The notes beneath the pieces are model-generated. The model did not search any database. It was not told where the DNA came from and saw nothing but the letters and a program-made list of their open reading frames with translations. From positions 1 through 56,354 of the forward strand of contig CALXLA010000035.1 in the NCBI GenBank assembly GCA_944389075.1: DNA of 56,354 nt. The letters run 5' to 3'. Of this stretch, positions 1-56,354 are shown in pieces (position 1 is the stretch's first letter; each line of letters opens with the position of its first letter). Source of the DNA: an uncultured Spirochaetaceae bacterium (GTDB taxonomy: Bacteria; Spirochaetota; Spirochaetia; Sphaerochaetales; Sphaerochaetaceae). The position numbers and the translations under genes were made by a program.

Positions 1-3000
1 ATGACGACAGTGACAGAATCTCCTTGTTCAATATCCTCTGAAAGCCTGAGCTCTGCACCTGTACCGTTTTTCATATAACCTGCGGCATCATCCCTGTCCT
101 GATAGGAAACGGAAGAATTACCAATCGTCGCATAATATCCACTAGGAATCGAACCAAAGGTTATTTCAGGTGTATTAATGACAACACCAAGATTATCTGT
201 ACTGAATACTACAGAAGCACCCTCAGCTTTTACAGGACCGACATTCCTGAGCAACGCATCAATATATACATATCCGCCGGGGAGTATCTCAGATGTTCCG
301 TCAAGAGAAAGTCCGGATATCATGTATCTCTCAAGTTCCGGATCGAAACTGTTTCTCCCTACCCTGTATGTCTTGGAAAATACCTTTTCTGTACCAGAAG
401 CATCTCGGAATACAAAACTATATGTGATGTCTTCACCAACAGGGGCATAATGAGAAACAGGCATACCATATTGATTGGTTCCAACAAGCTGCTTGCTCTT
501 TCCTGTTCCAAGATCGCCATAATTGAAGACAACGGACTTCTCAGCATACTGGCTATCCGAGGAGATGGTACAAGTCACGTCACTCAGCATTGATCTCGAT
601 GTATTCTTAGCTGTGATGAGGAATGGTATTGTCTCGCCTGGATAGATGTATTCATAGCTAGGCTTATTCCTTATTGAGATATCTGCATCAATGCCAAGTT
701 CTGCCTTCTCTGCTGTCATTACGATTGGATACTCCCATCTGTTCGAATAGCGATCCTCGATAATAAGCTTCAGCTTAATCACGCTCCCTTCGGCGACATC
801 ATTAGGGAGCCTTAAGGAAAGATATGATGAAGATACAGTACTGGAAGTACCAAGCTGTGCCTTGTTGATGTTAGTATAAGCATTTTTTCCGCTTCTGATT
901 GTCTTGTAATTACCAGCAGGAATATCACCAAATTCAAATTTTGCATTAGTGATTATCGCGCTGCCTTCTTCCAATATAAGAGTAGCCTTGACATCTTCAG
1001 CTCTTGCGCTACCTGCGTTATGCAGCCTGACATCGAGATATGCGCTCTCACCTATATTGAGTTTCCCATCGCCATTGAGGCTATCAATAAAAGCATAGCC
1101 TGCAAGCGACACCTTTGTATCTGGTGCTGCAACTTCAAGACTATAAGGGATTTTCCAGATGTTGATACCATCTGTGAATATAACATTCACCTGATGCATT
1201 CCAAGAGGCGCATTTGCTGCAATCTTCAATGTGATCTTCGGATTCTTGCTGAATACAAGCTCATCAGGCTTATACTGGACCCCTGTGGATGAAAGAGAAT
1301 AGCCTGCTCTGACACCTTTATCGATATCATAAGGGCCGCCGTTCTCTATCGTAATATACTGGCTATCCGATACGACACGGAATGAAAGCGGTGCGGTGGA
1401 TGCTTCTCCTGCATTCAGCACAGCAGACCTGAAACCAAAGGACTCCGTAGGACTTATAATGCCATCACCATTGCCATCATACTCAAAAACCCTATAGCCA
1501 TAAGGAACAAGACGGCTTCTGACTGCACAGACCGGAATCCTGATGACACCGCTCCATCCTTTGATGTTGCCATTGCCAAAAGCTCTCCATTTCAATTCAA
1601 CAGGCTTGGAAACATCATAATCCTTGCTTAAAGAAATATTGAAAGCCTGTTCGGATTTCTCATAAGTCTCATTGCTTGTATTGTAATAACGCGAATTGGC
1701 ATATTGCCCAGAGCCAAGCTCCTTGTATACAGCTCGTAAGCCTTTATAGCTGTTTCCATTATCAGATATGGCTGCGGTTTTCCATGTACTGCTAGGAGAG
1801 AGAACGACTGCATCATCCTCACAATAAAGCTCTATTGTCAGATTTGTAATTCCAGATGTTCCCGCATTATAGAACAGAAGATCCGCTGATGCTTTCTCAC
1901 CAGGATTAAGAGTTCCATCCTTATCTCCTGATGTTTCTTTGAAAGCATATCTCGAGAACTGGATTTCCGCATCTGTAATTTCTGGTATTATCGTAAATCT
2001 ATTTACTGATTCATTACCAAGATTATCAATAGTCGTCAGCGTAAAATGAAGTTTCTCATCCTCCGGGCAATCAGAATGGACTGTGAATGAGAAATTGTTC
2101 TTATTGCTGGACTTCACATTCATTTCCTTTACAGCCCGATCATATTTGGAGTAGTTACAGTATGTTGCATTTGCATATTCGCCAGGGGCAATATATGAAT
2201 GCGTCATTACAGATTTGCCTATCGTCACATAATCGCTATCGCAGGAAAGCGTGGTCTTGGTTCCATAACCAGTATCCACAGCAGCATCTGAGCCAAGGAC
2301 TACATCCATATAGATGGTTTCGCTAGGATTGATCTTCCCATCCCCATTACCTTCTACATCACTGATTTTCCTATTCCGGAGAGAAACAGCAAAATCGCTT
2401 TTCTCTACAGTTATAGGGTAAATAATCTTATGTACATTGCCATCTACATCATATGCATTGATAGGAACTTCTAATACAGTGCCAATCGGAGTGTCCGGTG
2501 ATATCTTTATATTGATATATGCTTCCATTCTTTCTGGACGCACTTCAAATGACCTTCCATCTACTTCTTTCTCAGTTTCTCCATAATCGGCCCAGATTAT
2601 CGCTTCTCCTGGATAAAGAGGAAGTTCATTTATGTATCCGACATCCTGGTCCATCGAGAAGAAGTTTCCAACAGATGATACCTCTGCGTACTTAGCAGTA
2701 TTTTCATCAATATCGCCCAGTACAATATCAAATGATAATGCCAATGTTCCAGTATTCCTGATAACAGGGAACAGCCTTATAGTCTCTCCTGGATTTGCAT
2801 TATGTCCTTCGGTATAACCAGGATCATACAGGTATGGAGTGCCAGCTTCCAGCTTAGTATAAAGTGCATTGAGAACGACATTGCCTTCAGAAAGCATATG
2901 AGGGCTTATCTCATCTTCTGGATGGAGTATCGATTCACGTGGCATGAAATGCCTTGTCGTAGACCATGTACCTGAAATATAGTCGCCTTCTGATGTGCTC

Positions 3001-3713
3001 CAACCCACAAAGAATGCATCATCCGACTCTTCAAGAGCAGGTACAGTAAAAGTATCTTCATAGCCTATGATACGTTCGAAGTTGCTCAATCCACCATAAC
3101 CTGCCGTATTGAATGCAATAGAAGCATCTGCCTTGACATCGAAGTCCATTGAGAATGGATTGACGACAGGAACATTGCTAAGATCTGAAACTGTGACTCC
3201 TTGACGGTTCCTGCTGCTCAGTTCCCTGAATATCAAACCCCTTTCATTAAGCTCTGCACTTAACGACGAAAGATTTATTGTATCAGCTCCAACCCTGAAT
3301 CGCTCATTAAGTATCTTATCATCCGCAAGATATACAGTGACTGTAGGCCCAGACCAGCTCGTCCATTCATAAAGCCATGATGCAGCTTCTGCCCTTTCGT
3401 TCTGAGGCAAGTTCCTAGCTATCGCATATAGTCTTGCATCTACATTATCTTCAAGACTCGAAAGAAGATCCCTGACTGTATGATACTCTTCTTCCTCTTT
3501 CTCTGTCAGATCACGGCTTTTCCTTGCCAACTCCTCATATTTCTCGACGAGCTTTGATTTGAAAGTCTCGTACTGTCCCTTTAGGTTCGAGAAAGAAGTG
3601 CCACTATTACTCGCTTCATAGAGTTTGTCATACTCTTTACTGTAGTTGTAACCACAACTTGTAAGGAGTGCAAGAATCAACACAGTGCTCAGCACCTGAA
3701 TAATCTTTTTCAT
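1..3713 (-). CDS. Giant repeat-containing lipoprotein, 3' part beyond window
   Basis: An open frame of about 1237 codons runs off the left edge, so the C-terminus is missing. The ATG at 3713 has an AGGTGG ribosome site. The N-terminus has two lysines, a hydrophobic stretch and a lipobox (LTSC, Cys20), so the protein should be a lipid-anchored surface protein. A charged, probably coiled-coil stretch follows (about residues 25-75). Near residues 210-270 is a segment like the Listeria/Bacteroides B-repeat (GW...W...LNALY). The rest is a series of modules of roughly 120-155 residues, each opening with a motif such as GNGDGxINPSE, DGTLNPGE or NGDGKLNIGE followed by beta-rich sequence containing NAG/NTG. 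These resemble CARDB/Ig-like adhesive domains with a calcium-loop-like DxNxDG element. The function is unknown; adhesion or surface exposure is inferred. Confidence 0.85.
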   Translation of the reverse strand, partial: MKKIIQVLSTVLILALLTSCGYNYSKEYDKLYEASNSGTSFSNLKGQYETFKSKLVEKYEELARKSRDLTEKEEEEYHTVRDLLSSLEDNVDARLYAIARNLPQNERAEAASWLYEWTSWSGPTVTVYLADDKILNERFRVGADTINLSSLSAELNERGLIFRELSSRNRQGVTVSDLSNVPVVNPFSMDFDVKADASIAFNTAGYGGLSNFERIIGYEDTFTVPALEESDDAFFVGWSTSEGDYISGTWSTTRHFMPRESILHPEDEISPHMLSEGNVVLNALYTKLEAGTPYLYDPGYTEGHNANPGETIRLFPVIRNTGTLALSFDIVLGDIDENTAKYAEVSSVGNFFSMDQDVGYINELPLYPGEAIIWADYGETEKEVDGRSFEVRPERMEAYINIKISPDTPIGTVLEVPINAYDVDGNVHKIIYPITVEKSDFAVSLRNRKISDVEGNGDGKINPSETIYMDVVLGSDAAVDTGYGTKTTLSCDSDYVTIGKSVMTHSYIAPGEYANATYCNYSKYDRAVKEMNVKSSNKNNFSFTVHSDCPEDEKLHFTLTTIDNLGNESVNRFTIIPEITDAEIQFSRYAFKETSGDKDGTLNPGEKASADLLFYNAGTSGITNLTIELYCEDDAVVLSPSSTWKTAAISDNGNSYKGLRAVYKELGSGQYANSRYYNTSNETYEKSEQAFNISLSKDYDVSKPVELKWRAFGNGNIKGWSGVIRIPVCAVRSRLVPYGYRVFEYDGNGDGIISPTESFGFRSAVLNAGEASTAPLSFRVVSDSQYITIENGGPYDIDKGVRAGYSLSSTGVQYKPDELVFSKNPKITLKIAANAPLGMHQVNVIFTDGINIWKIPYSLEVAAPDTKVSLAGYAFIDSLNGDGKLNIGESAYLDVRLHNAGSARAEDVKATLILEEGSAIITNAKFEFGDIPAGNYKTIRSGKNAYTNINKAQLGTSSTVSSSYLSLRLPNDVAEGSVIKLKLIIEDRYSNRWEYPIVMTAEKAELGIDADISIRNKPSYEYIYPGETIPFLITAKNTSRSMLSDVTCTISSDSQYAEKSVVFNYGDLGTGKSKQLVGTNQYGMPVSHYAPVGEDITYSFVFRDASGTEKVFSKTYRVGRNSFDPELERYMISGLSLDGTSEILPGGYVYIDALLRNVGPVKAEGASVVFSTDNLGVVINTPEITFGSIPSGYYATIGNSSVSYQDRDDAAGYMKNGTGAELRLSEDIEQGDSVTVV

Positions 3714-3892
3714 ATTCCCACCTTACTAGAAGTTTAATATAGACAGCTAAATTACCATAGTGAAAAGTGAGAAAATGCAGCCAGAATTTCTCTGTTTTAT
3801 CCTATTGAGGATGGTTTTCAATTATCTTCTGCGGACATCTCCGCAAAAACAGTACATAAACAGTAATCTGAGAACGAACTATCATAAAGTCT

Positions 3893-3920
3893 TTGAAAAG
3901 CAATACAGGGGATTTATCAT
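3893..3920 (+). promoter_or_regulatory. Promoter for leaderless WYL gene
   Basis: TTGAAA at 3893-3898 and TATCAT at 3915-3920 are separated by 16 bases, each matching the sigma-70 consensus in five of six positions. Only six bases lie between the -10 box and the ATG at 3927, and there is no ribosome site near that ATG, so the transcript probably begins at or next to the start codon. The rest of 3714-3892 is the divergent region shared with the lipoprotein gene; nothing else is recognised in it. Confidence 0.5.
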
Positions 3921-3926
3921 TGAATC

Positions 3927-4940
3927 ATGCAGTACGATAATATTGCGACAAAGCTCAGTGTGGCGACTTATATAGCAAATGGGAACGGACGTTCCGTCTA
4001 TGATATTTCAGAACATTTCGGGACATCCACCCGTACTGTATATCGTATTCTGGATAGGCTTCAGGAAGAAGGCTATCCTCTCACGAATGAAGTTATGAGG
4101 AATGGGAAGGAGAAGCTCTGGACAATGCTCCGCTGGGATAAGGATGAGTTCGGGACGCCCATTCCATCCTCAGAGTTTACAGATGAGGAAAGGATCCTGA
4201 TCTACTACATTCTCGGGGAGATGAAGAAGAATGAGGAAATCTTTCCGGCATTCAGCTCAGTCAGGACTAAGCTCTCCAATATGCTGAGCCAGAAGGCTGT
4301 ATCCTTCCCATCGATTGATTATCCGGAAAGACTCAGGAACAAGTTATATCCGATAGAAAGCATAAGTTCTATCGCAAAAGGCTCTTCAAAAGAGACAAGA
4401 AAGCATGTATCCGCGATACTGCGTTCAATAAAACATAAGGCCCGCTGTTCCATGATCTACCATGTGCCGAACAGGGATGGCTCTCTGGATGTTGAGATAT
4501 CCCCGATCTTCTCATTCTTCTACAGTGGAGGAATGTATCTGCAGGCACTGCTTGATGATGGCAGCCTCAGGACATATGCAATAGAAAGAATCGAGACTAT
4601 CGAGGAAATAAAGGACAGTACAGCGCTTTTGCCGGATTTCAATCCGAGAATATTGCTTACAGATCCTTTCGGACCATTCATAGGCACTGAGAAGATAGAA
4701 GCCGAAGTATGGATTGCTCCTGAACAGGTGCCATATGTCAAGGAAAGGAAGTGGCCTGAATCCGTCACTATCTCAGACAATCCAGATGGCTCTGCTACAT
4801 TCTCTGTCACTACATATGGAGAGCACGAATTCACTGTGTGGCTTCTGTCGCAGAAAGCATCTGCCGTGCTTATGAAGCCACAATGGCTCAGGGAGAAAAT
4901 GAGGGAAACTATCGAAGAAATGCAGAACAAGTATTCTTGA
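3927..4940 (+). CDS. WYL-domain transcriptional regulator
   Basis: A 337-aa protein with the layout of the DeoR/YafY-type WYL family. A winged helix-turn-helix occupies about residues 5-60 (SVYDISEHFGTSTRTVYRILDRL is the recognition region), a linker follows, and a WYL-like ligand-sensing domain lies at about 160-260, with a C-terminal WCX-like extension. Family members bind DNA and respond to nucleotides or other small ligands, often in defence or DNA-damage settings. The partner gene here is unknown. The start has no Shine-Dalgarno, consistent with the leaderless promoter just upstream. The gene converges on the hypothetical gene ending at 4947, with six bases between stops. It is not near the BREX island, so a link to that is not supported. 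Confidence 0.8.
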   Translation: MQYDNIATKLSVATYIANGNGRSVYDISEHFGTSTRTVYRILDRLQEEGYPLTNEVMRNGKEKLWTMLRWDKDEFGTPIPSSEFTDEERILIYYILGEMKKNEEIFPAFSSVRTKLSNMLSQKAVSFPSIDYPERLRNKLYPIESISSIAKGSSKETRKHVSAILRSIKHKARCSMIYHVPNRDGSLDVEISPIFSFFYSGGMYLQALLDDGSLRTYAIERIETIEEIKDSTALLPDFNPRILLTDPFGPFIGTEKIEAEVWIAPEQVPYVKERKWPESVTISDNPDGSATFSVTTYGEHEFTVWLLSQKASAVLMKPQWLREKMRETIEEMQNKYS

Positions 4941-4946
4941 TTTCCT

Positions 4947-5750
4947 TTATTCATCTTCCTCCGGAATCAGGATCTCTTCTTCTATAGCGGTCGTCCAAGC
5001 TTCCCTGATAAGGCATCTTGCCCATCGATACGGATATTCGCTGAATGTGTTCTCAAAGTAATCCCTGTCAGAAAGCATTATCTTCTTTTTCTCCGTATCG
5101 CATGCCTGGATGACATGCATCATAGCGCTATCAAAATCCGAAGAAGCAACATTCTTAGGATAGCGAGAGAAGACAGCATCCATCAGAAGGCTGTCCAGTG
5201 CTTTCTGGTTTTCCTCGCTCCTGTCAGATAAATCTATGCTTTTACCATTGAAAAGAAGAACAGATTTTGACATAAGCTCATTTATGAACTCATCTGTCAT
5301 CTGATATGCATCTGTGGAAAAACTTACGGATATGCCATTCTGGGAAATACTGTATTTCTCAGCTATCTTCATAAGCCTTGCCTGCTTCTCCAGCTTCTCA
5401 AGCAGCTTCCCATCAGCAAGAACCGAAAGCCGGTGACGATATGCATCGGATTCAGAAGAGACAACAAAGAAATCAAAGAATGGAAAGAATATCCCAGACA
5501 TTTCATATTGTTCAGATTCCGGTCCGAATACGAAGGCCGGTACGAACCTGTCAAGAAATCCTGAGAAACCAGTACTGAAACCTCTGTCATTGAATACATG
5601 ACTCACTCTCGATGCACGTGAATTCATTATCTCTCCCATTGCATCATATTTTTCCTTATCAGTAACGAAAGGATCCGTGCTATCAGCTTCTGCAAGAATG
5701 TAATGACGTATTGCATTTATATGTGTATTGATCTTCTCCGAGTAATCCAT
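4947..5750 (-). CDS. Hypothetical protein, 267 aa
   Basis: I do not recognise this protein. It is soluble-looking, rich in charged residues, and lacks a signal peptide, membrane segment or nucleotide-binding motif. The frame opens further upstream at 5792, but the ATG at 5750 is preceded by AGAGG at good spacing, whereas the upstream ATGs have no convincing site, so MDYSEK is chosen as the N-terminus. It is transcribed divergently from the amidohydrolase gene at 5888 and converges with the WYL regulator. Confidence 0.6.
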   Translation of the reverse strand: MDYSEKINTHINAIRHYILAEADSTDPFVTDKEKYDAMGEIMNSRASRVSHVFNDRGFSTGFSGFLDRFVPAFVFGPESEQYEMSGIFFPFFDFFVVSSESDAYRHRLSVLADGKLLEKLEKQARLMKIAEKYSISQNGISVSFSTDAYQMTDEFINELMSKSVLLFNGKSIDLSDRSEENQKALDSLLMDAVFSRYPKNVASSDFDSAMMHVIQACDTEKKKIMLSDRDYFENTFSEYPYRWARCLIREAWTTAIEEEILIPEEDE

Positions 5751-5887
5751 ATCCATACCTCTTGACTGGATATTGGCATGCATCCATGACATAAGTTGAC
5801 AGAGATTGAATGCATATTGTCAAAAATCCGGATTCCGCAGTGATATGCAAAAGCAAAAATGCTATCCTCTTTTCAAAGGAGAGACAG

Positions 5888-7045
5888 ATGTTCTCAGAAG
5901 AAGTCAAATCAATCCTTCCGTCATGCATAGAATGGAGACGGACTTTGCACATGTATCCAGAGCTTTCCTTCGAAGAAGAGAGGACTACTGATTTCCTTAT
6001 TGAGAAAATGAAGGAAATCCCTGGAATCAGGATGGAAAAACCATGCAAGACAGGAGTCGTAGCAATACTGAAAGGCAGCGGAACTGGCCGTACAATCGCT
6101 CTCCGTGCTGATATAGACGCCCTGCCAATCGAAGAAAAGACCGATCTGCAATTCGCTTCGAAGACAAGCGGCGTAATGCATGCATGCGGACATGATGGTC
6201 ATACCGCGATGCAGCTTGCTGCACTCAGCATACTTGCAGGAAATCGAGACAAACTCAAAGGAGAGGCACGCTTCATATTCCAGCATGCAGAGGAACTCCC
6301 TCCAGGAGGTGCTGCTGAACTTGAGGAGAAAGGCGTAATGAAAGGCGTAGATGAAGTCTATGGCCTTCACCTCTCATCACTATTCCCGACAGGAGCTTTC
6401 GGTGTAAGAGCAGGTGCTCTGACAAGCGCCACTGACAGATTCGATATCAAGGTAATCGGGAAAGGCGGGCACTCTGCTTATCCTGAATCCTGCGTGGATC
6501 CCGTTGTCATAGCAGCAGAGATAATAAGCGCGCTGCAGACTATAGTTTCACGTTCGATAAAGGCTGTTGAGCCTGCTGTAGTCTCAGTCTGCATGATAAA
6601 CGGCGGAAGCGCATATAACATAATACCTGGGACTGTGACGATTACCGGCTCAACAAGGACATTCAGCAAAGAAACGAGGAATAAGCTTCCGGAAACGATA
6701 AGGAGAATATCGGAATCGATAGCAGCAGCTCATGGAGGAAGCATAGAGTTCAGCTTCTCCTATGGCTATGCCTCTGTGATGAATGATAAAGCTCTCACAG
6801 CAAACAGCAGGAAGCTGATAGAAGAAGCGTTCGGAAAGGATGCCGTCCTTGATATCGATCCTCTGATGCCCGGGGAGGACTTCTCAGCTCTGGAAAAAGA
6901 CTGCCCTGGATTCTTCGTCGAGCTGGGAGCTGGCAGCAATGGCTGCACATTCCCACACCACAACAGCAGATATCTCATGGATGAGGATGCTCTGGGCTAT
7001 GGCATAGAGTATCTTGTCAGGCTTGTGCGCAACAGGCTTTCATAA
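5888..7045 (+). CDS. M20 family amidohydrolase (HipO-like)
   Basis: A 385-aa zinc-dependent amidohydrolase of the hippurate/N-acyl-amino-acid/indole-acetyl-amino-acid hydrolase group, which releases an amino acid from an N-acyl conjugate. Metal-ligand motifs are visible: HACGHDGH near residues 90-97, the catalytic EE in QHAEELPPGG near 125-135, and a C-terminal PGEDFSALE segment. The dimerisation domain (GGHSAYPE) lies in the middle. The frame could start at 5810, but AAGGAG is six bases before the ATG at 5888, which begins at the usual family N-terminus. It is probably cytoplasmic. It ends in a strong hairpin shared with the convergent permease gene. The exact substrate cannot be told. Confidence 0.88.
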   Translation: MFSEEVKSILPSCIEWRRTLHMYPELSFEEERTTDFLIEKMKEIPGIRMEKPCKTGVVAILKGSGTGRTIALRADIDALPIEEKTDLQFASKTSGVMHACGHDGHTAMQLAALSILAGNRDKLKGEARFIFQHAEELPPGGAAELEEKGVMKGVDEVYGLHLSSLFPTGAFGVRAGALTSATDRFDIKVIGKGGHSAYPESCVDPVVIAAEIISALQTIVSRSIKAVEPAVVSVCMINGGSAYNIIPGTVTITGSTRTFSKETRNKLPETIRRISESIAAAHGGSIEFSFSYGYASVMNDKALTANSRKLIEEAFGKDAVLDIDPLMPGEDFSALEKDCPGFFVELGAGSNGCTFPHHNSRYLMDEDALGYGIEYLVRLVRNRLS

Positions 7046-7047
7046 GA

Positions 7048-7073
7048 ATAGCCGCAGGCAACACTGCGGCTAT
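7048..7073. terminator. Bidirectional hairpin terminator
   Basis: A perfect 10-bp stem (ATAGCCGCAG / CTGCGGCTAT) with a GCAACA loop sits between the convergent amidohydrolase and NCS2 permease genes. The flanking T/A tracts are weak, so termination efficiency is uncertain, but position and symmetry suit termination from both sides. Confidence 0.7.
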
Positions 7074-7094
7074 ATCATTTCCCATACTCAATGG

Positions 7095-8429
7095 CTAGAG
7101 GATGAAATAAAGAGCCATCATGACTCCGAGAACCCATGCCGGCCAGCGAGGTATGAATGATGTATCATGCTTGAGGATGCTTCTTATCACGCTGATCACA
7201 AGATATACGAACATGCCAAGAGCGATACCGCCTACATAATCAGATGCATATGCTGTGACAAGGAGCATAACGGCAACAGGAAGGAATTCCACTGGCTCGA
7301 AGTCCACTTCCTTCAGCGTCTCGATCATCGAAATTCCTACTACAACAAGAGCAGCACCTGTGGCCGCACCAGGGATCATCAGGAATACCGGTGCGAAGAA
7401 CATGCAGAGCAGGAAGAAGAAGGCTGTGCTGATATTCGAAAGGCCTGTCCTGCTTCCTGATTCGATTCCCGCAGCGGATTCTGCGAAGCTGCTGACTGTA
7501 GTGATTCCGAACAACGATCCGAAGATAGTCGCGGATGCGTCCACGAGGAAGACCTTGCTGAAAGCCGGGAAGTTGCCATCCTTATCAAGGAGATTTGCCT
7601 TGTTCGCCATCGCAAGACCTGTTCCGAGAGTTCCGAAGAAGTCATTGATCAGAAGCATGAGGATGAATGGTACGAACTGAAGCTTCAACGCCCCGATGAT
7701 ATCAACCTGGAAAGCAACATTGGCCATAGATGAGACAGCGCCTGAAGTAAAGATCGATTCAGGAAGAGTGACTACACCCATCGGAATACCGATTATCGTG
7801 GTAATAACTATGGAGATGAGCAGAGCTCCTTTGATCTTGTATTTCCTTCCGCCTATATCAAACTGGACATATGACAGGAAAAGTGCAATCACAAGGCTTA
7901 TGAGACTCAGACGCACTGCAGGATTCGAAAGATCCGCAAAACCGCTGAGCGATGGAGTCAGAAGTCCACATGAATTGAGACCTATTCTTGCGATGAGGAA
8001 TCCGACAGCTCCACCGATTCCGATCTTTATGTTCTTCGGAAGGCTTTCAGCGAAAAGGGTCCTGAGCTTGAATACAGAAATCAGCAGGAAGAGAATACCT
8101 GAAACAGCAACAGTACCAAAAGCCGTTGCATAATCTGCTGTTCCATCTGCCACCATGGCAGCCACAAGGTTCGGTATCACGAGAACAGGCGCAAGAACAA
8201 TCGGAGTATTGGATATCAAACCGATTGCAATCGTTGAGATTCCTGTGACAAAAGCCGTACAGAGAAGAACGCCGGTCAGGTCGATTCCGGGGACTGCAGA
8301 CATTGCGGATGTCATATAGACAAGGATATATGCCATCGTTGCGAATGTCGTAGCGCCTCCGATCAGCTCCGTGCCGACTGTGGTACCGCGTTCCTTCAGA
8401 TGGAACGTACGATCAAGAAAGCCATTCAT
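7095..8429 (-). CDS. NCS2 family purine permease (AzgA-like)
   Basis: A 444-aa inner-membrane protein with about 12-14 predicted membrane segments, of the AzgA/PbuG branch of nucleobase:cation symporters (adenine, guanine, hypoxanthine uptake). The N-terminus (FHLKERGTTVGTELIGGATTF) and the ATMAYILVY segment are typical of the branch. A strong GAGGAGGG site precedes the ATG. It lies 13 bases downstream of tatD and is probably co-transcribed with it. Purine uptake would suit a host-associated organism with limited purine synthesis; that is inference. Confidence 0.9.
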   Translation of the reverse strand: MNGFLDRTFHLKERGTTVGTELIGGATTFATMAYILVYMTSAMSAVPGIDLTGVLLCTAFVTGISTIAIGLISNTPIVLAPVLVIPNLVAAMVADGTADYATAFGTVAVSGILFLLISVFKLRTLFAESLPKNIKIGIGGAVGFLIARIGLNSCGLLTPSLSGFADLSNPAVRLSLISLVIALFLSYVQFDIGGRKYKIKGALLISIVITTIIGIPMGVVTLPESIFTSGAVSSMANVAFQVDIIGALKLQFVPFILMLLINDFFGTLGTGLAMANKANLLDKDGNFPAFSKVFLVDASATIFGSLFGITTVSSFAESAAGIESGSRTGLSNISTAFFFLLCMFFAPVFLMIPGAATGAALVVVGISMIETLKEVDFEPVEFLPVAVMLLVTAYASDYVGGIALGMFVYLVISVIRSILKHDTSFIPRWPAWVLGVMMALYFIL

Positions 8430-8442
8430 AGATTATCCCTCC

Positions 8443-9210
8443 TCAGCGCCTAATTCCGAAAAGCGCTGCAGCGTTGCGATATGCAATCTCCGCGACATCT
8501 TCCTCTGATATTCTTTTGATTCTGGATATCGCAGAAATAACATCAATAATGTCCGAAGAGTCTGCCCTCATACCTGCTCTTGATGCGGATGGAAGGAATG
8601 GGGCATCTGTTTCAAGGAGAATAAGCGATGAATCGATAGCCTCCACTGTCTTTATAAGCTCACCAGCATCAGGGTATGTAATCGCAGGTCCGATTCCAAG
8701 GCCTATTCCCCGTTCAGCGAAAGCCTTCCCATACTCCGAACGGCTGAAGAACCTATGGATCATCGCTTTTACAGGACGCTTATCCAGTTCTTCAAGGACA
8801 TCCTCATCAGCCTCCCTGTCATGTATGACGACAGGAAGCCCAAGATCGCGCGCAAGATCAAGCTGTGCTCTGAATACCCGCTTCTGCGCTTCCCTATCGG
8901 CATCTGCCTCATGATAATCAAGGCCGATCTCTCCGATAGCCACGACACGCTCATCGGAGGCAAAGGACCTTATGCTGTCAATCCAGCCATCAGGGACATC
9001 ATATGCGGAAAGAGGAAAAACACCTACAGAGGCATAGACGAAATCATATTCATGCGCAAGATTGACAGAACGCTGGGATGAAGGGACATCCGAACCTGAA
9101 TTCACTATGAATGACACACCATCGGCATGAAGGCGAGTCAGGATATCACTGCGGTCACAATCAAACGCTTTTTCATCATAATGAGCGTGCACATCTGTGA
9201 TTCTGAGCAT
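8443..9210 (-). CDS. tatD: TatD family metal-dependent hydrolase
   Basis: A 255-aa TIM-barrel hydrolase of the TatD/YcfH family (DNase or D-aminoacyl-tRNA deacylase activities are reported for members). The metal-binding motif VHAHYDE is at residues 6-12, GEIGLDYHE near 92-100, VIHDRE near 127-132, and LLETDAPFL near 198-206. The frame extends to 9252, but GGGAG seven bases before the ATG at 9210 and the family N-terminus favour the shorter form. It is the first gene of a two-gene unit with the purine permease. No clear -35/-10 pair was found in 9211-9382. Confidence 0.88.
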   Translation of the reverse strand: MLRITDVHAHYDEKAFDCDRSDILTRLHADGVSFIVNSGSDVPSSQRSVNLAHEYDFVYASVGVFPLSAYDVPDGWIDSIRSFASDERVVAIGEIGLDYHEADADREAQKRVFRAQLDLARDLGLPVVIHDREADEDVLEELDKRPVKAMIHRFFSRSEYGKAFAERGIGLGIGPAITYPDAGELIKTVEAIDSSLILLETDAPFLPSASRAGMRADSSDIIDVISAISRIKRISEEDVAEIAYRNAAALFGIRR

Positions 9211-9382
9211 TTTTATTCTCCCTAAATAAAGCAGAGGAAAATAATTACACAAAGCTTATTATCCCCATACGAACTGATTCTTGCACATAAGATGTTGACG
9301 GCTCAATAGTCAGGCTGATATTTGGCGCTTATTATCGCATATACTGTTGTAGAGATCTCAAATGATGCAGACAGAATAAATC

Positions 9383-10602
9383 CTATACATCACCTGAAAG
9401 CCATTCCATGATGTCCAGGACTTTGATTCCGTTATAATCTCCTTGCGTAAGCTTATCGGAAGTAAGGATGAATTTAGGATAATTATCCATTATCCTCTCA
9501 AGAGGCTTTATTTCCCCCCTCGAATGTATTCTCGTCACTCAGATCAGCACATACCTGATAATACTCTATGGTATTTTTCTTCCTTGCGACAAAATCGACT
9601 TCAGAATCCCCTATCTTCCCGATATTTACCCGATATCCTCTTCTCCGCAATTCAAGATACACGAGATTCTCAAGCGTAAATCCAAGATCGTACAGCTGCC
9701 GTGGCAATATATAATTTCGCAAGCCCATATCGACCATATACAGCTTTCCATTGGTTTTAAGGAGCTGCTTGCCCACGATATCAAAACGTTCTGCCTGATA
9801 GAACAAGAATGATTCTGTCAGAGCTTCGACATATGCAGCGACTGTATTCTGTGAGACTTTCCTTCCTGAAGATATCAGATAATCCGTGATTTTCTTTATC
9901 GACACCGGACTGCCTATCACACTTGCCAGATATTTTGAAATCGTCTTCAGAAGCGTTATATCAGTAATCTTTCTGGATTCGTCTTTTTTCTGGAAGATCT
10001 CTCTTCAATGTCCTTTACGATGACTGTATTGTAAATACCTTCAATGTATGCCTCTGCTTTTTCCTCTGTCCTCGACATTACCGATAGATATGGCAATCCG
10101 CCATAACGCATATATTCCCGTAATGCGGCATCTTTATCATCCTGTCCATTCAATGAATAGAAATCCTTGAAGGACAAGGGAACATAGGAATTTCCACATA
10201 TCGTCCGGTAAGCAATGTAGCAAGTTCTCCTGAAAGAAGATAAGCATTAGATCCCGTAATATATATCGACATTATCCTTTACATAGAGACTATCTACAGC
10301 TTTCTGGAAACCATCAACCAGCTGGATTTCATCCAGGAATATATAAGTCATTTCATTATCAGACAGCCTGCCTGTTATATGTTTATAGAGAATCCTATAG
10401 TCCAGAAACTCCTCATTCTCAAGCTCCTCAAGGTTTATGGATATTATCCTATCCTTATTGATTCCCTCATTGAGCAGAAGTGTCTGGTACTGCTTCAGCA
10501 ATGTTGATTTCCCGACTCTCCGAAGACCTGTAATGACACTTTTATAACCTTCTCATTGCGCCATGAGTTTAATCTGGCTAGATACTCTGTCCTTTCTATC
10601 AT
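9383..10602 (-). pseudogene. Decayed AAA ATPase with DUF4143 domain
   Basis: The remains of a roughly 400-aa P-loop ATPase of the AAA_14 + DUF4143 family common in anaerobes. The N-terminus (MIERTEYLARLNSWRNEK) starts at the ATG at 10602. The Walker A region (TGLRRVGKST) is readable only after a frame change near 10545, and Walker B (YIFLDEIQ) is at about 10340. Further frame breaks lie near 10240, 10180 and 9950. The C-terminal DUF4143 part (SEVDFVARK) is then interrupted at a C6 run at 9514-9519, after which the reading EIKPLERIMDNYPKF continues to a TAG at 9383. With at least four disruptions it is not functional. These genes often behave as mobile or orphan accessory genes. Confidence 0.85.
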
Positions 10603-10761
10603 GAAAACCAATTGCCGATAAAATTTCCCAAATGGGAAAATAGTTTCAGATTATGCGAAAATTTTTCCAAATACGGCAAAATATCAGCCCGGCATTCTTT
10701 GCGTATACAGGAATCAGGGGAAATTTTCCGAAGATTTCCCCTAATTTCCAATTATTACCAA
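10603..10761. other. Short intergenic region with hairpins
   Basis: Downstream of the Nudix gene there are two inverted repeats: TTTCCC-AAAT-GGGAAA near 10625-10640 and AGGGGAAA/TTTCCCCT at 10716-10742 with an 11-base loop. The second could terminate the Nudix transcript, although it lacks a proper T tract. No gene is seen. Confidence 0.4.
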
Positions 10762-11175
10762 TCAATGACTTTTGGATTTCAAATCTTTTCTACGGATGAA
10801 ATCATTCAGCTCTATTTCCGTCATCCAGTTCATCTCCTTAGGCAATTCTGAAATGGAGAACCATCTTATCTCATCAGATTCCCAGTTCTTCCTCGGTACG
10901 GATTTTTCATTCAATTCAGAAGCAAAGACCTCATAAGTAAAGAATGGCAGCCGATAGATCCTTACAGGCTCTGCATCTTTGACGGATATCCCGGTTTCCT
11001 CATACGTTTCCCTTATCGCAGTATTCATAAGTGTCCTATCTTCTGGAGAAAGGCCTCCGCCTGGAATTGCCCATGAATGATTGTCAGAACGTTTTTCAAG
11101 CAATACAGAGACATTCCCATCAGCATCTTTATGGAAAAGTATCATCCCGGCTCCTTTGTAGCTTCTTATTATCAT
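10762..11175 (-). CDS. Nudix hydrolase
   Basis: A 137-aa single-domain Nudix protein. The catalytic box is clear (PGGG near residue 46, RETYEETGI near 62-70), although the segment between the glycines and RE is one residue longer than the canonical spacing. The family hydrolyses nucleoside diphosphates linked to another group, such as damaged dNTPs or nucleotide sugars; the substrate is unknown. The ATG overlaps the stop of the preceding gene by four bases (ATGA), so the two are translationally coupled. Confidence 0.88.
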   Translation of the reverse strand: MIIRSYKGAGMILFHKDADGNVSVLLEKRSDNHSWAIPGGGLSPEDRTLMNTAIRETYEETGISVKDAEPVRIYRLPFFTYEVFASELNEKSVPRKNWESDEIRWFSISELPKEMNWMTEIELNDFIRRKDLKSKSH

Positions 11176-11942
11176 TCATCACCCTCCGTTTCAGGCTTCA
11201 GGATATCGACTTGTCTGCCTCCAATGGAAAAACTTCCGATGATATTGCTGTCAGTCCGGAAGTTGAACATAGCTTTCATCTTCTCATCCCTGCTGACTAT
11301 TATCCCTTTAGGGGCCTCAAAGATCCGTCCGCCCTTGACTGGTGCAATATGAAGGCATATGGCATCTGCCTTCTGATCAGGCGCTTTTGATGAAAAGAGC
11401 ATTATTGATAAGCTACATTCCTTCGCTATCGAAACAAGTGCTTCATGGTGATCCCTATAGCCTTTCTCCCTTGATTCAGCATCAAGATACGGCAAGCTTC
11501 CGAAGTATGCGATCACGACTGTCTTATAGCCTTTTGAAGACAATTCCCTGAGCTCATCTTCAACCTCACAGAACCGCTTCGCACGCAGTCTCTTTGAGAG
11601 GACAGATCTTGAAGACAGCCTATCAAGCAGCTGTTCATCAGAGCAATCAAACGATGTGAAAAGAATACTATTGATATACTCCCTGACTTTCTCCGATGTA
11701 GACAGGAATACCAATGGAGAATATTCATGCATAGGTTTTCGCAGCAAATCAAAGACAAAGAGGAATGAGAACACATTGCTGTTTACGTAGACGATATCAC
11801 CTGGTCTTAATTTATCAAGCACAGGCGAATTGATCACAAGGCCATCAGCACCGCTGCTCTTCCATGTATCAAGATCCTCTGCATATGTGTAATCAATCAA
11901 AGCTGAGGCTTCATGCCATAAAGGAGAGAATTCATCTATCAT
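11172..11942 (-). CDS. Hypothetical protein, 256 aa, coupled to Nudix gene
   Basis: I cannot assign a family. There is no signal peptide or membrane segment. The hydrophobic strand-like stretches (KTVVIAYFGSLPYL, GDIVYVNSNVFSFLFVFDLL) suggest an alpha/beta fold, and the layout loosely recalls a RecA/DnaB-like core, but no Walker A motif is present. It is first in a two-gene unit with the Nudix hydrolase (ATGA overlap). An extended -10 (TGCTATAAG, on the minus strand at 11949-11957) ends six bases before the ATG and no Shine-Dalgarno is present, so it may be leaderless. Confidence 0.6.
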   Translation of the reverse strand: MIDEFSPLWHEASALIDYTYAEDLDTWKSSGADGLVINSPVLDKLRPGDIVYVNSNVFSFLFVFDLLRKPMHEYSPLVFLSTSEKVREYINSILFTSFDCSDEQLLDRLSSRSVLSKRLRAKRFCEVEDELRELSSKGYKTVVIAYFGSLPYLDAESREKGYRDHHEALVSIAKECSLSIMLFSSKAPDQKADAICLHIAPVKGGRIFEAPKGIIVSRDEKMKAMFNFRTDSNIIGSFSIGGRQVDILKPETEGDE

Positions 11943-12021
11943 GCCACTCTTATAGCAATCACCTCTGCCAAATGCTGTCAGAGTTCGAAATCATCTGTAA
12001 ATCATTCAGGGAACGTTCTGT

Positions 12022-12107
12022 AAAAGAAAAACCCCACCGCGGAGAAAAAGGAGGTAAACCGCATCGTGGGGAACAAAAGGAGGTTAGAGTGGAATGTCAT
12101 CCACTTC
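12022..12107 (-). ncRNA. Candidate small RNA with two anti-Shine-Dalgarno motifs
   Basis: Read on the minus strand, a predicted promoter just upstream would start an RNA of about 85 bases. It has a small hairpin (GTGGA/TCCAC), then a single-stranded-looking linker containing ACCTCCTTTT. A terminator hairpin follows (CCCCAC 12066-12071 / GTGGGG 12032-12037, plus GCGG/CCGC), whose 16-base loop holds a second TACCTCCTTTT, and it ends in TTTTTCTTTT. Loop-exposed CCTCC elements are a hallmark of small RNAs that block ribosome sites. Alternatively it is an attenuator in the leader of the hypothetical gene starting at 11942. On the plus strand the same bases read as two AAAGGAGG sites, but the T tract orients the terminator to the minus strand. 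Confidence 0.55.
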
Positions 12108-12114
12108 GCCTAAG

Positions 12115-12143
12115 AATATATTGAATTTCCTTGACAATGAAAA
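12115..12143 (-). promoter_or_regulatory. Promoter for the candidate small RNA
   Basis: On the minus strand, TTTTCA (12138-12143) and TATATT (12115-12120) are 17 bases apart. The -35 matches the consensus in four and the -10 in five of six positions. Transcription would start near 12107, immediately before the small hairpin. Confidence 0.45.
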
Positions 12144-12245
12144 GTACCTATGCATATCTATTTTTGTATTTTTCCGACATCTTTTATATTTTTCTTAATT
12201 CTTTCCAAGAGAATAACTAGAACTCCTGAAAAGTCGGAAAGACAC

Positions 12246-12309
12246 TTGATTTTCCCTGGAAACACATCTATGTTATTGCATCTTATGCGCAATATTCCTA
12301 ATATGCGCA
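12246..12309 (+). promoter_or_regulatory. MATE promoter with paired TATGCGCA boxes
   Basis: TTGATT (12246-12251) and TATGTT (12269-12274) are 17 bases apart. Just downstream, TATGCGCA occurs twice, at 12284-12291 and 12302-12309, 18 bases apart. Each contains the palindrome TGCGCA, and the second abuts the AGAGG ribosome site. Such a pair around the transcription start could bind a repressor. Confidence 0.4.
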
Positions 12310-12318
12310 GAGGTTTCT

Positions 12319-13674
12319 ATGACTGATAATCTTACAAGCGGCAAACCGCTGAAATCGCTTCTGCTTTTCACATTGCCGATCATCGGCGGGAACATCTTCC
12401 AGCTGTTCTATACCCTCGCAGATACTCTTATCGTCGGTCAGACTATCGGCGAGAATGCACTGGCAGCAGTAGGTTCAACTTCCGTCTTCATCTACTTCAT
12501 CCTGATATTCATACAGGGAATGACAAACGGTTTCTCCATAGTGCTCGCGCAGCTTGCAGGAGAGAAAGACGAAGAAGGAATGCGGAAGTCCATTGCCTCA
12601 TCTATCGTGATATCATTTGCATTCACAATCATAGTCACGGTCATCACACTTATATTCACACCTCAGATCGTCAGGATAATGAAGACACCTGAGGAGATTT
12701 CCCATGATGCTGCTGTATACCTCGCAGTAATCATGGCAGGAACAGGTGCGACAGTTCTTTACAATCTCGCATCGAACATTCTGAGAGCACTGGGAGACAG
12801 CAGGATTCCTCTTATAACACTGGTATTCTCATCGATTCTCAATGTCATCCTCGACATAGTATTCATCGTTCCTCTGAAGATGGGTGTCGGAGGCGCTGCA
12901 TTCGCGACGGTGCTCTCGCAGCTTCTGTCCGGAATACTCTGCTTTGTCTTCGGAGCAATGAAGTACAGCACGATGAGGCTATCAAAAAGCTGCTTTGTTT
13001 TTGACAGGACCATAACAAGCAGGAATCTCAGACTCGGCATGATCATGGGCTTCCAGATGTCAATCATGTGCATCGGACAGCTTGTAATGCAGGCATCCGT
13101 CAACAATCTCGGCACAGTAGCTATCGCAGGATACACAGCTGCGACGAAAGCCGACCAGCTCTCAATACTTGTGAACAATGCGTTCATTGCATCAATCGCA
13201 GCCTATGTGGCCCAGAACTATGGAGCCAGGAGAATTGACAGGATAAAGGAAGGTACCAAAGCCGCCTTGATAATCACGGAGACCTCCGCCATTATCATGA
13301 TTCTCATAATGATAGCAGTGGAGCCTTTCCTTGCGGATATCTTCGTCTCAGATCCTTCTCCTGAAATCAGGGAATACATACGGATCTTCTTCATAATCAC
13401 CTTGCCCTTCTACCCTGTACTTGCACTTCTCTCGATCTTCCGCACGACAGTCCAGTCAATGGGCAACAGCAAAGCACCTTTCGCTGCATGCATAGCAGAG
13501 CTTTTCGCAAGATGCACAGCCTCTATCCTGCTTGGGACTGTTTTCGGATACCCCGGGATCATATTCTCATCACCACTTGCCTGGATCTGTGCGGATTCGA
13601 TCGTAATCACTGCATATGCCAGGATGATGAGAAACATGCGAACAGATTTAACAGAACCGCCGCTCTCATCTTAA
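12319..13674 (+). CDS. MATE family efflux transporter
   Basis: A 451-aa inner-membrane protein with about 12 membrane segments in two homologous halves, of the multidrug/toxin extrusion family. The opening (LTSGKPLKSLLLFTLPIIGGNIFQLFY) and the following ADTLIVGQTIGENALAAVGS are highly typical of the DinF/NorM-like MATE group. It would export drugs or metabolites in exchange for Na+ or H+. AGAGG lies five bases before the ATG. The iron-type ABC operon starts 24 bases downstream and may be read from the same message. The paired TGCGCA boxes in its leader suggest regulation. Confidence 0.92.
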   Translation: MTDNLTSGKPLKSLLLFTLPIIGGNIFQLFYTLADTLIVGQTIGENALAAVGSTSVFIYFILIFIQGMTNGFSIVLAQLAGEKDEEGMRKSIASSIVISFAFTIIVTVITLIFTPQIVRIMKTPEEISHDAAVYLAVIMAGTGATVLYNLASNILRALGDSRIPLITLVFSSILNVILDIVFIVPLKMGVGGAAFATVLSQLLSGILCFVFGAMKYSTMRLSKSCFVFDRTITSRNLRLGMIMGFQMSIMCIGQLVMQASVNNLGTVAIAGYTAATKADQLSILVNNAFIASIAAYVAQNYGARRIDRIKEGTKAALIITETSAIIMILIMIAVEPFLADIFVSDPSPEIREYIRIFFIITLPFYPVLALLSIFRTTVQSMGNSKAPFAACIAELFARCTASILLGTVFGYPGIIFSSPLAWICADSIVITAYARMMRNMRTDLTEPPLSS

Positions 13675-13698
13675 CAGTGCAATATCTATAGTTTACAC

Positions 13699-14649
13699 GT
13701 GCGTATATCTGTACGGAATGTAAGCAAGAGATTCAGCAGCAAGACTGTAATCGACAACATGTCAATTGAAATCCCATCAGGAAGCTTCACGACGCTGCTT
13801 GGGCCATCAGGCTGTGGCAAGACAACGCTTCTGCGGATGATAGCAGGCCTTGAGACACCAGACTCAGGAGAGATATATCTCGGTGAGAAATGCGTTTACT
13901 CATCAGAGAAAGGAATATCATTGCCACCTGAGGAAAGAGGCCTCGGCTTTGTCTTTCAGGATTTCGCATTATGGCCACACATGAAAGTCAAGGACAATGT
14001 CGCATTCGGGCTCAGGGCACAGAGAAGGACGGAGAAGCTTGAGGAGAAGGTAAAAGCCGCTCTTCATGCCGTACAGCTCGACGAATATGCGGAACGCTAT
14101 CCCTCAGAACTCTCAGGAGGACAGCAGCAGCGCGTCTCTTTCGCAAGAGCCATAGTCACAGAACCCGAATGCATACTCTTCGATGAACCTCTTTCCGCAC
14201 TGGATGCCCTTCTGAGGGAAGAGATGCGCTCAGAACTGAAAGCCCTTGTCACATCAAGGGGAATCACATCGGTCTTCGTCACCCATGACCAGACTGAAGC
14301 CATGTCGATGTCTGATCTAATCGCGGTGCTCTCTGCAGGAAAAATAGAACAATATGATACTCCAGAGACCATATATGCGCATCCTGCAACTCCATTCTCA
14401 GCGAAATTCATAGGATCGTCGAACTGGATCGATGACAGAACAATGTTCCGCCCAGAAAGCGCATCAATCGGCACATCAGGCTTTGAAGCCGAAGTCCATG
14501 GTTCCGAATTCATGGGGTCCTTCTATCGTCTGCTGCTTTCACACGAAGGCAGGAAGTGGATCATCGATGCAAATGAGAGACATGATGTCGGGGAGACGCT
14601 CATGATAAGCGTCCCCCAGAACTCGATAATCACCATCAAGGAGGCTTGA
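13699..14649 (+). CDS. ABC transporter ATPase, ferric-iron type
   Basis: A 316-aa ATPase of the FbpC/PotA group, energising import by the neighbouring permease. Walker A is LGPSGCGKTT near residue 34, the signature LSGGQQQRVSFARA near 138, and Walker B ILFDEPLSALD near 162. A shortened C-terminal TOBE-like domain follows. The start is GTG, giving the conventional N-terminus RISVRNVSKRF; no clear ribosome site is present, so coupling to the MATE gene is possible. It is followed one base later by the binding-protein gene. Confidence 0.9.
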   Translation: MRISVRNVSKRFSSKTVIDNMSIEIPSGSFTTLLGPSGCGKTTLLRMIAGLETPDSGEIYLGEKCVYSSEKGISLPPEERGLGFVFQDFALWPHMKVKDNVAFGLRAQRRTEKLEEKVKAALHAVQLDEYAERYPSELSGGQQQRVSFARAIVTEPECILFDEPLSALDALLREEMRSELKALVTSRGITSVFVTHDQTEAMSMSDLIAVLSAGKIEQYDTPETIYAHPATPFSAKFIGSSNWIDDRTMFRPESASIGTSGFEAEVHGSEFMGSFYRLLLSHEGRKWIIDANERHDVGETLMISVPQNSIITIKEA

Positions 14650-14650
14650 A

Positions 14651-15610
14651 ATGAAGAAAACTCTTATGATTCTTCTCGTTCTGATCACCGCCGTATCTGT
14701 AGCAATGGCAGAGGGAACAGTCACTGTCTACATGCCATCTCCTGCAGGGCTTGCGAACAAGCTTGCCGCAGATTTCGAAGCAAAGACAGGTATCGAAGTG
14801 AGGACATTCCAAGGTACTACTGGCGAGATTCTTGCACGCCTTGAGACCGAAAGGGAGAATCCTGTCGCGGATGTAGTCATACTCGCATCATGGTCTGATG
14901 GTCTCTCGATGAAAGAGAGTGGACAGATCGAGTCCTATGTTCCTGCTGATGCGGACAAGGTTGTTCCGGGCTGGATTGATGAGGACTCAATGCTCTTCGG
15001 ATACAGCGCTTCAGCTGTTGGTGTAATATACAACACTCTCATCTATCCGGAGCTCAGCGCTGACTGGGCAGAGCTTGCAGACAGTCAGTACCAGAATGAT
15101 ATCGCGATTCCTGATCCTGAGCTTTCAGGAGCATGCAAGGACTTCGTGGCAGGATACGTCAATAAGTTCGGCTGGGATACATTCGAAGCACTTGCCGCGA
15201 ACGGAATGGTCGTACCTGGCGCAAACAGGGCTGCTCTTGATGCAGTAACAACAGGAGAAGTCGGAATCCTCCTTGCCGGAGTTGATTACAACGCATACTC
15301 ATCAATGGCTGCTGGCGAACCGATCGCAATCTATTACCCAGAAAGCGGAACAGTCGTAAACCCACGTCCGGCTATGATCATGAAGACTGCACCTGAGATG
15401 GAGAATGCGAAGCTCTTCATCGACTATCTGTTCTCGGAAGATGCACAGAAGATGGTTGCTGATGCATATCTGCTCCCGGGAAGGACAGACATCACGAACA
15501 CGAACAGATCCACACTGGATCAGATTCCGCAGATTGAATGCGACTGGGATGCCATGATGGCAATCTCTTCAGAATCAGCTGCAAGAATCAACGAACTTTG
15601 CGCAAGATAA
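14651..15610 (+). CDS. ABC transporter periplasmic binding protein, ferric-iron type
   Basis: A 319-aa binding protein of the FbpA/AfuA family (periplasmic binding type II). It has a signal peptide of about 20 residues (cleavage after AMA, before EG) and then the typical VTVYMPSPAGLANKLAADFE opening. A central GYSASAVGVIYNT segment and a C-terminal SEDAQKMVADAYLLPGR match the family. It should deliver Fe3+ or a small anion to the fused permease. AGGAGG precedes the ATG. The substrate is inferred from the family only; 2-aminoethylphosphonate-type relatives have a similar layout. Confidence 0.88.
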   Translation: MKKTLMILLVLITAVSVAMAEGTVTVYMPSPAGLANKLAADFEAKTGIEVRTFQGTTGEILARLETERENPVADVVILASWSDGLSMKESGQIESYVPADADKVVPGWIDEDSMLFGYSASAVGVIYNTLIYPELSADWAELADSQYQNDIAIPDPELSGACKDFVAGYVNKFGWDTFEALAANGMVVPGANRAALDAVTTGEVGILLAGVDYNAYSSMAAGEPIAIYYPESGTVVNPRPAMIMKTAPEMENAKLFIDYLFSEDAQKMVADAYLLPGRTDITNTNRSTLDQIPQIECDWDAMMAISSESAARINELCAR

Positions 15611-15624
15611 AGGACAGAGGGCAT

Positions 15625-17256
15625 ATGAGAAACAGGCTCCCCATTCTTCTGATAATCATATTATCGATCCTGATCATATGCCCTCTCCTTTCCATATTCG
15701 CCGAGGCTGTCTTCCCCGACGGGCAGTTCAGCCTCACTCAGGCAATCGACACAATCACGGAAAGCGAGAATGCCCGGATGATAGGATCATCGCTTCTTCT
15801 CGGGCTTCTCGTGGTAATAGTCTCATCGGCAATTGCGCTGCCTCTGGCATTCATATTCTCCAGAACGCAGTTCGCCAGATACAGATTCTTCGACATCATA
15901 TTCATGATCCCGTTCATGACACCGCCTTATATCGCATCGATGGGGTGGATACTCTTCATGCAGAGACGTGGCCTTTTGCAGCAGCTTATCCCTTCTGCCG
16001 CATTCCTGTCGGACTGGTTCTTCTCCCTTGCAGGCCTTGTGCTTGTAATGAGCTTCCACGTCTTCCCTTTCATGATGACGATGATGAAAAATGCCATGCT
16101 TGCGATCCCCTCATCCCTTGATGAGGCAGGTGCTGTGCTTGGCGCAAGATTTCCTCTGCGAATCAGGAAGCTTTTCATGCCGCTTCTGACTGGGAACTAT
16201 GCGATAGGCGCTCTTCTCGTATTCGTGAAGACGATATCAGAATACGGCACGCCATCGACACTGGGAAGACGCATAGGCTTCGAAGTCTTCACGACTGACA
16301 TACACAGATACGCGACTGTAGCTCCCATTGAGTTCGGCAAATCCGCATCGCTCGCATCACTGCTGATCGGAATCTGTCTTGTTATCTGGATGCTGCAGAA
16401 CTACATCACGATGAAGAAGACATACAACATTGTAGGCGGAAGGAGCTCTGCATCCAGGATAATAACACTGAAGCCTGCAGCAAAAGCCATATGCTGGATT
16501 TTCATAACAGCAGTGATCTTCTTCACGATGGTTATCCCTCTCTTCTCCGTAATTGCCTCATCGCTTATAAAACTGAGAGGATATGGACTGAGAGCAGGTA
16601 ACTTCACCTTGAACAATTACATTCTGGTATTCACGGAAGACAGACAGGGCATCAATGCGCTCTCGGTATCGATCTTCCTTGCAGTGACATCCGCGACCAT
16701 AGCGGCTTTCCTCGGAACTGCATGTGCTCTCTCATCAAGGAAATCCAGGCTTGTGGAAGGCATTGCACTGATTCCGGAGATGCTTCCTAGCATAGTATTG
16801 GTTCTCGGCATAATGCTCTTCTACAACAGAATCTATAAAGCAGTGCCTATCTATGGGACAATCTGGATCATGGTCCTGAGCTATGTGATCCTGTTCCTGC
16901 CATATACAGTGCAGTATGTGAGTTCATCGCTTTCTCAGATCAGCGGAAGCCTCAGAGCAGCAGGCAGGATATGCGGAGGGAAGCCCGGATATGTCTTCAG
17001 GCACATAACCCTTCCATTGATATCAAGAGGAATACTCTCAGGCTGGATGATGACATTCATAATCGCATTCAGGGAGCTTGTCACACCTTCACTCATCGCA
17101 CCTACGAATACGCTTACAGTATCAACATACATCAACAGGCAGTTTGAGCAGGGAAGCGTCGGCAAGGGAATGGCAATGGCCGTGATCTGCATAGCATTCA
17201 GCACAGTTTCCCTTCTTATCCTCAACAAGGCAATAGCACCTGAAAAGCACAGATAA
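15625..17256 (+). CDS. ABC transporter permease, fused two-domain ferric-iron type
   Basis: A 543-aa inner-membrane permease with about 12 segments made of two tandem BPD_transp_1 domains, as in FbpB/AfuB. Each half carries an EAA-type coupling loop (DEAGAVLGARFPLRIRKLF in the first, RAAGRICGGKPGYVFRHITL in the second). The frame opens at 15538 but overlaps the binding protein; the ATG at 15625 follows an AGAGGG site and starts the first membrane helix. It is the last gene of the importer operon. Its stop lies only a few bases before the inverted repeat that bounds the BREX island. Confidence 0.9.
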   Translation: MRNRLPILLIIILSILIICPLLSIFAEAVFPDGQFSLTQAIDTITESENARMIGSSLLLGLLVVIVSSAIALPLAFIFSRTQFARYRFFDIIFMIPFMTPPYIASMGWILFMQRRGLLQQLIPSAAFLSDWFFSLAGLVLVMSFHVFPFMMTMMKNAMLAIPSSLDEAGAVLGARFPLRIRKLFMPLLTGNYAIGALLVFVKTISEYGTPSTLGRRIGFEVFTTDIHRYATVAPIEFGKSASLASLLIGICLVIWMLQNYITMKKTYNIVGGRSSASRIITLKPAAKAICWIFITAVIFFTMVIPLFSVIASSLIKLRGYGLRAGNFTLNNYILVFTEDRQGINALSVSIFLAVTSATIAAFLGTACALSSRKSRLVEGIALIPEMLPSIVLVLGIMLFYNRIYKAVPIYGTIWIMVLSYVILFLPYTVQYVSSSLSQISGSLRAAGRICGGKPGYVFRHITLPLISRGILSGWMMTFIIAFRELVTPSLIAPTNTLTVSTYINRQFEQGSVGKGMAMAVICIAFSTVSLLILNKAIAPEKHR

Positions 17257-17263
17257 GAAAAGA

Positions 17264-17297
17264 GGCTGTTGAAAAATCACTTTTGAGAATCGACAGC
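17264..17297. repeat. Left boundary inverted repeat of the BREX island
   Basis: GGCTGTTG is followed by the core AAAAATCACTTTTGAGAA at 17272-17289. The core recurs, exact and inverted, at 31919-31936, where it is preceded by the related GGACTGTCGC. The pair resembles degenerate insertion-sequence terminal repeats facing outwards around 14.6 kb. This copy can also fold by itself (GCTGTTGA with TCGACAGC), so it may double as a transcript end for the permease gene. Confidence 0.75.
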
Positions 17298-17607
17298 ATC
17301 CATTAATCAGTCAATAGATGCCTGGTCTTGCAAAACCCCGTAACGAATCCGATGATATGCTGGGAATCGCCATATTCACGGTTGAAAATGACATCCACTG
17401 GCTAATCCCTCACCATTTTGTCTGTGAGCACAACCTCGGGAATGCTCATGACGGAAAAAACATGTATGATTCTCACGAAAAGATTCTCCTACCTGACGTT
17501 CGTGAAAAACTTTCATAATGTATTTTGTAAGCGAAGAATCGAAGTAACATCTGATAATCTCGCTAATGAAAAATTATTTCCGATTATCAATGATGCGTCT
17601 TGTGCTA
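17298..17607. other. Non-coding left flank inside the island
   Basis: Short open frames in this stretch (17318-17518 and the start of one at 17418) show no family resemblance and no ribosome sites. I see no transposase remnant that I can identify and no clear terminator for the BREX operon. It is probably decayed mobile-element DNA. Confidence 0.4.
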
Positions 17608-18726
17608 TCAGTTACGCTTTCTTAAAACATCAACTATTGCTTCCGCAATTTTTATCGCATCGTCAATCGTATTATTACTGCCAAAACTAATTCTAACAGT
17701 TCCCTCTGCATATTCATTTGGGACTCCAATAGCTTTAATTACATGTGAGATTTGTGTACTGCCAGAGTCACACGCAGACCCCGTAGATATAGCAATTTTC
17801 TTTAAATCTAGACGGTGCAAAAGAGTCTCTCCACTGATTCCTCTAACTGAAATACTCGTATTCCCAGGAATTCCCAGAGGATCCCCGTTACATATAAAAT
17901 CTACTTTATTCCTTTCCAGCGTATTAAGGAAAATATCTTTTATTGTTCTTAGATTCTGACTAATAGCAAAAAGATTATCACAATTCTTTTTTAGTGCTGT
18001 AGCCATTCCAACTATTGCTGCTACGTTTTCCGTACCAGCACGCATTCTTCTTTCCTGCTTTCCCCCATGGACAATAGGTTTTATCTTAATGCCTCTTCGT
18101 ATATATAAGAACCCAATTCCTTTTGGTCCATTAAACTTATGTGCTGAAGCGGAAAGGAGATCCACATTCAGTGAATTAACATTTATTGGAACATGCCCTA
18201 CAGCTTGAACAGCATCAGTATGGAATATTGAATGATTTTCATGAGCAATACTAGCAAGTTCTGATATTGGTTCTATTGTTCCAATCTCATTATTCGCAAA
18301 CATAATAGATACTAAATTTGTTTTATGAGAAATCTGATTTAAGAGCATTTTGGGCAAAACTATCCCTGTACTGTCTACATCAAGATAGGTAATGTTCGCT
18401 CCACAATCTTCCAAATATTTACAAGTATTTAGAATAGCATGATGTTCAATCTTGCTCGTAATAATATGAGCCTTAGCATTATCTAAAGTTCCTAAAATTG
18501 CCCAATTATCACTCTCTGTACCACCTGAAGTAAAATATATCTCATCTGCGTTTGCCCCAATACAACTTGCAATCAATTCTCTCGAATCTGATATGACCTT
18601 TCGAGGTGCTTGTGCAAATGAATATGGTTGAGATGGATTACCAAACTCTTCTTGTAACCAAGGTAGCATTGCATGCAAAGCATCTATATCTAGCCTTGTT
18701 GTTGCAGCATTATCAGCATAAATCAC
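17608..18726 (-). CDS. Cysteine desulfurase (IscS/NifS/DndA-like)
   Basis: A 372-aa PLP enzyme that converts cysteine to alanine plus an enzyme-bound persulfide. The N-terminus IYADNAATTRL, the PLP lysine in SAHKFNGPKG (Lys197), and the persulfide cysteine in STGSACDSG (Cys319) are all present. The frame opens at 18789 inside the upstream gene, but the true start is almost certainly the GTG at 18726: AGGAG stands a few bases ahead of it and it gives the family N-terminus. It is the last gene of the BREX operon, 13 bases after the 66-aa gene. No IscU or other cluster-assembly gene is nearby, so a dedicated role as sulfur donor to BrxP, like DndA with DndC, is inferred. Confidence 0.9.
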   Translation of the reverse strand: MIYADNAATTRLDIDALHAMLPWLQEEFGNPSQPYSFAQAPRKVISDSRELIASCIGANADEIYFTSGGTESDNWAILGTLDNAKAHIITSKIEHHAILNTCKYLEDCGANITYLDVDSTGIVLPKMLLNQISHKTNLVSIMFANNEIGTIEPISELASIAHENHSIFHTDAVQAVGHVPINVNSLNVDLLSASAHKFNGPKGIGFLYIRRGIKIKPIVHGGKQERRMRAGTENVAAIVGMATALKKNCDNLFAISQNLRTIKDIFLNTLERNKVDFICNGDPLGIPGNTSISVRGISGETLLHRLDLKKIAISTGSACDSGSTQISHVIKAIGVPNEYAEGTVRISFGSNNTIDDAIKIAEAIVDVLRKRN

Positions 18727-18739
18727 GTTAGCTCCTATA

Positions 18740-18940
18740 CTATTGAAATAAGGTGCACCCTTCGTCTTTAAACTCTTCGATTTTAGCAATCAACTCATCT
18801 GAAGAGACTTCAAGATAATCAGCTAGACAATTAATGCAATAAAAATGACTAGCCTTCTGATCTATCAACTTCTTTGTTAAGCCAATTTCATTTTTTGTTA
18901 ACGGCTCTTTACCGCAAACATAGCATTTTCTCCTAACCAT
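18740..18940 (-). CDS. Four-cysteine (zinc-ribbon-like) small protein
   Basis: A 66-aa protein with two CxxC pairs (Cys6/Cys9 and Cys35/Cys38) and a further Cys62, followed by an acidic helical tail. The spacing fits a zinc ribbon or a sulfur/iron-sulfur carrier. I do not recognise a named family. Its ATG immediately follows the TAA of the BrxL gene with no gap, with AGAGG just upstream inside that gene, and the desulfurase GTG follows 13 bases after its stop. Its position between a BREX effector and a cysteine desulfurase suggests a role in sulfur relay or in tethering the desulfurase, but that is inference. Confidence 0.75.
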   Translation of the reverse strand: MVRRKCYVCGKEPLTKNEIGLTKKLIDQKASHFYCINCLADYLEVSSDELIAKIEEFKDEGCTLFQ

Positions 18941-20431
18941 TTAATCTAAACCTCTTACATTAAATGTAGGCAAATCCTTGCCACTATATTCTACATCTAA
19001 TAGACCAAGTTGATATTTTATGGTATCCCTCATTTTTCTTGCACGAGTTAAGCAGTACTTTTTGAAAACATATGGTTCAATGTCAGATGCATGTTCAACA
19101 TGAGGAAACAACAGTTTTAAATATGCTGTGCTTATACGTTTGATTGCTTCTGTATCTCGTGTATCAGCTTGCTCAGGAACAATAATTAATTCATCAACTA
19201 TACTTCTATACGTCATATCACTACGTAGTTCATGCATTATTGAGCAAAAGTATTCAGAATTAAGAGCCCAGCCTCCCACTTTTAGATCATCATTCATGCG
19301 AGGAATATTCCAGCCTTTGATAAATCCATGAAATCTTTCTATAAGAGCTGACTCATGAAAAACTGATGGCAGTTCTGTGAACATATTACTATATCCATCA
19401 GCATCCATTATCTCTTTTCTTATATTTCCGCATAAGATGACGCCAGCATCAGCAACGCCCTTATAGTTTCCTACCGTAAAATTGCCTTGTTCCAAATACC
19501 CCTTTAAGGCAGCTCTCATTTCATCGGTATCTGTAAATGAAATTGTTTGGACCTCGTCTAGAGTAACAAAATCATTTCCAACAATAAGCCCCTCTTTTCT
19601 CTTAGTTTGATCATAGAACATTTTTGCACGACTCATCACACCACCACTAGACAACCAGCCATAACGACTTACATTGCCCAAAAGGTATGACTTCCCTGTT
19701 CCTTTAGGAGCAAGCTCTATCAGATTAAGCCTTTTCTCAACAAAAGGCAAAAGTCTTGTGAGCATTGTTAGTTTTTGTTCCTCATTTTTGTAGCCATTTG
19801 CATTATAGTCCACAGCGCCAAGCAAAATATCCATCCATTCTTCAACAGAAAACTCTTTTCGTGCTTCCTTATATTGATCTAAGTCAATTTGATATGGACA
19901 AAAGTTTTTAAATGAAACCAATTGAATTTTACCTTCTTTTGCCGGTTTGCTTTTCGAATGTTTTGTTTCAAAATCATATTCAATATCACATTCTTCAGGA
20001 GGAAGATATCCCAACGTTATCATCCCCCATATATCATTTCCTTTGACAAGATCGTCTTTACAAGCATCCCATACATCACTTTCTATCACAGTATCTTTAT
20101 TACCAAGTCCAAAGTCTGGTAAAGCAAAAGATACTTTGCCTGTCTTTACATCAATATCAACAGAAATTTTTGCTAGAAATTTTACCAACTCCCCTTCAAT
20201 GATTACTCTATTCTTAATAGCAGTCCAATCATCTTTTCGTGGAATAAATTTTCTAACAAAGCGAGATAAGTCATCTTTATCAAAATTACCTTCATTATCT
20301 TCAAATTTCTTCAAAAGCCAGTCTCTCATAAAAGAAGGCAGGCTAAGAGCAGAAAAGAAGTTGGTCTTCTTCAAATCCTTATATACTACCATTTCATCAA
20401 AGCAATCTCTAAGACGATCTATATAATCCAT
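18941..20431 (-). CDS. brxL: BREX protein BrxL, AAA+ domain without Lon protease domain
   Basis: A 496-aa protein of the BrxL family. An N-terminal region of about 230 residues precedes the AAA+ core with Walker A APKGTGKS (241-248), Walker B DFVTLDEVQ (about 287-295) and a later GNIRKEIMD sensor-like segment. In BREX, BrxL is a DNA-binding AAA+ assembly needed for phage exclusion. Full-length BrxL proteins are usually near 670 aa, with a C-terminal Lon-like domain; here the protein ends after the ATPase and a helical C-terminus, so no protease domain is visible. The frame opens at 20467, but the ATG at 20431 has GGAG seven bases upstream and lies four bases after the pglZ stop, so it is preferred. 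Confidence 0.88.
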   Translation of the reverse strand: MDYIDRLRDCFDEMVVYKDLKKTNFFSALSLPSFMRDWLLKKFEDNEGNFDKDDLSRFVRKFIPRKDDWTAIKNRVIIEGELVKFLAKISVDIDVKTGKVSFALPDFGLGNKDTVIESDVWDACKDDLVKGNDIWGMITLGYLPPEECDIEYDFETKHSKSKPAKEGKIQLVSFKNFCPYQIDLDQYKEARKEFSVEEWMDILLGAVDYNANGYKNEEQKLTMLTRLLPFVEKRLNLIELAPKGTGKSYLLGNVSRYGWLSSGGVMSRAKMFYDQTKRKEGLIVGNDFVTLDEVQTISFTDTDEMRAALKGYLEQGNFTVGNYKGVADAGVILCGNIRKEIMDADGYSNMFTELPSVFHESALIERFHGFIKGWNIPRMNDDLKVGGWALNSEYFCSIMHELRSDMTYRSIVDELIIVPEQADTRDTEAIKRISTAYLKLLFPHVEHASDIEPYVFKKYCLTRARKMRDTIKYQLGLLDVEYSGKDLPTFNVRGLD

Positions 20432-20435
20432 ACTT

Positions 20436-22712
20436 TTACTCCGTAAACAAATCGTCAAAATCGTCATTTAATTTTGCGATTTTACTTTTGATATCAAATT
20501 TAATCGTTCCGATTAAATCTTCTCCATCATATACATTTGCAGATACACCTTTCTTTGCTCGTTTTATATCTGGAATATCAATTGAATAGTAGTGATAGCC
20601 ATTATATGTTTGTGCTTTATAGCGCTTATCACCAATCACAATACTGATATTTTCTTTATGTTCAGCATCTAAAATGTAGATAACTATATTTGTACCTAAA
20701 TTTCGATCACAATATATTGAATTCTCATTAAGTAGCATAATTTTCAAATTACTTTGCTTCTTAAGGGAAAGAGTAATAACTGGGACGATAACTTCTTCTA
20801 AAGTAGCACCTCCATGCACTTCAACATTTGCTGCTCTACTATTTTTAAATCGACCATAGTTTGCCAAGACAAAATAACCATTTTCACGTACAGCCTGAGG
20901 AAGATCAGCATCAGGAAATTCCTTACAACATCTTCCCGAATGTTCTCCCTTGGTATCCGTCTCATACTTTTCTTCTTGATGATGAATTACAGCCAATCGA
21001 GATGCTCCATGGTCGCTTGCAATTACAAATTGTTTGCATTTATGTAATGCAAGCTCAGTTGTAGCATAATTCATCGCTTCCTCGATAACCTTCAGCTCTA
21101 AAGCTAAATGGACTGGTGCTTGCCCTGGCTGATAGTAATATCCGCCCTCCGCCTTGTGCTTTATTTCATCAAGCCTAGATTCTTTCTTTTTTCTAGAGTC
21201 GCTCCACTTATCATAGAACCCTCTGTTAATAGAAGTAATAGAAGGCAACGAAACATATGTAATATCTGTTTTAATCGACAACCCGTTTTTTTTCGCCAAA
21301 TACGAAATATAAGGAAGATATTCAATGCCTAGTGCATCTATCCAAAGCAAAAATGAATCCTTATCATCAGGAATACGTAATATTGCGCTATCTCTTGATT
21401 CGAGTCGAGTATATGGAAGTTCTGATGCATTCTGGTTCACCAAATCCATAAACTCTGGTGTTATTCTATTTTCTAGCTTGAGATATCTATATTGCTTAAA
21501 ATATTGTGTTAATTTATCCGAGAGTTTTCCACAATCAAATGGATATTCACTTAAATATTGAGACAGTGCAGGATAAATTGTAGATATGTCATCAATATAG
21601 CCATTTTGGGATACCCATTTAATTATTTCTTCTTTCTCAATTTTAGTATTATCTGTTAAATGATAAATACATTCACTTGGATCTATATTATTTTCCTGGA
21701 TAAAATAAGCAATCTCAGATTCAGGATAATCTCGTATTATTCTTTTCCGTTCAAAATAAAACTTGTCAAAACGACTATCTTTTCGAGGTATCTGGATTAT
21801 TTTGGTAAGAACATTTCTACTCAAATCTTCATAATGATCTGTTTGTGTAACAACGTATGCTAAGTAACTATTCTGAATATTTTCATAGTTCTGTTTTAGA
21901 GCTACAAAGAAAAGCCAATTCTTGTATTCTAAACCTGTACTTTTTTTGAAGAAGTCTTCTTCAAAATTATCTTGATATCCTCTATCCATTAGTAGCTTAT
22001 CTAAGCTGTACTTGTTTTTCTGAAGATCAAGAAATAGTCGCTCCCATTGAGCATCTTCGCCCATCTCTTTAGACAACCTTAATTTGGGAATATTATGTTT
22101 TACTGCATCAAATGCAGTCCTTATGTAAGTTATAGGTAGCAGTGAGTTGCTGTAATCTAATTCTGATTGAAAATAAATTAATCCTGTATTCCCATCTTCA
22201 AGCTCATGTAAAAGACCTTTTATTCCTTTTGCAACGTTTATATTTATTGTATACCTTGTACATACTGTATTTATTAATTCGTTTTCACTTTGGTCAATGT
22301 ACAAACGCTGCTGCTCTATTGTTCTAGTATCTTCGTTCAAGATGTCTTTTACATGCGAAGTAACATGCCGTAAGAGGAGGACAACCCGCGCCGTCCCCAG
22401 TGTGGTTTTTTCTAATCGGCGTATCAGCTTTTCAGCTACATTTGAACCTCTTATTGCCATAAACTCACCAAGGCCTATGAGGACGTGTTTATTTTCACGA
22501 TAGTCCATATCCAAAGTTCGAAAATAATCTATTACATCATCAATATTTGGGAACTTGTCTTCTTTAGGACAAAAATCGCTGATTCTATCAACAATTATGT
22601 TATTTTGTTTAAACTTGCTCAGTACTTGGTCATATTTTATATCCCCAACAATATAGAAGAAAGGCAATCCCTTTACGTCGGAAAAATACTGTTTTACCAT
22701 CTCACACAACAT
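20436..22712 (-). CDS. pglZ: BREX protein PglZ (alkaline-phosphatase-superfamily domain)
   Basis: A 758-aa protein. The C-terminal half is a PglZ domain: LLWIDALG (455-462) supplies the first metal aspartate, IASDHG (564-569) the second metal site, and HSGR (591-594) a further histidine. PglZ is the hallmark gene present in all BREX types; its domain belongs to the alkaline phosphatase/sulfatase superfamily, with nuclease or phosphodiesterase activity reported for some members. The N-terminal 400 residues are helical and unassigned. The ATG overlaps the TAA of brxC by one base (TAATG), so translation is coupled and the products are likely made in fixed ratio. Confidence 0.93.
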   Translation of the reverse strand: MLCEMVKQYFSDVKGLPFFYIVGDIKYDQVLSKFKQNNIIVDRISDFCPKEDKFPNIDDVIDYFRTLDMDYRENKHVLIGLGEFMAIRGSNVAEKLIRRLEKTTLGTARVVLLLRHVTSHVKDILNEDTRTIEQQRLYIDQSENELINTVCTRYTININVAKGIKGLLHELEDGNTGLIYFQSELDYSNSLLPITYIRTAFDAVKHNIPKLRLSKEMGEDAQWERLFLDLQKNKYSLDKLLMDRGYQDNFEEDFFKKSTGLEYKNWLFFVALKQNYENIQNSYLAYVVTQTDHYEDLSRNVLTKIIQIPRKDSRFDKFYFERKRIIRDYPESEIAYFIQENNIDPSECIYHLTDNTKIEKEEIIKWVSQNGYIDDISTIYPALSQYLSEYPFDCGKLSDKLTQYFKQYRYLKLENRITPEFMDLVNQNASELPYTRLESRDSAILRIPDDKDSFLLWIDALGIEYLPYISYLAKKNGLSIKTDITYVSLPSITSINRGFYDKWSDSRKKKESRLDEIKHKAEGGYYYQPGQAPVHLALELKVIEEAMNYATTELALHKCKQFVIASDHGASRLAVIHHQEEKYETDTKGEHSGRCCKEFPDADLPQAVRENGYFVLANYGRFKNSRAANVEVHGGATLEEVIVPVITLSLKKQSNLKIMLLNENSIYCDRNLGTNIVIYILDAEHKENISIVIGDKRYKAQTYNGYHYYSIDIPDIKRAKKGVSANVYDGEDLIGTIKFDIKSKIAKLNDDFDDLFTE

Positions 22713-25700
22713 TATGATTCCTTCCCTCCACTACTAATAATCTTAGCTCCTAATTCTATATCCTTTTCAACAAGGTTCTTGAGCCATGTCTTTAGTTGAT
22801 CTTCAGTCATCGCATCGATTGCACTTATTACCGAATCACTACCACCGGAATAGTATTCAGCCTCTGCCATTTTCTTTATTTCATCACTAATTAAAGGATC
22901 ATCGCACCACTCATAAGCAGGAATATTGGTGGATTCAAGTCTATCCCGAATCTGATTTATATCAGTAAGAATGCCTGCATATGATTTAACTAAGCGATCA
23001 AAAAAGCATTTGTCCCTAAAGTCACGATCTGCAATAGATTCAAAGAAAGTAGCAGTCTCCAGGAAGTTCAATGCATTTTTAATTTCGCTCTCATTCTGTT
23101 GACCACCATTAAGAACAGAAAAAGCTTTTTTGGCAGCGCTATATATTTGCGGGTCAATACAACAAAGAATAGGAGTTCTATGTTGCTCTGACCATTGCAT
23201 AGGTGTCTTTGATCCATTTGTTTTACTGCTCCAAAGGCTGTAAAGCTGATTTTTAACTTGATTTTTGCGATAATCTGTAGCTGCTTTCTTTACAACCTCA
23301 TTCCCCTTAGTTGAAGTTAATACAAACATATCTTCCGTAATGGAATTCTTAATATCCTCACACTCCTCAGGGGTAAACCCATTTAGGTATGGAGAATAAA
23401 GATCTATGAAAACATGTAAAGGAGAGCCTATCAGACTATGTAGCTCTACATTATGCATAATCAGCTCGTCATATATTGTTTTGAGATCTGCTGGTAAAAT
23501 ATCTTCGTAATTTGCCACCTTTAGCAAGATCGTAACTAACATACTTAGATTTGGGAATTTAGCTTTCAAAGACTCACCAGATAATCCCAAAAACTTTAGC
23601 GTTTCTCTCCAAGCTTTAAACGTATCTTCCTTAGTACTCTTTTGTACATTTAAAATACTGTTCGATACATTAATGAAGCTGTATTCAATTATTAGCTTTC
23701 GAATCTCATCTTCTCCAGTTGACAAGTTCCACAAGGCTGCGTATTTGACGCTAAACAGTTTCTTGATATCAGCCAATAAATGTTCAGTTGCTCCTATGTC
23801 ATTTGCTAAAGAAGTAAGCTTACCACCTTCAAAATGTTGGATAAACAGAGACATTCCTTTTTGACAATTCTCTTCTGTCAATAAAGCCCGTAAATTATCT
23901 CCATAAGTATTTCTACCAAGATTTATCTTTCCTATTTCAATTGCAATAGAATGAGCCTTATCAGCTTCATTCTGGATCAACTCCATATATTTTTTGACAA
24001 TATCAAAGACACCATTATCATCCACCTCTTCAAGCGCCCATACAGGGAATATGAATTCTCTCATTCTTTTTTGAATCAGATTAATTGTTTGAGAAATAGA
24101 AGAACATGAATCTGGATTTATTCGCCAAGCCTTTTCCGTTAATTCATAAAAAGACTTTTCTTCAGGTGTAAGACTTACAATATATGCTGATTTACTTTTC
24201 CTTGAATAGAAGTTACCTATCGTCTCAGCAAGCTTATCGCTTGTCATTGGCTCTTGATGACCTTCACAATCTAGGAAACGATAGGGCTCTGACTTATATT
24301 CTTTAAGCAAGAAACCAACAATGAATGCAGTTAAATTTGATGGTGCATATCCATAAGTCTCTTCTAAGAATAAACAAATCGTTTCAATTGAAATTCTGCC
24401 ACTTTCCTTGAATGCTTTGGAGATTAAATCATCAACTGCTAATTTGACTATTGAAAACGGATCGTTTTCTAAATCAGGATCCTTCCAATACTCTTTTATA
24501 TTCCAAACCTTGTTTAAGACCCTATTTTCACATCCTGCAATTAATCCCTTTACTTCTGTCTCTTTAAAACCAAATCGTGCAACCTGTTTCGGCTGAGTAA
24601 CCTTGAGCTGATTCTCTGTTAAACCTTTTATAAAATCAGGGATAAATTCAAAACGTTGTAAGACAAATGTTCTCATGATTGTATAAACATCATTAATTCC
24701 AGCAGCTTTCTCTCCATCTTGATTCGAATAAGACCATACAATGAATGATCCATCATGTAATCGTGATTTCCATGCAACTGAAAGAACTTCCTTTGCCTTT
24801 CTACCATTCTCCTTCGCTTGTTGAGCATTATTTCCTGTATAGTAGCTCGCCATTGCAGAATAATTTACGTATTCCTCAAAAGCCTCACGTCCCAACGGTG
24901 TTGATAGGGTATCTATTACAATTATATTTTTGTAATCCTCATTCGAAATAGTTTTCTTAATTTGATTTCGGAATATTAGAGCCTCATCCTCAGTCTTTGC
25001 AACTGCAAGAACAGCATAAAAATGCCAGCCAAAATCTTTGACCTTAAGCTGATCCATTATCTTTGTAAAATTATGTATGGTGACAACAGGCAGTGAACCT
25101 TTGTCCATATTGTCCGAATATCGCAATCTCAGAGGCGGTGTTAGGCTAAGCGAAGTTGCAATTTCTTCACCTTCCTCAACTAACTTAGATATGTTTGCAA
25201 GTTTTCTTATATCTTCTTTAAACTTATCAATCTTAGTACTATCACCGGCTAAAACAGCTGCAGCATAAACCTGACGCCCATCCACGCTAGGTGTTTTGAT
25301 AAGAATCCCTTTATCAACAAGTCCTTTTGCCAAACCTTTACACTCATTAGCATATTCTTCTGCATCTCCCTCAAATGCATAGGAGAGGCTCTGATCCGTT
25401 GGCTTTAGCAAAGGAATTGCACCACCGAGACGTTGATCAACAGCTTGCATAATTAAGATTGTTTTCAACACAACCTTTTCTTTTTCTATAAGATTTGCTT
25501 GCTGTGGATAGGTATCCAGAATAAGTTTTATATCAGATGTTAAATAGTCTTTTCCTTTTTCATAGAAAAAGTCCCACAGCATGTCAATGGTGAGCAAGCG
25601 ACGATCAGATAATGGGCTAGCATTTTGAATAAACCATTGGAAAGCATGCGCATCTAAATCTCTTGGAGTCTTTATAAAATCAAACATACTTCTCTGGTTT

Positions 25701-26875
25701 GATTGAAATGCAGATGCTATATTTTTTAGAACCAGAGCCGCCATTGGGTGAATAGGAAGCATCTTTTTCATCACGTCATCATTTTTAACATCCACAGCTT
25801 TCATAACGGCATTCTTTGAAGCATCAACCGAGTCGCTTAAGTCATTTATAGTTTTTTCCCACTGACTCTTTGCTGCATCTATTACAGAAAAAGCATGTCC
25901 TATTAACTCAAATGCAATATTAGAAGGAAGAGTTATCTCAATTTGAACAAAACGCTGCATCACGACACTCATGGGGTCGTCTCGAGAGACCGTAGCTCCT
26001 GCAATAGAAGTTATAGGATGGGTAACAATAACAAAATAAAAATGTGTTTCCTGACACAGAGACACTATCTTTTGGAATTCATCTAATGAACTGCGATTTT
26101 GGCGGAAGAATCCACTAAACTCATCCCAAATTAAAACAATCTTCGTACGGTTTTTTTCTATTACATCTTTTATCCAATCAGAAAGAGAATCGGCCGTTAA
26201 ATTCAAGGCAGTAATACCTTCTTTTGTAGCCATCTTAAATATACTTTCCATTAAGTCCGATACATCACTACTCTTTCTCAATGAATTTATTATTTCATCT
26301 GCACTAGACTGTGAAAATTCTGACATCCATTCTGGCTTTTTCAAAAGCTCGTTCACAAACCCATTATGTGCCGTATCAGACAGCCAGCTGATAACACTTT
26401 CTTTAAGAGTATTTTCTCCTTTATATGCATTTGGAATAGCATCAAGAGCATTTCGGATACTTTCTTGGATGGCAAGGAAAAGTAATTGGGGCGATGTGAT
26501 ACTTCCAGAGGCATAACGATAGGCAGGTAATACACCTTGTTCTTTATGCCCAATTAGCTTATTCAATAGAACATGATTCTTTCGTAAAGAGTCATAACGA
26601 TTCCAATATTCTTGAAGTTCATCATCTGGAACTTCCAAAATCCTTTTTAAAGCATAAGCACACTGGGACTTTCCTGTTCCGTATGCACCATGAATCCAAA
26701 TCGAACGATTTGTTGTTCCTCCTAACATCTTCTCAACGTTATTCAGCAAATTAATAAAAGTTTCGTGTGGGTAAGTTGTCTCCCAAGGAGCACCAGCGTT
26801 AATCGCAGACTCATCTATGCAAGGAAAATAAGATTCATTTACATTGAAATATTCACAGTATTTATTGACAGCCAT
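22712..26875 (-). CDS. brxC: BREX protein BrxC/PglY-type large ATPase
   Basis: A 1387-aa P-loop ATPase, near the usual size of BrxC (about 1200). Walker A is GAYGTGKS (63-70) and Walker B VLIWDEF (247-253), followed by helical regions of the ORC/STAND-like type and a long C-terminal helical scaffold. BrxC/PglY is the second universal BREX component and is needed for both modification and exclusion, probably as a DNA-bound motor. The ATG comes one base after the brxP stop, and the gene overlaps pglZ by one base. No frameshift is seen over the 4.2 kb, so the system appears intact. Confidence 0.92.
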   Translation of the reverse strand: MAVNKYCEYFNVNESYFPCIDESAINAGAPWETTYPHETFINLLNNVEKMLGGTTNRSIWIHGAYGTGKSQCAYALKRILEVPDDELQEYWNRYDSLRKNHVLLNKLIGHKEQGVLPAYRYASGSITSPQLLFLAIQESIRNALDAIPNAYKGENTLKESVISWLSDTAHNGFVNELLKKPEWMSEFSQSSADEIINSLRKSSDVSDLMESIFKMATKEGITALNLTADSLSDWIKDVIEKNRTKIVLIWDEFSGFFRQNRSSLDEFQKIVSLCQETHFYFVIVTHPITSIAGATVSRDDPMSVVMQRFVQIEITLPSNIAFELIGHAFSVIDAAKSQWEKTINDLSDSVDASKNAVMKAVDVKNDDVMKKMLPIHPMAALVLKNIASAFQSNQRSMFDFIKTPRDLDAHAFQWFIQNASPLSDRRLLTIDMLWDFFYEKGKDYLTSDIKLILDTYPQQANLIEKEKVVLKTILIMQAVDQRLGGAIPLLKPTDQSLSYAFEGDAEEYANECKGLAKGLVDKGILIKTPSVDGRQVYAAAVLAGDSTKIDKFKEDIRKLANISKLVEEGEEIATSLSLTPPLRLRYSDNMDKGSLPVVTIHNFTKIMDQLKVKDFGWHFYAVLAVAKTEDEALIFRNQIKKTISNEDYKNIIVIDTLSTPLGREAFEEYVNYSAMASYYTGNNAQQAKENGRKAKEVLSVAWKSRLHDGSFIVWSYSNQDGEKAAGINDVYTIMRTFVLQRFEFIPDFIKGLTENQLKVTQPKQVARFGFKETEVKGLIAGCENRVLNKVWNIKEYWKDPDLENDPFSIVKLAVDDLISKAFKESGRISIETICLFLEETYGYAPSNLTAFIVGFLLKEYKSEPYRFLDCEGHQEPMTSDKLAETIGNFYSRKSKSAYIVSLTPEEKSFYELTEKAWRINPDSCSSISQTINLIQKRMREFIFPVWALEEVDDNGVFDIVKKYMELIQNEADKAHSIAIEIGKINLGRNTYGDNLRALLTEENCQKGMSLFIQHFEGGKLTSLANDIGATEHLLADIKKLFSVKYAALWNLSTGEDEIRKLIIEYSFINVSNSILNVQKSTKEDTFKAWRETLKFLGLSGESLKAKFPNLSMLVTILLKVANYEDILPADLKTIYDELIMHNVELHSLIGSPLHVFIDLYSPYLNGFTPEECEDIKNSITEDMFVLTSTKGNEVVKKAATDYRKNQVKNQLYSLWSSKTNGSKTPMQWSEQHRTPILCCIDPQIYSAAKKAFSVLNGGQQNESEIKNALNFLETATFFESIADRDFRDKCFFDRLVKSYAGILTDINQIRDRLESTNIPAYEWCDDPLISDEIKKMAEAEYYSGGSDSVISAIDAMTEDQLKTWLKNLVEKDIELGAKIISSGGKES

Positions 26876-26876
26876 A

Positions 26877-29195
26877 TTAGAACTCCTCCTCGAACAACGT
26901 CAGGACATCAGTTGAGCTTTTATCACGCAAAGATACGCTTTGAAGGTCATTAGTGTACGTTGCGTTGATGAAATCTGGGTAACGAGCGGTCAGACCTACT
27001 AATATTGTCCTTAATTCTTCTGCGTCTTCTATCCCAAACAACCTCACAGGACTTATTCCATTACGCTCAACCTCTTCATCAAATAAATATGAAACATTAA
27101 ACTCTTTCCCAATATTGCATTTTTCAGCAAATAAATACAAAGAATATAAGATAATACGATTATCATTTATACTACATTTTGTGCGACATAATCCTACGAT
27201 TTGTCTGCCATCTTCTTCTACGTACCCCCAATTCAAAGTTTCACCTAGAGGCAGCTCACAGAACCTTTTATATGAATTGATAATTGAGGTTGCATCATCT
27301 TTCTTTACCCCATCAGATACAAGTAGATCACTGATATACTTGCGATCATAATACTCGCCAATATTCATATTTTCGATGTACCATCTGCATTGCCTATTGT
27401 ATGCAAGATTGGATAGCATTAACCCCCACGCTGTATTATCTCTCCATCCAATGCGCTTAATAATATCAAATAAGATGGTAGTTTTATTCTTTGAATCTAT
27501 TACTCCACACTCTCTCAAAAAACGTTTAAACATTGGAACCTGGTTTTTACCTAATGAATTATTTCCTTCATTCCAATATTCATTTCCAAGATTAAAGAAT
27601 TCCTGTACCCAACTTGACTTAGGTGCATGATTTGCAAACGAGTTAATACTTTCCTTTTTCATAATCCCTTCCCCATTATTTGTTCGAACAGAGTGATATA
27701 CTAAACATCCATCATCAATTTCATGACACTGCCCACAATGTATGCAATCTGTTATAGACAAACCTCCGTCAAATGATATACATCCATTTCTACAATTTGT
27801 CTCGCATACTCTACAGCCCACACAATGGGACGCTTTCTTGAATACCTGCTTAAATTTTTTAAATACATTAGGGTATGTTTTGGCTTCCTTTGCAGAACAA
27901 GTAATAACATAACCATCCGTCGTTTCCGTATAATCAAATTCGAAAGGAATTTCGCCAATAGTTTTTATCCATTCTCGCCAATCTGTTGTCGGAGATGTAA
28001 CAGTAATAATGTATTTCCCATCAATTATCTCTTCAAAACAACGCTGACTAGCAATTGTCAAATCCCTTCCATTTTTCCTTGCATTCCAGCCACCGTTAGA
28101 AACATAACTATCCAAAGCCTTCTCGTCTGAAGAATCTTTAGAGTTCATATCTTTAATTATGGAAATGTATCTTTCTACTTCGTCTGGATATGAAGACCTC
28201 TGAATATAATCCCCTTTGCCTCCTCCCATCGGACAAAAGAGACAACCAGCTCGAGAGTTTCCTTTCTTATAGGCAGAATTAATTTCTAGTTTGTTTATAA
28301 AAATATAAAGCCATACCTCATAAGATGTCCATTCTAGAATAGGATTATAACTATACTGTCCCTTCTGTTTCTTACCTATACCTTCATAATCATACCTGCT
28401 ACGAGAAACACTCTCATGGGCTCTAACCCCAACAAAATCTAAGCCAATATAATCATCTTTACCTGTTATCTCCCTCATTTTTAATGTTTGCGGTGTGCTC
28501 TTATGTACACTACAACACCAACGTAAAACACGAGCAGGAGGCCCAAACAATTTCCAAGAATCTAATGGATCAAAATGAGATTGAGCAATATAGAAAGGTG
28601 TACCATCTTTTTCACATTCAGTCTTTACTTTCGACACAGTCTCATACGTATCTGGGAATTCCATGCCAGTATCACCGAATATGACAACAAAGCTTCCAAC
28701 AGGAAGTGCTTTCTTTACTAGGTCCAAAAGAACTGTGCTATCTTTTCCTCCAGAATAAGCCACATGGAAGATATCTAAACGATTTTTAAATTTCTCATAT
28801 TCCTGAATTATTTTCCTGACCGTATTGTTTTCTATGATATTAATCAATTCTTTATTTCGATTACACATCTCAGAAACATTAATTGGCTTTAGAACAATTC
28901 CATTTTCTCTGGAGAATGGAATTAAGCCTCTCTCATTAGGAATAGGCTCTAATTCTGGGACTGCATACAAGGATCCGCCTTTAGCTCTAGCTATTTGGAC
29001 TCCATGATACCAATACACATTAGATTCTGCCCACATATATGGTACATCACATTCATTATCGAATTCCCAATATTTGTGAAATCCCAAAAGATTCATCTCC
29101 TGTGCCCATACCGGACGAGGTTCTTTTGAAAAGACAGTAGGGGAAGAATTAAGAATAATTCCACCAGTGTCTGAGTCATAAACATATGAATACAT
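26877..29195 (-). CDS. brxP: BREX type 4 protein BrxP (PAPS-reductase/DndC-like, ferredoxin motif)
   Basis: A 772-aa protein marking BREX type 4. The PP-loop SGGKDS (148-153) is that of PAPS reductases and of DndC, which adenylates substrates before sulfur insertion. CC at 227-228 and CLFC at 318-321 are placed like the cluster ligands of DndC-type enzymes. A second cysteine-rich block (Cys458, 461, 464, 468 and 484, 487, 490) matches a 4Fe-4S ferredoxin pair. The last 250 residues resemble the DUF4007-type domain seen with Dnd-like systems (weak, by eye). GAGAGGGGG precedes the ATG. No methyltransferase (PglX/BrxX) is present, so BrxP probably provides the self-marking chemistry. Confidence 0.9.
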   Translation of the reverse strand: MYSYVYDSDTGGIILNSSPTVFSKEPRPVWAQEMNLLGFHKYWEFDNECDVPYMWAESNVYWYHGVQIARAKGGSLYAVPELEPIPNERGLIPFSRENGIVLKPINVSEMCNRNKELINIIENNTVRKIIQEYEKFKNRLDIFHVAYSGGKDSTVLLDLVKKALPVGSFVVIFGDTGMEFPDTYETVSKVKTECEKDGTPFYIAQSHFDPLDSWKLFGPPARVLRWCCSVHKSTPQTLKMREITGKDDYIGLDFVGVRAHESVSRSRYDYEGIGKKQKGQYSYNPILEWTSYEVWLYIFINKLEINSAYKKGNSRAGCLFCPMGGGKGDYIQRSSYPDEVERYISIIKDMNSKDSSDEKALDSYVSNGGWNARKNGRDLTIASQRCFEEIIDGKYIITVTSPTTDWREWIKTIGEIPFEFDYTETTDGYVITCSAKEAKTYPNVFKKFKQVFKKASHCVGCRVCETNCRNGCISFDGGLSITDCIHCGQCHEIDDGCLVYHSVRTNNGEGIMKKESINSFANHAPKSSWVQEFFNLGNEYWNEGNNSLGKNQVPMFKRFLRECGVIDSKNKTTILFDIIKRIGWRDNTAWGLMLSNLAYNRQCRWYIENMNIGEYYDRKYISDLLVSDGVKKDDATSIINSYKRFCELPLGETLNWGYVEEDGRQIVGLCRTKCSINDNRIILYSLYLFAEKCNIGKEFNVSYLFDEEVERNGISPVRLFGIEDAEELRTILVGLTARYPDFINATYTNDLQSVSLRDKSSTDVLTLFEEEF

Positions 29196-29200
29196 TGGAA

Positions 29201-31312
29201 TTACACCCCCTCTCTTTTTTTCTTTGCCTGCTCGATTATGGTAGACATGTTTGAATATTCTCTTTTTGCAGTATATCCATTTTCAAAGAAATACTGTCCT
29301 ATCATTTCTTCAGTGAGCTCTACATTGGAAAAAGCTGCAGTATCACACAGTATTTCAAAATAACTAAGATCCAGACCTTTCGATACAATTATCCCAACAT
29401 TCTTATCATTGAAATGATTTACCAAAAGCTTAAAAAGCTTACTGAATCGATAACAATAACTCTCTAGCAGGTAATAATTCCATGCCACTCCACATGATGG
29501 AAACAAGGCAAATGTTGCGATACTTTTAATCGATGTAAATCGATTACCGACAATCTCTGATAGTATCTCATCTATTTTCTCACAATCAAAATTGATTTGA
29601 GCATCTGAAATAAAATCGTCCTCCGATATTCTAATCATTGAATCATAAAGAACAGTCAACACTCTTTGCTTATTTGGCACTCCTGCCAATTCACTATCTA
29701 TCGAAAGTAGCTCAGATACTGTGCATTTTGCTTTGTTCTTACAATTTCTTGTTAGCAAGGAAGGAAGATCTATTTCATTACATTTAGTAAGAATCTTACC
29801 ATCCTTCAAGTAGTATTCATCTTTAAAAAGAGCATTATATATAGATTCTTGTATTGCTCTTTCTGTTAGCTCGAAGTATTCATCACTTATCTTTTGATAA
29901 GGCAGTTTCGCAATCGAAACATACCCACGCAAATCGCATTCATGCCTTACATAATTAGATAATAATTCCTTATCATAATTTGAAAGGGTAAAGTGCCTTA
30001 AAACAAAATATGTTCCATCTCCATTCCACACAAATTCTGAGCTAGAAGACAAGCACCTCACTATTTTAGTTGCTGGAACATAAGGTAATTTATGCTTCAG
30101 AGAATTACAGTCAACAAAATATTCGTCTCCACAAACCCGATTTACTTCCTGGACAACAGCTTCTTGCTCATTGACCTTGCCTTTGGAAATGAAATTTAAA
30201 CCATAAAATAAGCCCGGCCTAACTATTCGAGAAACAGATTTTAGCATTTCAGATGAAATAACGTGGTGCTGTTTTAAAAACTGCTCATTGATTTTCATTA
30301 GGCAATCTAAGAAAGCAACATTTGTTTCCGTGTCGAAAATGTTGTCAAGGATCGAAGCAACACCATCAATAAGAGCCTCATCTAGAACAAAAATCTTCTC
30401 GTCAATTTTTACACCAGCAGCAAGTATCTCCCTTTTTACGTCTTCATTTGCCTCTGGAAGAATAACATTGTTCATCTCAGCAAAATTTCGAAGTCGCATA
30501 ATATGCATTTCAGAATTAATCGGGAATCCATATACATAATGCTCGGATATAATCTGTTTTATTATTGAGCTAAATCTTGGAGTATATTCGATGCCTTCTG
30601 CATATATGTTTCTTTTCCGCCTAATGGCCTCAATATCATTAGGCTTTGAGTATTTTATTACCACATCGTGATGATCAATCCCACAAAGCTTAAATAATGC
30701 TCGCAACTTGTTAATAATGGTCGTTGTACTTACATTACATTCAAGATAAAGATTATCTGATATCTCTTTTGGATTAACCATTCCATCAGAATTTCCAATG
30801 TCAATGCGCGAACTTGAAGACAATTTACAAGAAATAGGGAATGTTTCAGTGCATTCAGTATAAATCAACTTAACAAGGTTGATATATAATTCATTCCATC
30901 CATTACATTGGACACTATGTCCTTTATATTTGCAACTTATTGGCTTAGTGTACTTGTAACTGCTAGATATAGAGAAATCTACAATATGTTCTACTCTGTT
31001 GTCACAAGAACCTAGATTGAAATTGTTATCAGGGTTACCTACCTTATACTGAGCAACAACATCACTGAATACATCTCTCTTGGTCCCATTGTTACCGTTC
31101 TGGTAATAATCAGCTATTTCCAAAAAATGTGTGTGAACATCGTTAGGACTTCCGAATTCATCTGCTGTCACAAATTCTTCAGACTTCTTTTTGCTTAGTT
31201 CATTTGAAACAAACAAAATAGCATCTTCTTCAGATAGTTCACCTTTATTGAACTTCAAATAATAACTAAGTAGCAATGTTGCATCGTCTCTGTCCCACTC
31301 ATGCTGTTGCAT
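29201..31312 (-). CDS. Unrecognised 703-aa protein, first gene of the BREX operon
   Basis: I do not recognise a family. There is no Walker motif, signal peptide or membrane segment. The first 40 residues (WDRDDATLLLSYYLKF) are acidic/aromatic and helical, and the remainder looks like mixed helical and winged-helix-type segments, so a DNA- or protein-binding role is possible. It has an AAGGTG site, ends five bases before brxP and starts the operon. The minimal type 4 set described for BREX is brxP, brxC, pglZ and brxL, so this gene is either an accessory factor or a specificity/sensor subunit. Its base composition matches the other island genes. Confidence 0.75.
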   Translation of the reverse strand: MQQHEWDRDDATLLLSYYLKFNKGELSEEDAILFVSNELSKKKSEEFVTADEFGSPNDVHTHFLEIADYYQNGNNGTKRDVFSDVVAQYKVGNPDNNFNLGSCDNRVEHIVDFSISSSYKYTKPISCKYKGHSVQCNGWNELYINLVKLIYTECTETFPISCKLSSSSRIDIGNSDGMVNPKEISDNLYLECNVSTTTIINKLRALFKLCGIDHHDVVIKYSKPNDIEAIRRKRNIYAEGIEYTPRFSSIIKQIISEHYVYGFPINSEMHIMRLRNFAEMNNVILPEANEDVKREILAAGVKIDEKIFVLDEALIDGVASILDNIFDTETNVAFLDCLMKINEQFLKQHHVISSEMLKSVSRIVRPGLFYGLNFISKGKVNEQEAVVQEVNRVCGDEYFVDCNSLKHKLPYVPATKIVRCLSSSSEFVWNGDGTYFVLRHFTLSNYDKELLSNYVRHECDLRGYVSIAKLPYQKISDEYFELTERAIQESIYNALFKDEYYLKDGKILTKCNEIDLPSLLTRNCKNKAKCTVSELLSIDSELAGVPNKQRVLTVLYDSMIRISEDDFISDAQINFDCEKIDEILSEIVGNRFTSIKSIATFALFPSCGVAWNYYLLESYCYRFSKLFKLLVNHFNDKNVGIIVSKGLDLSYFEILCDTAAFSNVELTEEMIGQYFFENGYTAKREYSNMSTIIEQAKKKREGV

Positions 31313-31400
31313 AATTCACCTTTGCTTTCGTATCCTAATCAATGCCGCTAGGAGGCAATCCAAGGTCATCAACTCAATTCTTCATTCTTTTGATGACATG

Positions 31401-31469
31401 CTTATAGCAATTGATAACATATATGTTTAATGGTTTGTCTCCTCTACATTTTCAACAGTATTTTACTGT
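31401..31469 (-). promoter_or_regulatory. BREX operon promoter with palindromic operator candidates
   Basis: On the minus strand TAAACA (31424-31429) and TATAAG (31401-31406) are 17 bases apart, about 90 bases before the first start codon. The perfect 12-bp palindrome AACATATATGTT (31416-31427) covers most of the -35 box and the start of the spacer. A second perfect inverted repeat, ACAGTA-TTT-TACTGT (31455-31469), lies about 25 bases upstream. Both look like repressor or activator sites. No regulator gene is inside the island. Confidence 0.5.
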
Positions 31470-31871
31470 ATCAGAATATGGTAGTTTTGATAACCGTTAT
31501 CCTAGGTAAATCAATATCTTAGTTCAAAAAAAAATAGTTCTTCCCCGAAAGTTAGTGGATTGAATAATAGCGATTGAAAAGAAAAGCATGTAAGCTCTAA
31601 AGTTCAGTTGCAAAACAAAAGAACGGCACATGCTCATAGAACAAAACATAGCAGATATCTATCACTTCAACCCTATAATACATTGGAACGAAAACAGCAG
31701 AAGATGGCAGGTAATGTCCTCATATACTCCATACGACTTGCCAATGGCAAGACGGGCACGCCACTCTAGTTTAAGATAACTAAAGACGCCTCCCAGCATA
31801 TTCAATTCTAAGACCACTTATCTGTCACAATCGGCCAGATTCTGCCTTAATTCATCTGCTTTAATACACAA
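31470..31871. other. Right flank inside the island, no gene assigned
   Basis: About 400 bases between the BREX promoter and the terminator hairpin. A 49-codon plus-strand frame (31630-31779, beginning MLIEQNIADIYHFNP) is the only coding-like stretch. It has no ribosome site and I cannot match it to a family, so it may be an eroded mobile-element gene. Nothing else is recognised. Confidence 0.4.
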
Positions 31872-31891
31872 AGCAGGGCAAAAGCCCTGCT
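31872..31891 (-). terminator. Perfect 8-bp hairpin, terminator
   Basis: AGCAGGGC and GCCCTGCT enclose a four-base loop. On the minus strand the stem is followed by TTTGTGTATT, a poor but usable T tract, so it could terminate the phosphofructokinase transcript. It lies inside the right inverted repeat, so it may instead have come in with the island. Confidence 0.6.
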
Positions 31892-31918
31892 CCGTGGTTG
31901 CTAAATGGATACTATCAG

Positions 31919-31946
31919 TTCTCAAAAGTGATTTTTGCGACAGTCC
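31919..31946. repeat. Right boundary inverted repeat of the BREX island
   Basis: TTCTCAAAAGTGATTTTT at 31919-31936 is the exact reverse complement of 17272-17289. The outward side reads GGACTGTCGC on the minus strand, related to GGCTGTTG on the left. The phosphofructokinase stop is about 20 bases further right. AAAG lies just outside this copy and almost adjacent to the left copy, too short to call a target duplication. Confidence 0.75.
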
Positions 31947-31966
31947 AAAGCATAAAACAGAATGAA

Positions 31967-33289
31967 TCAGTTGTTCTTCATCGAGAACGGCTGTCTTGTG
32001 TTCTCAAGCACGTCCCTCCAGAGAGAGCCCTCGATATCCACATGGCTTCTCTTGGATACAGCAACCTTGATAGGAACATAGACATACTGATTGTTCACGC
32101 GCGATGCGATGCACTGCGTCTTTCCTGCCATTGCGGCATGGACGGCATGGGCACCGATTCTTGCGCAGTAGATAGAGTCATAGCTGTTCGCAGCTGATGA
32201 GCGGATGATGTATGACGGATCGATGTACTTGATCGATGTCGTGATGCCCTGCTCCGCGAAGTATTCCTTTATCTTATTCTTCAGGAATATGCCGATATCA
32301 TGATATTTGATGTTTCCTGAAGCATCGGTCTCTCCTGTAGGAGGTGCGAACTCCTGGCCTGCGCCTTCTGCAACGAGAATGACAGCATGGCCGCGCTCAA
32401 GGATTCTTCTCTTCACATGCTCAAGGAGGCCATTAGGGCCATCGAGATCGAATGGGCTCTCAGGGATAAGGCAGAAATTGACATCTGACTGGGCAATAGC
32501 TGCGTTGGCTGCGATGAAACCGGATTCCCTTCCCATGACCTTCACAAGACCGATGCCGTTGATGGCACCTCTTGCCTCAACATGCGCTCCCCTGATGATA
32601 GGTACTGCCATCGAGACTGCAGTATCGAATCCGAATGAGGAATCGATGAATGAAAGATCATTGTCGATAGTCTTAGGAACTCCTACGACAGAAATCTTGA
32701 GTCCCCTTCTCTTTATCTCTTCTCCGATATCATAGGCACCGCGGAGAGTTCCGTCACCGCCGACAGATATGAGGATATTTATATTCAGTCTCTCAAGTGT
32801 GTCCACGATTTCCTCGACCTGTTTTCCGCCACCGCGTGCAGAACCAAGGATCGTGCCTCCCTTCTCCTGGATCTCATCCACGACATCAGGAGTCAGATTG
32901 ATGAGCGGCCATGGAGAATTCTCAAGAAGGCCAAGATAGCCATACTGTATGCCGGAGATCCTTCTTACACCATATCTGTACCAGAGACAGCGGACAACAG
33001 ACCTGATGACATTGTTGAGACCTGGGCAGAGACCGCCGCATGTGCATATAGCGGCATGGACATGAGCCGGGTTGAAATAGATCTTCTCCCTAGGTCCTGC
33101 GAGCATGAGTGTGTCGGAATGCACAGGTCTTGAGCCCTCTGCTGTCTCTTCAGTCTCGATTGAATAGAGAATCCTGTCAGTATCCTGGACATAATCGACA
33201 AAGCCATCGCCTTCCTTCTTCGACATCCTTATAGGCGAATTCAGCTTCGCAGGCCCAAGCGATTCGATTGTGAAATCATATTCCATCAT
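31967..33289 (-). CDS. Phosphofructokinase, plant/TP0108-like clade
   Basis: A 440-aa glycolytic enzyme phosphorylating fructose 6-phosphate. CTCGGLCPGLNNVIR near 86-100, GGDGT near 181-185, PKTIDND near 209-215, and MGRESGF near 255-261 are visible. Gly in GGDGT (rather than Asp) is the feature of ATP-using enzymes, while Lys in PKTIDND is shared by PPi-dependent and plant-type ATP enzymes, so ATP use is more likely but not certain. AGGAGG precedes the double ATG. The start overlaps the ModE-like regulator by 14 bases, placing it third in an operon with an aminotransferase. Confidence 0.9.
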   Translation of the reverse strand: MMEYDFTIESLGPAKLNSPIRMSKKEGDGFVDYVQDTDRILYSIETEETAEGSRPVHSDTLMLAGPREKIYFNPAHVHAAICTCGGLCPGLNNVIRSVVRCLWYRYGVRRISGIQYGYLGLLENSPWPLINLTPDVVDEIQEKGGTILGSARGGGKQVEEIVDTLERLNINILISVGGDGTLRGAYDIGEEIKRRGLKISVVGVPKTIDNDLSFIDSSFGFDTAVSMAVPIIRGAHVEARGAINGIGLVKVMGRESGFIAANAAIAQSDVNFCLIPESPFDLDGPNGLLEHVKRRILERGHAVILVAEGAGQEFAPPTGETDASGNIKYHDIGIFLKNKIKEYFAEQGITTSIKYIDPSYIIRSSAANSYDSIYCARIGAHAVHAAMAGKTQCIASRVNNQYVYVPIKVAVSKRSHVDIEGSLWRDVLENTRQPFSMKNN

Positions 33290-33653
33290 TGCTTTCCTCC
33301 TCTTCCTGACTGAGCTTGGCTACTTTCTCAGCAAAGGATGAGAATCTTTCCATCGCATCCTTCCTGACAGCATCGTCAAACTCCCTATACAGGGAGATAT
33401 ATTCCTTCGCGAAGGAAGTGAGCTCCGCTCCCTGATGTGCGGCTCCTCCCTTCTTCCTTTCTATCATACACCTTCCAGTCTCTTTCTCCAGACGTTCCAT
33501 CATCGTCCGGGCCTTGGAGTACGAAAGACCCATCCTCTTCGCGGCAGCAAGAAGTGAGCCGGTCTCATCTATGCCCTCCATGAGCCATAGGACACCTTCT
33601 CCCATGAATTTCCTGCCATCCTGGAGGATGATTGTCTTCGTCTTCAGCTCCAT
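33276..33653 (-). CDS. ModE N-terminal-type winged-helix regulator
   Basis: A 125-aa stand-alone LysR-like helix-turn-helix domain of the ModE N-terminal type. GVLWLMEGIDETGSLLAAAKRMGLSYSKA is the DNA-binding part, followed by a dimerisation helix (SYREFDDAV region). It lacks the molybdate-binding MOP domains of full ModE, so a molybdate response is uncertain. A molybdoenzyme-like cluster lies 4 kb away, which may be relevant. AGGAGAGCT precedes the ATG. It overlaps both neighbours, the aminotransferase by 10 bases and the phosphofructokinase by 14. Confidence 0.75.
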   Translation of the reverse strand: MELKTKTIILQDGRKFMGEGVLWLMEGIDETGSLLAAAKRMGLSYSKARTMMERLEKETGRCMIERKKGGAAHQGAELTSFAKEYISLYREFDDAVRKDAMERFSSFAEKVAKLSQEEEESNDGI

Positions 33654-34954
33654 AGCTCTCCTGCGGCCTGATATACCTTGTCGATAAGATCCTCAAGGCC
33701 TTCTTCCTCAACAGAGCAGTATGCGACTCTGAGAGTGCGTCCAACGATGTTTATCGTACCGATACTGTACTTCTCAAGAAGATACTTCCTGAGTTCTTCG
33801 GCATCATGTCCGTTTGTGGAGAATCCCATGAAATAGCCAGAATTGAAGCTATATGGGGTGAGGACTGTCTCATCCTTATGCTTGCTGACAGCTTTGTGGA
33901 CTGCCTTGTATCTGCTTCTGATGACAGAGAAGAGGTGTTCCTTATCAGCAAGATAGCTCTTTCCGTTCTTATATGCGTTGAGTATGAGAGACTGTCCCGG
34001 GCGATCGCAGTTGCTGACAGTGCACCTTATCGCGCCAAGCGTCTTCTTCTGCAGTGCATCGATATGGGCATCGGTGAAGCCCTTCGATGCATATGTTATG
34101 AAGCCGATCCTGAAGCCCCAGACCATCTCTTCCTTCGTTGCTGCATCGCCTTTGATCGCGAAGATATTCTCATGGGCATCTGCAAGATATGCGAAGAGCG
34201 ATTCCTTCTCGACATCATCTTCGAAGAAAAGCCCGAAGTACGCATCATCGGAGAGCACCATAACCTTCTTCCCAGAGGATGCAACCTCGACAATCGCGTC
34301 CACGATAGCCTTGGCCTCAGATGCGGAAGGCGTGTAACCTGTAGGATTGTTCGGGAAGTTCAGAATGATCCTTGCATAATCACCCTTGACGTCATACAGC
34401 GCCTTCTTCATTCCTTCTGTATTGAATCCGCCTTTCTCATCATAGAATGGGAAGAGCTTCATCCTGGCGCCAATCAGATCCTGGAAGATGAGTTCGTAGT
34501 TATCCCAATAGAGATCAGGGCATACGACCTCATCCTCTGGTGACACGAAAAGGTTTGCAATAAGACTTATCGAATGCGTAAGGCCTGCCGTTACGATAGG
34601 CATCGAGATCTTCTTACCCTCAAGATGAGGATTCTTCGCAATCATCTCGCGCTGCCATATAGCTCTCAGTTCCTTATCTCCGCCGCCTGGTGCATATGAG
34701 AAGATCTGAGAGGGCCTGAACACGCCATCCCTGAATGCAGAGAAGATATCTGTCAGATGGAATGGTTCTCCCTTCTCCGTGGCAAGTCCTGTCGTCGCAT
34801 TATAGAGCTTTGCCTTCTCCTTGGCCTCATCGCTCTGTGCGACAATGCCTTTCGGGAAATACATCCTCTGCCCCATCGGCGAGAGGAAGCCATAAGCCAC
34901 TGAATCCTTCAGGATTCCGTTGAGTTCGATAGCCAGATTGTTCAACTTATGCAT
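33644..34954 (-). CDS. PLP-dependent aminotransferase, class I/II
   Basis: A 436-aa fold-type I aminotransferase. NFPNNPTGYTPSASEA (near 200-215), LSDDAYFGLFFEDD, and the PLP-lysine segment FAIKGDAATKEEMVWGFRIGF (Lys near 278, in KGDAATK) are typical. AGGAGAAA stands directly before the ATG. It opens a three-gene overlapping operon with the ModE-like regulator and phosphofructokinase. The substrate is not determined; this group includes aspartate- and branched-chain-type enzymes. Confidence 0.85.
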   Translation of the reverse strand: MHKLNNLAIELNGILKDSVAYGFLSPMGQRMYFPKGIVAQSDEAKEKAKLYNATTGLATEKGEPFHLTDIFSAFRDGVFRPSQIFSYAPGGGDKELRAIWQREMIAKNPHLEGKKISMPIVTAGLTHSISLIANLFVSPEDEVVCPDLYWDNYELIFQDLIGARMKLFPFYDEKGGFNTEGMKKALYDVKGDYARIILNFPNNPTGYTPSASEAKAIVDAIVEVASSGKKVMVLSDDAYFGLFFEDDVEKESLFAYLADAHENIFAIKGDAATKEEMVWGFRIGFITYASKGFTDAHIDALQKKTLGAIRCTVSNCDRPGQSLILNAYKNGKSYLADKEHLFSVIRSRYKAVHKAVSKHKDETVLTPYSFNSGYFMGFSTNGHDAEELRKYLLEKYSIGTINIVGRTLRVAYCSVEEEGLEDLIDKVYQAAGELWS

Positions 34955-35003
34955 TTTCTCCTATCCTGATGATACAACGTTTGGCTCTAATGGGGAAAGT
35001 GCC

Positions 35004-37103
35004 CTAGAACAGCATCAGCTGTCCATCTTCCGGAGCCGTCTTCTCCTTTCCGAGAAGCTTCATGAACTCATCTTCGGAAACGATTCTGACGCCAAGTCTT
35101 TCAGCTTCCGCACGCTTCGAGCCGCCACCCTTTCCTGCAAGAAGATGCGTCGTCTTCGATGTAACGGAGGAAACTGTCCTGCCTCCCCTTGCCTCAATCT
35201 CTGCCAGAGCCTTTGAGCGCGGATTGAAATTCTCGAAGGAACCTGTCGCGCACCAGACCTGACCTGAGAAGATCTGCTCTTCCTCATCTTTCTTCTCATC
35301 CATCTCCGCACTGACATGCAGCCCTGCATCCCTGAGAGCATCAATGACAGCAATGATATGAGGATCCCTGAAGGCATTGATGACATTCTCTGCCATGATA
35401 TCTCCGAAACCCGGGAGCGATGCGAATACTGATGGATCTCCCTTTTCCGCAGCTTCCAGAAGCTTGTCAAAGCTGTCAAAGCCCCCATTCACGAGAATAC
35501 CGGCATTCTTCTTGCCGAGCTCGGCAATCCCAAGCGATGAAAGCACTGTGACGAATGGTCTGGTACGGCTTTCCTCGATACCGGCTTTCAGCAATGCTGC
35601 TGACTTCTCCCCGAATCCCGGAAGGCCTGCAGCTGAGGAAAAATCGTTCCTGTATATATCACTGATGCTGTCCAGCATGCCTGCCTTGTAGAGGATATCG
35701 ACAGTCTTCGGGCCAAGCGTCTCTATATCCATCTGATCTGAGGATGCGAAGAAGGAGATCCTTCCTCTCACCTGATCAGGACAATCATAGTTCGGACAGT
35801 AATCGAGTGCCCCTATATGTTTCAGAGGGCTTCCGCAACATGGGCAATTGGAAGGAAGCCTGAATGTCGTATTGCCGCTGTCATTCTTCTCCGTGACACG
35901 CTCAACTGCCGGAATCACATCACCGCGCTTTGAAATCGATACAGTGTCCCCAATCGCAAGCTCCAGCTCATCTATATATTCCTGGTTGTGAAGCGTCGCG
36001 CGCCTGATCGTCGAGCCACCGAGCTTTGTCGGAGTTATCTCGGCAACAGGTGTTATGCGCCCTGTACGGCCAACCTGCACCGTGACATCGAGAAGCTTTG
36101 CCTCAGCCTGTGGCGACTCGAACTTATAAGCTATGGCCCATCTCGGATGATGCTCTGTATAGCCGAAGCGGTCCCTGACATCGAGCTCATCGATCTTGAA
36201 GACAAGACCATCGATCTCATATCCAAGATCTGGTCTGGCGGCTGTCATCTCGGCAATATAGGTATCAAGCTGGGAGAATGAGTATGCCTTTCCCTTTATC
36301 CCTGCCGCTGAAAGCCTTTTCTCCGCTTCTTCCGCAGTAGAGCAGAAAAACGCGAAGTCCTCATCGATTGTGAAGCCGAGGGCTTTAAGCTTTGCGAGAA
36401 TATTCAGATGATCCGGAGGAGTCTGGCTCCTATCGGCCCAGAAGCCCTCATAACAGAAAATCCTGAGCGGAACAAGTTTTGCCTCTGATGATTTCTGCCT
36501 TCTGACAGTCCCCGCTGCGAGATTGCGCGGATTGGCAGCACGTTTCTGCACATCAGGTTCCATTGCATTCAGCTTCTCGAAATCTGACTTGCTTATATAG
36601 ACTTCTCCCCTGACTGCCAGGGTGACAGATTCAGGAAGCGAAAGAGGAACGCTCTGCATCGTCATGATATTCGCAGTGACATCATTGCCTACCTCACCGT
36701 TTCCCCTTGTGACAGCCCTGACAAGGAGCCCGTCCTCATAATAAAGAACCATCGACACGCCATCGATCTTCTCCTCTGCGGCAAATGACAGCATCCCGCC
36801 TTCCTTTGCGATGGATTTGTCGAAGAATTCCCTCACTTCTTCTTCTGAATATGCTTTGTCCAGAGAAAGAACAGGTATCGTATGCCTTACTTCGGGAAAG
36901 TCATTCGTAAGGTCAGATCCAACCCTCTTTGTAGGTGAATCAGGATGCGCGAGTTCCGGATGAGCGGCCTCCAGTTCAATCAACCTGTCGGTCAGCCGGT
37001 CATACTCGCCATCGGAGATGAGGGATACGCCCTCTTTGTAGTATTTATCCTGATAAAGCTTCAGCTCCTGCGTAAGAGCATCGATTTCTTCCTTAACGTT
37101 CAT
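35004..37103 (-). CDS. ligA: NAD+-dependent DNA ligase
   Basis: A 699-aa LigA of full length, sealing nicks during replication and repair. The Ia domain, the adenylated lysine in EEKIDGVSM (Lys112), the OB fold, a four-cysteine zinc finger (CPCCG...CPNYDCP), helix-hairpin-helix repeats (LPGFGEKSAA, LPGFGDIMA) and a C-terminal BRCT domain are all present in the normal order. The ATG has no Shine-Dalgarno. TATAAT ends seven bases upstream, so the message is probably leaderless. It is transcribed divergently from the molybdoenzyme operon, and the two promoters share their -35 region. Confidence 0.96.
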   Translation of the reverse strand: MNVKEEIDALTQELKLYQDKYYKEGVSLISDGEYDRLTDRLIELEAAHPELAHPDSPTKRVGSDLTNDFPEVRHTIPVLSLDKAYSEEEVREFFDKSIAKEGGMLSFAAEEKIDGVSMVLYYEDGLLVRAVTRGNGEVGNDVTANIMTMQSVPLSLPESVTLAVRGEVYISKSDFEKLNAMEPDVQKRAANPRNLAAGTVRRQKSSEAKLVPLRIFCYEGFWADRSQTPPDHLNILAKLKALGFTIDEDFAFFCSTAEEAEKRLSAAGIKGKAYSFSQLDTYIAEMTAARPDLGYEIDGLVFKIDELDVRDRFGYTEHHPRWAIAYKFESPQAEAKLLDVTVQVGRTGRITPVAEITPTKLGGSTIRRATLHNQEYIDELELAIGDTVSISKRGDVIPAVERVTEKNDSGNTTFRLPSNCPCCGSPLKHIGALDYCPNYDCPDQVRGRISFFASSDQMDIETLGPKTVDILYKAGMLDSISDIYRNDFSSAAGLPGFGEKSAALLKAGIEESRTRPFVTVLSSLGIAELGKKNAGILVNGGFDSFDKLLEAAEKGDPSVFASLPGFGDIMAENVINAFRDPHIIAVIDALRDAGLHVSAEMDEKKDEEEQIFSGQVWCATGSFENFNPRSKALAEIEARGGRTVSSVTSKTTHLLAGKGGGSKRAEAERLGVRIVSEDEFMKLLGKEKTAPEDGQLMLF

Positions 37104-37110
37104 GGCCTAG

Positions 37111-37139
37111 ATTATATAGGATAGCCCGATTCTTGCTAA
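37111..37139 (-). promoter_or_regulatory. ligA promoter, leaderless type
   Basis: TTAGCA (37134-37139) and TATAAT (37111-37116) on the minus strand, 17 bases apart, with seven bases from the -10 box to the ATG at 37103. The -35 box overlaps that of the divergent promoter at 37133-37138, so the two should compete. Confidence 0.55.
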
Positions 37140-37161
37140 TCGCAATTTTAGATGGTAATCT
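37133..37161 (+). promoter_or_regulatory. Molybdoenzyme operon promoter, leaderless type
   Basis: TTGCTA (37133-37138) and TAATCT (37156-37161), 17 bases apart, with six bases to the ATG at 37168 and no Shine-Dalgarno. The -10 match is weak (three of six), so this promoter may need an activator. Confidence 0.4.
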
Positions 37162-37167
37162 CAGAAC

Positions 37168-39099
37168 ATGGCTGATCGTAAGAATTTCTCACGCTACAAG
37201 ATGCGCTGCGGCATGCTTATGCGCTCAGACAGCTGCGGCAGGAAAATCGAAGAGATAACACTGCCAAAGCAGGGCCAGTACACGCTTCTTCTGACGGCGA
37301 AGGATATACCGGGAAGCAACAGCCTTCCTTTTTTTTCCGATACGCGGGAGATGATGGCATCGGAAAGAATCGCATATCCCGGACAGATCATCTGTGCGCT
37401 GTTCGCGCCGGACTATGAGATTGCGGCTATGCAGATGCGCACCATAGAGGCGAAACTGTCGGAAGATGAGAGCTTCGAAGAGCCTGCGATGCCAGATATG
37501 CTTGAGTATTCATGGGGCGAGTTCACGCCTGATGAGGAAGAGAAAGCAAAGCTGAAGACTGTCGAATCTGCATTCACGCTCAGCCATGAATCGCATCCTA
37601 CCAATATCATGTACACAGTGACTGCATGGAGAGAGAACAGCAAGATCCATATAGAGACCCCTTGCGAATGGGTGGATCTGATAAAGAGCGCTGCCGCTGC
37701 GGCCATCATGTATCCGAAGGAAAGCATAGTTATCCATCAGCTTCCACACAGAAGCAGATATGATGAATTCCTGATAAATCCGGCTATAGTTTCCGCTATT
37801 GCCGCAGTTGCTGTCATACGGACAGGTCTTCCTTGCGAAATAAAGGATATGACTGTCTTCTCTCGTCCGGGAATCGAAGTCAGGAGGAAGACGATTACAG
37901 ACGAGGACGGAAAACCTTTGTCAGAAACAGTATCAATGACTGTCGACATGGGAGCATCGCCGCTGATTCCCGAAGAATACCAGCGCCAGGCAATGACAGG
38001 GCTCATACCTCCATATCCGCTGAAAGAATTCCATGGCTCCGTCGATATCAGATCATCAGCGCTTGCGCCTGCGGCCTTCACAGGATCATTGGGTTATTCC
38101 GAAGCCCTTGCATCCACTGAGTATCATATCTCAAGGCTTGCGGAAGCTACGGAAATGACACCATATGCATACCGCGGGAATATTGAGAAAAGGCGTTTCA
38201 CGGACTATCTTCCCGGGTTTGAGCTTGAGGATCAGAGAAAGACGATGACTGCCGCTGCCACAGCCTCAACATATGAACGCAAATGGTTCGCGAACAACTT
38301 CCAGCGCCATTCATTCGGGATACTGGGCTATATAAAGGGAATCGGTCTTGCATCAGGAACAGGAATATCAGGCTTCTCGACGACATTCGCAAGAGCTGCG
38401 AAATTCCGCTCTATGATGACATATACGCAGAAGCACAATGTGACAATAAACACATCAGCGCTAAATCATCCGAATATGCAGAAGATCTGGCGCACATTGA
38501 TATCCGACAAGATAAATCCGGGACATCCGGAGACTGTCATGTTCCTCGATCCATCACAGGATACGCTCGATGCGGGCCCTGATGTCCTTTCAAGGATAAT
38601 ATCGTCACTGACACCGCAGCTTGAGAGCGCTGCAAGGAAGCTTGCGGTACTCAAGGATGAGGAGGCCCTGCCTGTCTCAGTGATGTTTGATGCGCAGAAT
38701 ACGGCTCTGCCCTGCGAATTCCAGAACGCGGGCTATGCCACAGTAGTTGCGGAGATCATAATAAACGAAACTGATTTCTACCCTACTGTAACAGCTGTCT
38801 GGGCAGATATAATACTTCCCCAGATGCTCAATGAGGCATCGCTCAGGAATGCAGTGAAGAGATCGATACTGAGCACGATCGCAGAATGCGGATTCATGAT
38901 TCCACTCGATTTCGAAATGCATCTCGGAATTACGGCGACAGGAACAGATACGACTGTCTCGTCACTTGCATCGCTTATGAAAGCCCTTACCATAGGAGCA
39001 CTCAGCAATGCGTTGTATCAGGTAGCCGGAAAAGAAGGAAGCATGCTCCCGACATCAAGCAGCATGCTGGAGAAAGTACTCGGCAGAAGCCAGATATAG
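37168..39099 (+). CDS. Xanthine-dehydrogenase-like molybdopterin subunit, divergent
   Basis: A 643-aa protein matching the large subunit of xanthine dehydrogenase/aldehyde oxidase enzymes. The first 100 residues follow the a/b-hammerhead domain (LLLTAKDIPG, RIAYPGQIICALFA), and the remainder follows the molybdopterin-binding domain (ITDEDGKPLSETVSMTVDMG, CEFQNAGYATVVAEI). It is about 100 residues shorter than usual (about 760), and I cannot find the GGGFGxK-type cofactor motif or the catalytic glutamate context, so activity and substrate are uncertain. It is the first of three coupled genes. No cofactor-synthesis genes are in the window. Confidence 0.75.
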   Translation: MADRKNFSRYKMRCGMLMRSDSCGRKIEEITLPKQGQYTLLLTAKDIPGSNSLPFFSDTREMMASERIAYPGQIICALFAPDYEIAAMQMRTIEAKLSEDESFEEPAMPDMLEYSWGEFTPDEEEKAKLKTVESAFTLSHESHPTNIMYTVTAWRENSKIHIETPCEWVDLIKSAAAAAIMYPKESIVIHQLPHRSRYDEFLINPAIVSAIAAVAVIRTGLPCEIKDMTVFSRPGIEVRRKTITDEDGKPLSETVSMTVDMGASPLIPEEYQRQAMTGLIPPYPLKEFHGSVDIRSSALAPAAFTGSLGYSEALASTEYHISRLAEATEMTPYAYRGNIEKRRFTDYLPGFELEDQRKTMTAAATASTYERKWFANNFQRHSFGILGYIKGIGLASGTGISGFSTTFARAAKFRSMMTYTQKHNVTINTSALNHPNMQKIWRTLISDKINPGHPETVMFLDPSQDTLDAGPDVLSRIISSLTPQLESAARKLAVLKDEEALPVSVMFDAQNTALPCEFQNAGYATVVAEIIINETDFYPTVTAVWADIILPQMLNEASLRNAVKRSILSTIAECGFMIPLDFEMHLGITATGTDTTVSSLASLMKALTIGALSNALYQVAGKEGSMLPTSSSMLEKVLGRSQI

Positions 39100-39109
39100 G
39101 AGGCCTTGA

Positions 39110-39592
39110 TTGAAAGTCGATTGCACAATAGATGGGAAAACGCTTTCATTGTCCCTCAATTCAGATAAGCCGCTTTCGCTTGTCATAAGCGAGAACCTCG
39201 GCTCGGGAAGCGGTACGAATCACTGCAATGGCAATCTCTGCGGCATGTGCGCAGTGCTGATTGACGGCAAGCCAATGCTGAGCTGTCTGGTTCCTGCTTT
39301 CGAGCTCAGGGGAAAGGAAATACAGACATTCGATGGCTTCAGGAGAACAAAGGCCTGCAAGGATATAGAGAAGGCATATGATGCTGTAGGGGCATACCCC
39401 TGCTCTGACTGCTATGAGGCAAGAACTATCATCTTCCATTCGCTGATTGCGGACGAAGTAACCGACAGGGCAGAAATCCTCAAAGAGCTGTCAGTCATAA
39501 AATGCAGCTGCATGGATCCTGAAGATCAGGTAGCAATAGTGAGGCAGGGAATGGCAATAAGGAGCGGAAAACGTGTTAGACGGATACAATAG
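39110..39592 (+). CDS. Xanthine-dehydrogenase-like 2Fe-2S subunit
   Basis: A 160-aa small subunit with two 2Fe-2S sites. Cys39, 44, 47 and 59 form the plant-ferredoxin-type site (CNGNLCGMC then SC), and Cys98, 101, 132 and 134 form the second (CSDC ... CSC), at canonical spacing. It passes electrons from the molybdenum centre to FAD. The start is TTG, about six bases after an AGGAGG site. The common CGFCTPG motif reads CSDCYEA here, another sign of divergence. It overlaps the FAD subunit gene by 20 bases. Confidence 0.88.
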   Translation: MKVDCTIDGKTLSLSLNSDKPLSLVISENLGSGSGTNHCNGNLCGMCAVLIDGKPMLSCLVPAFELRGKEIQTFDGFRRTKACKDIEKAYDAVGAYPCSDCYEARTIIFHSLIADEVTDRAEILKELSVIKCSCMDPEDQVAIVRQGMAIRSGKRVRRIQ

Positions 39593-40508
39593 CAGCTCAA
39601 TCGACAGGAATATATACGAAGGGCTGAGCTCTCCGAATATTCACACGCCTCACAACATGGCGGAGTTTGCATCAATCATAATGCACTACCCTGAAGCCGA
39701 GCTCTGGGCGGGCGGCACATTCCTTATGACACGTCCCGATTCATATCCTTCGAAGAAGATGGGAAGGGAGATAATATCGCTCGCATCAATGGAAGAGCTC
39801 CACAGGTTCCAGAGGAATGACAGATTCGCTGAATTCGGCGCGATGGTGACGCTTGATGAGGTCATGAGCACAGGAAAAGCAGTTCTGCCAAAGGTACTTC
39901 TTGACAACATCAGGTCAATCGGCTCAAGGCTCATAACAAGGAAAGCGACTATCGGAGGCGCAATCGCCGCAAGGGAGATCTCAACATCATTTCCTGGCAC
40001 CCTGATATCTCTGGATGCTACAGCTGAAGTGAGATTCATCAAGAAGAAAAGACTCCATTCAAGATGGATACAGCTTACGAGGATGCTGGACAAGAATGGA
40101 AAGATATCAATCCCATCAGGTGGCATGATATCCCGCATAAGAATCTCTTTCTCAGACAAGGACTGCCAGTCATTCTCTTCCATTGGTTCTGTGCTGACAG
40201 CTCCTGACGAGACTGTCGCAATCGCATTCACAGCAGCACTCGATCAGGATGTTCTGAACAATCCAACCATCGCATTCACATACCCGAATATAGGCATCGT
40301 CTATTCCAGGGATATTGATAATGTCTTCTCTTCCCTGAGGCTCCCTATCGATGAGACGGAATTCCGTTCGCTTGAGCAAATCATCTTCACATTCATCGAC
40401 TCATCAGTCCAGAATCTCAGCAAACTCCAGCGTACTCGCACAAGCGGGATCCTCAGGTCTATAATAGATAGCCTGAACGAGAAATCGCTGACATCGCCAG
40501 CTTCTTAA
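39573..40508 (+). CDS. Xanthine-dehydrogenase-like FAD subunit
   Basis: A 311-aa medium subunit of the molybdenum hydroxylase family. The FAD-binding AELWAGGTFLM segment (near residues 42-52) and TRKATIGGAIA (near 121-131) are recognisable forms of the AGGTD and ATxGGN motifs. The C-terminal CODH-flavoprotein-type domain is present. It starts at a GTG preceded by AGGAG inside the 2Fe-2S gene. With the two upstream genes it makes a complete three-part enzyme, possibly oxidising purines or another N-heterocycle. The dnaE gene follows ten bases later. Confidence 0.82.
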   Translation: MLDGYNSSSIDRNIYEGLSSPNIHTPHNMAEFASIIMHYPEAELWAGGTFLMTRPDSYPSKKMGREIISLASMEELHRFQRNDRFAEFGAMVTLDEVMSTGKAVLPKVLLDNIRSIGSRLITRKATIGGAIAAREISTSFPGTLISLDATAEVRFIKKKRLHSRWIQLTRMLDKNGKISIPSGGMISRIRISFSDKDCQSFSSIGSVLTAPDETVAIAFTAALDQDVLNNPTIAFTYPNIGIVYSRDIDNVFSSLRLPIDETEFRSLEQIIFTFIDSSVQNLSKLQRTRTSGILRSIIDSLNEKSLTSPAS

Positions 40509-40518
40509 GGAGAAATTC

Positions 40519-43500
40519 TTGAGCTTCGTACATCTACACAATCATACAGACTATTCGCTCCTTGACGGGGCTGCATCCATTCCCAGATATATAAAGAAGG
40601 CGCAGGAATGCGGCATGACATCTCTCGCCATCACCGACCATGGGAACATGTTCGGTGCGGTCACCTTCTATGAGGCATGCAGGAAAGCCGGGATAAATCC
40701 CATCATCGGTACAGAGTTCTATGTCGCAGCCGGTGACAGGAGGGATCGTACCCCAACACCTGAAGGCAAGGGTTACTATCACCTCATCCTCCTTGCGATG
40801 AATGACAACGGCTACCACAACCTGATGGAGCTGAACTCGATCGCATACAAGGAAGGCTTCTACTACAAGCCGAGAATCGACAGGGAGACCCTGACGACAT
40901 ACAGCAGTGACCTGATCTGTCTCTCAGCCTGTCTTGCCGGCGAAATACCCAGGAAGCTTCTTATGCAGGGATATGACAAGGCGAAGGAGAGCGCACAATG
41001 GTACAAGGACCTGTTCGGAGACAGATACTACCTTGAACTTCAGGACCATGGGCTCCCCGAGCAGAAAGAAGTGAATCCCCAGCTTGTGAAGCTCTCAAAG
41101 GAACTGGATATTCCTCTTGTCTGTACCAATGATATCCACTACATAGAGAAGAGTGACTGGAATGCCCATGACACGCTGCTGTGCATAGGCACCGCCGCCA
41201 AGAAGAACGACAAGAACAGGCTCCGCTACAAGGAAGGCGAGTTCTACTTCAGGACTCCTGAGGAGATGGAAGAGCTCTTCTCATGGTGCCCGGAGGCTGT
41301 GGAGAACACAGGAAAGATAGCAGAGAGATGCCAGCTTGAGATAAAGTTCCCGGGACCTACGTTCCCTAACTGTACCATTCCTGAGGGCTTCAAGGATGAG
41401 GCTGATTACCTTACCTACCTCGCCAATGAGGGACTGAGAAAGAGATGTCCTGTCGTGACTGATGAGCTGCAGCAGAGACTTGACTATGAGCTCGGGATAA
41501 TCATCCAGATGGGTTTCCCTGCATACTTCCTCATCGTCCGCGACTACATACACTGGGCAAAGACACATGACATCCCTGTAGGACCGGGAAGAGGAAGCGG
41601 CGCTGGTTCCCTTGTCGCCTACTCCATCACGATCACCGATGTCGATCCGATGAAGTACAACCTGCTCTTCGAGAGATTCCTCAATCCTGAACGTGTATCT
41701 CTCCCTGATTTCGATGTTGACTTCTGTTTCGAAGGGCGCAGCCGTGTCATCGACTATGTGACTGAGCACTACGGCAAGGACAAAGTCGGCCAGATCATAA
41801 CATTCGGAACTCTCAAGCCAAAGCAGGTAGTTAAAGATGTCGCGCGTGTACTGGATATTCCATATGATGAGGCGAACAAGATATGCTCATACATCCCTGA
41901 TGAGCTGAAAATGACGCTTGCGAAAGCTTTTGATGCAGAACCGAAGCTTGGAGAGATAAGAGCCCGCGGAGGAATCTATGAGGAACTTTTCGACACTGCA
42001 TTCCGTCTTGAGGGCCTCAACAGACATTCATCGCTCCATGCCGCAGGCGTTGTGATCGGCAAGGAAGTGCTTTCTCACTATGTCCCGCTCTTCGTCGATC
42101 CGAAGACAGGATCGGTAGCGACCCAGTACCCTATGACACAGATAGAGAACTGCGGACTTGTGAAGATGGACTTCCTTGGCCTCAAGACGCTGACGCTGAT
42201 CAAGCATACTATAGAGCTTATCCACAAGCATACACCGGACTTCGACATAAACAAGATAGACGAGCACGACAAGAAGACATTCGACATGCTCGACAAAGGC
42301 GATTCAAAGTGCGTGTTCCAGTTCGAATCAGATGGAATGGCGAACATCCTGAAAAGAGAAAAGCCCTCCACAATCGAAGAGCTCGTCGCTCTCAATGCGC
42401 TCTATCGTCCGGGACCTATGCAGTACATTGATCAGTACATCGATTCAAAGCTCGGGAAGCGCGCAATCGAATACCCGGATCCGTGTCTTGAGGACATTCT
42501 GAAGGAGACATACGGCGTAATTGTCTATCAGGAACAGGTAATGAAGGTCGCGCAGGTAATCGCAGGATACACACTGGGCCAGGCAGATATCCTCAGAAGA
42601 ATCATGGGCAAGAAGAAGGTCTATGAGCTTGCTGAGCAGCTTGTGAAATTCAAGGCAGGTGCTGTGAAGAATGGATTCACAGAAGAACATGCCGAAGAGA
42701 TCTTCCATATTCTTGAGCCATTCGCAGGCTATGGATTCAACAAGTCCCATGCCGTCGCTTACTCTGTAGTTGCATACCAGACTGCATTCCTCAAGGCAAA
42801 TTATCCTGCTGAATTCCTTGCGGCGAACCTTACGAACGAAATGGGCAATCCGGGAAAATTCACGGAATACCTGAACCTTGCGCCTAAATATGGACTCAGG
42901 ATATTGCCGCCATCGATAAACAAATCAGATATGCATTTCAATGTCTCCGACGGCGATATCATCTATGGGCTTGCCGGTATCAAGGGAGTCGGCGAAGGCG
43001 TTGTCGATATCATAGTCAAGGAAAGAGAAGCCCATGGACCTTATCAGTCATTCATCGACTTCATTTCGAGGCAGAACGAAGGAGTCGTCAACTCAAAGCT
43101 CCTTGAATCGCTGATCAAAGCAGGTGCTTTCGATGAGCTCGGTACGGACAGGGCTGTGCTTCTCGCGAATCTGGATGATGCGATCAGATATGACAGAAGC
43201 ATGAAAAGCGAGACAGCTTTCGGCCAGCTCTCGCTTTTCGGAGATGAGGATGAGTCCATTTTCCACTTCGACATGCGTCCTGTAGATCCGATGCCTCTTG
43301 CTGAGAAGCTCCAGCTTGAGAAGGAATACCTTGGCTTCTATATCTCTGGTCATCCGCTCGATAAGTATGCAGAGCAGATTGAAGCCTGCGTGAGGGCGGA
43401 TCTCTCGAATCCTTCTACGATAGTGCTCAAGAAACCACAGGCTCTCATCGCACAGGTGGCGGCAATCAGACAGATCATCACGAAAGACAAGAAGAAGATG

Positions 43501-43923
43501 GGCTTCTTCACGCTTCAGACTAAAGAAGGCGATGTAGATGCTGTTGCATTCCCCAAGCTTTATGAGCAGATCATGGACACTGTGGAAGAAGATGGCATCT
43601 ATGGTTTCATGGGAGCATTCGACCAGAAGGACAAGGAAGCGAAACTGTCTTTCCTGATCGATAAGGTTGTCAGACCTGAGGAGCTCCAGCCGGATGCCGT
43701 ACAGATGATACATATCTCATTCAAGGACTTCATCCCGGATCAGGTTCAGGCTGTCGCGAGAAGGCTCAAGGAAAGCGAGGGCTACACACCTGTCGGCCTT
43801 TCGCTGAAAAAGGAATCCGGCTATGAGCTTCAGGCTGGAGCCGGATACTTCGTAAGCTACTCACGGGAACTGATGGATGACCTCAGGGGAATGGATATCG
43901 TAGACAGGGCCTGGATATCATAG
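40519..43923 (+). CDS. dnaE: DNA polymerase III alpha subunit
   Basis: An 1134-aa replicative polymerase of normal length. The N-terminal PHP domain (HLHNHTDYSLLDGA), the palm with GRGSGAGSLVAY and the catalytic aspartates in PDFDVDF (near residue 400), the thumb/fingers (ALYRPGPM), a helix-hairpin-helix (YGLAGIKGVGEG) and the C-terminal OB fold are in order. The start is TTG with AAGGAG upstream, giving SFVHLHNHT. It is a DnaE1-type enzyme without an exonuclease domain. It follows the molybdoenzyme genes at ten bases, which is unusual company and may be simple read-through. Confidence 0.97.
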   Translation: MSFVHLHNHTDYSLLDGAASIPRYIKKAQECGMTSLAITDHGNMFGAVTFYEACRKAGINPIIGTEFYVAAGDRRDRTPTPEGKGYYHLILLAMNDNGYHNLMELNSIAYKEGFYYKPRIDRETLTTYSSDLICLSACLAGEIPRKLLMQGYDKAKESAQWYKDLFGDRYYLELQDHGLPEQKEVNPQLVKLSKELDIPLVCTNDIHYIEKSDWNAHDTLLCIGTAAKKNDKNRLRYKEGEFYFRTPEEMEELFSWCPEAVENTGKIAERCQLEIKFPGPTFPNCTIPEGFKDEADYLTYLANEGLRKRCPVVTDELQQRLDYELGIIIQMGFPAYFLIVRDYIHWAKTHDIPVGPGRGSGAGSLVAYSITITDVDPMKYNLLFERFLNPERVSLPDFDVDFCFEGRSRVIDYVTEHYGKDKVGQIITFGTLKPKQVVKDVARVLDIPYDEANKICSYIPDELKMTLAKAFDAEPKLGEIRARGGIYEELFDTAFRLEGLNRHSSLHAAGVVIGKEVLSHYVPLFVDPKTGSVATQYPMTQIENCGLVKMDFLGLKTLTLIKHTIELIHKHTPDFDINKIDEHDKKTFDMLDKGDSKCVFQFESDGMANILKREKPSTIEELVALNALYRPGPMQYIDQYIDSKLGKRAIEYPDPCLEDILKETYGVIVYQEQVMKVAQVIAGYTLGQADILRRIMGKKKVYELAEQLVKFKAGAVKNGFTEEHAEEIFHILEPFAGYGFNKSHAVAYSVVAYQTAFLKANYPAEFLAANLTNEMGNPGKFTEYLNLAPKYGLRILPPSINKSDMHFNVSDGDIIYGLAGIKGVGEGVVDIIVKEREAHGPYQSFIDFISRQNEGVVNSKLLESLIKAGAFDELGTDRAVLLANLDDAIRYDRSMKSETAFGQLSLFGDEDESIFHFDMRPVDPMPLAEKLQLEKEYLGFYISGHPLDKYAEQIEACVRADLSNPSTIVLKKPQALIAQVAAIRQIITKDKKKMGFFTLQTKEGDVDAVAFPKLYEQIMDTVEEDGIYGFMGAFDQKDKEAKLSFLIDKVVRPEELQPDAVQMIHISFKDFIPDQVQAVARRLKESEGYTPVGLSLKKESGYELQAGAGYFVSYSRELMDDLRGMDIVDRAWIS

Positions 43924-43971
43924 GTAGCCAATCTGCGAATTCATCCTTAATTTAATCAATGGAGGAAAACA

Positions 43972-44544
43972 ATGGATTTTCTAATGACTGCCTCGCTCTT
44001 CCTGGCAAGACTCATAGAGGTTTACTCGTTCCTTATCTGGATAAGGATATTCATATCATGGTTCAATCCATACCCGAGACCGGGCTCTATGACCTACTAT
44101 CTTGCCATGGTGATCGATCCATACCTGAATCTCTTCAGATCATCGAGATACACGATCGGAATGTTTGACTTCTCGCCCATCATCGGAGTCGGAATACTCT
44201 CGATCTTCCAGTCGATATTCACTGTATTCGGGCAATTCGGAACAATCACATTCGGTCTTATTCTCGCATTCGTGCTCAGTGCCTTCTGGTCATATGGTGT
44301 CTCTCTTATGATATGGGTCGCAGGCTTCTCTGCTGTCATACGCATAATATCAATGCTGATGCACTCCTATGCACCGATGTCAGATCCTTTCCAGAGGTTA
44401 TCCAACATGATAAGAGGATCCTTCCCGAGGATGAGCGAAATGGGAGTCGCTATCATTGAGCTTATCATCATTGTCCTTCTTTATTTTGTCATGAAGAACA
44501 TATTCGGAATACTAATCACATTAGCTGCCAGGATCCCGTTCTGA
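43972..44544 (+). CDS. YggT family membrane protein
   Basis: A 190-aa integral membrane protein with two YggT-type repeats. IRIFISWFNPYPRPGS and DPYLNLFRS are the typical loop motifs, and the second half repeats the pattern (RLSNMIRG). The function is unresolved in bacteria; osmotic or cell-division roles are proposed for relatives. GGAGG is six bases before the ATG. Its stop overlaps the recG start by one base (TGATG). Confidence 0.85.
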   Translation: MDFLMTASLFLARLIEVYSFLIWIRIFISWFNPYPRPGSMTYYLAMVIDPYLNLFRSSRYTIGMFDFSPIIGVGILSIFQSIFTVFGQFGTITFGLILAFVLSAFWSYGVSLMIWVAGFSAVIRIISMLMHSYAPMSDPFQRLSNMIRGSFPRMSEMGVAIIELIIIVLLYFVMKNIFGILITLAARIPF

Positions 44545-46574
44545 TGGAAAGCATCCGCTCAGTCCCCGGTGTCGGCTCAAAGATGGCCGAACGTTTCGCA
44601 ATACTCGGAATAAGAACGCTTGAGGACATGATATCATTCATGCCACGTTCTTATGACGACAGGACTCAAGAGCGGATGATTGCGGATACAACTGAGGAAA
44701 ACCCTACAGCAATCTGCAGGATATACGTAAAGAAGACATCCTCATTTTACAACAAGAAGCATGAGAAGACCCTGAAAGCCACAGTGGTGGATGATGAAGG
44801 AACGGAGATGGATCTTCTCTGCTTCAACAGAAGCTTTCTCGAAAACAGCCTGTATCCGGGCTCATCCTGGTACATAATCGCACAGATAATGATAAAGGAT
44901 GATCCTACTTTCTTCGGGCGCAAGCGCTATCGCTCATCTGCATCATTTGAACTCAAGAAGACAAAGTCAGAAGCAGGAATCGGAACAATACTTCCCATCT
45001 ATCCTCTTACAGAGGGACTGACTGAAAAGATAATGCGGCAGGCTGCGGAATATGCCCTCAGGACTCTGGACATCATGGATTCCCTTCCTTTCAGCATATA
45101 TGAGCGGTACCATCTGCTTCACGAAAAGGAAGCCTACAACCTACTGCATTTCCCGAAATCCCTCAAAGATGCCGAGAGAGCAAGGAAGAGCCTTGCATTC
45201 TCTGAGCTGTTCTCCCTGCTCTTTCCTCTTCTCAGAGGCAAGCCTGAAAGGAAATCCGGTTCTGTTCCGATGACCGAAAGCGAGAAGGCTCTTATCTCAT
45301 CTCTTCCTTTCTCCCTCACGGAAGATCAGCTTAAGGCTGCTGAGGAAATCAGGGAGGATTTAAGCAGCGGCACTCCGATGAACAGGCTTCTGCAGGGAGA
45401 TGTAGGTTCTGGAAAGACGCTTGTCGCCTGGATCTCAGCACTCCATGCAATAGAAAAAGGCGGACAAGTCGCATTCATGGCACCTACTGAGCTTCTTGCG
45501 AAGCAGCATGCCGATGGAGCAAGCGATCTTCTCTCAAAGCTTGGCATACGTATCGCATTCCTGTCAGGCAACGTGAAAGGCCAGCCAAGACGGCTTCTCC
45601 TGCAGTCCCTGAAGAATGGCGACATAGATCTGATCATTGGTACACATGCACTCTTCTCGGAGGATGTGGAGTTCAGGAATCTCACGCTTGCGATAATAGA
45701 TGAGCAGCACAGATTCGGCATCAGACAGAGAGAGGCATTAGCAGAAAAAGGACATAAGCCATCGGTCCTTTATATGACAGCGACGCCGATTCCGCGGTCA
45801 TTGGCCCTCACAATGCTTGCAGACTACGATATATCCACACTGAAAACGATGCCTTCCGGAAGAATCCCGATAAAGACACATACCGTCTTCCAGGAAAGCA
45901 CGCGCAAGGCAATGTACGAGACGATAGGCGTGGAATTCCAGAGAGGTCATCAGGCTTACTTCGTATACCCGAGGATAGATGACGAGGGAGAGGGGAATCT
46001 GCTTGATGTGACAACAATGTACTCAAAGCTCAAGGAGATATACCCGGAAGTACCTTCTGCGCTTATTCATTCAAAGCTTCCGGAGGAAGAGAAGATGCAG
46101 ATCCTGAATGACTTCAGGAACAAGAAGATCATGTATCTTGTAGCGACATCTGTCGTTGAAGTCGGCATAGATGTCCCTGATGCTACTTGCATGGTGATAG
46201 AACATGCGGAGCGCTTCGGGCTCGCAGCCCTGCATCAGCTCAGAGGAAGGGTCGGAAGAAGCAGCCTCCCCTCCTATTGCTTCCTTGTGGCAATAGGCAA
46301 TCTGACGGAGGATGCAAGACAGAGACTGAAGATAATGAAAGAGACGAATGATGGCTTCCTGATAGCTGATAAGGATCTCGAGATAAGAGGTCCCGGGGAT
46401 ATCGGGGACGGAGAGAGGCAGTCAGGATTCATCGCACTCAAGTTCTCTTCGATAGCTACAGATCTCAGGCTTGTCGAGGCTGTAAGGGCAGAATGCGAAA
46501 GGATCCTCAAGGAAGACAGAGGTCTCCTGAAAGCGGAGAATGCACCTCTCCGGAATATTTCACAGAAGAGATGA
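44544..46574 (+). CDS. recG: ATP-dependent DNA helicase RecG
   Basis: A 676-aa branched-DNA helicase that remodels stalled forks and recombination intermediates. An N-terminal wedge (OB) domain, Walker A GDVGSGKT (near residue 289), the DEQHRFG box (near 387) and the C-terminal helicase motifs (EHAERFGLAALHQLRGRVGRS) are all present, and length is normal. The ATG overlaps the yggT stop, so translation is coupled. The promoter of the next gene lies inside its 3' end. Confidence 0.96.
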   Translation: MESIRSVPGVGSKMAERFAILGIRTLEDMISFMPRSYDDRTQERMIADTTEENPTAICRIYVKKTSSFYNKKHEKTLKATVVDDEGTEMDLLCFNRSFLENSLYPGSSWYIIAQIMIKDDPTFFGRKRYRSSASFELKKTKSEAGIGTILPIYPLTEGLTEKIMRQAAEYALRTLDIMDSLPFSIYERYHLLHEKEAYNLLHFPKSLKDAERARKSLAFSELFSLLFPLLRGKPERKSGSVPMTESEKALISSLPFSLTEDQLKAAEEIREDLSSGTPMNRLLQGDVGSGKTLVAWISALHAIEKGGQVAFMAPTELLAKQHADGASDLLSKLGIRIAFLSGNVKGQPRRLLLQSLKNGDIDLIIGTHALFSEDVEFRNLTLAIIDEQHRFGIRQREALAEKGHKPSVLYMTATPIPRSLALTMLADYDISTLKTMPSGRIPIKTHTVFQESTRKAMYETIGVEFQRGHQAYFVYPRIDDEGEGNLLDVTTMYSKLKEIYPEVPSALIHSKLPEEEKMQILNDFRNKKIMYLVATSVVEVGIDVPDATCMVIEHAERFGLAALHQLRGRVGRSSLPSYCFLVAIGNLTEDARQRLKIMKETNDGFLIADKDLEIRGPGDIGDGERQSGFIALKFSSIATDLRLVEAVRAECERILKEDRGLLKAENAPLRNISQKR

Positions 46575-46586
46575 AAGCTGTATAAT
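46559..46586 (+). promoter_or_regulatory. Promoter for leaderless HD gene
   Basis: TTCACA (46559-46564) and a perfect TATAAT (46581-46586) are 16 bases apart. Seven bases separate the -10 box from the ATG at 46594, with no Shine-Dalgarno. This is the clearest leaderless-type promoter in the window. Confidence 0.65.
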
Positions 46587-46593
46587 CACAGCC

Positions 46594-47160
46594 ATGTCAG
46601 TAACAAGAGATGATGCGTTAACGCTATTCAGGAAATACAACAAGTCGGAAAGCCTCTATCACCATGCGCTGGAGGTGGAATCGATAATGAGGGAAGCAGC
46701 CGTAAAGTATGGCGAGGACCCGGAGTACTGGGGAATCGTAGGACTGCTTCATGATATCGACTGGGAAATGTTCCCGGAAGAGCACTGCAGGAAAGCTCCT
46801 GAGCTTCTCAAGGAGATAGATCTTCCAGATGACATGATCCATGCAATCTGCAGCCATGGCTGGGGTCTTGTCACAGATGTGAAGCCTGAGCGCTTCATGG
46901 AGAAGATGCTCTATACAGTCGATGAACTTTCGGGCCTTGTGCATGCGACAGCTCTGATGAGACCTGAGAAGATGAAGGGAATATCCGTAAAATCCATAAA
47001 AAAGAAATGGAAGGACAAGTCATTCGCAGCAGGCGTGAACAGGGAAGTCATCGCAAATGGCGCGGAGATGCTTGGCATCGATATCTCGGAACTGATGCAG
47101 CTTGCAATCGATGGCATGACTAAGACAGCCTCAGAGACAGGCATCTGGCCAGAAGAATGA
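46594..47160 (+). CDS. HD-domain phosphohydrolase-like protein
   Basis: A 188-aa protein of the HD superfamily. His ligands in YHHALEVE, LLHDID (the HD pair) and CSHGWG are visible. Its nearest relatives are small HDIG-type proteins of unknown substrate. The frame opens at 46540, but that part overlaps recG and has no site; the ATG at 46594 sits directly behind the TATAAT promoter. It overlaps the next gene by four bases (ATGA). Confidence 0.82.
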   Translation: MSVTRDDALTLFRKYNKSESLYHHALEVESIMREAAVKYGEDPEYWGIVGLLHDIDWEMFPEEHCRKAPELLKEIDLPDDMIHAICSHGWGLVTDVKPERFMEKMLYTVDELSGLVHATALMRPEKMKGISVKSIKKKWKDKSFAAGVNREVIANGAEMLGIDISELMQLAIDGMTKTASETGIWPEE

Positions 47161-48029
47161 CACGTCACGCAAAAGGTGTCCTCTGCATAATAATCTCTGC
47201 ATTCTGCTTTGCTCTTATGAATATGTTCGTAAGAGCTGCAGGAGATCTTCCATCAATAGAGAAAAGCTTCTTCCGCAATGCGGTTGCTGCTATTTTTGCA
47301 GCAGTCATTGTCCTCAAGGATCATTCAGAGATAAACATCAGGAAGAATGACATCCCTCTTCTCATACTGAGATCAGTGATGGGTACTGTCGGCATAATCT
47401 GCAATTACTATGCCGTGGATCATCTCGTGCTCTCAGATGCATCGATGCTGAACAAAATGTCTCCTTTCTTCACAATCATCTTCTCCTGGCTGTTCCTGTC
47501 AGAGAGGATATCTCTGAAGAAGGCTGTGATGATCATATGCGCCTTCATTGGAAGCCTTCTTGTCATAAAGCCATCATTCAGCAATGCTGCTCTTGGGGCA
47601 TCCATCATAGGATTCATCGGAGGTCTGGGAGCGGGTTCTGCATATACATGCGTAAGAGCACTTGGCAAAAGAGGTGTCAAAGGTCCTGCGATTGTGCTCT
47701 TCTTCTCTGCATTCTCCTGTGCAGTCACCCTTCCCTATTTGCTGTTCTTCTACCAGCCGATGACAGGATACCAGCTTCTGATGCTTCTCTTTGCCGGGTT
47801 TGCTGCCGCAGGAGGACAGTTCTCAATCACGGCAGCATATACATATGCTCCTGCAAGCGAGATATCGATATATGATTATTCGCAGATCATATTCGCAGCA
47901 CTACTTGGCTTCATCGCATTCCAGCAGATACCTGACACACTGAGCGTGATAGGCTATGCAATCATCATAGCAATGGCCCTGCTGATGTTCGTACAGGACA
48001 GGAAGGCTGAGCCATCAGCTATACGCTAA
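47157..48029 (+). CDS. EamA/DMT family permease
   Basis: A 290-aa inner-membrane protein with ten predicted segments in two EamA repeats, of the drug/metabolite transporter superfamily. The opening (LCIIISAFCFALMNMFVR) and FLSERISLKK at the end of the first repeat are typical. Substrates in this family include amino acids, nucleotides and S-adenosylmethionine and cannot be predicted here. It is translationally coupled to the HD gene (ATGA). Confidence 0.88.
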   Translation: MTRHAKGVLCIIISAFCFALMNMFVRAAGDLPSIEKSFFRNAVAAIFAAVIVLKDHSEINIRKNDIPLLILRSVMGTVGIICNYYAVDHLVLSDASMLNKMSPFFTIIFSWLFLSERISLKKAVMIICAFIGSLLVIKPSFSNAALGASIIGFIGGLGAGSAYTCVRALGKRGVKGPAIVLFFSAFSCAVTLPYLLFFYQPMTGYQLLMLLFAGFAAAGGQFSITAAYTYAPASEISIYDYSQIIFAALLGFIAFQQIPDTLSVIGYAIIIAMALLMFVQDRKAEPSAIR

Positions 48030-48085
48030 CAACCTATCCATCTACAATAAAATAAGTTATCTCCCTCCCATCATAAAGAAATTTG

Positions 48086-48114
48086 TTGACAAGCATAATG
48101 GGGGGGGGTACTCT
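48086..48114 (+). promoter_or_regulatory. Promoter with poly-G spacer, likely phase variable
   Basis: A perfect -35 TTGACA (48086-48091) is followed by a 17-base spacer ending in nine G residues (48100-48108) and then TACTCT (48109-48114). Slippage of the G tract would change the -35/-10 distance directly. The -10 itself is poor (three of six). The lipoprotein start is 37 bases downstream. Confidence 0.7.
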
Positions 48115-48150
48115 GAATATATGGGAATTTTTCCATTTATCGGAGGTTAT

Positions 48151-49131
48151 ATGAAGAAAGCATTGCTCGTACTTCTTTCTGCGCTGATGCTGTTTGCATT
48201 CACATCCTGTGAGGGAAGCTATACACCAATACCTAAAAACGGATATGTAGAAATCAAGGAAGGTGCAACAGCTACAGATATAAACAATCTGATTGATAAT
48301 CCATCTATCAAAGGTATCTGGTCTGAGAATAATGTCGTAATCAAGACTGACATCAGCGAAAGAATCAATGTTGATCGCGATTTCGGTTTTCTTAATGTGA
48401 CGTTTGAAGCAGAACTCCCATCAGGACAGGAGTATCCGCCAAGTGATAAAGAAACAAACAAATCACATGGTATCGAAATTATTTCAACTAATGGAGCAAC
48501 TATAACATTCGAACGTGTCATATTCAGGAACTATACACATGCGATAACTGTTGGCGGAGAATTGAACAATGTTGAAATCACATCATCAACATTCGAAAAC
48601 TGCTTCAAGGGAATATTTGCTTCAGGCCTTGGCAATCTCTATATAAGCAATACAACCATGAAGAACATGGGAGCAGGTTCTGTACCACCAGCAGAAGGCG
48701 ATGAATCAGAAACTGCGAAGATGGCAAGATCAGGCTCAGGTATAGATATCAACCAGACAAAGCAAGGTGGCATCATCTCAATTACGAATTCAAATTTCAC
48801 GAACTGTGGTAAGGAAGGTGATGTAGATGTTACTTCAGGAGCAATAAAGATCAAGTCAAGGAATCCAAATAATTATCCAGAAGGACCTGATGATTCAAAT
48901 GGTTCCTTTGTCTCTGTGACAATTACCGGCAACACATTCAGCCAGAACAGGAAGGATGTGGTAATCGGAACAACTGATACATCTCTTGCCGCAGAAGTTA
49001 CAAAAACAACTTATCCGGAATCTCTTGCTGAGAATACAACTATCCAGGACTGTGAGCTGGAAGACAATTCCGGGAATGGATATGTGATTGAAAATGGCAA
49101 GCTGATTATTCCTGCAGGAATAAACACCTGA
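48151..49131 (+). CDS. Lipoprotein with beta-helix-like repeats, poly-G controlled
   Basis: A 326-aa lipoprotein. It has a signal peptide with lipobox FTSC (Cys20), then repeated short strand patterns (ITFERVIFRNYTHAI, VEITSSTFENCFKGI, LYISNTTMKNMG, ISITNSNFTNCGKE, VTITGNTFSQN) that mark a right-handed parallel beta-helix of the pectate-lyase/polymorphic-outer-membrane type. It is probably surface exposed. GGAGG is four bases before the ATG at 48151; an upstream in-frame ATG at 48121 lacks a site. Its promoter carries a nine-G run, and a strong terminator follows. Role unknown; antigenic or adhesive function is inferred. Confidence 0.85.
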   Translation: MKKALLVLLSALMLFAFTSCEGSYTPIPKNGYVEIKEGATATDINNLIDNPSIKGIWSENNVVIKTDISERINVDRDFGFLNVTFEAELPSGQEYPPSDKETNKSHGIEIISTNGATITFERVIFRNYTHAITVGGELNNVEITSSTFENCFKGIFASGLGNLYISNTTMKNMGAGSVPPAEGDESETAKMARSGSGIDINQTKQGGIISITNSNFTNCGKEGDVDVTSGAIKIKSRNPNNYPEGPDDSNGSFVSVTITGNTFSQNRKDVVIGTTDTSLAAEVTKTTYPESLAENTTIQDCELEDNSGNGYVIENGKLIIPAGINT

Positions 49132-49151
49132 TAAATTTTCAAGACACTGAT

Positions 49152-49187
49152 GAGGAGCAGAGAGACCCCCTGCTCCTCTATTCTTTT
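49152..49187 (+). terminator. Rho-independent terminator after the lipoprotein gene
   Basis: A 9-bp stem GAGGAGCAG / CTGCTCCTC (49152-49160 with 49170-49178) with a nine-base loop, followed by TATTCTTTT. It terminates the lipoprotein message and abuts the stop of the convergent nucleosidase gene. Confidence 0.85.
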
Positions 49188-49956
49188 ACATATTGCCGAG
49201 CATTTCCATCACGATGCTTGCAGAGTTATCTGCAGCTGTATCGCCGAAGTTCTCATATGTATCATGAGCAAGGCCATCAGCTTTGTCAGACATGCATCTG
49301 ATGACAACAAACGGGACATCGTATGTATAGGCAACAAGACCTACTGCGGCACCTTCCATTTCACATGCAAGCGCATTGAATCTATCCTGAAGGACTTTGA
49401 CATAGCTTTCACTTGCAATGAACTGATCACCAGTTGCTATAGTTCCTTGGAAAGCGCTGTCCTCTCCTACAACCTTTACAGCCGCATCATAAGCAAGCGC
49501 CGCGAGCTCAGGATCTGCAGGAATCCTTCCATTCTCATCTGTACCTGCGACAGCATCCCACTCAAAGCCATTGTTCGTGATATCGCCATAATCATGTACA
49601 GCAAGATCTGTGGAAACAACGATGTCCATAACCTCTGTATCATCGCCTACGCCGCCTGCGATGCCTGTGAATATTATGGAGCTGACATCGAATTCATTGA
49701 TAAGGGTAGCAGCACCTGCGGCAGCCATTATCTTGCCGATTCCGGCCTTCACAAGAACGACATCCTGACCTTCGAGAGTTCCGATATTGTAATCAACACC
49801 GCCGATTGTCCTTGTCTCTGTCACATCCGCATTCTCAAGAAGCAGGCTGAGCTCATTGGACATTGCCGTGATAATGCCGATAGGACCATCTTCCGCAGCC
49901 ATGAGAGGCGCTGCAAGAACAGCAATCAGCATCAGAAGTACAGTAATTTTCTTCAT
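49186..49956 (-). CDS. MTA/SAH nucleosidase with signal peptide
   Basis: A 256-aa enzyme that cleaves adenine from methylthioadenosine or S-adenosylhomocysteine. IGIITAMSNELSLLL (catalytic Glu near residue 37), FTGIAGGV, CEMEGAAV (nucleoside-binding Glu) and the late SDKADG aspartate are all family signatures. Unusually, a clear signal peptide (KKITVLLMLIAVLAAPLMAA) precedes the domain, so the enzyme is exported or periplasmic, like Borrelia Bgp rather than cytoplasmic MtnN. The frame opens at 50052, but GGAGG five bases before the ATG at 49956 and the signal peptide fix the start. Confidence 0.92.
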   Translation of the reverse strand: MKKITVLLMLIAVLAAPLMAAEDGPIGIITAMSNELSLLLENADVTETRTIGGVDYNIGTLEGQDVVLVKAGIGKIMAAAGAATLINEFDVSSIIFTGIAGGVGDDTEVMDIVVSTDLAVHDYGDITNNGFEWDAVAGTDENGRIPADPELAALAYDAAVKVVGEDSAFQGTIATGDQFIASESYVKVLQDRFNALACEMEGAAVGLVAYTYDVPFVVIRCMSDKADGLAHDTYENFGDTAADNSASIVMEMLGNM

Positions 49957-50065
49957 TAGTTCCTCCATCTCCATTTTCGTTACATATGGTTCCTTTGCCA
50001 ATAGGTATGTCAGGAATGCGGTATTCCCACTTGCCAAGAAAAAAACAAACAAGTAATTTCAGACT

Positions 50066-50617
50066 ATGCGTATTACCGGTGGTAAATACTTAAGAAGGCA
50101 GATAATCTGCCCGCCTGGAATCATCAGGCCAGCTATGGATATGATGAGGGAATCGATGTTCTCTATCCTTGGTGATATCACAGGATGTTCGTTCCTGGAT
50201 CTATTCTCAGGCTCTGGATGTGTCGCCATCGAAGCCGCTTCAAGAGGCGCAAGCCCCATACATCTTGTGGAGATGGATCTCGGCAAGAAAGCGACAATCG
50301 AGAAAAATCTTTCCTTTGTAGAGGAAGACCACAGGCTCTATACGATGGATGTCATGAGATTCCTGTCGACATCCAGGATCAGATACTCAATTGTATATGC
50401 AGATCCTCCATTCCCGATGGAAGAGAAAATAAAGATACTGGAAAGCGTGGCATTGTATCACGCAGTAAAGGATGGAGGCCTTTTCATCATCCATATACCA
50501 AGAGAGGAAAGGAAGCTCTGGCCTGATGAGAAAGATGGATTCAGGCTGACAGATGAAAGGAAATACGGAAGATCAATGCTCCTTTTCTACAGACCGGAGG
50601 AAAACAATGAGAGTTGA
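50066..50617 (+). CDS. rsmD: 16S rRNA (guanine966-N2)-methyltransferase RsmD
   Basis: A 183-aa RsmD. The opening MRITGGKYLRRQI, RPAMDMMRESMFSIL, the SAM-binding DLFSGSGCVAIEAASRGA and the catalytic ADPPF (near 113-117) are typical, and length is normal. It modifies G966 of 16S rRNA during 30S assembly. It overlaps the thioesterase start by 11 bases and is divergent from the nucleosidase. No strong ribosome site is seen. Confidence 0.93.
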   Translation: MRITGGKYLRRQIICPPGIIRPAMDMMRESMFSILGDITGCSFLDLFSGSGCVAIEAASRGASPIHLVEMDLGKKATIEKNLSFVEEDHRLYTMDVMRFLSTSRIRYSIVYADPPFPMEEKIKILESVALYHAVKDGGLFIIHIPREERKLWPDEKDGFRLTDERKYGRSMLLFYRPEENNES

Positions 50618-51419
50618 TGAGAACAACATCGCATATAAGGATTTCTTCGTAAGAGCGAAGGATACGGACATGTTCTATAATGCCACAGTACCCTTTTATT
50701 TCTCTACGATTCAGGAGATGGGCGGCGAACACGCAGCTGAGATGGGTATTTCGATTGCGGACCTTATGGCTGAGAAATCATGGACATGGGTCATAACAAG
50801 AGCTCGTGTCGTCTTCCATAAAGATGCCATATGGAGGGATACGATTTCCCTTGAGACATGGCCAGAAGAGCCTTTTGGGCTTCATGTCCCACGTGTGGTG
50901 AATGGTTTCGACAAGAACGGCAATCCTCTTTTCGAAGCCATGACAATATGGGCTCTGCTGGATATTGCCAGGAAACGCCCTGTCAGGCCAAAGGAAATCA
51001 TGGACAGGGTAAGGATCCCGAAAGATGAGGGACACCTCGTCAATCCCGACATCGGGAAGGTCAAATCATTTGCGGACTGCAATAAGCTTCAGACTTATCC
51101 TGTGTACAGACCTATTCCTGTCTATTATGACCTCGACTACAACAGACATGTGAACAATACGATCTACCTTGACTGGATAATGGCTGCCATGGATCAGGAA
51201 GTCCTAATGAACTATTCCCCATCTGTCATAGATGTACAGTGGAAAAAGCAGACATTCTTCAACGACAAGGTCTACGTAGAGACTGCAATGACTGAGAAGA
51301 CTGATGATTCCGTTGCCTTCTCTCACCGCATAATGAAGGAAGAAGGCGAAGGAAAGGAAGACTCTGTCGTCTTTGAAGCAAGCTCTGAATGGAAGCGGAA
51401 GGAAAAACTGCCTCAGTAA
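50607..51419 (+). CDS. Acyl-ACP thioesterase
   Basis: A 270-aa double-hotdog thioesterase of the FatA/FatB-like bacterial family, releasing fatty acids from acyl carrier protein. The two hotdog halves start near FFVRAKDTDMFYNATV and YYDLDYNRHVNNTIYLDW; the Asn/His in RHVNN are the catalytic-region residues. The frame opens at 50553, but GGAGG six bases before the ATG at 50607 decides the start. It is co-transcribed with rsmD and converges with slyX (stops overlap by seven bases). Confidence 0.9.
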   Translation: MRVDENNIAYKDFFVRAKDTDMFYNATVPFYFSTIQEMGGEHAAEMGISIADLMAEKSWTWVITRARVVFHKDAIWRDTISLETWPEEPFGLHVPRVVNGFDKNGNPLFEAMTIWALLDIARKRPVRPKEIMDRVRIPKDEGHLVNPDIGKVKSFADCNKLQTYPVYRPIPVYYDLDYNRHVNNTIYLDWIMAAMDQEVLMNYSPSVIDVQWKKQTFFNDKVYVETAMTEKTDDSVAFSHRIMKEEGEGKEDSVVFEASSEWKRKEKLPQ

Positions 51420-51631
51420 TGAGGCGGTTTCCTGTTTGGTCTTGCCTCTCCGGATACCTCCTCAAGGTCGGTGACTTTCTTCTCAAGAAGCTCAAGCTTC
51501 TTCTGAAGCTCTGCTATTGATCTGTCCTGAGTGATCACGACTTCATTAAGCTCTTCAACCTGACCTTCCAGGAATCCTATCTTGATTTCAAGCCTTTCGA
51601 TCTCTTCGTTCATATGAAGATTATCATCCAT
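51413..51631 (-). CDS. slyX: SlyX-like coiled-coil protein
   Basis: A 72-aa protein, almost wholly a heptad-repeat coiled coil (EEIERLEIKIGFLEGQVEEL onward), ending in PNRKPPHY, the hallmark C-terminus of SlyX. The function of SlyX is unknown. Start is either the ATG at 51631 or the one at 51613; neither has a strong ribosome site. Confidence 0.82.
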   Translation of the reverse strand: MDDNLHMNEEIERLEIKIGFLEGQVEELNEVVITQDRSIAELQKKLELLEKKVTDLEEVSGEARPNRKPPHY

Positions 51632-51693
51632 TGGTTCTTTTATGGCTAGAGCACCTTGCGCCTTTCCATGCTACAATGACAGAAGGAGCGGAA

Positions 51694-52683
51694 ATGAAAG
51701 GAGAACGGATTGCGCAGCTTGAGCTGCTTCTCAGATCACATCCTGAAGGAATAAGGCGCGCTGAGATCGCAAGACGCCTGGGTGTCCACAGATCCACCAT
51801 CTCCAGATATGTGGAGGAACTGGCGAACTACATAGACATCTACGAAGAGAACAATCTGATAAAAATAAGGGTCTCTGATGATGAGCCATCGAACATGGAA
51901 CTCTCAATCTATGAGTGCCTTGCATTCAATATGGGGGCTGAAGCTCTTGCAGGAAAAGCAGAATTCGCGAACCCCCATCTTGCCTCAGGATTGCGAAAGC
52001 TTGCGATGAATATGAAATCCTATGCTCCGAAAATCAGCGAGAACGCTCTGAGCATCGCGGACAGAATCGACAAGGCCATTCAGGAAAACAGATCAGAGAC
52101 CGGACAGTTCAATCAAGTCCTTGAAGTGCTTATCGACTGCTGGGTCTCAGGACGCATCGCAAGAATTACGACAGATATTCCGGAGAAGGAAGAGATAGAG
52201 ATAGCGCCCTATTTCATCGGATTTAAAGACGAAAGCAACGGAAGAAAGCCTATAACAGTCACAGGGCGTCTCAGGCACACAAGGGATATAATCACGCTCG
52301 ATATCTCATCGATCACTGGTGCCACGATGCTCAACCAGACATATACAATCCCTGATAACCTGAAGCCTTTCTCCAAAAAAGAAGACACCAATAGCTATGA
52401 TGCCATCGACATGATTCCTCTTGTGCTGAAGCTCAAGGAGAAAAGCGCTCTCAATTCATTCTCATCGCTTATGCATTCTGATTTCGATGTCGAGAAGACC
52501 GATGATGGATATATCTGCAGGATGGAAGCAGAAAACTCGATTGAGCTGATGCTCCGCATAGTCCAGTGCGGTACATCCGTGAAGATCCTGTCACCTGATG
52601 ATTACCGCAGCAGATTCATATCTGTGCTTAAAAACATTCTGGCGCTCTATGAAGACGACATACACAATACTCCTGGTAGATGA
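51694..52683 (+). CDS. HTH/WYL-type transcriptional regulator
   Basis: A 329-aa regulator with an N-terminal helix-turn-helix (EIARRLGVHRSTISRYVEEL, near residues 24-43) and a long C-terminal region laid out like a WYL/WCX sensor. The frame opens at 51631, but AAGGAG five bases before the ATG at 51694 fixes the start. It overlaps the response-regulator gene by 35 bases, so it belongs to the same unit as the two-component pair and may tune it. A -10-like TACAAT is at 51672-51677, without a clear -35. Confidence 0.78.
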   Translation: MKGERIAQLELLLRSHPEGIRRAEIARRLGVHRSTISRYVEELANYIDIYEENNLIKIRVSDDEPSNMELSIYECLAFNMGAEALAGKAEFANPHLASGLRKLAMNMKSYAPKISENALSIADRIDKAIQENRSETGQFNQVLEVLIDCWVSGRIARITTDIPEKEEIEIAPYFIGFKDESNGRKPITVTGRLRHTRDIITLDISSITGATMLNQTYTIPDNLKPFSKKEDTNSYDAIDMIPLVLKLKEKSALNSFSSLMHSDFDVEKTDDGYICRMEAENSIELMLRIVQCGTSVKILSPDDYRSRFISVLKNILALYEDDIHNTPGR

Positions 52684-54226
52684 TGAAGAGGCCGTAAGGA
52701 CATCGATAAAGAACCTGACTCCATGGGCAGAGTACGGATTCGAAGTGATGGCAGAAGCATCAAATGGACAGGAAGCTCTTGAAATCGTCTATGAAACGAT
52801 GCCTGATGTGATCATCACTGATATAAAAATGCCATATATGGATGGCATAAAGTTCATCTCGCGTGTCAGGGAGGAGCTGTCGGAGACTGTCAATGTAATA
52901 TTCCTCTCGGGCTATGATGAGTTCACTTACGCACAGACTGCCCTCCAGCTCAATGCCGCGGAATATGTGCTGAAACCAGTAAGCGTGAAGACGATGAGTG
53001 ATCTTCTCAGACGCATGAAGGAGCGTCTCGACAAGGATCTCGCGCTTGTATCGGATATGGAGCGTCTCGAAGCTTCCTACAGAGAGGCTTTTGAGCTGTA
53101 TAAGGAAAAGTTCCTGATATCACTGATCTCGCCTGCAAAGGCGCAGGACGAGGAATTCCTTGAATCGAAAGCTGAAGAATACAAGCTCCCGATATCCGGG
53201 AAGATGTTTGCAGCTGCCGTTGTGGACATTCCTGCTGATTCGCTTTCGCTTGAAGCAATGCGCAACATAATAACCGAAGAAGAAAGACCGCTGTCATTCA
53301 TCTATGAAAACCAGCTGATCATGATATTCTCATCAGAGATGAATAAAGACTTCACTCAGCTTTTCATCAAGCAGATCAGCCGTGAGATGCAGCTTCTCCA
53401 GGATAAGATAGTTCATTACTTCTCAAAACCATTCAATATGGGAATCGGCGAAGTCGTCTATCATATCAAGCTTGTCCATGAATCATTCAGAAGCGCCATG
53501 GAGGCTCTCAACTACTCGGAAATCTATCCTGAGCAGCATATCATCTCGATAAGCGACGTCGAACGTGTCGAACGCACTTATGAGAAGACATTGGGAGAAA
53601 GACGTTCTGATCTCGTGATGGCTATCAAATTCGGCACCGATGATGATGTCGGGATAAAGACAGGTGCATTCTTCAGGAATCTGACAGATCCTGCCGATGT
53701 CCAGCAGGTCATGCTTGCGTTCATAACCACAATCTCTGAGATCTGCATAGCATATGGGGCGAATATAGCATCACTGCTTGAAGGCGAGGATCTCTTCATG
53801 CTCCTTTCAAAGGCAAATACCGCCGCCAGGGCAAATGAGCTCGCTCTCCGTATTGCTCTTGCCGCAAGGAAGATGACTGCGGGAATAAGGGAGAACTCCC
53901 ACATACAGTTCATAGAGAAGGCGAAGAGCATAATAAAGGAACGCTATTCGGATCCGAATCTCAGACTCGACCATGTAGCTGATGAGATAGCAGTCTCCCC
54001 TGCTTACTTCTCCACTACATTCAAGAAAGAAACCGGCATCTCATTCGTGCAGTACATAACGAATGTCAGGATAGAGAAAGCAAAGGAGCTTCTGAAGAAT
54101 ACTGATGAGAAGACTTACGAGATCGCAGAAGAAATCGGATTCTCAGATCCGAACTATTTCTCATTCGCATTCAAGAAGAACATAGGGCTCTCTCCATCTC
54201 AGTACAGAACAAAGGCAAGAAGCTGA
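52649..54226 (+). CDS. YesN-type response regulator with AraC output domain
   Basis: A 525-aa response regulator. The receiver domain occupies residues 1-120 (ILLVDDEEAV; phospho-acceptor Asp in IITDIKMPYMDG; Lys in VLKPVS). A middle region of about 270 residues follows, and a C-terminal AraC helix-turn-helix pair (LDHVADEIAVSPAYFSTTFKKETG and YEIAEEIGFSDPNYFSFAFKK). It is the partner of the downstream kinase; such pairs usually control carbohydrate or peptide uptake. The ATG at 52649 lies inside the WYL gene; its ribosome site is weak, so coupling is likely. It overlaps the kinase start by one base (TGATG). Confidence 0.92.
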   Translation: MKTTYTILLVDDEEAVRTSIKNLTPWAEYGFEVMAEASNGQEALEIVYETMPDVIITDIKMPYMDGIKFISRVREELSETVNVIFLSGYDEFTYAQTALQLNAAEYVLKPVSVKTMSDLLRRMKERLDKDLALVSDMERLEASYREAFELYKEKFLISLISPAKAQDEEFLESKAEEYKLPISGKMFAAAVVDIPADSLSLEAMRNIITEEERPLSFIYENQLIMIFSSEMNKDFTQLFIKQISREMQLLQDKIVHYFSKPFNMGIGEVVYHIKLVHESFRSAMEALNYSEIYPEQHIISISDVERVERTYEKTLGERRSDLVMAIKFGTDDDVGIKTGAFFRNLTDPADVQQVMLAFITTISEICIAYGANIASLLEGEDLFMLLSKANTAARANELALRIALAARKMTAGIRENSHIQFIEKAKSIIKERYSDPNLRLDHVADEIAVSPAYFSTTFKKETGISFVQYITNVRIEKAKELLKNTDEKTYEIAEEIGFSDPNYFSFAFKKNIGLSPSQYRTKARS

Positions 54227-55983
54227 TGAGAAAAAGGTCGTATTCGCTCTATGCGCTGATCGAAATTGCAATCACGGCACTCATATTCGCTTTTGCATTC
54301 CTGATTGTAGTCATAATGACTGTTTTCTACACGCATACGACAAAGGAAAGCTCTGTGACTTCGATGGACAGACTAGTCGGTCAGGTAAACAGCAATGTCG
54401 GCTTCTACATCTCGGATATCATCGATGTCGCGGACTATGCAAGGAATCTCGTCAGGACATCATCAAACAATGATCTGGGATATATACAGGCATCCTTCGA
54501 GACCATAGTCGCATCAAGGGATGATCTTGTCAGAGTAGCGCTCTTCCGCACTGATGGCAGCTGCATAGTGTCCACTGATGTATGGCATGATCTTCCTGAA
54601 GATGAGATAACATCACAGCTATGGTTCTCAAGGGCAATTGCCGGTGAGGGCAATTTCTTCTTCACAGGCCCTCATACCCAGCCATATAGTACTCACGATG
54701 AGCTTGTCCTATCCTATTCGCAGCTTATAAGCTATGGTGATCTTGAGAACAGTGACAGACAGGCTGTCCTCCTCATCGATCTGAACTTCAATGCTATTGC
54801 GGATATCACGACAAATACGGTATTCGGACAGTCAGGATATATATACTTCGTAACAAATGATGGAGAGATTGTATATCACCCATATATGAATGAAATCGAG
54901 GCAGGGACATTCGAAGAGGACCTTAAGACAGTGAATGACAATGTCTGGGGCACTGTGATATCCGAATTCCATGGCAGAGAGAGAATCTCAGTAATACAGT
55001 CTGTTGCACAGACGAGATGGCGAATCGTTGGCATAGGATATGTCGATGAGCTTCTTACTGGGTTAGGGCTCTTTGCCGCAATGATAGTCATCACAGCAAT
55101 CGTGCTCATGATACTGACAATCCCTGTCGCAAACATCATAGCGAAGAAAATCGCATGGCCTCTGAAGCGTCTTGAGCAGGAAATGAAGAAGGTCGAGAAA
55201 GGCGTATTCTCCGTGAATGAGCCATATGGTGGAGCTGCTGAAATACAATCGCTTTCGGCTTCCTTCCAGATAATGGTCTCAAGGATAAAGAATCTGATGG
55301 AGGAAATCCAGAGCAATGAAGCCGCAAAGAGGAAGATGGAACTGGCTGCGCTTCAGGCAAAGATAAATCCTCACTTCCTATATAACACGCTCGACAGTGT
55401 GATATGGCTTGCAGAGAGCGGTGATAACGAAGGCGTCGTGAAGATGGTATCTGCTCTTGCGAAGCTTTTCCGCGTATCCATCGCAAAGGGAAAAGATACA
55501 ATCACACTCAAAGAGGAACTTCAGCATGTCAGATCCTATATGGATATCCAGGCAATGAGATACAAAGACAAATTCAGCTATTCGATAGAACTTCCTGAAG
55601 AGATCGAGAACGCTCCTACAATCAAGCTGATAATACAGCCGATTGTCGAGAACTCGATCTACCATGGCATAAAACCAATGATTGATGAAGGTGAGATCAA
55701 TATCACAGTCATGCAGGAAGGTCACGATATCCTTATCACAGTAAAGGATAATGGCGTAGGAATGAGAGCAGAGACTGTCGCATCTCTTCTCGACAGGAAT
55801 GCAGAGCATCATCATGACAAAGAAGGGAACGGCATCGGAATCATCAATATAGATGAGCGTCTCAAACTCACCTATGGACCTGAATATGGAGTCTCGATCT
55901 CATCAGAACCAGATATCGGCACTACAGTCATTGTCCGCATCCCGCGCCTGAGCGATATCAAGCCTGTGATTTCATCACTGTAG
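54226..55983 (+). CDS. YesM-type sensor histidine kinase
   Basis: A 585-aa membrane kinase. A first membrane helix (about 9-35), an extracellular Cache-like sensor (about 40-275), a second helix (about 280-305), HAMP, and a LytS/YesM-type kinase core follow, with the phospho-acceptor histidine in INPHFLYNTLDS (near 383) and an ATPase domain with PIVENSIYHGI and DNGVGM. The sensor probably binds a small metabolite. It is coupled to the response-regulator gene. Its stop overlaps the convergent fragment gene at the right edge by nine bases. Confidence 0.92.
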   Translation: MRKRSYSLYALIEIAITALIFAFAFLIVVIMTVFYTHTTKESSVTSMDRLVGQVNSNVGFYISDIIDVADYARNLVRTSSNNDLGYIQASFETIVASRDDLVRVALFRTDGSCIVSTDVWHDLPEDEITSQLWFSRAIAGEGNFFFTGPHTQPYSTHDELVLSYSQLISYGDLENSDRQAVLLIDLNFNAIADITTNTVFGQSGYIYFVTNDGEIVYHPYMNEIEAGTFEEDLKTVNDNVWGTVISEFHGRERISVIQSVAQTRWRIVGIGYVDELLTGLGLFAAMIVITAIVLMILTIPVANIIAKKIAWPLKRLEQEMKKVEKGVFSVNEPYGGAAEIQSLSASFQIMVSRIKNLMEEIQSNEAAKRKMELAALQAKINPHFLYNTLDSVIWLAESGDNEGVVKMVSALAKLFRVSIAKGKDTITLKEELQHVRSYMDIQAMRYKDKFSYSIELPEEIENAPTIKLIIQPIVENSIYHGIKPMIDEGEINITVMQEGHDILITVKDNGVGMRAETVASLLDRNAEHHHDKEGNGIGIINIDERLKLTYGPEYGVSISSEPDIGTTVIVRIPRLSDIKPVISSL

Positions 55984-56184
55984 ATCCGTAATGTTCTTGA
56001 ATCTGTACTTGCCTTTCCCATGTCCTGAAACAGGCTCTATAATCCCTGCATTCTTCAGTTTTGCTATAATCATCCCAGCTGCTGTCACAGACTCACCTGT
56101 CAATGAAGCTATATCTTTTCTTCCGAAAACGTATCCTGGACCGAAAACATCAATCATTTTCAGGATTTTATTTTGGCTCTTCAC
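55975..56184 (-). pseudogene. Fragment with Fic-type C-terminal winged helix
   Basis: A 69-codon frame whose product (VFGRKDIASLTGES ... GIIEPVSGHGKGKYRF) matches the C-terminal winged-helix domain of Fic-family AMP transferases. The catalytic Fic domain is missing. The only possible start is a GTG that overlaps the stop of the ISL3 transposase by a few bases, and no ribosome site is seen. It is best read as the 3' remnant of a Fic gene truncated by the insertion sequence. Confidence 0.6.
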
Positions 56185-56354
56185 GTTTTCTTAGGGGAAT
56201 TGTATTTCACTGACGGGATGGAGATGTACTGAATCAGAGTGAAGAAGTAGTCTTCATCCCGGTATCCGTACCCAATCCTCTTGGCAACCTTAATCCTGTT
56301 GTTGAAGCCTTCCAGCTTGCCTGTAGATATGGGATGAGATGCATGGGCCACAAG
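56181..56354 (-). CDS. ISL3-family transposase, C-terminal part
   Basis: The last 57 codons of a transposase; the gene continues beyond the right edge. KLEGFNNRIKVAKRIGYGYRD followed by DYFFTLIQY is the conserved end of the ISL3 (IS204/IS1001/IS1165) DDE transposase, including the catalytic Glu in LEGFNN. It ends at a TGA at 56181. The element appears to have cut the Fic-type gene on its left. Confidence 0.88.
   Translation of the reverse strand, partial: LVAHASHPISTGKLEGFNNRIKVAKRIGYGYRDEDYFFTLIQYISIPSVKYNSPKKT

What the first reader, a model, noticed from the sequence alone, without database searches (positions are those of the whole stretch)
29201..31312. Unrecognised 703-aa protein as first gene of the BREX operon
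It is translated from the same operon five bases ahead of brxP, has the same AT-rich composition and cannot be matched by eye to any BREX protein. The minimal type 4 set has no such member. A lead gene of this size could be a target-recognition subunit, a phage sensor or a nuclease lacking classical motifs.
Basis: partly seen in the sequence, partly recalled or inferred. Interest (0 to 1): 0.75.

Follow-up and report, generated by a model that had tools for sequence, protein, structure and literature searches.

The report
Overlooked DNA-reader gene of type-4 BREX
The unknown first gene of this anti-phage operon turns out to be a regular, undescribed part of a large branch of type-4 BREX systems in at least 16 phyla; it has interchangeable DNA-reading front ends (here one like SeqA, which reads freshly copied DNA) on a fixed scaffold, so it may be the part that tells the system which DNA to mark or attack.

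Summary
The 703-aa ORF is real: minus strand, own ribosome-binding site, 5 nt before brxP in an AT-rich BREX type-4 island (brxP-brxC-pglZ-brxL-cysteine desulfurase). It matches nothing in Pfam, NCBIfam, PADLOC or the PDB by sequence. It is not a one-off. All 80 informative loci picked by BrxP similarity carry a homologue, 79 directly upstream of brxP. In a PglZ-4-seeded sample, 8 of 18 carry one, 3 a probable distant relative and 7 none; the 'none' systems form one clade on the BrxP tree. The predicted structure (mean pLDDT 91) is a C-terminal tandem winged-helix array with no evident enzyme fold, preceded by swappable N-terminal modules. The window's second module is a SeqA-like DNA-binding domain (VIA Z 8.3 to SeqA bound to hemimethylated DNA; profile match E 2.8e-6; SeqA DNA-contact residues Arg118 and Asn150 have counterparts). 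It is the fastest-evolving gene of the operon. Best reading: the DNA-reading, target-selection subunit of phosphorothioation-based BREX, a role otherwise unassigned in type 4, which lacks the BrxX methyltransferase. The family, its distribution and the SeqA-like domain are computed; the function is inferred. Novelty is conditional: one key preprint and the supplements could not be read.

The parts
29201..31312 (-). lead gene of the BREX-4 operon, 703 aa (called LEAD here)
   Evidence: ORF and RBS; homologue upstream of brxP in 79 of 80 informative loci, and elsewhere in the locus in the 80th
31028..31312 (-). N-terminal helical module 'ND' (aa 1-95, W..YE..LL motif); also found on a small HNH-type protein
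   Evidence: found in 24 leads; aligned with the N-terminus of L163:6162-6878; model
30638..30991 (-). SeqA-like DNA-binding module (aa 108-225); R169 and N193-x-S195 align with SeqA R118 and N150-x-N152
   Evidence: VIA Z 8.3, rmsd 2.6, 94 of 115 residues to 1iu3_C; profile comparison with SeqA, 88% probability, E 2.8e-6, score 40.2 against at most 17.7 in 60 column shuffles
29204..30580 (-). conserved core (aa 245-703): tandem winged-helix array
   Evidence: AlphaFold2 mean pLDDT 91.4; Foldseek and VIA matches to winged-helix arrays; HMM
29369..29602 (-). best-conserved winged helix (aa 571-648), motif FPxCGxxWNxxLLESYCxRFS..NxNxG
   Evidence: highest mean information, 2.25 bits against 1.6-1.7 for the other units
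29206..29214 (-). brxP ribosome-binding site inside the 3' end of the lead gene
   Evidence: sequence
26877..29195 (-). brxP, PAPS-reductase / phosphorothioation enzyme with Fe-S region
   Evidence: PADLOC BrxP 1e-241, Pfam PAPS_reduct 1.8e-28
22712..26875 (-). brxC ATPase
   Evidence: PADLOC BrxC, E 0, 1491 bits
20436..22712 (-). pglZ, BREX-4 type
   Evidence: NF033445 486.8 bits, cut-off 140
18941..20467 (-). brxL
   Evidence: PADLOC 4e-225; Pfam BrxL_ATPase 2.1e-111
17608..18789 (-). cysteine desulfurase, DndA/SspA-like
   Evidence: PADLOC DndA 1.5e-131, SspA 9.9e-130

Best explanation
The lead protein is the DNA-reading, target-selection subunit of a large branch of phosphorothioation (PT) type BREX-4. 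Its exchangeable N-terminal modules (here a helical 'ND' module and a SeqA-like module; elsewhere integrase core-binding-like SAM repeats, Cro/C1 HTH, sigma-70 region 4, RNA polymerase alpha-CTD) bind DNA and read sequence and/or modification state. This brings BrxP/BrxC to sites to be phosphorothioated on self DNA and licenses BrxC-PglZ-BrxL exclusion on unmarked phage DNA. Computed: the conserved gene, its place, its distribution, the winged-helix core, the SeqA-like module, module exchange, and fastest evolution. Inferred: DNA binding, docking to BrxP/BrxC, and the role in choosing sites.
For: (1) A regular member: 80 of 80 informative BrxP-selected loci, 16 phyla. (2) The core is a confident tandem winged-helix array with no enzyme fold found. 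(3) aa 108-225 is SeqA-like by structure and by profile, with counterparts of the SeqA DNA-contact residues Arg118 and Asn150 (contacts: PMC6225831). (4) N-terminal modules are exchanged: in L078 the SeqA-like module is inserted between parts closely similar to L063; L052/L118 have 94% identical BrxP but N-termini only 17-22% identical; 19 of 54 pairs with BrxP 70-80% identical have N-termini with no detectable similarity. (5) Fastest-evolving gene: median identity to the window 28%, against 38 PglZ, 46 BrxC, 53 CysD, 54 BrxP, 73 BrxL; less than PglZ in 98% of 250 random pairs. (6) Type 4 has no BrxX, the specificity factor of type I (PMC11842806).
Against: A clade of type-4 BREX (8 rows, support 100) has no recognisable lead gene, so the function is dispensable there or done by another part. 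28 of 83 leads are core-only, so the N-terminal reader is not always present. The core is acidic (median pI 5.3, net charge -13), which fits docking better than DNA binding. The SeqA match rests on one VIA row (Z 8.3, near the noise level of 7-8, though 3 units above the next) plus a profile of few SeqA sequences; Foldseek itself did not rank SeqA in its top 50. No experiment.
Confidence: 0.5

Rival explanations
1. It is the transcriptional regulator of the operon: a winged-helix protein that binds the promoter region upstream of itself and controls BREX expression, like BrxR of type I.
For: It is the first gene with a 654-nt intergenic region upstream; the core is made of winged helices; homologues carry sigma-70 region 4 and RNAP alpha-CTD domains; solitary homologues outside BREX exist in same-genus genomes.
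Against: Size and extreme divergence, swapping of reader modules, tight coupling with brxP rather than separate transcription, and no striking operator-like repeat upstream (only short inverted repeats). L006 has a WYL-type regulator at the other end of its operon as well.
Confidence: 0.2
2. It is a phage sensor: its variable N-terminal modules imitate host DNA or RNA-polymerase partners (sigma region 4, alpha-CTD, integrase-like domains) that phage proteins attack, and binding of a phage protein switches the winged-helix core to activate BREX.
For: Fast evolution and module exchange; sigma r4 and alpha-CTD modules in some leads.
Against: Most modules are ordinary DNA-binding types, and SeqA is no known phage target; many leads are core-only.
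Confidence: 0.13
3. It is a structural scaffold or chaperone for BrxP/BrxC without a DNA-reading role; the N-terminal parts are accessory.
For: Acidic core, pI 5.3; fold resemblance to protein-protein winged-helix arrays such as UFL1 and ESCRT-II; core-only leads.
Against: Does not explain exchange of DNA-binding-type modules or the SeqA-like domain.
Confidence: 0.12
4. It is a nuclease or other effector without classical motifs.
For: Only that BREX loci often recruit auxiliary nucleases (PMC12839542), and the ND module also occurs on a small HNH-type protein.
Against: Confident model without an evident enzyme fold; best-conserved positions are mostly aromatic or structural.
Confidence: 0.03

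Closest known systems
BREX type 4 (brxP-brxC-pglZ-brxL, PT-based)
   Same: All core genes present, in order, plus the cysteine desulfurase
   Different: The published component list (PMC12839542; brxPCZL in PMC11931770 and PMC12707154) has no lead gene of this family
BrxX/PglX methyltransferase with target recognition domain (type I BREX)
   Same: Proposed role: choosing the DNA site
   Different: No methyltransferase domain found; different fold
BrxA / DUF4007 / SspB-like multi-HTH component
   Same: Also described as made of several (w)HTH units, and proposed to scan DNA (PMC12839542)
   Different: In type 4, DUF4007 is reported as often fused to BrxP; no profile similarity between BrxP (whole) and the lead family
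SeqA (E. coli replication sequestration protein)
   Same: C-terminal DNA-reading domain: fold, profile, R118 and N150 counterparts
   Different: N152 is Ser here (Asn in several members); no match to the SeqA N-terminal oligomerisation part was sought; binding to hemimodified DNA unknown
Large alpha-CTD / sigma-r4 winged-helix proteins (L004, L005, L174, L175; BREX leads in L120; sigma-r4 only in L160, L163)
   Same: Same core family (HMM E about 1e-21 for L004 and L005; hhalign 99.9%)
   Different: Different N-terminal modules; the copies in L174 and L175 stand alone with no BREX genes in the stretches read
MzaA (MZA system sigma-70-like protein)
   Same: Shares only the sigma-70 region 4 with the sigma-type leads
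   Different: The rest was not matched

Membership tests
BREX type 4 | PglZ of BREX-4 type | tested here: met
   NF033445 486.8 bits against cut-off 140
BREX type 4 | BrxP PAPS reductase in place of a methyltransferase | tested here: met
   PADLOC BrxP 1e-241; Pfam PAPS_reduct
BREX type 4 | BrxC and BrxL | tested here: met
BREX type 4 | DUF4007 fused to BrxP | tested here: inconclusive
   BrxP 519-757 matches PADLOC PDLC02511, labelled BrxP (5e-15); Pfam DUF4007 itself not hit
BREX type 4 | phosphorothioated host DNA and phage exclusion | not testable with these tools
   needs the organism or a cloned operon
SeqA-like domain (aa 108-225) | SeqA C-terminal fold | tested here: met
   VIA Z 8.3, rmsd 2.6, 94 of 115 residues, next row Z 5.1
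SeqA-like domain (aa 108-225) | profile similarity to SeqA | tested here: met
   hhalign 88% probability, E 2.8e-6, score 40.2 against at most 17.7 in 60 shuffles; E is for one comparison
SeqA-like domain (aa 108-225) | DNA-contact residues Arg118, Asn150, Asn152 | tested here: inconclusive
   R169 and N193 present; third position is Ser195 here, Asn in several members; contacts from PMC6225831
SeqA-like domain (aa 108-225) | binds hemimodified DNA | not testable with these tools
   needs EMSA
BrxA/DUF4007 | sequence-profile relation to DUF4007 | tested here: inconclusive
   BrxP profile (holding the DUF4007-like region) against lead profile: probability 0.4%; no direct comparison with BrxA
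BrxX/PglX | SAM-dependent methyltransferase domain | tested here: not met
   no Pfam, NCBIfam or PADLOC match; winged-helix model

The most novel reading that the evidence does not exclude
The lead protein is the missing specificity determinant of phosphorothioation-type BREX, a modular 'S subunit' with swappable reader domains; the SeqA-like versions read hemi-modified DNA behind the replication fork, so that BREX-4 maintains its backbone mark on daughter strands and attacks DNA with no mark at all.
Probability: 0.2. Interest if true: 0.87.

Novelty: new variant of a known kind. Interest (0 to 1): 0.72.

Why it matters
How BREX-4 chooses the DNA sites that it phosphorothioates, and how it tells self from non-self without a methyltransferase, is not assigned to any component in the papers read. 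A conserved, fast-evolving subunit with exchangeable DNA-reading modules, one of them like SeqA, gives that question a single gene to delete, swap and assay. It also redraws the parts list of a defence system reported in the human gut microbiome, and splits type-4 BREX into a lead-bearing branch and a lead-less branch.

Tried and rejected
Close-relative scans with the lead protein alone found nothing in genome or viral contigs; its divergence hid the family until BrxP was used as bait. The BrxP family model is too unspecific for genome tallies (it matches ferredoxins), so PglZ-4 was used. Nuclease: no fold or motif. BrxA/DUF4007 homology: not seen by profile. Sulfur-binding domain of PT-dependent restriction enzymes as the identity of the ND module: considered from memory; no sequence match in the PDB and none listed among the VIA rows, so left open. 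Shedu SduA N-terminus: E 0.06 to the SeqA-like module, too weak to use. 'Always precedes brxP' rejected: 7 of 18 in the PglZ-4 sample and a Methanosphaera plasmid have no lead. The 471-aa lead of L151, L152 and L155 is linked only through L169 (97% and 96%) and not directly (1.4%), so it is called a probable relative. Promoter scans were no better than shuffles. No RNA family or tRNA in the window. Not read: Yuan et al. preprint (10.1101/2024.06.03.597175; PMC12914056, not held) and the supplements of PMC12839542.

Full report
OBSERVATION. The ORF is there: 29201-31312, minus strand, 703 aa, ATG at 31312. It has its own ribosome-binding site, ends 5 nt before brxP, and carries the brxP ribosome-binding site in its last codons. 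The island from the lead gene to the cysteine desulfurase has 34-36% GC, against 48-50% in the flanking genes tested. The partners are BrxP, BrxC, PglZ of BREX-4 type, BrxL and a DndA/SspA-like cysteine desulfurase. The protein has no match in Pfam, NCBIfam, PADLOC or, by sequence, the PDB.

FINDING THE FAMILY. Direct scans failed. One tblastn hit in a record labelled 'Bacteriophage sp.' (MT835511.1) showed a 975-aa homologue directly before brxP in a complete BREX-4 operon. Using BrxP as bait gave 80 genome loci and 4 viral-set loci. With MT835511 that makes 85; in 5 of them brxP lies at a contig edge. All other 80 hold a homologue: 79 just upstream of brxP on the same strand, mostly with gaps of -14 to +37 nt, and one (L116) elsewhere in the locus.

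HOW GENERAL. That set is chosen by BrxP similarity, so a second sample was seeded by PglZ-4 over four phyla. Of 18 informative loci, 8 carry the family (two of them with a sigma-70 region 4 N-terminus: L160, L163), 3 carry a 471-aa lead that is probably a distant relative, and 7 carry none. A Methanosphaera plasmid BREX-4 also lacks it. On the BrxP tree the 8 'none' rows form one group with support 100, next to the sigma-type leads; lead-bearing rows cover 16 phyla including an archaeon. So the lead gene marks a large branch of type-4 BREX; it is neither universal nor an oddity of this window.

STRUCTURE. With a 67-sequence alignment AlphaFold2 gives mean pLDDT 91.4. Residues 245-703 form a row of winged-helix units; the best Foldseek and VIA matches are winged-helix arrays or single winged helices (UFL1, SelB, ESCRT-II, IclR, Z-alpha). 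Whole-chain TM-scores are low, so these matches tell the fold of the units, not a relative. The unit at 571-648 is best conserved. No enzyme fold was found; the best-conserved positions are mostly aromatic or structural. The core is acidic (pI 5.3), which fits protein docking at least as well as DNA contact.

N-TERMINAL MODULES. Residues 1-95 are a helical module (ND) in 24 leads, also found on a 238-aa HNH-type protein next to brxP in L163. Residues 108-225 are a module in 18 leads, at varying places and twice in L077. Folded alone with its neighbours, this module matches SeqA in complex with hemimethylated DNA: Z 8.3, rmsd 2.6, 94 of 115 residues, next row Z 5.1. Sequence profiles agree independently: against 6 SeqA-derived sequences (one of them an uninformative 20-aa fragment) hhalign gives 88% probability, E 2.8e-6 for one comparison, score 40.2 against at most 17.7 in 60 column-shuffled controls. 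SeqA residues Arg116-Thr117-Arg118, Asn150 and Asn152 contact GATC (PMC6225831); in the window's protein the counterparts of Arg118, Asn150 and Asn152 are R169, N193 and S195. Other leads have integrase SAM-like repeats (33 of 83 by an HMM made here), Cro/C1 HTH, sigma-70 region 4 or RNAP alpha-CTD. 28 of 83 are core-only.

EVOLUTION. Modules are exchanged. L078 carries the SeqA-like module as a clean insertion between parts that are closely similar to L063. L052 and L118 have 94% identical BrxP but N-termini of 17-22% identity. In 19 of 54 pairs with BrxP 70-80% identical, the N-termini show no similarity. The lead gene is the fastest-evolving of the operon (28% median identity to the window, against 38% PglZ and 73% BrxL). 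These are the marks expected of a recognition subunit, though a sensor would show them too.

MECHANISM (inferred). The N-terminal modules read DNA sequence or modification state. The core docks the protein on BrxP/BrxC, made next to it by coupled translation. Type I BREX uses BrxX for this (PMC11842806); type 4 has no BrxX. Rivals are an operon regulator (supported by the sigma/alpha-CTD relatives and by solitary homologues outside BREX in same-genus genomes), a phage sensor or decoy, and a plain scaffold.

NOVELTY. The most detailed recent survey of BREX lists for type 4 only BrxC, PAPS reductase, DUF4007, PglZ, BrxL and cysteine desulfurase (PMC12839542), and its main text does not mention SeqA. 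Other papers use brxPCZL. The Yuan et al. preprint and the supplements were not available, so a prior mention cannot be excluded.

Noticed in passing
L006 (MT835511.1:1-31012): A GenBank record named 'Bacteriophage sp. clone scaffold_74' holds a bacterial chromosomal stretch (serine dehydratase-like, era-like, pyruvate phosphate dikinase-like genes) with a complete BREX-4 operon, a WYL-type regulator, and weakly YpsA/SLOG-like genes on both sides.
   Followed up: partly
L004 (G000:C30:503-3247); L174:3030-5507; L175:8206-11148; L005: Large proteins with RNAP alpha-CTD-like and sigma-70 region 4 domains plus the same winged-helix core; one is in the window's own genome. The copies in L174 and L175 stand alone among unrelated genes, with no BREX genes in the stretches read. 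Function unknown.
   Followed up: partly
L151:12297-13712, L152:12748-13890, L155:6040-7155: A second kind of lead gene before brxP; the L151 copy (471 aa) matches the PADLOC candidate PDC-S57. Linked to the lead family only through L169.
   Followed up: partly
L163:6162-6878: A 238-aa HNH-type protein with the ND module sits between a sigma-type lead and brxP; the ND module may be a shared DNA-reading part.
   Followed up: partly
L164:12627-14108: A full sigma-70-like factor (493 aa) lies 28 nt upstream of brxP in a lead-less BREX-4 locus.
   Followed up: no
L085:2436-4411, L153:12034-14355, L097:9190-9996: Lead genes that are split into two ORFs or cut short, although the BREX genes next to them look intact where read; decay, sequencing error or phase switching.
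   Followed up: no
L121 and L151-L170 (tables): The operon-borne cysteine desulfurase was not found in the 8 lead-less loci or the 3 S57-type loci read, but is frequent in the lead-bearing branch.
   Followed up: partly
window 17608-31312: The whole operon is an AT-rich island (34-36% GC); no other same-genus genome searched holds a full-length lead homologue. Its nearest BrxP (74% identical) is from a Christensenellaceae MAG, which suggests recent horizontal gain.
   Followed up: partly
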